From: a virus
Virus record (IMG/VR): IMGVR_UViG_3300036980_000573
Location: 1-24,751 of that record
DNA: 24,751 nt
Direction: 5' to 3' (one strand)
Shown here: piece by piece, positions 1-24,751 of the stretch
Position numbering within the stretch: position 1 is the first letter of the stretch
Layout: each line of letters opens with the position of its first letter
Position numbers and translations under genes: made by a program
The notes under the pieces: model-generated
Database searches by the model: none
The model's input: only the letters and a program-made list of their open reading frames with translations
Told to the model about the DNA's origin: nothing

Positions 1-109
1 ACAGCCCCAAGATACTGGGATTGTCTATCCTCCAGCCCAAAAAATTCCTGATTCAAGACCAGAAACAACTGATACTTTTATTAATGTGCCAGTACCAAAT
101 TATAATTAA
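1..109 (+). CDS. C-terminal fragment of an unidentified phage protein (5' truncated)
   Basis: An open frame enters from the left edge (frame starting at base 2) and ends at TAA 107-109, leaving about 35 codons. The readable C-terminus is rich in Pro, Thr and Asn and ends VPNYN. Two bases separate it from the next ATG at 112, the tight spacing seen all along this strand. Its place before virion genes suggests a structural or packaging protein, but too little is left to say which. Confidence 0.5.
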   Translation, partial: QPQDTGIVYPPAQKIPDSRPETTDTFINVPVPNYN

Positions 110-111
110 TT

Positions 112-285
112 ATGAAGGCAATTATAAAAATTTTATTTAATAAGTTGCTGGAAAAATTCTGCAATCATTTTTTTGTAAAAAGTGACATTCCTTATGTATC
201 AGAAAAAGGAGAAGAATATATAATTTATCAATGTGAAAAATGTGATTATATACATATTCCTAAAGTAAAATTAAAGAAACTCTAA
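112..285 (+). CDS. Small putative zinc-binding protein (57 aa)
   Basis: A 57-residue protein starting at ATG 112, two bases after the preceding stop. The C-terminal half holds a Cys-x2-Cys-x3-His cluster (CEKCDYIH, residues 41-48), and Cys17/His19 lie upstream, so a small zinc knuckle is plausible. The N-terminus is basic and hydrophobic, the C-terminus lysine-rich. Small CxxC proteins of this size are common filler genes in phage late regions, often with no known role. Reality as a gene rests on the spacing and the motif; function is unknown. Confidence 0.5.
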   Translation: MKAIIKILFNKLLEKFCNHFFVKSDIPYVSEKGEEYIIYQCEKCDYIHIPKVKLKKL

Positions 286-302
286 AATCTTTTAAAGTAG
301 AT

Positions 303-650
303 ATGAAACCTATTAAAATAGACGATTTTCATTGGCTTGATAGCAGTTATGTTGTTGGCAATAAAAATTACGAAGTGCAAGATTTAATTAAGGCGGCGGA
401 AGATTTAGAAGAATTTGATCTTCCACTTGCTGGCGTTAATATGAACCACGCTCTTTGCCAAGCAACTTTAACTAGTTTTCTTTATCATTGGAAAAGAGTT
501 GAAAAAGCAGATTTAAAATATCCAGTTATTATAGATTCAACTGGTTATATTTGCGATGGTTGGCATAGAGTAGCAAAAGCAATTTTAGAAGGTAAAACAA
601 CAATTAAGGCAAAGCGATTAGAAGTAATGCCAGAACCATTTAAAAAATAA
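303..650 (+). CDS. ParB-like (ParB/sulfiredoxin fold) domain protein
   Basis: A 115-residue protein. Residues 73-105 carry the ParB N-terminal domain signature: a hydrophobic strand (PVIID), then GYICDGWHR (81-89), then an alanine-rich helix and a short strand. The D-G-x-H-R element is the nucleotide/catalytic box of ParB/sulfiredoxin-fold proteins. The protein is only the domain, with no helix-turn-helix, so plasmid-type partitioning is unlikely. Stand-alone ParB-like domains recur in phages, where nuclease or nucleotide-dependent switch activity has been proposed. Here it sits at the head of virion genes, so a packaging or DNA-processing role is an inference only. Confidence 0.75.
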   Translation: MKPIKIDDFHWLDSSYVVGNKNYEVQDLIKAAEDLEEFDLPLAGVNMNHALCQATLTSFLYHWKRVEKADLKYPVIIDSTGYICDGWHRVAKAILEGKTTIKAKRLEVMPEPFKK

Positions 651-653
651 TTT

Positions 654-752
654 ATGAAAAAGAAACCAGTAAAATTAGAAAAAAAATCAATGAAAAATTC
701 AATCAAACATATGAAAAAATGTGGAACTAAAAAAGGTGGCAAGAAAAAATAA
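654..752 (+). CDS. Tiny lysine-rich peptide (32 aa)
   Basis: ATG 654 opens 32 codons ending at TAA 750-752, three bases after the ParB-like gene. About half the residues are lysine, with one Cys near the C-terminus and a Gly-Gly-Lys-Lys-Lys end. Such a basic peptide could bind DNA or RNA, or could be a chance frame in A-rich DNA. In its favour are the tight spacing and its filling most of an otherwise empty gap. Function unknown. Confidence 0.35.
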   Translation: MKKKPVKLEKKSMKNSIKHMKKCGTKKGGKKK

Positions 753-795
753 TTCTTGCTATTTTAAAAATTAATATTAATAATTAAGCAATATT

Positions 796-815
796 TGAGT
801 AAATGATGATTGCTA
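796..815 (+). promoter_or_regulatory. Composite repeated element TGAGTAAATG-ATGATTGCTA, copy 1
   Basis: TGAGTAAATG (796-805) is followed directly by ATGATTGCTA (806-815), just before or over the start of the cupin-like gene and after an AT-rich stretch. The same two blocks, one mismatch and a 4-base insertion apart, recur at 10142-10165 in the other sizeable gap of the structural cluster. It may be a promoter, a regulatory-protein site or an initiation region. It does not match a sigma70 consensus well. Confidence 0.35.
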
Positions 816-1364
816 GTGAAAAACACTCAAATAGACATGGTCGAGCCATTAACAATATCAGATGAAAATTTAGCAATAAAGAACGAAGGTGATTGCTTCA
901 ATTTGCCTATAATGGCAGATAAATACAGCAAAGATGTCACAACTTTATCTAATATACAGAAAATAGAATTAGCAGAATATTACCTTAAAAACTACTTTGA
1001 AGATTCTGAACAAACAGCAAAAGAACTTCCTTTAGAGCATTTTATTTGCAATAAAACATATACTCGTCAAATAACTTTGCCTAAAGATATAATCTTAACT
1101 GGCAAGGTTCACAATTTCGATCACACTAGCATTTTGTCTAAAGGCGATGTTACAATTATGACTGATGAAGGAGTTACTCGCATAAAAGCCCCTGCAACAT
1201 GGATTTCAAAAGCAGGCACAAAGCGTTTAATTTATGTACATGAAGAAACAATATGGGCTACTATTCACCAAAGCGAACATACTATTGTTGAAGATTTGGA
1301 AAAAGAATTAGTGCATGAAAGCGATTTATCTTGGATTAATAAACCAATTTTATTAGGAGCTTAG
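810..1364 (+). CDS. Cupin-like (RmlC-type jelly-roll) phage protein
   Basis: Up to 184 residues. Residues about 80-155 read as one small beta-barrel: repeated strands, GKVHNFDH (98-105) giving His101 and His105, then KGDVTIMTDEG, a proline turn, and His144 and His153. Spaced histidines in a jelly roll suggest cupin-type metal binding, and similar proteins occur beside virion genes in many phages. The start is uncertain: TTG 810, GTG 816 and ATG 837 are in frame and none has a clear ribosome site. It ends one base before the next ATG, so it is probably co-translated with the ejection genes. A capsid or tail accessory role is inferred. Confidence 0.6.
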   Translation: MLVKNTQIDMVEPLTISDENLAIKNEGDCFNLPIMADKYSKDVTTLSNIQKIELAEYYLKNYFEDSEQTAKELPLEHFICNKTYTRQITLPKDIILTGKVHNFDHTSILSKGDVTIMTDEGVTRIKAPATWISKAGTKRLIYVHEETIWATIHQSEHTIVEDLEKELVHESDLSWINKPILLGA

Positions 1365-1365
1365 C

Positions 1366-2106
1366 ATGACTTTTGCAATGACAGCAGTAGCTGGGGCAAC
1401 ATTAATTGGTGGTGGTATGGCTACACAAGGCTATTACGCTAACAAATCCTCAAAAAGAGCAGCAAGAGCCAATGCAAATGCAATGGATGCTTACCTTGCA
1501 CAAATGCGTAGATCAAAAGAAGCAGCTACTGGATATCAACGCCCTTATGAAGAAGCCGGAAGAAGTGGATTAAATTTACTTCAACAATATCTTACTGGCG
1601 ATCCAACATCAACACAAGCTCGTTTAGAACAAAGTCCGGGCTATCAATTTAGACTAAATCAAGGACAAGAATCAATTCAAAACCTATTAGCTTCAAGAGG
1701 CGGTTTAAAATCAGGTGGAGCAATGAAGGCTTTAGAGCAATTTGCTCAAGGCACAGCATCACAAGAATTTGGCAACCAAGTTGGGTATTTGCAAAATTTA
1801 TCTAACATGGGTCAACAATCTGCAACAGCAATGGGCAATTATGAAATTAATGCTGGTGCCAATATGGCAAATGCTTATCAACAAGGTATTCTGGGACAAG
1901 GAATGGCTATGGCTAATAGAGATGCTCAAATGGGCAATATTATTGGTGGTGGAATGAGTCAGATTGGTGGAAGTATGCTTGGAATGGGAATGCAAGGTAT
2001 GGGTGGGGGACAAAATAAAGCGCCTTCTGGCTTTGCCCCAACGGGTGGTGGACAATATAACCAAAGAGCATTTATGAACTCTGGTCAATCTTCTATGGGG
2101 TATTAA
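1366..2106 (+). CDS. DNA transfer (p32-like) ejection protein
   Basis: A 246-residue protein. It has a hydrophobic Gly/Ala N-terminus (residues 5-25), an alanine-rich basic helix, the block YQRPYEEAGRSGLNLLQQYL (about 57-76), SPGYQFRLNQG (about 90-100) and a SRGGLKSGGAMKALEQF stretch (about 109-126). This order is the signature of phage proteins annotated 'DNA transfer protein p32', thought to enter the cell with the DNA. The last 70 residues are Gly/Met/Gln-rich and low in complexity, typical of membrane-active ejection proteins. It overlaps the next gene by one base (TAATG). Equivalent by position and type to P22 gp7. Confidence 0.75.
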   Translation: MTFAMTAVAGATLIGGGMATQGYYANKSSKRAARANANAMDAYLAQMRRSKEAATGYQRPYEEAGRSGLNLLQQYLTGDPTSTQARLEQSPGYQFRLNQGQESIQNLLASRGGLKSGGAMKALEQFAQGTASQEFGNQVGYLQNLSNMGQQSATAMGNYEINAGANMANAYQQGILGQGMAMANRDAQMGNIIGGGMSQIGGSMLGMGMQGMGGGQNKAPSGFAPTGGGQYNQRAFMNSGQSSMGY

Positions 2107-3290
2107 TGCCAGAATTAATCCAACAACAAGTACCAGATTATGTAGGCAATATCTTTAAAAGCTATGAGTTTGGTCAGAAAGCAAAAGCTAACCAGCTACA
2201 GCTCCTTGCTGCTCAACAAGAGATGGATATTAATAAACAAAAATTTGCACAAACTCAAGTTAAAAATATTTTAGCAAGTAGAATAGCTGCTGGAGATCGT
2301 AGTGCTATACGAGAAATGGCTGCTTATGATCCAGCTATAGCAGAAAGCGCGCAAAAACGAGAAGATTATAGCGATGTTCAAGGTGCAAGAGTTTTAGATT
2401 CTTACGCTTCAATGCCACAATATGCTTTTTCTCAAAAGAAATGGGAACAAATGCACGATGAATACAAAGCTGCTACTGGCAGAGAATTACCTTTGCCTTT
2501 TGAAAAATCACCTGAATCAATATTAGAATTTAAACGCCTTTCTTCTCGCTTAAAAGGCAGAGAGCAAGATTTAAAAGAACAATACCAATCAGCACAGATC
2601 AGGACTGAAGGCTTGGAACAAGCTAAATATGGTGTTGATATTCAGAAAGGTAAACAAGACCTTCGCAAAGGCGAAATTGAATTATCTGTTGCCGAAGAAG
2701 AAAGAAAGAATATGTCTCAATTAGGGCTAACACCTACTGCCTACAAATCATATCAAACAAATGTAGGACAAAATTTAGCAGATAGAAATAAACCGCTCTC
2801 TCAAGAATCTGCAAAAGTTGTTTCTCTTGCTCAAGGCGGTTTAGATATTGCTGCTCAATTAAAAGACCAATTTTTTACAAAAGGTAAATTTAATAACTTT
2901 AAATTCCAAGATGCTGCACTAGGAGCGTCCTATCCAAATATAATTGCTTCAAAAGATGCTCAACTCTTTGAAACAAGAAGACAAAATTTATCTGATTCAG
3001 TGGGTCGTATGCGTTCAGGTGGGGCTATCAATAAAGATGAAGAAACAAGATTTTTAAAATTGATTCCAAGACTTGGTGACTCAGAAGAAACAATTAAATA
3101 CAAACTAGATCAATTAAACAAAGAGTTTTCTGCGGTGCAAAAAGCAATGGATCCGTATGGCATAAGAGGCACTGACTATAAAAAACAGACACTTTTTGAA
3201 AATAAAGAACCACAAACTAAAACAATTGCAACTCAAAAACCAATTAGTGAAATGAGTACTGAAGAATTGATGATGTTAAGGAGTAAATAA
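2106..3290 (+). CDS. Internal virion / ejection protein (coiled-coil)
   Basis: A 394-residue, largely helical protein rich in Gln, Lys and Glu. Long amphipathic stretches (about 20-60 and 150-210) predict coiled coils, and there is no signal peptide or membrane segment. The middle (about 270-345) has a compact block with RRQNLSDSVGRMRSGGAINKDEE, split here as RRQNLSDSVG plus RMRSGGAINK. It lies between two other ejection-type proteins and shares its start and stop bases with both neighbours. In P22-like phages this position holds gp20 or similar internal proteins that leave the capsid ahead of the DNA. No specific family is recognised, so the call rests on context and composition. Confidence 0.6.
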   Translation: MPELIQQQVPDYVGNIFKSYEFGQKAKANQLQLLAAQQEMDINKQKFAQTQVKNILASRIAAGDRSAIREMAAYDPAIAESAQKREDYSDVQGARVLDSYASMPQYAFSQKKWEQMHDEYKAATGRELPLPFEKSPESILEFKRLSSRLKGREQDLKEQYQSAQIRTEGLEQAKYGVDIQKGKQDLRKGEIELSVAEEERKNMSQLGLTPTAYKSYQTNVGQNLADRNKPLSQESAKVVSLAQGGLDIAAQLKDQFFTKGKFNNFKFQDAALGASYPNIIASKDAQLFETRRQNLSDSVGRMRSGGAINKDEETRFLKLIPRLGDSEETIKYKLDQLNKEFSAVQKAMDPYGIRGTDYKKQTLFENKEPQTKTIATQKPISEMSTEELMMLRSK

Positions 3291-5623
3291 TGGCTTACAA
3301 ATATTCTCAATCTGACATTGACGCAGAACTAGCTAGAAGACAACCCTCTGCCGCACCAACTACTCAATCTTTTGAGCAATCTACCTTTACACCCGAAGCT
3401 ACTCCTCAATCTTTTGAATATTCTCAAGCCGATATTGATGCTGAACTAGCTAAAAGACAACCTAAAATGCCAATAGGTGGATTAAATGGAGCTGCCTTTA
3501 CAACTGCAACCAACCCTCTTGGCTTTGGCGATGAAATAAAAGCAGGAATTGCTGCTGGAGTTGCCAAATTATTTGGCGGTGCCGCTACTCAAAACATAGA
3601 TATTGGCGACCTTTACAGAGAAGCAAGAACTTCTGAAAGAGCTAAACTAGAAAAAGCTAGGCAAGACCGCCCTTCAATGACTGGCATGATTGAAACTCCT
3701 TCAAATTTAGCAAGGGGTGCAATAAAAGGTTTAGAACAAACTGGATCAGGTATTTATCAAACTGCTGCTGATTTTGGAGCTGATTTTTCAGGAGCAAAAG
3801 CAATATTAAGCAAAATTCGCCCTGATTTAAAAAATGAAATTGAAAGCCTTACTCCTCAAGATATTTCTAGTATTCTAGGCGAAAAAGCAGCTCAAGATTC
3901 AAAAGCAAGAGAACAAGAAGGTTTGGCGTATAAAACAGGAAGGTTTACTGGTAAAGTCGCCCCTTTTCTTGGAGTTGGCGGAGCAAGTAAAGTTGGTTTA
4001 GCTGTTGGTGGTGGATTAGGGGGAGGCACAGAACTAATGGAAGATTCTAGCGTTGGCAAAAGGTTAGGTTCTGCGGCAGTTGGTGCAGTTGCAGCTCCTG
4101 TTTTTGGGAAAGTTATTGAAGAAGCAGTTCCTGCCGCTCAATCACTAGGAATTGCTGTTGCTCAAGCTCCCAAAAAACTATTGCAAAAAATAATTGGAAT
4201 TGATCCAAAAGCAGTAAAAACATTTCAAGATTTAGGTATTGATCCAACTCTTGCCGATGTTTCTAAATCTGCTGGCTTACAGAACTTTATAAAAGACATT
4301 CCTGTTGCTGGAAAACCAATTACAGAAGCTTTGCAAAAGCAGGTAAATGATATTTCTGGGCAAATTCAAGGGGTTACTAAATCACAAGGTGGAACTTATG
4401 AAGAATCTGGAGCTATCATTAAGAAAGGAGCTGAAAATTATGTAAAAAAAACAGAAGACGCTATGGAAGGTCTTTATGGAGAGCTTGGGAATAGGATAGG
4501 AAATAGAGCTGACACTCCTCTTAATTCTACCCTAAAATATATAAATGAAGATGTTGGATTGCTAGATACAATGTCAATAAAGAAAGGCGGCACTTTACAG
4601 AATACAGTTGATACTATTAAAAATCTTACTGAAGATGCAACCCCTAATTATGAGAGGATTCGCAAATTACGCAGTAAAATTCGTAGAGAGAAAGCTACAA
4701 TGATAGGTGATGAAAGAAGGGAGATGGAAACTCTTTATGATAATATGACTAAAGATATGAAGGAATCTATTAAGATCAATGGAGGCGAAACTGCTCTTAA
4801 ATTATTCAATGCTGCCAATAAAGTTTACGCTAATCAAAAAACCTTTTTTAATGATACTCTTCAGCCTTTAATTGACGCAAAACTGCCAGAACAAGTATAT
4901 TCTTTAGCTACTCGCAATGTTAAATCGGGGGGAACAAGAATTTCCGAAATAATGAAATCTTTAGAAGAGCCTCAAAAAGATTTTTTGAGAGCTACATTTG
5001 TTAAGGATTTAGGTTTAGCTAAAAAAGGCGCGCAAGGTGCAGAGGCTGATTTATTTAGCCCTCAAAAATTCATGGCTGAATATTCTGTTCTTAAGAAAAA
5101 CGGCGCAGAAAAAGCAATTTTTACACCTGAACAAGTTACTGCATATAACCGCCTAAATAAGGTTGTAGAGCTTACTAAAAACACGGAACAAGCAGGAAAA
5201 TCAAATAAAATGTTGCAAATGGTTGGTCTTGGAACTGTTGGCTATGGAACTGGTCCATTAGGTTTAGCAGCTAGTGTTGGAATTGGAAGAGCTATTTCAT
5301 CAAAATTAATGGCAAACCCTAAATTCATTAATTGGGTTGCTGTTGCTTCCCAAGCAACGCCGAAAGAGTTACCTAAGCAATTTAACAGGCTTTCTGCAAT
5401 CACTGCTGCAAATCCCGAAATCAGAGAAGATGTTTTAAATCTTGTAGCAAATTTTGGAGCAAGTGATGCAAACGCAGAAGAACCAAATTTATCAGAAGAG
5501 CAGATTCGTCAGCAAATGTTAGATTCAAACCAACAAGATATGCTGCAAGGCTTGCCTCCTGTTTATACAAAAGAAGATTTACAAAATAATCCATCTAAAA
5601 TTAAAAAAAGGTATTACAGATAA
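3290..5623 (+). CDS. Large internal virion / DNA ejection protein (777 aa)
   Basis: The longest protein here. The N-terminus carries a duplicated 15-residue motif, YSQSDIDAELARRQP (5-19) and YSQADIDAELAKRQP (44-58), joined by a Thr/Ser/Gln linker. Next is NPLGFGDEIKAGI with DLYREARTSERAKLEKARQ (about 76-123), a block common at the N-terminus of large phage ejection or tail proteins. Gly/Ala-rich hydrophobic stretches near 220-275 and 655-680 could enter membranes. The middle is helical. The C-terminus is acidic then basic (KKRYYR). By size and position it resembles P22 gp16-class pilot proteins. No muralytic catalytic motif was seen. Confidence 0.6.
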   Translation: MAYKYSQSDIDAELARRQPSAAPTTQSFEQSTFTPEATPQSFEYSQADIDAELAKRQPKMPIGGLNGAAFTTATNPLGFGDEIKAGIAAGVAKLFGGAATQNIDIGDLYREARTSERAKLEKARQDRPSMTGMIETPSNLARGAIKGLEQTGSGIYQTAADFGADFSGAKAILSKIRPDLKNEIESLTPQDISSILGEKAAQDSKAREQEGLAYKTGRFTGKVAPFLGVGGASKVGLAVGGGLGGGTELMEDSSVGKRLGSAAVGAVAAPVFGKVIEEAVPAAQSLGIAVAQAPKKLLQKIIGIDPKAVKTFQDLGIDPTLADVSKSAGLQNFIKDIPVAGKPITEALQKQVNDISGQIQGVTKSQGGTYEESGAIIKKGAENYVKKTEDAMEGLYGELGNRIGNRADTPLNSTLKYINEDVGLLDTMSIKKGGTLQNTVDTIKNLTEDATPNYERIRKLRSKIRREKATMIGDERREMETLYDNMTKDMKESIKINGGETALKLFNAANKVYANQKTFFNDTLQPLIDAKLPEQVYSLATRNVKSGGTRISEIMKSLEEPQKDFLRATFVKDLGLAKKGAQGAEADLFSPQKFMAEYSVLKKNGAEKAIFTPEQVTAYNRLNKVVELTKNTEQAGKSNKMLQMVGLGTVGYGTGPLGLAASVGIGRAISSKLMANPKFINWVAVASQATPKELPKQFNRLSAITAANPEIREDVLNLVANFGASDANAEEPNLSEEQIRQQMLDSNQQDMLQGLPPVYTKEDLQNNPSKIKKRYYR
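3302..3463 (+). repeat. Duplicated N-terminal peptide motif, two copies
   Basis: Copies at 3302-3346 and 3419-3463 encode the same 15-residue motif with two conservative changes (S/A, R/K). Several silent differences separate the DNA copies, so the protein motif appears to be under selection. The linker also carries two related QSFE segments. Confidence 0.8.
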
Positions 5624-7113
5624 TGGCGCAAAGATTTTACGAACCAATTGCAAGAATATTCACTAACGCAGGAGCTGTTGGTGTTGGTTATAAATATTAT
5701 TTTTATCAAACTGGAACGACAACGCCAGTTACAACTTACCAAAATGCTGGTTTAACTGTTGCAAATACAAACCCCGTTATTTCTGATGCCAATGGTCGCT
5801 TTCCTGAAATTTGGTATTCTGATTTATCGCAATTAAAACTGATTGTTAAAGATTCTTCTAATAATATTGTTGATGGAGATGGAGCTGATCCAGTTGGCGC
5901 AACCGATGCCGCCGTTTCTCTTAATGATTTTGATGTTCGTCCAACTTCTTATTGGGGATTAACTGCTGGAACTTCAACGGCTTTTACTTTAATTGCAAAC
6001 CCAACAATTAGCTCATACGCCAACACTCAAACTTTCGTGGTTCAACCCCATTTAGATTGCGGGAATAATCCAACTTTAGCAATTGACGGATTATCTGCTT
6101 TAAATTGGAAGAAATACACACAGCAAGGTACAAAAGTTGCAATGAAAGCAAATGATTTAAGAGCTAGTCAAAGATACTTCTGCATTAATGATGGTGTTGA
6201 TATTATTTGTTTAAACCCCTCTTCTTTGCCTCTTTTATCAGGTTCTGCGACTGCTTTAACAATTGCAGCGGGGGCAATAACTCTAACCAATGATTCAAGC
6301 TCTTATGTAATTGATACCGAAGGAGCTGCGGCAACCGATGATTTGGATACAATTAGCGGCGGACAAGATGGACAAATTATTATCTTAAATTCTGCAAATG
6401 CTGCAAGAAATGTTGTTGTAAAACATAACACAGGAAATATTTATAATCCTAACGCTTTTGATATTACTTTAGATTTAACTACTGATCTAGTTGTTTTGAG
6501 ATATAATTCAACAGCGGTAAAATGGATTGTTATTTCTGTTTCTGCTTTTGGCAGCTCACCTTCTGTTTTAATCTCATCTCAAACAGCCTCAAATTCTGCT
6601 AGTATAATTTTTACAGGCTTATCTTCCCAGTTTTCAGTTTATGAATTTGAATTAATTAATATTGTGCCAGCTAATAATGGTGCTGCAATAGCAATGCAAT
6701 TATCTACAGATAATGGTTCAAATTGGATTAACACAAATTATTTAACATTTGGTCAAGTCGGTATAAGTGATGTTACAGATGTAGAAGCTTTAAGCTCTAC
6801 AGCAAGAATAAATCTAAATATTTACGAGTCAGATGCTTCATTATGTCCTTCTAGTACAGCTAATAGAGGTGGAACTTCGGGAAAAGTTAATGCCTATAAT
6901 TTATCCAGCTCCTCAATTTATAAATATGGAATTTTAAACACCCTTACATCAAGAAGTTCTGGTACTGGTTTTTGCAATGCTCATGGTGGCTGGAGATATG
7001 AAGGAGCAACAACAGCAATCAATGCTGTTCGTTTTATTTTTAAAACCTTTAACTCTGATGTAAATAATGGCAACATAGCTTCAGGAACAATTAAAATGAG
7101 AGGATATATTTAA
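5623..7113 (+). CDS. Tail fibre / tail appendage protein 1
   Basis: A 496-residue beta-rich protein. Residues 1-95 match the common virion-attachment module of tail fibres: a start like 'F-x-N-A-G', then KYYFYQTGTTTPVTTYQ, ANTNPVISDANGRFPEIWY and a final LIVKD strand. A Ser/Thr/Asn-rich shaft follows, with a block near 245-305 (GGQDGQIIILNSANAARNVV) found in fibre C-terminal domains. Short side-chain composition and absence of Cys clusters fit a trimeric beta-structured adhesin. It starts on the last base of the ejection gene stop and is followed two bases later by a possible fibre chaperone. Probable receptor-binding role; the receptor is unknown. Confidence 0.75.
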   Translation: MAQRFYEPIARIFTNAGAVGVGYKYYFYQTGTTTPVTTYQNAGLTVANTNPVISDANGRFPEIWYSDLSQLKLIVKDSSNNIVDGDGADPVGATDAAVSLNDFDVRPTSYWGLTAGTSTAFTLIANPTISSYANTQTFVVQPHLDCGNNPTLAIDGLSALNWKKYTQQGTKVAMKANDLRASQRYFCINDGVDIICLNPSSLPLLSGSATALTIAAGAITLTNDSSSYVIDTEGAAATDDLDTISGGQDGQIIILNSANAARNVVVKHNTGNIYNPNAFDITLDLTTDLVVLRYNSTAVKWIVISVSAFGSSPSVLISSQTASNSASIIFTGLSSQFSVYEFELINIVPANNGAAIAMQLSTDNGSNWINTNYLTFGQVGISDVTDVEALSSTARINLNIYESDASLCPSSTANRGGTSGKVNAYNLSSSSIYKYGILNTLTSRSSGTGFCNAHGGWRYEGATTAINAVRFIFKTFNSDVNNGNIASGTIKMRGYI

Positions 7114-7114
7114 T

Positions 7115-7444
7115 ATGACACAAGACGAAATAAAATTACAACCACATAAAATGGTTAATGGAATAGCTATTTTATTGACTGAAAGCGAGATTGCCGAACT
7201 AAATCAATTGCCAAGCGAGGAAGATTTATTTAATCAATTGAACTCGCAGAAACAAGCTAAAATAAATCAATGTAAAGCTTACTTGAATAGCACAGATTGG
7301 CAAATTATTGCTAACACAGAAAGAAATAGAGTAGTTGATGAAGATGTAGCAACTAATCGCCCTCTAGCTGTTAGCTTACAAGCTGTAATTGCCTTTTGTA
7401 CAACTTTAGAAGAATTAAACAACATTAACATTAATTTTTCATAA
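7115..7444 (+). CDS. Possible tail fibre assembly chaperone
   Basis: A 109-residue protein directly after fibre gene 1. The N-terminal third is short beta-type sequence; residues 40-109 are helical, with QAKINQCKAYLNSTDWQII (about 46-64), NRVVDEDVATNRPLA and a final helix. A charged helix followed by 'L-x-x-T/S-D-W' and an acidic loop is typical of small fibre-assembly proteins encoded behind fibre genes. Such chaperones help the fibre C-terminus trimerise. The match is to overall pattern and location rather than a strict motif, so it could instead be a small virion protein. Confidence 0.5.
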   Translation: MTQDEIKLQPHKMVNGIAILLTESEIAELNQLPSEEDLFNQLNSQKQAKINQCKAYLNSTDWQIIANTERNRVVDEDVATNRPLAVSLQAVIAFCTTLEELNNININFS

Positions 7445-7446
7445 AT

Positions 7447-8385
7447 ATGGCAGTTAGCGGCACAAACACATTCTCACAAACAAGAAATGACATAATCAAT
7501 AGAGCTTTGTCAATTCTTGGAGTTAAAACTCGTGGAAGAGCTTTAACTGCCGAAGAGGTAAACGAAGCTTCTGATGCTTTAAACTTGTTCGTTAAAGGCT
7601 TAAAAAGCGAAGGAATTTATCTTTGGAAATATGCCGAAGGAACCTTATTTTTAACTGTTGGGCAAGAAGCCTATACAATTGATGGATCAATTGCAAACGC
7701 TACAGAGTCTTTTACACAAACAACAACAAGTGCGGCAGCTTCAAGTGCAGCAACAGCAATTGTTGTAACAAGTGCAACTGGCTTTACTGCGGGTTATTTT
7801 GTTGGCGTTATGCAAAATAATGGCGATATTTTTTGGACAACTGTTGCAAGTGTTGCTGGAACAACAATTAATTTAAGTAACGCTTTGACTAATAATGTTG
7901 CAAACGGAGCGACTGTTTATGTTTATCAAACTAAAATTACTCGCCCTGAATCAATTACCTCGGCAAGAAGAAGAGATTCTTCAAGCTACGATACCCCTTT
8001 AAATGAATTGGCGAGAAGTGATTATTTTAATCTTTCTCAAAAAACAATAACAGGGCAGCCAACTCAATTTTATTATGATAAGCAATTAAGCTACGGAACT
8101 TTTTATTTATATCAAGCTCCTGATGACGCAACTAATACAATCAAATTTACATTTCAAAAGATGTTTTTTGATTTCACGACTGGAACGGATAATCCGGACT
8201 TTCCAATTGAATGGGCTGAAACTTTAGCTTTTGGTTTAGCTTCTCGTCTGACTTATGATTATGGAATTGATAAAACAAAAGCAGAATTAATTAAAAGAAC
8301 TGCTGATGAAATGCTTCGTAACTTAAAAGGCTACGATAGAGAAGATTCAGTTTATTTTGTGCCAACTTATAATTTGTATCAATAA
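7447..8385 (+). CDS. Head-to-tail adaptor, P22 gp4-like
   Basis: A 312-residue protein. Residues 11-80 hold the gp4-type helical domain: NDIINRALSILGV, then LTAEEVNEASDALNLFVKGL, then WKYAEGTLFLTVGQEAYTI. The C-terminal part (about 165-312) continues the family pattern with ITRPESITSARR, PIEWAETLAFGLASRL and YNLYQ. Between them (about 88-160) is a Ser/Thr/Ala-rich beta insertion (ATGFTAGYFVGV, WTTVASVAGTTINL), explaining why it is nearly twice P22 gp4 (166 aa). In P22, gp4 docks under the portal and receives gp10. The gp10-like gene starts on its stop codon, supporting the pairing. Confidence 0.75.
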   Translation: MAVSGTNTFSQTRNDIINRALSILGVKTRGRALTAEEVNEASDALNLFVKGLKSEGIYLWKYAEGTLFLTVGQEAYTIDGSIANATESFTQTTTSAAASSAATAIVVTSATGFTAGYFVGVMQNNGDIFWTTVASVAGTTINLSNALTNNVANGATVYVYQTKITRPESITSARRRDSSSYDTPLNELARSDYFNLSQKTITGQPTQFYYDKQLSYGTFYLYQAPDDATNTIKFTFQKMFFDFTTGTDNPDFPIEWAETLAFGLASRLTYDYGIDKTKAELIKRTADEMLRNLKGYDREDSVYFVPTYNLYQ

Positions 8386-9806
8386 TGCTTCAACCAATCC
8401 ATTTTGGAGTAAATTCATATAAGGCAAAAAGCGGCTTAGTTTCGGCGGAAAGAATGCTCAATTGTTATGCTGAAATAACCCCTCAAACAAGCCCTTTTCC
8501 TAATATGGTTTCAGGAACCGCTGGCTTAACTGTTTGGAAAGACACAGGGGTTTCTTTGCCTGTTTATGGAATGCGGGTAATGGGTGAAAATCTTTATGTG
8601 GTGGTCGGTGAGAAGGTCTATAAAATAGATTCCTCAAAAACAGTAACCTTGTTGGGCAATATTACCACAGAAATCGGGAATGTAACAATGACTGACAACG
8701 GCGATCAAGTTACGATTCAATTGCCAAATGGAATTACTTATTATTGTACCCCAACCGCTTCATCTTTAACACAAATCACTGACGCTGATTTTAACGATTC
8801 GGGTTCAGTTACAACCTTAGACGGATTTACAATATCTGCCTTACTTAACAGCAATGAGTTTCAATGGTCTAATGTCAATCAAACAGAAAATTGGAACGCT
8901 CTAAACGCTGCTACTGTTGAAGCAAATTCTTCAAAAATAGTAAGAGTTTATCAAAACAATTTAGAGCTTTGGTTCTTTAAAGAAAATATTATTCAAGTGT
9001 TTTACAACACTGGATCAGGCTCACCTTTATTTCAAAGAAAAGAGGGCGTTTATATTGAAAAAGGCTGCGCTTCAAAATATTCAATTGCCACAATGGACAA
9101 TTCATTTTTCTTTTTAGGAAATGATAGGCTTATCTATCAAACTTTAGGCTATCAATTAAAGCCAATCTCAACCTTTCCTATTTCGCAAGAAATAGAGACT
9201 TACACAACAATTGATGATGCAATTGGCTTTACCTATGTTCAAGACGGACATAAATTTTATTGTTTAACCTTTCCAAGCGAAGATAAGACTTGGGAATATG
9301 ATATTACAACTGAACTTTGGCATGAAAGAGAAAGCGTAGATAATCAAGGTAAAGATGGAAGGTGGCGAGCTAATTGCCATGCTTATTTTGCAGGAAAAAA
9401 TTTAGTTGGTGATTTTCAAACTGGCATTATTTATGAATTAGACCCTGATGTTTATACTGAAAACCAAACAGTAATTAAAAGAGAAATCATTGGAACAACA
9501 ATGTTTAAAAACTTCGCAAGGTTTTCTTTAAATAAGTTTGTTGTAATGATGGATACAGGAATTGGTATTGCAACAGGGCAAGGTTCTGATCCGCAACTAG
9601 TTGGAAGATTCTCTGATAATGGCGGTAAAACCTATACAGATGAACTATGGCAACCAGTTGGTGCAGAAGGCTCTTTCTTGACAGAAGTATTTTGGACAAA
9701 GATAGGCGGAAAAGCCCGCTCTTTCATTGCTAGGTTAAATTATAGCGAGCCAACTAAATTTCAAATTGTTGGGGCGTTTGTGGAGACTGAATCAGAAAAT
9801 GATTAA
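8385..9806 (+). CDS. Packaged-DNA stabilisation / tail hub protein, P22 gp10-like
   Basis: A 473-residue beta-rich protein, almost exactly the length of P22 gp10 (472). The N-terminus (GVNSYKAKSGLVSAERMLNCYAE) shows the gp10 family pattern of N-x-Y followed by S/A-E-R-x-x-N-x-Y. Repeated beta blades follow, including GENLYVVVGEKVYKID, NSFFFLGNDRLIYQ, HKFYCLTFPSEDKTWEYD and a C-terminal FSDNGGKTYTDE. In P22, gp10 forms the hexameric tail hub that closes the head after packaging and carries spikes and needle. It follows gp4 as in P22 and overlaps the next gene by 8 nt. Confidence 0.85.
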   Translation: MLQPIHFGVNSYKAKSGLVSAERMLNCYAEITPQTSPFPNMVSGTAGLTVWKDTGVSLPVYGMRVMGENLYVVVGEKVYKIDSSKTVTLLGNITTEIGNVTMTDNGDQVTIQLPNGITYYCTPTASSLTQITDADFNDSGSVTTLDGFTISALLNSNEFQWSNVNQTENWNALNAATVEANSSKIVRVYQNNLELWFFKENIIQVFYNTGSGSPLFQRKEGVYIEKGCASKYSIATMDNSFFFLGNDRLIYQTLGYQLKPISTFPISQEIETYTTIDDAIGFTYVQDGHKFYCLTFPSEDKTWEYDITTELWHERESVDNQGKDGRWRANCHAYFAGKNLVGDFQTGIIYELDPDVYTENQTVIKREIIGTTMFKNFARFSLNKFVVMMDTGIGIATGQGSDPQLVGRFSDNGGKTYTDELWQPVGAEGSFLTEVFWTKIGGKARSFIARLNYSEPTKFQIVGAFVETESEND

Positions 9807-10101
9807 TTTACCAAATGTCCAACAACCGATAGAAGAAAACGGAATTGTAAAACCTGAATGGAACACTTTTTTTCAGCAAATAAAAACAACAATTAAAACT
9901 GATTTATTAGTTGATATTGGAGTGCCAAATGCAAGACAGCCTTTAGTTAAAGAAAGTGGCGAAATTGATTTAGTTTGGTTTTCATTCTTTGAAAAAAGCT
10001 ACAAAACAACTGGAGCAACTTTTGGTTTACCTTCAGCGCAAGAAAAATTAGGGAAAAATTGGAATGATTTTTTCCAAAACATATATCAAGAATTAAAATA
10101 A
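9799..10101 (+). CDS. Small protein of three internal repeats (100 aa)
   Basis: The start is ATG 9799, overlapping the gp10-like stop by 8 nt. The frame is open upstream, but a longer form would overlap gp10 more without benefit. Three tandem repeats of about 30 residues fill the protein: LPNVQQP...KPEWNTFFQQI, VPNARQP...DLVWFSFFEKSY and LPSAQEK...GKNWNDFFQNIY. Each has a Pro-x-x-x-Gln start and a Trp-x-x-Phe-Phe end. Repeats with a 'P-x-x-x-x-P ... W-x-x-F-F' pattern recur in phage tail accessory proteins. A small virion or hub-associated protein is likely; its partner is unknown. Confidence 0.65.
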   Translation: MINLPNVQQPIEENGIVKPEWNTFFQQIKTTIKTDLLVDIGVPNARQPLVKESGEIDLVWFSFFEKSYKTTGATFGLPSAQEKLGKNWNDFFQNIYQELK

Positions 10102-10141
10102 TATCTTGATTTTTTATTAATTTTAGCAATTATTAATTTTA

Positions 10142-10165
10142 TGAGTAAATGTAAAATGATGGCTA
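10142..10165 (+). promoter_or_regulatory. Composite repeated element TGAGTAAATG-TAAA-ATGATGGCTA, copy 2
   Basis: TGAGTAAATG (10142-10151) and ATGATGGCTA (10156-10165) flank four extra bases, in the 82-bp gap before fibre gene 2. Copy 1 is at 796-815. An AGCAAT and an AT-rich run precede both copies. Candidate late regulatory element; no transcription evidence. Confidence 0.35.
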
Positions 10166-10183
10166 TACAAACATTTACTTATT

Positions 10184-11242
10184 ATGGGTGGACTTGCAAA
10201 CAAATATAAAGGCTTATCTGGCGTAGAGCCAACAGCAATAGAAATAGGAGCATTGCCACTTGCTGGCGGCACGCTTACTGGCAACCTTAATTTTAGCGGA
10301 AACGGCTTAGAAATTACTGGCGACTTTTCAAACGCAACTCGTGCAAACCGCCTTTCTCTTCAAACATCAACTGTAAACGGCAGCACTAGAGTTCCTATAC
10401 TTCCAAATGGAAATTCAAGAATTGCTGGCGTAGATTGCTACGATGGCACAGATCCTGACAACGCTTCGTTTTTACAAGTTCACGCTGACGGAACTGGCGG
10501 TCATGTTGGTTTAAATTCTGGCAAAACAGGCACAGGGACAACGAGAAATTTAGAATTTCAAATTGACGCTGCAACTAAAGCTAAAATTAATGCAGCAGAC
10601 GGCACTTTCCAATATTTACAACCTGTAAATGCTCAAACTGGCACAACTTACACTTTAGCTGCCAATGATTATGCTAAATTAATTACTATTAATAACGCAT
10701 CACCAATTACTGTTACCCTTCCGCAACAATCTACTTTAGCCACTACTACAGGTTTTCATTGTGAGGTTCTTAATCTTGGAGTTGGCGCAATTAATTATGT
10801 TAAACAAGGTGCGGAAACGATTGATGGCAACACAACACAAAATCAATACGCAAGAGTAAAAATTGGAAGACCTGCTACAACAAAATGGTCAATAGCTTAC
10901 GGCACAGCATTAAAACCGTCTCAAATTGAAGCTGCAAGAGTTCCTTCAGTTCCAGTTGCTGGCACAACTTATGTTATAGTGGTCAAAGCTAAAAATCCTT
11001 TTACAATCACGGGTTTTGTGCAACAAGCTACTTCTCTTGGAACTGCTGGGACTTATACTGTGAGTATTAACGGCGTAGCGGTAACTGGCTTAAGTGCCGT
11101 TGCAAATACAACTGCAATAACTGAAACAGCCGCAACTGCTTTAAACAGCGTTAATGCTGGCGATCAAGTAACAATAGTACTTACTGGAATTGTTGCCCCT
11201 GTTGGCTGGGTTGGTTCTTTATCAATTTTAGAATTATTATAA
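10184..11242 (+). CDS. Tail fibre protein 2
   Basis: A 352-residue protein beginning at ATG 10184. Residues 23-37 carry LPLAGGTLTGNLNFSG, the 'alpLaGGtlTGnl' motif common to phage tail fibres. A middle region (about 70-150) is Gly/Thr/Asn-rich. Residues about 152-245 form a beta module (QTGTTYTLAANDYAKLITI ... ITVTLPQQS ... NYVKQGAETIDG ... KWSIAYG) seen at fibre tips. The last 100 residues are Ala/Val/Thr-rich strands, like an Ig-type cap. It follows the composite element at 10142 and ends one base before the lectin-like gene, so the two probably form a unit. Probable host-recognition appendage. Confidence 0.75.
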   Translation: MGGLANKYKGLSGVEPTAIEIGALPLAGGTLTGNLNFSGNGLEITGDFSNATRANRLSLQTSTVNGSTRVPILPNGNSRIAGVDCYDGTDPDNASFLQVHADGTGGHVGLNSGKTGTGTTRNLEFQIDAATKAKINAADGTFQYLQPVNAQTGTTYTLAANDYAKLITINNASPITVTLPQQSTLATTTGFHCEVLNLGVGAINYVKQGAETIDGNTTQNQYARVKIGRPATTKWSIAYGTALKPSQIEAARVPSVPVAGTTYVIVVKAKNPFTITGFVQQATSLGTAGTYTVSINGVAVTGLSAVANTTAITETAATALNSVNAGDQVTIVLTGIVAPVGWVGSLSILELL

Positions 11243-11243
11243 T

Positions 11244-11960
11244 ATGGCAGCATTTCGAATCCAACCTACGCCATTAACAATTCCAAGTGCATCAAATTGT
11301 TTATTGTGGATGCGTCCTGATGACACTAGTTCTTCTAACATGACATTTAGTGCCAATAGATTATCTGCAATCAAGAATTTAGCAAATAACAGAGTTCTAA
11401 TTAATAACGGAACTACTGCCAACCAACCTAGTACAGGATTAGTTACAATTAACGGATTAAATGCTCTTGGTTTTGACAATGACAACAACCGTTGGCTAAC
11501 AACTGGTCTTCCAGCGACATTAACCAATTTTGCTATATTTGCTGTAGTCCAGCAGGTTGTTAGTGGAGCGCAAGGCACAATATTTGCTGGCGGTTCTACG
11601 GTGCAAACAATAAGAATGGGTACTACTAATAACGGGTTTGATTCAAATGACAGCACAACTACAATTGCTTTAACTACTGGAACATCAGTTTTAACTGCGC
11701 CAGCAATTTTTGCAGTTACTGCCAATGTTGCAACTTCTACTCGAAATCTTTATGTGAATAGTGCAACAATTGGAGCTTCGGGTGCATATGACGGATCCGT
11801 TCCACCAAGTTTTTTTGGAACTGGCTCCGCATCTTCAGGTAGCGCCCGTGGAGGATTTAATTTAGGCGAGACTATTATTTACAATAAGGCTCTTTCTGCT
11901 ACAGAAATAACTACAATTATGCGATATTTATCTAATAGATCGGGAGTGATTTTAACTTAA
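11244..11960 (+). CDS. LamG/concanavalin-like lectin-domain appendage protein
   Basis: A 238-residue, Ser/Thr/Asn-rich protein reading as one LamG-type beta sandwich. Features are CLLWMRPDD (about 19-27), LGFDNDNNRWLTTG, TNFAIFAVVQQV, a run of short strands and the terminal GETIIYNKALSATEITTIM with RYLSNRSG. That last element is the typical end of LamG-like domains in phage and bacterial surface proteins. Such domains bind glycans or proteins. Directly behind fibre gene 2, it is likely a fibre tip or capsid-surface adhesin. An antisense open frame covers its first two thirds and is treated as a shadow. Confidence 0.65.
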   Translation: MAAFRIQPTPLTIPSASNCLLWMRPDDTSSSNMTFSANRLSAIKNLANNRVLINNGTTANQPSTGLVTINGLNALGFDNDNNRWLTTGLPATLTNFAIFAVVQQVVSGAQGTIFAGGSTVQTIRMGTTNNGFDSNDSTTTIALTTGTSVLTAPAIFAVTANVATSTRNLYVNSATIGASGAYDGSVPPSFFGTGSASSGSARGGFNLGETIIYNKALSATEITTIMRYLSNRSGVILT

Positions 11961-11962
11961 TT

Positions 11963-12358
11963 ATGAAAATAAATATTTTTAATACTTTTGAGCAAGCTAA
12001 GCAGGCGCAAGAATATGATCATTTATATCAAAGAGCCGTTGCATTAGCTACTGTTTGTGAAGTTAGCTTAGAAGCTGTACGCCAGAATAACCTTCATATT
12101 TTACAAGATGGAGTTTTTGCTTTAGAAACACATGTTATTGAAAACAATATTGTTATCCATGACTTAGATTTATATAAGCGTGTGATTAAGCACTGGAAAT
12201 CAACAACTAGCTGGTCTGATTATTTTAAATATCAAGATAAATTTGCTTACTGCAAAGATCACTCGGATATTTGCTGGGATTGGATAGAGATAGATTCTTC
12301 TGAAATAAGATTATTAGACAAAGAAGGTAATTTAATTGAAATTCAAGAGCAAATTTAA
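11963..12358 (+). CDS. Unidentified 131-aa protein after the fibre genes
   Basis: A soluble protein of mixed helix and strand with no signal peptide or membrane segment. Visible features are an N-terminal helix with QAKQAQEYDHLYQRAVALA, a WKSTTSWSDYF patch and CKDHSDICWDW in the C-terminal half, where two Cys flank His-Ser-Asp. The start is two bases after the lectin gene and the stop overlaps the next start (TAATG). Position after two adhesin genes would fit a fibre-assembly factor, but there is no motif to support that. Function unknown. Confidence 0.6.
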   Translation: MKINIFNTFEQAKQAQEYDHLYQRAVALATVCEVSLEAVRQNNLHILQDGVFALETHVIENNIVIHDLDLYKRVIKHWKSTTSWSDYFKYQDKFAYCKDHSDICWDWIEIDSSEIRLLDKEGNLIEIQEQI

Positions 12359-12756
12359 TGGACGAAATACTTAATAGCATAAATTCTTTAATCTTAAAAA
12401 CAGCAGGCGGCTTAATTGCGCTTTGGGGAGTGGCAGTTTACTCATTAGTAAAAATTGCTACATTCCTTGGAGGGTGTGCAGCAGAAGGTGCAATCAATAG
12501 GGCTTTAACAAAAATGTTGCCTTTAGTAAAGTCTCAATTTACGATTGAATTTGAATCTATCAAAGAAGATGTTGCCCAACTAAAAGAAGAAGTTGGAGAT
12601 TTAAAATCTTCAATTGAAAAATATAGAAAAGTTAAACATGATATAGAAACTGAAAATCAATATCTTGCAGAAGCTTTGATTTCTAAAGATGAAGTGATGT
12701 TGGAAGAATTTAGACAAATTCTTATTAAAAGAGAAAAAAGAAAAAAATATGAATGA
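12358..12756 (+). CDS. Membrane-anchored coiled-coil protein, lysis-block candidate
   Basis: A 132-residue protein. Residues about 13-43 are hydrophobic (TAGGLIALWGVAVYSLVKIA then FLGGCAAEG), one or two short membrane helices. From about residue 65 a charged heptad-like helix runs through EEVGDLKSSIEKYRK to a basic end (REKRKKYE). It overlaps the preceding stop by one base and the next gene by 8 nt, and it heads a block with spanins. Holins often have hydrophobic N-termini and basic tails, so a holin or membrane-associated lysis regulator is possible. The long coiled coil is less usual, so this is left open. Confidence 0.55.
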   Translation: MDEILNSINSLILKTAGGLIALWGVAVYSLVKIATFLGGCAAEGAINRALTKMLPLVKSQFTIEFESIKEDVAQLKEEVGDLKSSIEKYRKVKHDIETENQYLAEALISKDEVMLEEFRQILIKREKRKKYE

Positions 12757-12952
12757 CCAATGTGAAAGACCACCAACTAATGCGGAAGTTGCTTTAAAAA
12801 TAGTTAAAGAGTTCTTTAAATTCTTTTCTAAACCTCCGTTAAGAGCCACATTCTTCAGTATAAGTTTTTGTAGCGGCATGTTCTTTTTCATCTCTAAACT
12901 TTCTGTATCTGATTGTATCGAGGGGGCTAAATGGTTAATCTCATTGGTGTAA
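12749..12952 (+). CDS. Small single-pass membrane protein, holin-like (67 aa)
   Basis: A 67-residue protein with a charged N-terminal half, a Lys/Phe-rich amphipathic stretch (VKEFFKFFSKPPLRA, about 20-34) and a hydrophobic segment TFFSISFCSGMFFFISKL (about 35-52). Three cysteines are spread along it. It lies directly upstream of and overlaps the i-spanin gene, the usual holin position. One short membrane segment fits a small class III holin or a pinholin-type protein, but no sequence family is recognised. Confidence 0.5.
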   Translation: MNDQCERPPTNAEVALKIVKEFFKFFSKPPLRATFFSISFCSGMFFFISKLSVSDCIEGAKWLISLV

Positions 12953-13209
12953 AAATGATTGAGTATTTAAAAGCTATTGGTATCTTTGCTGGCATTGTTT
13001 TAACCTTCTATTTAGGCGGTTTAAAAGCAAAGAACAAGAAACTTGAAGAAGACTTGGATCAAGAAAAAGAACAATCCAATAATTTGCAAGAAATAATTAA
13101 ATCAACAAGACAAGCTAAAGAAGATGAACAGAAAATTAATGATACTCCTGTTGATGAGTTGCGTAAGCAGTTGTACGAAGAAGCAACCATTAATTCTACA
13201 AAACTTTGA
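12931..13209 (+). CDS. i-spanin (Rz-like) inner-membrane subunit
   Basis: Up to 92 residues: one N-terminal membrane helix (YLKAIGIFAGIVLTFYLGGL) followed by a strongly charged helix (KAKNKKLEEDLDQEKEQ onward) facing the periplasm. This is the i-spanin plan. Two starts are possible: ATG 12931, with GAGGGGG four bases upstream at 12920-12926, or ATG 12955, two bases after the preceding stop. The first has the better ribosome site. Its end encloses the start of the o-spanin gene in another frame, the classic Rz/Rz1 overlap. Spanins fuse inner and outer membranes at the last step of lysis in Gram-negative hosts. Confidence 0.8.
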   Translation: MVNLIGVKMIEYLKAIGIFAGIVLTFYLGGLKAKNKKLEEDLDQEKEQSNNLQEIIKSTRQAKEDEQKINDTPVDELRKQLYEEATINSTKL

Positions 13210-13360
13210 TCTTTGCTCTGAATTTAAGAAATTTGAATTAAGCGGAAGAGAAGCTTTTACCGTATCTGAATCAACTGTAAAACAAGTTAGTTATTATAAT
13301 TTGAGACTTAAAGAACATTGCCCTTTTTTATTTAATGAGATTGAGGATCATGCTGATTAA
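13124..13360 (+). CDS. o-spanin (Rz1-like) outer-membrane lipoprotein
   Basis: A 78-residue protein starting inside the i-spanin gene in a different frame and running 151 bases past its end. The N-terminus is a lipoprotein signal: MNRK, hydrophobic IMILLL-type core (LMILLLM) and a lipobox V-S-S-C with Cys17 as the likely lipidated residue. The mature part is about 62 residues, longer and less proline-rich than lambda Rz1. The nested arrangement and lipobox together make the call strong even without sequence identity. It overlaps the nuclease gene by 11 nt. Confidence 0.8.
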   Translation: MNRKLMILLLMSCVSSCTKKQPLILQNFDLCSEFKKFELSGREAFTVSESTVKQVSYYNLRLKEHCPFLFNEIEDHAD

Positions 13361-13763
13361 AATATTACTTACCATAATTCTATTATCAATATCATCTAAC
13401 GCCTACGCCTACGAGTGGCAAATTTTGCGAGTTATCGATGGCGATACAATTGAGATAAAAAACGAGTGCTTTCCAAAAGAATTAAAGTTGTCTGTTAGAG
13501 TAAATTCGGTCAATACGCCTGAAAAAGGCTCAAGAGCTAAGTGCGACAAAGAAGCTAAGTTAGCAGAACAAGCCTCAAAGTTTACTAAGCAATTTGTTGG
13601 TAAGAATAAGAAAGCTACTTTTAGAAATATCAAATGGGACAAGTACGGGGGAAGATTACTTGCAGATGTTGAAATAAACGGCAAAAGCCTTGCAGATGAG
13701 TTAGTTAAGAACAATTATGCAAGATCATACGATGGAAAAAAAAAGGGTTCTTGGTGTGAATAA
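13350..13763 (+). CDS. Secreted staphylococcal-nuclease (SNc) homologue
   Basis: Start chosen at ATG 13350, with GAGG at 13343-13346, over ATG 13335, which lacks a ribosome site. That gives 137 residues with a signal peptide cut after AYA (1-20). The SNc fold follows: RVIDGDTIEI (27-36), VRVNSVNTPEKG (49-60), CDKEAKLAEQASKFTKQFV and DKYGGRLLADVEI (97-109), GKSLADELVKNNYA. Putative catalytic Arg50, Glu58 and Arg102 are present; the Asp of the usual VDTPE is Asn55. SNc enzymes are calcium-dependent nucleases. In the periplasm or medium it could degrade host DNA at lysis or block entry of competing DNA (inference). Confidence 0.85.
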   Translation: MLIKILLTIILLSISSNAYAYEWQILRVIDGDTIEIKNECFPKELKLSVRVNSVNTPEKGSRAKCDKEAKLAEQASKFTKQFVGKNKKATFRNIKWDKYGGRLLADVEINGKSLADELVKNNYARSYDGKKKGSWCE

Positions 13764-13847
13764 AATAGCTTTTAAAGTTGTTTCAAATTCTAGCAATGGA
13801 ATACAATTTAACACTTTATTTAACTTAACCTTAACCTTTCTATTTTA

Positions 13848-14165
13848 ATGAATATAAAAAATTTTCTTTTAGACCTATTAATAAAACTTAATACTTTTTA
13901 TCTCTTTCTAAATCAGGAATTGCTTTTTGCTTGGAGAAGGGTTTTGGCAAAACAATCAGACAATAGAATTACTTTAGCCTTTAAAACTCTTATTGAAAAC
14001 CAATATACAGCCTTAGCTTTAAATACTATATTATTTTATATTTTATCTAGTATTCTTGCTGGACATAATGGTTTAATAGGAATGGTTTTATTTGATTTAG
14101 CCCTGTTAAATATAATTGCCTTCTGCGCTAATTTATTTGGATGGATAGATAAACTCAAAAAGTAA
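13848..14165 (+). CDS. Multi-pass membrane protein, possible holin (105 aa)
   Basis: The last + strand gene of the late block, 84 bases after the nuclease. The N-terminus (about 3-30) is hydrophobic with few charges (FLLDLLIKLNTFYLFLN). A second hydrophobic stretch covers about 53-98, broken by GHNGLIGM, giving two more helices. The C-terminus is basic (DKLKK). Two to three helices and a basic tail fit class I/II holins, so it competes with 12358 and 12749 as the true holin. Its 3' end overlaps a small - strand gene by 33 nt. The short gap before it has TTAACTTAACCTTAACC-type repeats but no clear promoter. Confidence 0.55.
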   Translation: MNIKNFLLDLLIKLNTFYLFLNQELLFAWRRVLAKQSDNRITLAFKTLIENQYTALALNTILFYILSSILAGHNGLIGMVLFDLALLNIIAFCANLFGWIDKLKK

Positions 14166-14270
14166 CATGTTAGGCGAATCAAAAGGTTCATCAAAGTTAA
14201 ATCCAAAAGCCCATGCAATAACTATAACGACAGCCAAGAATCCAGCATAAATCCATAGTTCATTTTTCAT
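14133..14270 (-). CDS. Small single-pass membrane peptide (45 aa)
   Basis: ATG at 14270 opens 45 codons ending at 14133. After a short N-terminus comes one membrane helix (WIYAGFLAVVIVIAWAFGF, residues 6-24), then an acidic NFDEPFD and a short tail. It shares four bases (ATGA) with the end of the next small frame upstream, the usual coupling in this operon. Its 3' end overlaps the last + strand gene. It lies beyond a possible terminator hairpin, so expression would depend on read-through. Function unknown. Confidence 0.45.
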   Translation of the reverse strand: MKNELWIYAGFLAVVIVIAWAFGFNFDEPFDSPNMLLFEFIYPSK

Positions 14271-14386
14271 TTTCTTTTAAGCTTTTTAATTTCAACTAGT
14301 TTATAAAGGCTTCTTTCTTTCTGTTTCTTGGGTCTTTGGGAGCAATTAAATAATAAAAGTTTTAATGTTATGGAATTGCATAACAT
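14267..14386 (-). CDS. Short basic peptide (39 aa), doubtful
   Basis: ATG at 14386 opens 39 codons; the stop TGA overlaps the start of the membrane peptide at 14270 by four bases. The C-terminal 25 residues are very basic (QRPKKQKERSLYKLVEIKKL). The start codon lies inside the arm of the hairpin at 14360-14391, so either initiation is occluded or the real start is different. The ATGA coupling is the main support. Confidence 0.3.
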   Translation of the reverse strand: MLCNSITLKLLLFNCSQRPKKQKERSLYKLVEIKKLKRK

Positions 14387-14391
14387 TAAAA
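14360..14391 (-). terminator. 13-bp perfect hairpin, candidate terminator or attenuator
   Basis: TTTTAATGTTATG (14360-14372) and CATAACATTAAAA (14379-14391) are perfectly complementary around a 6-base loop. Read leftward it follows the stop of the gene at 14398 by only seven bases and is followed by CTTTTATTATTT, a loose U-run. On the + strand no U-run follows. The stem has only three G-C pairs, so it would be a weak terminator; a protein-binding dyad is the alternative. Confidence 0.45.
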
Positions 14392-14397
14392 ATAAAG

Positions 14398-14598
14398 CTA
14401 GTGATGACAGTCGATTTTCTCCAATCTAGTTAATTTATCTTTATATTTAGGTTTTGTTACTCCGTATCTAGGTGGAGATCTTTTTAAATTTTCCCCACCA
14501 TGAGGAGGACAAAATGAACAAGATAAAAGATTTTTTCTTATTTTTTTAATTACTGATGAATTTGTTTCTTTTAGTTTTTTTATCCTTTTGTTTGCCAT
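14398..14598 (-). CDS. Small basic CxxC protein (66 aa)
   Basis: Start taken as ATG 14598, one base overlapping the preceding stop (TGATG), rather than the in-frame GTG at 14601. The protein is very basic with a central block C-S-F-C-P-P-H-G-G-E-N followed by LKRSPPRYGVTKPKYKDK. The CxxCPPH motif with nearby basic, proline-rich residues is seen in small phage and prophage proteins of unknown role. A zinc-stabilised nucleic-acid-binding peptide is plausible. Followed by a hairpin that may end the unit. Confidence 0.6.
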   Translation of the reverse strand: MANKRIKKLKETNSSVIKKIRKNLLSCSFCPPHGGENLKRSPPRYGVTKPKYKDKLTRLEKIDCHH

Positions 14599-14693
14599 CA
14601 CTTCATTTCCTTTTTTCCTGAACTTTTAATGTCAAGGTAGGTGTGTTCAAGATGACAAAGGCGATTCTTGCACTTTCTTCTGTTGTCTTTCAT
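14598..14693 (-). CDS. Tiny basic Cys/His peptide (31 aa)
   Basis: ATG 14693 overlaps the ASCH gene stop by four bases (ATGA) and the frame ends at TGA 14600-14598, itself overlapping the next start. It has RRKCKNRLCHLEH near the N-terminus, so Cys8, Cys13, His14 and His17 could hold a metal. Both junctions are translationally coupled, which is the best evidence that it is a gene. The second ASCH copy at 24190 is also followed by a small Cys-rich gene with the same ATGA overlap. Confidence 0.5.
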   Translation of the reverse strand: MKDNRRKCKNRLCHLEHTYLDIKSSGKKEMK

Positions 14694-15235
14694 TTCACCA
14701 CCTCAAAAGAAATTACCCAAACCCAAGGATTAGCCTCAAACTTCTCTTCTGGTTTTTTGTGGGTTTCATCCCATAGCGCAGCAAAATCTTCTGTTGCCGT
14801 GATTCCGTCATGCTCGTAACAATCAGGCGTATTAACTAACCAATTTTCCGCCTTGCATCCCTCGGCAATCGCATCCTCCTCACTAATTCCCGCCAAGCGC
14901 TCCACTTTTATCTCTTTAATCAGCAGGGTTAGGCGTGAGTGTTCTTGCTTCATGTGTTGGGCTGGTTTCCATTTCCTTGTCCTGTCCCATATTTCAGAAA
15001 AATATCTAATTCCGTTAGATTCAGCATAAAAGACCTCTTTGCAAAAAATCTTTTGTCCTGCTTGGTAGGGGCATCTAATAACATCAAAGCAACCATCTTT
15101 TCTTACAATCGCAAGTTTTCCATTGATAAATTCTTGCGTTTCTACTGGCTGTGGCTTAATCACCTCCCTGAACATCACTTTTGATCCGTTTAGAATGGAT
15201 TGTACTTCTTGTTCGTTAAATATTTTTCCTTTCAT
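14690..15235 (-). CDS. ASCH-domain (PUA-like) protein, copy 1
   Basis: A 181-residue protein of the phage ASCH type. Visible elements: NEQEVQSILNGSKVMFREVIKP at the N-terminus, CPYQAGQKIFCKEVF (about 55-69), KWKPAQHMKQEHSRLTLLI (about 88-106), VERLAGISEEDAIAEG and the terminal EANPWVWVISFEVV. ASCH domains share the PUA-like RNA-binding fold, and the small YqfB branch hydrolyses N4-acetylcytidine. Phage members are uncharacterised, so RNA or nucleoside handling is inferred. It has an AGGGA ribosome site eight or so bases upstream and a CTAGGGGG in its leader. A mosaic paralogue is at 24190-24711. Confidence 0.75.
   Translation of the reverse strand: MKGKIFNEQEVQSILNGSKVMFREVIKPQPVETQEFINGKLAIVRKDGCFDVIRCPYQAGQKIFCKEVFYAESNGIRYFSEIWDRTRKWKPAQHMKQEHSRLTLLIKEIKVERLAGISEEDAIAEGCKAENWLVNTPDCYEHDGITATEDFAALWDETHKKPEEKFEANPWVWVISFEVVK
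14700..14765 (-). repeat. 66-bp exact repeat shared with the other ASCH gene (3' block)
   Basis: Bases 14700-14765 are identical to 24200-24265. They encode the shared C-terminal THKKPEEKFEANPWVWVISF region. No silent change separates them, pointing to recent duplication or gene conversion. Confidence 0.9.
14910..14974 (-). repeat. 65-bp exact repeat shared with the other ASCH gene (middle block)
   Basis: Bases 14910-14974 are identical to 24437-24501 and encode the KWKPAQHMKQEHSRLTLLI core. The sequence between the two exact blocks differs strongly between the copies. Confidence 0.9.
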
Positions 15236-15379
15236 AATTCCCTAAATTAAATTAATACAGCCCCCTAGAAGAATTTACCACTACCAGCAATTGCCAATAG
15301 CTTACCTGCTTTCACAAAGAACTTTACAGGCACTCCAAAGATATGATTTATATGTTTTGTTGATTTAGAAGATTAAAGT

Positions 15380-15745
15380 TCAGGGTTTTCGTATTTCTAA
15401 AAAAAGTTCAGGGTTTTCATGAAAATTCCCAATTAATATTCTACTTTCCCATGTATAAAATCCATCCCTTCTATACGATTCCCTTATTTCTTCATCACTA
15501 GCTATTTGACATTTATAAATATCATCTTGATTATTCTCTATCAAAACAAACCTACCACCCCCATAAGTCCTGCCATTAAACAAACCATCAAAGCGGTTTA
15601 GGGGGTCTTTTTCGTCTTTAAGGAAAATTTTAGTCTTTGCCAGATAGGTCTCAGGGCATAAATTATCGCAATCAATGGTTTCAATATAATCCTTGCCAAG
15701 AGTGAAGCTTTTACCTTTCTCGCAATCCCATTGGTCTAATTCCAA
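15380..15745 (-). CDS. Unidentified protein whose 5' end appears broken
   Basis: From TTG 15745 the frame gives 121 residues, with TYGGGRFVLIEN (about 60-71) and ESRILIGNFHENPELFLEI at the end. The frame stays open upstream through 19 more codons that look like protein (EIKLRLAEYKDKDFVGF) but offers no ATG, GTG or TTG. An ATG with GAGG just before it sits at 15798, in the wrong frame by one base. One missing base between that ATG and the body would explain this, giving a protein near 139 residues. Either a frameshift mutation, a sequence error, or use of TTG. Function unknown. Confidence 0.5.
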   Translation of the reverse strand: MELDQWDCEKGKSFTLGKDYIETIDCDNLCPETYLAKTKIFLKDEKDPLNRFDGLFNGRTYGGGRFVLIENNQDDIYKCQIASDEEIRESYRRDGFYTWESRILIGNFHENPELFLEIRKP

Positions 15746-15814
15746 AAACCCTACAAAGTCTTTGTCTTTGTATTCTGCTAATCTTAATTTGATTTCATAA
15801 CCTCATTAAATTTA

Positions 15815-15921
15815 CATTATTATAAAACACCCGCAGCCAAGTAAGTTTGTACTTCTCTTTTTTAAAAGACTGCGGATGTTCCCCCTAGAGTAAATAATAC
15901 CACTTCTTTAACTAGGGGGTG
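15815..15921 (-). ncRNA. Candidate structured small RNA or attenuating leader
   Basis: Starting about seven bases after a promoter -10 box, the - strand RNA can fold into two domains. Domain 1 is CCCCCUAG (15919-15912) with CUAGGGGG (15888-15881), loop 23 nt. Domain 2 is closed by ACAUCCGCAG (15879-15870) with CUGCGGGUGU (15836-15827), ten pairs with one U-G. Inside are UCUUU/AAAGA and AAGUA/UACUU hairpins, making a three-way junction. UUUUAU follows. The wobble pair exists only in the - strand RNA; on + it is a C-A mismatch. It lies between genes and is not coding in any frame of note. Folding was done by eye. Confidence 0.45.
15820..15879 (-). terminator. GC-rich helix plus short U-run, possible terminator
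   Basis: The 10-bp helix closing the three-way junction is followed on the - strand by UUUUAUAAUAAU. The helix is GC-rich, but the U-run is short and the enclosed loop is large (33 nt), so efficiency is uncertain. If it works, transcripts from the promoter at 15928-15955 would end after about 100 nt. Confidence 0.35.
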
Positions 15922-15927
15922 AAAACT

Positions 15928-15959
15928 ATTATCAAGGTTAATTCTTATTAGTCAATAGA
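15928..15959 (-). promoter_or_regulatory. Sigma70-type promoter A with duplicated 20-bp block
   Basis: Leftward reading gives TTGACT (15955-15950), a 16-bp spacer and GATAAT (15933-15928). Each box is one base off consensus. The -35 side lies in AATTCTTATTAGTCAATAGA (15940-15959), identical to 22078-22097 at the other early promoter. It contains a TATT-N4-AATA dyad that may bind a regulator. Confidence 0.6.
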
Positions 15960-16011
15960 CAAAATGCAAATAAATGAAAATAAATTACTTGACATGATTT
16001 AACTTAGAGTT

Positions 16012-16545
16012 TCAAGCCTTAAAGAAATCTTTTATTTCTTCCAAAATAACATTCTCAAAGAAGATTGTGTTGTTAGTAATATACGCACTAAACCCACTTT
16101 CTTGTAAATCTTCAATCTCTTTTAACTGACTCTCAAAGTGTTTTTCATCTCCAACAATTCCTGACTTACTAGCAATCCTTTTAAATTCCACAAAAATAAC
16201 TTTATTCTGTTTGCCTTTTGAAACAATAATCATTGCATCACAAAAGTTACTATAAGTGCCTTCTTGGAATTTTCTAATCCTTCCCCAATCTGTAAGTTTG
16301 CCTCCGTTATCAATCTGGATAAACTTGACCTTACAGTCCTTTTTTAGTGTTGAAGCATAGTTCTTTACCATTCTTACACAAGCCTGTTGAATTTGGGTTT
16401 CTTTTAGCCCTTTATGTCTAAGTTTAGATAATCCCAATGGGGTTAAAGCTCCTGATTTTGAACATTTCTCAACCGCTGCAATATCTTTGTTTTGCAATAG
16501 AGCTTTATAGCCTTTTATTGTTAGGTCTAAGTATTTATCTATCAT
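16012..16545 (-). CDS. VRR-NUC / PD-(D/E)XK nuclease
   Basis: A 177-residue protein with the VRR-NUC order of motifs: Glu49 in KETQIQQACVRMV, FIQIDNGGK (75-83), GTYSNFCDAMIIV with Asp103, VEFKR with Glu120 and Lys122, then Gln140 in HFESQLKEIEDLQESGF and a final AYITNN strand. VRR-NUC enzymes cut branched or flapped DNA (for example FAN1 and phage junction nucleases). The N-terminal 45 residues are an added helical part. It is the last gene of the recombination operon and overlaps the preceding gene by one base. A role in processing replication or recombination intermediates is likely. Confidence 0.75.
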   Translation of the reverse strand: MIDKYLDLTIKGYKALLQNKDIAAVEKCSKSGALTPLGLSKLRHKGLKETQIQQACVRMVKNYASTLKKDCKVKFIQIDNGGKLTDWGRIRKFQEGTYSNFCDAMIIVSKGKQNKVIFVEFKRIASKSGIVGDEKHFESQLKEIEDLQESGFSAYITNNTIFFENVILEEIKDFFKA

Positions 16546-16898
16546 TATTTATTAATCCTAAAATTATACCCCTCACCATCCACAAACTCAATCACGAAAG
16601 TTTCAGGATACCTTAAATAGTTTGCAAAAGAGAAAAGCGTTCTTTTCTTAAAAGCTTTATCATTAAGCCCCATCTCTAACTGCATATCATAATAATCAAA
16701 CAATTGCTTTTGAGTTGCTTTGTATCTTAAGGCAGTAACCATTCTATCTAAGTTGAAATAATAATCTCCAACCTCAATTGTTCCACCAATATCGTCAGCA
16801 ATCCAACGCCAATCAGCATCTTTGTCGAAGTATTTTTTAACAAACTTCTTAGCAAGATCATTGCAGGCTTGTTCGTAAGCTATAATTTCTTTAATCAT
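16545..16898 (-). CDS. Conserved-type phage hypothetical protein (117 aa)
   Basis: A soluble, acidic-to-neutral protein. The centre reads WRWIADDIGGTIEVGDYYFNL (about 31-51, abbreviated here as WRWIADDIGG and DYYFNLDRMV) followed by a helical segment with QLFDYYDMQLEMG. The 'W-x-x-D-x-I-G-G ... D-Y-F-F-N' pattern recurs in phage early-region proteins that I cannot tie to a function. It overlaps genes on both sides by 1 and 8 nt. Between a short helical protein and the VRR-NUC gene, it may assist DNA metabolism, but this is only from context. Confidence 0.6.
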   Translation of the reverse strand: MIKEIIAYEQACNDLAKKFVKKYFDKDADWRWIADDIGGTIEVGDYYFNLDRMVTALRYKATQKQLFDYYDMQLEMGLNDKAFKKRTLFSFANYLRYPETFVIEFVDGEGYNFRINK

Positions 16899-17166
16899 TT
16901 TTCTTCCTCTTTAATTTTTCTTCAAGCATCGATCCAGCTATTTGGTAAGATATTGTAATATCTCTAATTATCTTATCAGGTTTTAAATCAAAATCCTGTC
17001 TTGAAATTATAGCCTGCATAACCCTCATAGCACAATCATCAACATACTTCTCACAAAGCATATCAAAGCCAAATTCGTTTTCATGGAGCTTTTTGTCTCC
17101 GAGTTGGTTTCTAAGTTGATATATTTCATCATTTTTAATTTTAATAGTTCTTTTAAGTTCTTTCAT
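16891..17166 (-). CDS. Helical protein of unknown function (91 aa)
   Basis: Starts at ATG 17166 and overlaps the next gene by 8 nt. The first 27 residues form a charged heptad-like helix (IKIKNDEIYQLRNQLGDKK), suggesting a short coiled coil and oligomerisation. The rest is helical with two Cys (MLCEKYVDDCAMRVM) and a basic C-terminus (EEKLKRKKND). No catalytic or DNA-binding motif was recognised. Reality rests on operon spacing and composition. Confidence 0.55.
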   Translation of the reverse strand: MKELKRTIKIKNDEIYQLRNQLGDKKLHENEFGFDMLCEKYVDDCAMRVMQAIISRQDFDLKPDKIIRDITISYQIAGSMLEEKLKRKKND

Positions 17167-17195
17167 ATTAATTTTCTTTTTCTTTTTTTGGCAAT

Positions 17196-17474
17196 TTAAG
17201 AAAGGCAGATAGTTGATTTTATTAAGTTGTTGTAAATTTCCTTTATCTTTTCCTTTCTTTTCCTTTCTTTTTCCTTTTTCTCCGCAGGGGTATTAATCCC
17301 ATCAAACTCAAATAAATAAACCCTCTTATCTTCAAAGTCATGCTCTTCACGATTAACGCATTCGGGAAGGCTAGGGAAGTATCTAGCATTGCCATTGTTA
17401 AACCTTAAACTATGCAATACTTTCTTACCGCATCTCTGGCATGTTTTGAAGAGGGTTTGTTTTATCTTAGGCAT
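17196..17474 (-). CDS. Putative zinc-binding protein with basic helix (92 aa)
   Basis: The N-terminus holds CQRCGKK (Cys12, Cys15) and a later C-V-N-R-E-E-H (Cys39, His45), a possible zinc ribbon. Residues about 63-79 are a run of Lys, Glu and Arg (AEKKEKERKRKEKIKEI) encoded by a tandem 10-bp purine-rich repeat. It overlaps the GNAT gene by 8 nt. A nucleic-acid-binding protein is plausible. The repeat could be slippage-prone, so length may vary between relatives. Confidence 0.55.
   Translation of the reverse strand: MPKIKQTLFKTCQRCGKKVLHSLRFNNGNARYFPSLPECVNREEHDFEDKRVYLFEFDGINTPAEKKEKERKRKEKIKEIYNNLIKSTICLS
17251..17270. repeat. Tandem 10-bp repeat TCCTTTCTTT
   Basis: TCCTTTCTTT occurs twice exactly (17251-17260, 17261-17270) inside a wider pyrimidine-rich tract (about 17238-17281). 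It encodes the Lys/Glu/Arg run of the overlying - strand gene. Confidence 0.8.
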
Positions 17475-17835
17475 TCATACTCCTCATTGCATTCTTATTA
17501 AATTTCTTAATCTCACTCATTAAATCCTGAGCCAAAACATAGCCAAAGGTATCATCAAAAGTAGCAATCTTAATAAAAGCATTCTTCTCAAGCAGCTTAA
17601 TTGAAGCTTCATTATCTTGCTTTACCACCGCAATTAGTCTTGGTATCTCCAACCTAAAGCATTTCTTAAGATACTTAGGCAACTCAATTGACATTATCCC
17701 CTGATTCCAATATTCTTCAATTAGAGAATATTCTAGGTGGGGTAAGCCGTTTCTTTGATGTTTTACAAGTCTAATATAGCCAATTACTTTCTTGCCTATT
17801 CTTAGCTCGTTTAAATTAAATATTCTTGGCTGCAT
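17467..17835 (-). CDS. GNAT-family N-acetyltransferase
   Basis: A 122-residue protein with the C-terminal part of a GNAT fold: VIGYIRLVKH (17-26), LEYSLIEEYWNQGIMSIELPKYL (34-56, the substrate strand and acetyl-CoA loop region) and AVVKQDNEASIKLLEKNAF (69-87), ending in a YVL strand. The usual Q/R-x-x-G-x-G/A loop is degenerate here (N-Q-G-I-M-S). It lacks a long N-terminal part, near the lower size limit. GNATs acetylate amines on proteins or small molecules. In a phage early operon it could modify a host protein; the substrate cannot be inferred. Overlaps both neighbours by 1 and 8 nt. Confidence 0.75.
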   Translation of the reverse strand: MQPRIFNLNELRIGKKVIGYIRLVKHQRNGLPHLEYSLIEEYWNQGIMSIELPKYLKKCFRLEIPRLIAVVKQDNEASIKLLEKNAFIKIATFDDTFGYVLAQDLMSEIKKFNKNAMRSMNA

Positions 17836-18029
17836 TATTGATTAACATTAGCGCAAATTAATTGCCAGTTATTATTACTGGTTCTAAAATCAAATTTCTT
17901 TCTGGGTTCAATTATAAATTTATTACTGCCTTCTATTCCCCATTGAACATTGCCTGTGAAAAATTCAGCAATAATTATTCGGTTGTATTCTGGGTCTCTC
18001 CATTTTTGAACTATGTTTTTATTGGTCAT
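17835..18029 (-). CDS. Small unidentified protein (64 aa)
   Basis: Starts at ATG 18029 and shares one base with the GNAT start. It is a beta-rich sequence with NRIIIAEFFTGNVQWGIEG and RKKFDFRTSNNNWQLICANV. No signal peptide, membrane segment or Cys cluster. It sits 56 bases after the SSB stop; the gap holds no clear promoter. Function unknown. Confidence 0.5.
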   Translation of the reverse strand: MTNKNIVQKWRDPEYNRIIIAEFFTGNVQWGIEGSNKFIIEPRKKFDFRTSNNNWQLICANVNQ

Positions 18030-18085
18030 ATTTATTATTTAAAAGTTACCTTCAAGACTTGTTACGAATCCTTTAGGTTGTTAGG

Positions 18086-18505
18086 CTAAAAAGGAATTTC
18101 GTCTGATTCTTCCTCAACTTGCGGTTGAAAACCATTTACCTTGTCCTGTACATGCTTAGAAACTCCTTCTTCTCTATCCTTACCTTTTATAATATCAATG
18201 CCATTAGCTAAAATCTTAGTAGCAATCTTTTCTTCGCCTGTAGTTTTATCAGTATATTTTTCATACTTAATCTCACCTTCAACGAAAATTTTAGAACCTT
18301 TTTCTAAGTACTGGCAAAGTTTTGCAATATTGCCAAAGCAACTGATGTTATGCCAAGCTGTCTCTTCTTTCTTATCCCCATTTTGATCTTTCCATTTCTT
18401 ACTTGTTGCAAGGGAAAAATTGGCATAGTCTTTGCCGTTTTGTGTTTGACCTGATTTAGGATCTTGACCTAGAGATCCCACTAAAAATACACGATTTACT
18501 GACAT
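18086..18505 (-). CDS. ssb: Single-stranded DNA-binding protein
   Basis: A 139-residue SSB. The OB-fold starts VNRVFLVGSLGQDP (3-16), continues with YANFSLATSKKWKD, ETAWHNISCFGNIAKLC and YLEKGSKIFVEGEIKYEKYT, and ends before residue 110. A short linker leads to the acidic tail EEESDEIPF, close to the DDIPF end that recruits partner enzymes in bacterial SSBs. It is the expected partner of the Sak4-like ATPase and nucleases of this operon. The start ATG 18505 directly abuts the preceding gene. Confidence 0.92.
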   Translation of the reverse strand: MSVNRVFLVGSLGQDPKSGQTQNGKDYANFSLATSKKWKDQNGDKKEETAWHNISCFGNIAKLCQYLEKGSKIFVEGEIKYEKYTDKTTGEEKIATKILANGIDIIKGKDREEGVSKHVQDKVNGFQPQVEEESDEIPF

Positions 18506-18757
18506 TTATTCTCCTTTGTTTATTGTAATATTATTATTCTCATTATTATCAGTAATTATGCCTTTTGAGCGTAATTCTGACATAACTAATTTTTCATTCC
18601 AAAAAAGATCTTTTGTTGAAACTTCTATATTGTAATGACTTTTTATGTATTGCGCTTGTTGATATGAAATTATTAATCCAATTCCACCAAAAAATAGTCC
18701 GAATACTAACATTAGTATTGATACTGGGAAAAACAGGTGTTCTAATATATCTCTCAT
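18506..18757 (-). CDS. Small membrane protein of the early operon (83 aa)
   Basis: Residues about 8-32 form one long hydrophobic helix (FFPVSILMLVFGLFFGGIGL and on), followed by a soluble, Asn-rich C-terminal half with NENNNITINK. It abuts SSB with no gap, and its TAA-ending tail supplies the SSB ribosome site (AAAGGAG). A membrane protein inside a recombination operon is unexpected; superinfection exclusion or host-membrane targeting are possibilities without motif support. Confidence 0.6.
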   Translation of the reverse strand: MRDILEHLFFPVSILMLVFGLFFGGIGLIISYQQAQYIKSHYNIEVSTKDLFWNEKLVMSELRSKGIITDNNENNNITINKGE

Positions 18758-19099
18758 TTATTGCTCCTTATTATTATAATATTCCACCAACTCCTCTACA
18801 GTTTCTTGATAATTTTCAATAAAATTTCTCAAATCATCAGGAGTGTCAAAAAATACTCGAGAGAATCCCCTGCCGTCAGGAATAATTGTTGAGCAAGCAA
18901 AAGATTTAGCTTTTTCGAGAGTTTCCAATAATTCACCTTTGCATCTAGGAAGATCCTTAAGTATTTTTATAATTTTGTTTATATCTTCTGCAAATTCATC
19001 TTGATATATGAAAGGCATAAAGTCAGCACTATGCAATTTCCAATCATAGTAGTCTTTACCAGAAAAACATTTTTTAAGCGGAATTGTTTTATTTTTCAT
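18758..19099 (-). CDS. Unidentified acidic protein (113 aa)
   Basis: A soluble, largely helical protein with KCFSGKDYYDWKLHSADFM near the N-terminus, DINKIIKILKDLPRC in the middle and a Glu-rich C-terminus (YQETVEELVEYYNN). It abuts the next gene and overlaps the previous by four bases (ATGA). No family recognised. Confidence 0.55.
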   Translation of the reverse strand: MKNKTIPLKKCFSGKDYYDWKLHSADFMPFIYQDEFAEDINKIIKILKDLPRCKGELLETLEKAKSFACSTIIPDGRGFSRVFFDTPDDLRNFIENYQETVEELVEYYNNKEQ

Positions 19100-19395
19100 T
19101 TTATTAAAGATAGAATTGAATCAAAGCGGCTATCTACTTGGTCTTTTACAAATTTAGCAGCTTTTGAATATGTTTTAAAGACAAATTTTTCTTTGTCATC
19201 TTGTAAAAATTCTGGGTATAAATGAGCTTGATTGTAATCAACTTTATCATAAAAGTTTCTAAACCCATTATAAATAATTAAGTCTTCTTGCATAGTTACT
19301 GATTTAATAATAATTTTTTTTATCAACCAGTTTTCAGTATCTTGCGTCCGACACGCTAAATATAAATAATCACCAATCTTATATTTTACTTTCAT
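19096..19395 (-). CDS. Unidentified small beta-rich protein (99 aa)
   Basis: The N-terminal half is strands resembling a small barrel (VKYKIGDYLYLACR, WLIKKIIIKSV, EDLIIYNGF), in the manner of 'G-D-x-V/L' SH3-like or Tudor-like phage proteins. The C-terminal half is helical (KTYSKAAKFVKDQVDSRF). It overlaps the following gene by four bases. The barrel reading is from pattern only. Function unknown. Confidence 0.55.
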   Translation of the reverse strand: MKVKYKIGDYLYLACRTQDTENWLIKKIIIKSVTMQEDLIIYNGFRNFYDKVDYNQAHLYPEFLQDDKEKFVFKTYSKAAKFVKDQVDSRFDSILSLIK

Positions 19396-19405
19396 AAATT
19401 ATCTT

Positions 19406-19729
19406 TTAATTAAAATAATAATCTGGAAGGGTCAAACATCCTTGCAGAAAATCATAAACTTTTTGATTTCTTCCTTCGATACTAGAATAGCCGTAAAGAT
19501 TACATGAATCTCTGAATATTCTTCCATCATGAGGTACGCAAATTTCTCCTTCCATTATCGCTAGATCTGATTTATATTCTAAGTTTTCTGGTTCATTATC
19601 CAATAATAGCCTTAGTCCATCAGCCACTAACTCCATTCTTTCTTGATAATTAGAATCCCAATTACCCCTTAAATCTAGCATAAGGTGTCCAATCGCTGTT
19701 TTTAATTCTTCTGTGTTAAAATCTTTCAT
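19406..19729 (-). CDS. Unidentified acidic protein (107 aa)
   Basis: A helical, acidic protein: TEELKTAIGHLMLDLRGNW at the start, then ELVADGLRLLLDNEPEN, and a C-terminal part with CNLYGYSSIEGRN and CLTLPDYYF. Ten bases separate it from the next gene. It begins two bases after the stop of the open tail that follows the PD-(D/E)XK gene. No motif assigns a function. Confidence 0.55.
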   Translation of the reverse strand: MKDFNTEELKTAIGHLMLDLRGNWDSNYQERMELVADGLRLLLDNEPENLEYKSDLAIMEGEICVPHDGRIFRDSCNLYGYSSIEGRNQKVYDFLQGCLTLPDYYFN

Positions 19730-19731
19730 GA

Positions 19732-19815
19732 TTATTTACATTTAATTGTTTCTGAATAATTTTTTGCTATGGCAATCAATTGATCCAAAAGATCTGGCTT
19801 ACCAATTACGGATTT
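19732..19815 (-). other. In-frame open tail after the nuclease stop codon
   Basis: Following TAA 19818-19816, the same frame reads 27 codons to TAA 19734-19732, with a helical, coding-like sequence (KPDLLDQLIAIAKNYSETIK). No ATG, GTG or usable in-frame start lies in it. It may be a former C-terminus cut off by a nonsense change, a read-through extension, or a decayed small gene. Confidence 0.4.
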
Positions 19816-20427
19816 TTAACTTGCTCTTTCATTTACCCCCCATTTATTAATAAACATTTCTTTAGCCTCTTTATCATTCTCTAAGTAACTAAGAAAATCA
19901 CTTACCTTACTTTTAATCTCATCCTCAACCCCAGCGTGATTGTGATAATCCTCTCTCCACCAGTCTTTGCCGTCACTAATCAAATAAGAGAAATTAGGTA
20001 GTCCAGAGCAATAAAGATAAATCAAGTGCTGGCTTGAGTCTAAGAATTTACCAAGCTCGTAGTTTCCAGTAAATTTAATGTCGTAGATAGTATCGCGTTT
20101 AATGACATCCGTGCGTCCGTAAAGAAGGAACTCTTGGTTGCCAATTTTAAGCTCTTTCTTGACTGATTGCTGCCAGAGTCCACCTTTAACAATATCTCCA
20201 ATTTCAGTCATTGGGCTAACAAGCGGTAATACTTTATCTAGCGAACAATATCCGAAAACTTCATTCTCAAAATCAATTCCCCTCTGCATAGCCTCGTTAG
20301 GCTCAAACTTCTCTCTACTCAAAGTCTTCAAGAAGTCAGCCCTACTATCAGCAGGGCTTTTCCATTCGTCTTGAATGTAGTAGGCGTATGAATTAATTAA
20401 GCTAGGAGTTATAAGATATTTAGTCAT
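19816..20427 (-). CDS. RecB-like PD-(D/E)XK nuclease
   Basis: A 203-residue protein with the RecB/Cas4-type nuclease pattern: SLINSYAYYI near the N-terminus, AMQRGIDFENEVFGY (46-60), GRTDVIKRDTIYDIKF (104-119) giving Asp107, Asp116 and Lys118, and SSQHLIYLY with Gln133. It would act as a DNA exonuclease, the usual partner of a single-strand annealing protein two genes upstream. No iron-sulfur cysteine set was seen. Oddly, the frame stays open for 27 protein-like codons after its TAA (19815-19732). It overlaps the preceding gene by four bases. Confidence 0.75.
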   Translation of the reverse strand: MTKYLITPSLINSYAYYIQDEWKSPADSRADFLKTLSREKFEPNEAMQRGIDFENEVFGYCSLDKVLPLVSPMTEIGDIVKGGLWQQSVKKELKIGNQEFLLYGRTDVIKRDTIYDIKFTGNYELGKFLDSSQHLIYLYCSGLPNFSYLISDGKDWWREDYHNHAGVEDEIKSKVSDFLSYLENDKEAKEMFINKWGVNERAS

Positions 20428-20663
20428 AGTGCTATTCCTAGTAAAATTATTCCATCAATATCCTTGATTCTCTCATCTGTTGGATTGGTGATATCAACCG
20501 CATTGACAAGTTCCTCATTTAATTCGTTGGTTATCTCGTCATCATCTGAACCAAGAAATTTATTATTTGCAGTTAAATAATAATCAAATTTATCAGAAGT
20601 TAAATTATCGAATAAATGTATTGAACTGCCTTCATCGGAGCTAAGAATAACTATTAATTTCAT
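20424..20663 (-). CDS. Unidentified acidic protein (79 aa)
   Basis: Start chosen at ATG 20663, one base after the Sak4-like stop. The longer in-frame form would overlap that gene by 89 nt and adds an artefactual Arg/Leu-rich N-terminus. The protein opens with a strand (MKLIVILSSDEGSSIHLF) and continues strongly acidic (SDDDEITNELNEELVNAVD), ending DGIILLGIAL. High Asp/Glu and beta-alpha alternation recall DNA-mimic or SSB-like modulators, but nothing specific is recognised. Between ATPase and nuclease in the recombination set. Confidence 0.6.
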   Translation of the reverse strand: MKLIVILSSDEGSSIHLFDNLTSDKFDYYLTANNKFLGSDDDEITNELNEELVNAVDITNPTDERIKDIDGIILLGIAL

Positions 20664-20664
20664 A

Positions 20665-21624
20665 CTATTTACCCTCCTTTTTAGTCTCTTCCTTCTCCGC
20701 CTTAACCTTAAACTCACTAGTCTTTTTATCAAACTCGCAACCAAGCTCTTCAACTTTAGCTTTTAAGAAAGCTACTTCCATTTGATAAGAAGACCAAAGT
20801 TTATCATGCTTGTTATAATGAGAATTATAATAACTGTTTAGCTGCTCTAAGTCTTTAATGTTAGCAACTTTAGTTTTTAACTCTTCAATCAAAGCGTCAA
20901 AACCTTTATTAGCCTCTTCTTCCTTAGAGTTTTTATCTTCCCATCTTTTCCAAATTACATCTGATAAAAATTTATTTTCAGTTGTGTTGGTTGGCACTTC
21001 AAGCACATCTTCTAAGCCTTCAAAGCGTTTTGCAAAAGTAAAGGTCTCATTCTTTTGGAAGTCTAAGAATCTTTGAACTTTACCTTTCTCATCCCTTCTT
21101 CTCAAAATTGCCACAAAATCCATTTGAGTTGGCAAGAAATTCTTGATAAAAGAACCTTCACAACGGATTTTAAGGCTTTCTACATCATTCTTCATTACTT
21201 CTTCTGTATGAGAAACAAATAGAATTGATAAGCCTTTATTTTTAAGAATAGTCCAAACATTCTTAAACTCGTTTCCAATTGCTGGAAATAGTTTTCTGCC
21301 ATCTTTAGCAAGCTTTGGATCTTTGCTAATTACATAAGCTTTAATCTGGTCTGCCATTTCACCTAATGGGTCAACAACAATTGTTTTAAATTGCTTAATT
21401 TCTTTAGAATTAAGAAAGTCTAAGAAATCACCAAAATTTTTACATTGCATTGAGATTGTTTGCCATTGCTTAGAAACACGAGTAATTCCGTTTTCAAAGT
21501 CAATTAAAACTGGTTCAGGCGCAGATAAAGCAAGAGTTGTTTTGCCGTTGTTTGTATCGCCTAAAATCATTCCTTTGATTGTAGTTGCTGATTTTAATTC
21601 GCTTGGTTTTGTTAAAAATGTCAT
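20665..21624 (-). CDS. Sak4-like RecA-fold ATPase (single-strand annealing)
   Basis: A 319-residue protein with a RecA/AAA_24 core: Walker A GDTNNGKTT (22-30), VLIDFENG (39-46), Walker B TIVVDPLGEM (81-90) and a sensor-like ILFVSHTEE (134-142). The last 90 residues are a charged helical extension (EEEANKGFDALIEELKTK, KAEKEETKKEGK). Short RecA-like ATPases of this kind are annotated 'phage nucleotide-binding protein' and belong to the Sak4 group, which anneals single strands with SSB. SSB and two nucleases in the same operon agree. ATG 21624 has AGGGA seven bases upstream. Confidence 0.8.
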   Translation of the reverse strand: MTFLTKPSELKSATTIKGMILGDTNNGKTTLALSAPEPVLIDFENGITRVSKQWQTISMQCKNFGDFLDFLNSKEIKQFKTIVVDPLGEMADQIKAYVISKDPKLAKDGRKLFPAIGNEFKNVWTILKNKGLSILFVSHTEEVMKNDVESLKIRCEGSFIKNFLPTQMDFVAILRRRDEKGKVQRFLDFQKNETFTFAKRFEGLEDVLEVPTNTTENKFLSDVIWKRWEDKNSKEEEANKGFDALIEELKTKVANIKDLEQLNSYYNSHYNKHDKLWSSYQMEVAFLKAKVEELGCEFDKKTSEFKVKAEKEETKKEGK

Positions 21625-21633
21625 TTGTTTTCC

Positions 21634-21702
21634 CTATAATTCATTAATAATTTCATCACTTAGCCAATACTGCAAAGCGAGATAATCTGTGTTGTCTTCC
21701 AT
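21634..21702 (-). CDS. Micro-protein between regulator and Sak4-like gene (22 aa)
   Basis: ATG 21702 starts one base after the regulator stop and runs 22 codons to TAG. AGGGG lies five or so bases before it. The peptide is acidic with aromatic residues (YLALQYWLSDEII) and no Lys or Arg. It may be a real micro-protein or a coupling leader that carries ribosomes to the Sak4-like start nine bases on. Confidence 0.45.
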   Translation of the reverse strand: MEDNTDYLALQYWLSDEIINEL

Positions 21703-21703
21703 G

Positions 21704-22027
21704 CTACCCCTTTATTTTTAATATTCGCCTAACTTTCCGAGCATTAATCTTAGGATCTTTTAAAATCCCAATTTTAATATCAGTAGCAATTAGATTGTAA
21801 GCTCCTAAAAATTCATCAAGGCTAACCTTAGCTCCTTGAGTTTTTAGATAGCCTACTATTTTTACAACATCTTCGAGCTTGATCTGGTTAAACTCAAAGC
21901 AAGCGCAAGAGACGCTGGCTAATTTAATGTTAGTAGCTTTTGCAACATTAGTTTTACTTGATTTTATTTTTAGCAAAGTTTCTGTTAGCAATTCTCCAAA
22001 CTGATTGTAAGGTCTTTTTTTACGCAT
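21704..22027 (-). CDS. Small helix-turn-helix regulator (XRE/Cro-like)
   Basis: Start chosen at ATG 22027 (107 residues). A GTG at 22063 is in frame but lies at the promoter. Residues about 8-70 follow the XRE layout: FGELLTETLLKIKSSKTN, VAKATNIKLASVSCAC (helices 2 and 3), then LEDVVKIVGYLKTQG. The tail is basic (NARKVRRILKIK). It is the first gene behind promoter B, opposite the divergent endolysin gene, a typical spot for an autoregulating phage repressor. The recognition helix is somewhat atypical, so DNA binding is likely but not certain. Confidence 0.6.
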   Translation of the reverse strand: MRKKRPYNQFGELLTETLLKIKSSKTNVAKATNIKLASVSCACFEFNQIKLEDVVKIVGYLKTQGAKVSLDEFLGAYNLIATDIKIGILKDPKINARKVRRILKIKG

Positions 22028-22065
22028 TTGATTTGTTATTGATAAAAAGTTAATTAACGACACTC

Positions 22066-22097
22066 AATATAAAGATAAATTCTTATTAGTCAATAGA
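22066..22097 (-). promoter_or_regulatory. Sigma70-type early promoter B with duplicated 20-bp block
   Basis: Leftward: TTGACT (22093-22088), 16-bp spacer, TATATT (22071-22066), about 39 bases before the regulator ATG. The block AATTCTTATTAGTCAATAGA (22078-22097) is identical to that at promoter A. The predicted start near 22059 leaves a 30-base leader. It should drive regulator, Sak4-like, nuclease and SSB genes. Confidence 0.65.
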
Positions 22098-22176
22098 TAA
22101 TCTAAAAAATATTTGCATTTTATAAACCCTTGTGTTTACTTGCTCAAATACTTGTCAACTACTTTTTTTATAGAAA

Positions 22177-22632
22177 ATGAATAAAGAATCTTTAACTAGA
22201 AAAAACTTTAAACCTGCTGATTTTTTTGTTTCAGATAAGGCGAAACAATTAAAAATTAATAACGAAACTGATAATCTCAACATCCTTACTTGCCTGAACA
22301 AGGTAGCTGATAAGCTGCAAGAAATTAGAGATAAAATCGGCGTACCAATTACAATCAATAGTGCTTATCGCTGCCCAGAAGTAAACAAAGCCGTTGGTGG
22401 TTCTGCTACAAGCTGGCATCAACAAGGTCTTGCTGCCGATATTAACGCCAAAGGTTACACTCAAGAGCAATTAGTCCGCTGGATCAAAGACCAGAAGATT
22501 AGTGTTGATAAATGCTTTGTTGAAAGAGGCTGTGTTCACCTGCAATTCAACTTGCATGATTCTAAAAATAGAAACTTCTTTGGTACTGCTGAACTTGTTA
22601 ATGGCAAGTGGGTTGTTAATCAGCTTGCGTAA
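22177..22632 (+). CDS. Endolysin: M15-family peptidase
   Basis: A 151-residue enzyme with the Peptidase_M15 pattern: ITINSAYRCPEVNKAVGG (58-75), SWHQQGLAADIN (79-90) giving zinc ligands His81 and Asp88, and VHLQF with His121. Such enzymes (D-Ala-D-Ala or L-Ala-D-Glu endopeptidases) cut peptidoglycan stem peptides. There is no signal peptide, so release would need a holin. It is the only + strand gene among the early - strand genes: divergent from the regulator and convergent, with a 17-nt overlap, with the gene at 22616. No convincing promoter is visible in the 113-bp gap. Confidence 0.85.
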   Translation: MNKESLTRKNFKPADFFVSDKAKQLKINNETDNLNILTCLNKVADKLQEIRDKIGVPITINSAYRCPEVNKAVGGSATSWHQQGLAADINAKGYTQEQLVRWIKDQKISVDKCFVERGCVHLQFNLHDSKNRNFFGTAELVNGKWVVNQLA

Positions 22633-22789
22633 TAGTTAGCTTACCCTCAAAGCAATAACCAGCCGCTTTCATTGCCGCTTCTATAAAAAGTAGCAACTCC
22701 TCCATATCCATTTCGCCCTCTCTTTCGACTCTTGTCTTAAAGCTTGAGCATGGGATTTGGTCTTCGAATATTATTGTTACTTTTTGCAT
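22616..22789 (-). CDS. Small unidentified protein with duplicated module (57 aa)
   Basis: ATG 22789 directly follows the stop of the gene at 22790, with AGGA about seven bases upstream. Residues 1-26 form strands (MQKVTIIFEDQIPCSSF); residues 27-49 are the helix MDMEELLLFIEAAMKAAGYC followed by FEG, and a final strand (KLTITQ) closes it. The helix is nearly identical to the start of the next gene. A beta-helix-beta mini-fold is plausible; function unknown. Its 3' end overlaps the endolysin gene. Confidence 0.6.
   Translation of the reverse strand: MQKVTIIFEDQIPCSSFKTRVEREGEMDMEELLLFIEAAMKAAGYCFEGKLTITQAD
22646..22711. repeat. 66-bp imperfect repeat, copy 1
   Basis: About 85% identical (10 differences by eye) to 22907-22972. 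It encodes the MDMEELLLF...AAGYCFE helix in the same frame in two adjacent - strand genes. Confidence 0.8.
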
Positions 22790-22972
22790 TTATATTCCTT
22801 TTAAAAATTGATTGATTTGTTGTTGCAATCTTTCAGCAGTTTCTTTTGCCAAATCTTGTGGTGGGCAAAGTAAGCTTTTAGGTAGCTGCACAGCCTCCAA
22901 TATCAACTCAAAGCAATATCCAGCCGCTTTCAAAGCTTCCTCTAAGAAAAGTAATAACTCCTCCATATCCAT
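22790..22972 (-). CDS. Chimaeric-looking small protein (60 aa)
   Basis: Starts with the module MDMEELLLFLEEALKAAGYC shared with the gene at 22616, where it is internal rather than N-terminal. It continues with LILEAVQLPKSLL, whose DNA shares a 15-base stretch with the LILEAIHG part of the gene at 23020, and ends in a helix (TAERLQQQINQFLKGI). The start region has no own ribosome site and overlaps the small frame at 22942-23016. It looks assembled from pieces of neighbours. Function unknown. Confidence 0.5.
   Translation of the reverse strand: MDMEELLLFLEEALKAAGYCFELILEAVQLPKSLLCPPQDLAKETAERLQQQINQFLKGI
22907..22972. repeat. 66-bp imperfect repeat, copy 2
   Basis: Partner of 22646-22711. The preceding bases AGCCTCCAATATCAA (22892-22906) recur near 23434 in the neighbouring gene, so two different repeats meet here. 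Confidence 0.8.
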
Positions 22973-23016
22973 ATTGATTCAATCAAATCAAAAGCCTCTT
23001 CAAATTCTTTATCCAT
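22942..23016 (-). CDS. Short frame fused out of register with the next gene (24 aa)
   Basis: ATG 23016, four bases after the preceding stop and with CGGAG upstream, reads MDKEFEEAFDLIESI and then runs out of frame into the 66-bp repeat (WIWRSYYFS). The first 15 residues look genuine. It may be the original N-terminus of the gene at 22790, separated from it when the repeat copied in, or a leader that couples translation. Confidence 0.4.
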   Translation of the reverse strand: MDKEFEEAFDLIESIWIWRSYYFS

Positions 23017-23019
23017 TGT

Positions 23020-23547
23020 TTACTCCGTTAATAATTTGTTAATACTTATTTGCACGCTTTCCTCTTGTAGTTCAAGGGTTTCTTTCTCTAAATTCCAATC
23101 AATAAAACAATTTTTTACTTTTAAATTTATTAAATCATTTGAAGATTCAAAAGGGTTACGATTGGTTATGTTGCTAATAGCCAAAAGCACTCTATCAAGG
23201 GTAAGAGGTTTACCATACCACTCTGAAAGCTGCGCTAACATAACCGAAAAACCGCTAATATCTGTCGATGTCAAGCAAGCGTAATCTATATCTCCCTGAT
23301 ATGGCGTTGTTACATATGAATGTCCAGCAAATGAATATATCTCATCTCTGAAATCATCTTTTATTTTAACCAAAGATCCAATTTTAAATTTTTCTTTTTC
23401 CAAAGCTTCCTCATAACTACAGCCATGAATAGCCTCCAATATCAATCTACGATTCTCTTCCTGTATTTTTTGTAATGTCTGCTTACCAAACTTACCAGAT
23501 TTAGCATGTTGTTGCATTATCTCTTCTTGTCTGTTTTCTTTAATCAT
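23020..23547 (-). CDS. Phage hypothetical protein with G-K-P-L-T-L motif (175 aa)
   Basis: The N-terminal 50 residues are helical and end LILEAIHGCSYEEALEKE. A beta part follows (KFKIGSLVKIKDDFRDE ... SYVTTPYQG), then WYGKPLTLDRVLLAIS (about 110-125). The 'HGCSYEEALEKE' start and the 'G-[KR]-P-[LI]-x-L-x-x-V-L-x-A-I' segment occur in a widespread phage family of unknown function. The C-terminus is acidic. It overlaps the preceding gene by 8 nt. Confidence 0.65.
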   Translation of the reverse strand: MIKENRQEEIMQQHAKSGKFGKQTLQKIQEENRRLILEAIHGCSYEEALEKEKFKIGSLVKIKDDFRDEIYSFAGHSYVTTPYQGDIDYACLTSTDISGFSVMLAQLSEWYGKPLTLDRVLLAISNITNRNPFESSNDLINLKVKNCFIDWNLEKETLELQEESVQISINKLLTE

Positions 23548-23857
23548 AAGCTTTTAGTTGTTTGAGTTGTTCTGAAGCTGAATTTAATTCTAACAAATCT
23601 TCTATTTTAACTGCGTAAACTTTTTCTAAACCAATAAAATTTACTTCAAAATTTGTAAAAGTGCTAGAATTTGATTTATGATGATATAAACAGCAGCTTT
23701 TTACTCTTTTATTGTCTCGACAATAGGCTAACATTCTTTCAACTTTTGGAAAATCTAAAAGCAATTTATTGATCGCTTTAATTTCTCTTTTCTTCTCTTT
23801 CAATTTCTTAGCCAATAACCCCCTAAGAGATAAATATTGTTTTAGTGTTTTAATCAT
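23540..23857 (-). CDS. Unidentified protein with basic N-terminal helix (105 aa)
   Basis: Residues 1-40 are a lysine-rich helix with heptad spacing (YLSLRGLLAKKLKEKKREIK). The rest is mixed, with CRDNKRVKSCCLYHH (three Cys, two His, about 46-60) and strands FTNFEVNFIGLEKVYAV. The Cys/His patch might bind metal. Overlaps both neighbours by 4 and 8 nt, so it is translated in series with them. Function unknown. Confidence 0.55.
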   Translation of the reverse strand: MIKTLKQYLSLRGLLAKKLKEKKREIKAINKLLLDFPKVERMLAYCRDNKRVKSCCLYHHKSNSSTFTNFEVNFIGLEKVYAVKIEDLLELNSASEQLKQLKAYD

Positions 23858-24089
23858 TCTCCTCCGTTAATCATGTTAATCAATGTTTCCCAAATTTCCC
23901 TTAGCTCTTCATAGTTATCCCCAATTTCTCTACCTTCCTGAAAATTATCTTTAAAATCAAAATAGAAAATTACCTTTTTTGGTTTAAATAAACCTTGCCA
24001 GATTTCTTCCTGAAAAATAGAGCCAATAAAAGCCGAATCTCTATCTAAAGCAAAATCTTTGTATTTAATAATCATTCTCCTCCGTTAAT
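23852..24089. repeat. 20-bp gene-junction repeat, two copies
   Basis: AATCATTCTCCTCCGTTAAT occurs exactly at 23852-23871 and 24070-24089. Each copy spans the end of one - strand gene, the GGAGGAG ribosome site and the start ATG of the next. A shorter form (CTCCGTTAAT) is at 23023-23032. Confidence 0.8.
23854..24075 (-). CDS. Unidentified acidic protein (73 aa)
   Basis: A short protein with strands (MIIKYKDFALD, KKVIFYFDFKD) and an acidic C-terminal helix (NYEELREIWETLINMINGGE). The start ATG 24075 follows a strong GGAGGAG ribosome site encoded in the end of the preceding gene, with an 11-nt overlap. Its own last codons are the same DNA block that forms that ribosome site, used in a different frame. 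Confidence 0.55.
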   Translation of the reverse strand: MIIKYKDFALDRDSAFIGSIFQEEIWQGLFKPKKVIFYFDFKDNFQEGREIGDNYEELREIWETLINMINGGE

Positions 24090-24193
24090 TGTTGTTCAAA
24101 ACATTCCTCACAGCATTCCTTTCCGTCTAATTCAGCACAGTTGAAGTCGCCGTCTTTTTGGTTGTTGCAGATAGTGCAGATGTAGATACTCAT
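24065..24193 (-). CDS. Small zinc-ribbon-like protein (42 aa)
   Basis: ATG 24193 overlaps the ASCH copy 2 stop by four bases (ATGA). The 42 residues hold two Cys pairs, YICTIC (Cys6, Cys9) and CCEEC (Cys27/28, Cys31), spaced as in a zinc ribbon, with acidic residues throughout. Small phage proteins with 'C-x2-C-N-N-x-K-D-G-D-F' and a C-terminal CxxC are common near early genes. A nucleic-acid or protein-binding zinc knuckle is likely. Confidence 0.6.
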   Translation of the reverse strand: MSIYICTICNNQKDGDFNCAELDGKECCEECFEQQLTEENDY

Positions 24194-24711
24194 TTCATTA
24201 CCTCAAAAGAAATTACCCAAACCCAAGGATTAGCCTCAAACTTCTCTTCTGGTTTTTTGTGGGTTGCGTTCCAAGCGTGCTTAAATTCTTCGCCGTGAAT
24301 ATAGCAAAAATATTGAGAAAAACACGCATCAATTGGGCTTTTATCTTTTTTGCGCGGCAAACATGCGCAGCGGTCTAAATATTTACCCTCCTTAATCGCA
24401 TCCTCCTCACTAATATCACCAAGCTTCTCAACCCTAATCTCTTTAATCAGCAGGGTTAGGCGTGAGTGTTCTTGCTTCATGTGTTGGGCTGGTTTCCATT
24501 TAGAAACTATGTTGGCTGGCGAATTGTCGGCTTTGTAAACCAAGCCATCGTCCCAAATCTCGAAAGTTTCTTTGCAAAAAATCTTTTGTCCTACTTGATA
24601 GGGGCATCTTTCGCGAGATGAATCTTTGTGCTTAATCACCTCCCTAAACATTGTTTTTGATCCGTTTAGAATGCTTTGCACTTCTTGTGCGTTAAATATT
24701 TTACCTTTCAT
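24190..24711 (-). CDS. ASCH-domain (PUA-like) protein, copy 2
   Basis: A 173-residue paralogue of the gene at 14690. It shares QEVQSILNGSK-MFREVIK, CPYQVGQKIFCKETF, KWKPAQHMKQEHSRLTLLI, ISEEDAI-EG and the EANPWVWVISFEV end. The insert after FREVIK is shorter, and the segment between DAIKEG and FKHAWN is different, with CACLPRKKDK and CFSQYFCYIHGEEF, so extra Cys may bind metal. Upstream on this strand is TTATAA-rich DNA running to the window edge. RNA/nucleoside-related function is inferred from the fold. Confidence 0.75.
   Translation of the reverse strand: MKGKIFNAQEVQSILNGSKTMFREVIKHKDSSRERCPYQVGQKIFCKETFEIWDDGLVYKADNSPANIVSKWKPAQHMKQEHSRLTLLIKEIRVEKLGDISEEDAIKEGKYLDRCACLPRKKDKSPIDACFSQYFCYIHGEEFKHAWNATHKKPEEKFEANPWVWVISFEVMK
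24200..24501 (-). repeat. ASCH copy 2 segments identical to copy 1
   Basis: Bases 24200-24265 equal 14700-14765 and 24437-24501 equal 14910-14974, without a mismatch. The 171 bases between are largely unalike, giving a mosaic. Confidence 0.9.
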
Positions 24712-24751
24712 TTCTGATTTATAATAAAGTTACTATGGTTTAGTCTTAATC

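Follow-up and report, generated by a model that had tools for sequence, protein, structure and literature searches.

The locus studied here raises the question of what is made from a minus-strand promoter behind which about 105 bases contain no convincing gene. The preliminary description proposed a small RNA with a three-way junction, either free or acting as a leader that controls the damaged gene at 15380. The window (the whole stretch of DNA analyzed) is the 24,751-nt IMG/VR virus record IMGVR_UViG_3300036980_000573, positions 1 to 24,751, and contains podovirus-like genes, e.g. those encoding a head-closure Hc3 protein and a DNA transfer protein. Among its minus-strand genes between 22063 and 16012 are those for a Sak4-like annealing protein and a single-strand binding protein, and the promoter of the RNA (15955-15928) lies after the last gene of this series.

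The RNA is present in five related phage records, one copy in each: the window, L006, L039, L040 and L042. L006, which is syntenic with the window and 92% identical to it over the second hairpin of the RNA (hairpin II), was retrieved by searches with window proteins, and the other three by a search with the alignment of the early regulator (see below). The RNA is identical in L039 and L042, and L040 shares their core but differs from them in its tail and in its promoter variant; three distinct cores are represented (window; L039/L040/L042; L006). The covariance model of hairpin II finds all five records at E 2e-20 or better among the 23 records searched, four of the five having contributed to, or being equal to, sequences of the model, and elsewhere in the 23 records it finds nothing better than E 0.02. 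In the helix pattern scan of viral contigs L006 was the sole true relative, the remaining matches being due to chance; viral scans with the 16012 protein, the 15380 protein and the promoter 17-mer gave no matches, and among genome contigs the scan turned up one remote, unrelated contig, which lacks the RNA.

Transcription is predicted to start at about 15921, and two hairpins of 8 bp and 13 bp follow, with 0 nt between them. Hairpin I (15881..15919, minus strand, as all features of the RNA) forms the predicted 5' end of the transcript and is closed by the 8-bp pair CCCCCTAG/CTAGGGGG (15912-15919 and 15881-15888). Hairpin II (15826..15880) consists of a 13-bp outer helix (15868-15880 with 15826-15838), the 10-nt internal loop UUUUAAAAAA (15858-15867) and an inner hairpin (15839-15857) with the 3' strand CUUACUU. 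In all phages hairpin I starts 7-9 nt past the -10 box, no more than about 2 nt from the predicted 5' end. A -10-like TATTAT preceded by TGG is located at 15894..15899, that is, at about +23 to +28 if the start is 15921; it occurs at the same place in L039, L040 and L042 and is absent in L006. The helices of the preliminary description are indeed present, namely the 8-bp pair and the helix ACATCCGCAG/CTGCGGGTGT with its U-G pair, followed by TTTTAT, but the zero spacer between the two, observed in all four distinct records folded, had been missed.

The 108-nt core has a minimum free energy (MFE) of -38.4 kcal/mol (z = -5.8, 0 of 200 shuffles), and the region 15800-15930, for which a fold check had been proposed, has a z-score of -3.66 as minus-strand RNA and of -2.62 as plus-strand RNA. 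Taken alone, the window's hairpin I is only moderately unusual compared with its own shuffles (3%). The minus strand folds better than the plus strand by 10-12 kcal/mol in four of the four phages tested, in agreement with the earlier strand argument, which was based on a U-G pair possible only in the minus-strand RNA. Moreover, when both strands of the window were scanned in 100-nt frames, a stable pair of abutting hairpins was seen at the RNA locus only (three overlapping frames of 8217 per strand). The 8-nt motif CCCCCTAG/CTAGGGGG occurs three times in the window versus 0.13 expected; the copy of CTAGGGGG at 15261 was considered as a pairing partner and rejected, since its neighborhood is shared with L006, whose hairpin I is different, and is thus treated as a coincidence.

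The three-way junction, comprising two 5-bp hairpins enclosed by the 10-bp helix, can be drawn in the window, but at a cost of about 1.3 kcal/mol relative to the MFE, and one of its arms is not conserved: the second 5-bp hairpin, AAGUA/UACUU, is impossible in L006 and L039/L040, and the junction is not among the near-optimal folds listed for L006. It was discarded as the main fold. RNAalifold, applied blind to the structure, gives instead the same hairpin II in four phages, with the 13-bp helix, the 10-nt internal loop and the inner hairpin; the outer helix has no broken pair, and the changes within hairpin II are one compensatory and two one-sided pair-keeping ones.

Pairing-preserving changes among the related phages, proposed earlier as a check of the fold, were found in both hairpins. 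Between the window and L040 there are eight substitutions in 21 base pairs, and 21 of 21 pairs are retained, three of them by double changes (C-G to A-U, C-G to U-A and G-C to A-U), while random placement of eight substitutions retains all pairs in 7e-5 of trials. Hairpin I of L039/L040 has two compensatory pairs, both dependent on a structural alignment that needs a one-base insertion in L039/L040, MAFFT having placed these columns differently. Hairpin I of L006 resembles none of the others in sequence, yet it too reaches exactly from the predicted start to hairpin II, which it abuts, and a fraction of 0.0002 of its shuffles and three of 6532 genome windows are as stable. Invariant across the phages are the internal loop of hairpin II and the strand CUUACUU, and the loop of hairpin I is retained in the window and L039/L040 and differs in L006. 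With this covariation and the regulated promoter twin described below, the proposal that the minus strand encodes a structured RNA with a separate promoter is upheld: the RNA is almost certainly a real one, and, by comparison of the sequences, its fold, its strand and the co-varying promoter box can be regarded as established.

The RNA is preceded by a sigma-70-type promoter TTGACT-16-GATAAT (15928..15955, minus strand), and the promoter layout is the same in L006, L039, L040 and L042. The promoter of the preliminary description was borne out, with 10 of 12 consensus matches, but its twin at the early promoter at 22094 had been overlooked. The two share the box ATTGACTAATAAGAATT (15940..15956, minus strand), an exact 17-mer with the second copy at 22094, and the early-promoter region with the box (22068..22097, minus strand) is 90% identical to the promoter region of the RNA. 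L039 and L042 carry TTGCATAATAAGAATT at both the RNA and the early promoter, L040 keeps AATAAGAATTGATC at both, and L006 has TTAACTAAAT at both, these being its only two occurrences in 55.5 kb.

The protein adjoining the early promoter shares 84-91% identity with its window counterpart where the box is of the window type, and 65-69% where it is of the second (L006) type, the putative helix-turn-helix being among the parts that differ between the regulator classes. In the window this putative, lambda-repressor-like early regulator is encoded at 21704..22063 (minus strand). The weak match of the L006 homologue to the Pfam family HTH_3 and a low-confidence model, which resembles 434 Cro, C proteins and HipB, suggest that it is a helix-turn-helix protein, and it is thought to act on both boxes. 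Judged by the box, which co-varies with the adjacent regulator, the promoter of the RNA is regulated.

The region downstream of the RNA differs between the phages. In the window it holds a decayed ORF (15380..15799, minus strand), an open frame without an ATG or GTG start and with TTG at 15745 only; no relative and no Pfam family match were found for it, and it is absent from all four other phage records. In L006, L039 and L040 the RNA is followed by a non-coding stretch without a convincing ORF, and the corresponding region of L042 is 99.9% identical to that of L039. Module C (about 165 nt), with a long stalk including compensatory pairs, recurs in conserved form in L006, L039 and L040, and other modules downstream of the RNA in the relatives are tRNA-like. 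Between the RNA and the first module there is no strong promoter in L040 or L006; in L039 there is a 9/12 promoter-like site with its TATAAT overlapping the RNA tail, so the L039 modules might have their own start. Since the relatives have no such gene and have non-coding modules instead, a leader specific to gene 15380, one of the two earlier readings, is unlikely and was set aside. Given this variable downstream content, with modules in the relatives and ORF 15380 in the window, what the RNA stands in front of is a hypervariable cargo region and not a single gene.

Several further features of this region and its surroundings were observed. The non-coding modules C and D (L006 7188-7460; L039 11545-11890; L040 16890-17075) are not in Rfam; their long closing stalks are GGTCGCAATC..GATTGCGAC and GGCAACGCTG..CAGCGTTGC, and module D of L039 surrounds a degenerate tRNA. 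A conserved tRNA-like element with a CCA end and a T-arm-like hairpin is found at L006 6981-7133, L004 about 3780-3942 and L011 4208-4308; it has an enlarged anticodon-like arm, the loop of which contains the palindrome GGTCGACC, is not called a tRNA by ARAGORN, and in L006 and L004 has a 66-nt insert in the variable region. The near-invariant motif AGTTAGCCTTCTGTAAAAAGGC stands behind otherwise different RNA bodies in nine records (L004 5330, L006 6922, L008 3360, L009 5213, L011 4916, L013 13488, L014 4250, L017 3698 and L040 5467). Its hairpin GCCUU-CUGUAAA-AAGGC resembles the anticodon arm of tRNA-Tyr(GUA) and, as a guess, may perhaps be a decoy for anticodon nucleases.

In the window, the tandem direct repeat AAAGTTCAGGGTTTTC at 15375-15418, at the 3' end of ORF 15380, is a sign of rearrangement at the cargo locus. 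The window also encodes two paralogous phrog_874 proteins, 55% identical (14690-15235 and 24190-24711), and its last 40 bases (24712-24751), upstream of the 24711 gene, are 82% like L006 7142-7181, a promoter-like sequence (TTTACA-17-TATTAT) within the non-coding cassette of that phage. In more distant phages, long inverted repeats after VRR-like nuclease genes (L018 10374-10440; L007 7398-7480) occupy the corresponding place and are perhaps analogous RNAs.

As most copies of the RNA introduce a variable region rich in other structured non-coding RNAs, the RNA probably controls transcription of this region. We infer that the element is, with fair probability, a 5' leader acting in cis on its own transcript, a role in keeping with where it lies, with its conserved fold and with the changing content downstream. 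The promoter, controlled by the early regulator, would start minus-strand transcription at about 15921, and the first ~95 nt would fold into two hairpins stacked end to end. This leader would head the hypervariable accessory region, which in the relatives begins with untranslated structured RNAs. The tandem hairpins might then bind the elongating RNA polymerase, so that terminators in the untranslated cargo would be read through, as with the put RNA of phage HK022. By this analogy, put-like antitermination is the mechanism we tentatively favor; against it count the small number of distinct RNA cores (only three), the absence of the -10-like site in L006, and the decayed ORF, rather than non-coding RNA, downstream in the window. 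The complete scheme, in which a protein-independent, put-built antiterminator heads an operon of untranslated RNAs under the early regulator, and the promoter and hairpin I are swapped together with the regulator class, is speculative and rather improbable as a whole.

Among the alternatives, the leader may merely stabilize its transcript, with hairpin I shielding the 5' end from decay of the RNase E/RppH type and hairpin II protecting the RNA or marking a processing site, so that the downstream non-coding RNAs survive with no action on the polymerase. The location of hairpin I, at most about 2 nt from the predicted 5' end in all phages, its retention in L006 as a structure but not as a sequence, and the long closing stalk of module C, which resembles a processing stem, agree with this reading; it leaves unexplained, however, the invariant internal loop and CUUACUU of hairpin II, as well as the zero spacer and the hairpin I loop kept in the window and L039/L040, and we consider it somewhat unlikely.

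Similarly doubtful is a free small RNA of about 95-105 nt, whose working part, hairpin II with its conserved internal loop, would bind a host protein or RNA in trans, and which would be protected by hairpin I and released by processing or by weak termination past UUUU. Such an RNA would account for the separate promoter, the lack of variation in the internal loop and inner strand across five records, and the UUUU(A) that comes next in the window, L006 and L039. However, helix II scores about -50 on the d'Aubenton-Carafa scale, on which terminators are above 0, and in L040 the U-run is not retained, the tail after hairpin II being UGUUUAAUAAU only, with no more than UUU. For these two reasons hairpin II was rejected as an intrinsic terminator, and the earlier suggestion of a free RNA, if this is to be a terminated one, is unlikely, though the RNA may be cut out of a longer transcript; moreover, conservation of a target could not be shown, as the loop of hairpin I differs in L006.

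An attenuator or riboswitch controlling gene 15380 or the later gene 14690 is highly improbable: the RNA lies upstream of both genes, and two-hairpin leaders can switch, but no alternative pairing was found, no Rfam riboswitch matches even at loose thresholds, and the same RNA is followed by different content in the relatives, 15380 being missing from them and 14690 from L039/L040. It is very unlikely that the inverted repeats are a DNA-level element (a recombination or replication site) only resembling RNA hairpins, as their place at a boundary of promoter-class and cargo exchange between phages might suggest, given the U-G pairs possible on one strand only, the poorer folding of the opposite strand in four phages and the fixed spacing to the regulated promoter.

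Comparison with known families leaves the RNA as a real, previously uncatalogued one. No Rfam 15 family reaches its gathering cut-off for it, in line with the preliminary remark that no named family has this layout, and the matches in the relatives are only ordinary tRNAs and one DUF3800-IX, all elsewhere. GOLLD and ROOL, large phage-associated RNAs, are alike in being structured phage RNAs, and the relatives here have tRNA-like parts nearby; however, GOLLD/ROOL is one giant RNA, whereas the relatives have small separate modules. The best score of GOLLD (RF02032) is 12.5 bits against a cut-off of 150 bits, with no matches in the relatives, and the L006 cassette has no match at E<=1. Whatever the mechanism, the RNA flags a variable locus of this uncultured phage group, at which the relatives hold several structured non-coding RNAs (including tRNA-like ones) that Rfam does not match, and the promoter box and the covariance model are handles for finding more.

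The OOP and 6S/PR' RNAs of phage lambda are terminated phage small RNAs and share with the element a short transcript, a dedicated phage promoter and two hairpins, but here the second hairpin does not resemble a terminator, and in the relatives the RNA is followed by non-coding modules. Among leaders, the closest in architecture is the put RNA of HK022, a factor-independent antiterminator that suppresses termination through the beta' zinc-binding domain, with one put element of ~70 nt per early promoter. It has two stem-loops just downstream of PL, which meet at G35/G36, and putL contains a -10-like sequence at +23 to +28 (PMC9378689). The element described here likewise has two stem-loops with almost no spacer (0 nt in four records) just downstream of a promoter, its start site being predicted, and TATTAT stands at the distance of the putL -10-like site in the window, L039, L040 and L042, but is absent in L006.

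The differences from put are that the element is longer (~95-115 nt versus ~70 nt) and lies at an accessory region, unlike put in the main early operon, and that the leader of the window early promoter at 22094 has no such hairpins, whereas HK022 has a copy at each early promoter. At blastn sensitivity there was no match in 50,697 phage records including that of HK022, though a short diverged element could escape such a search, and when put was sought in HK022 itself, to serve as a reference, no candidate stood out. We do not assign the element to put. To our knowledge, RNA elements that modify RNA polymerase without the help of a protein are few; should the put-like reading be correct, this class would be extended beyond the lambdoid coliphages by a compact RNA of two covarying, abutting hairpins.
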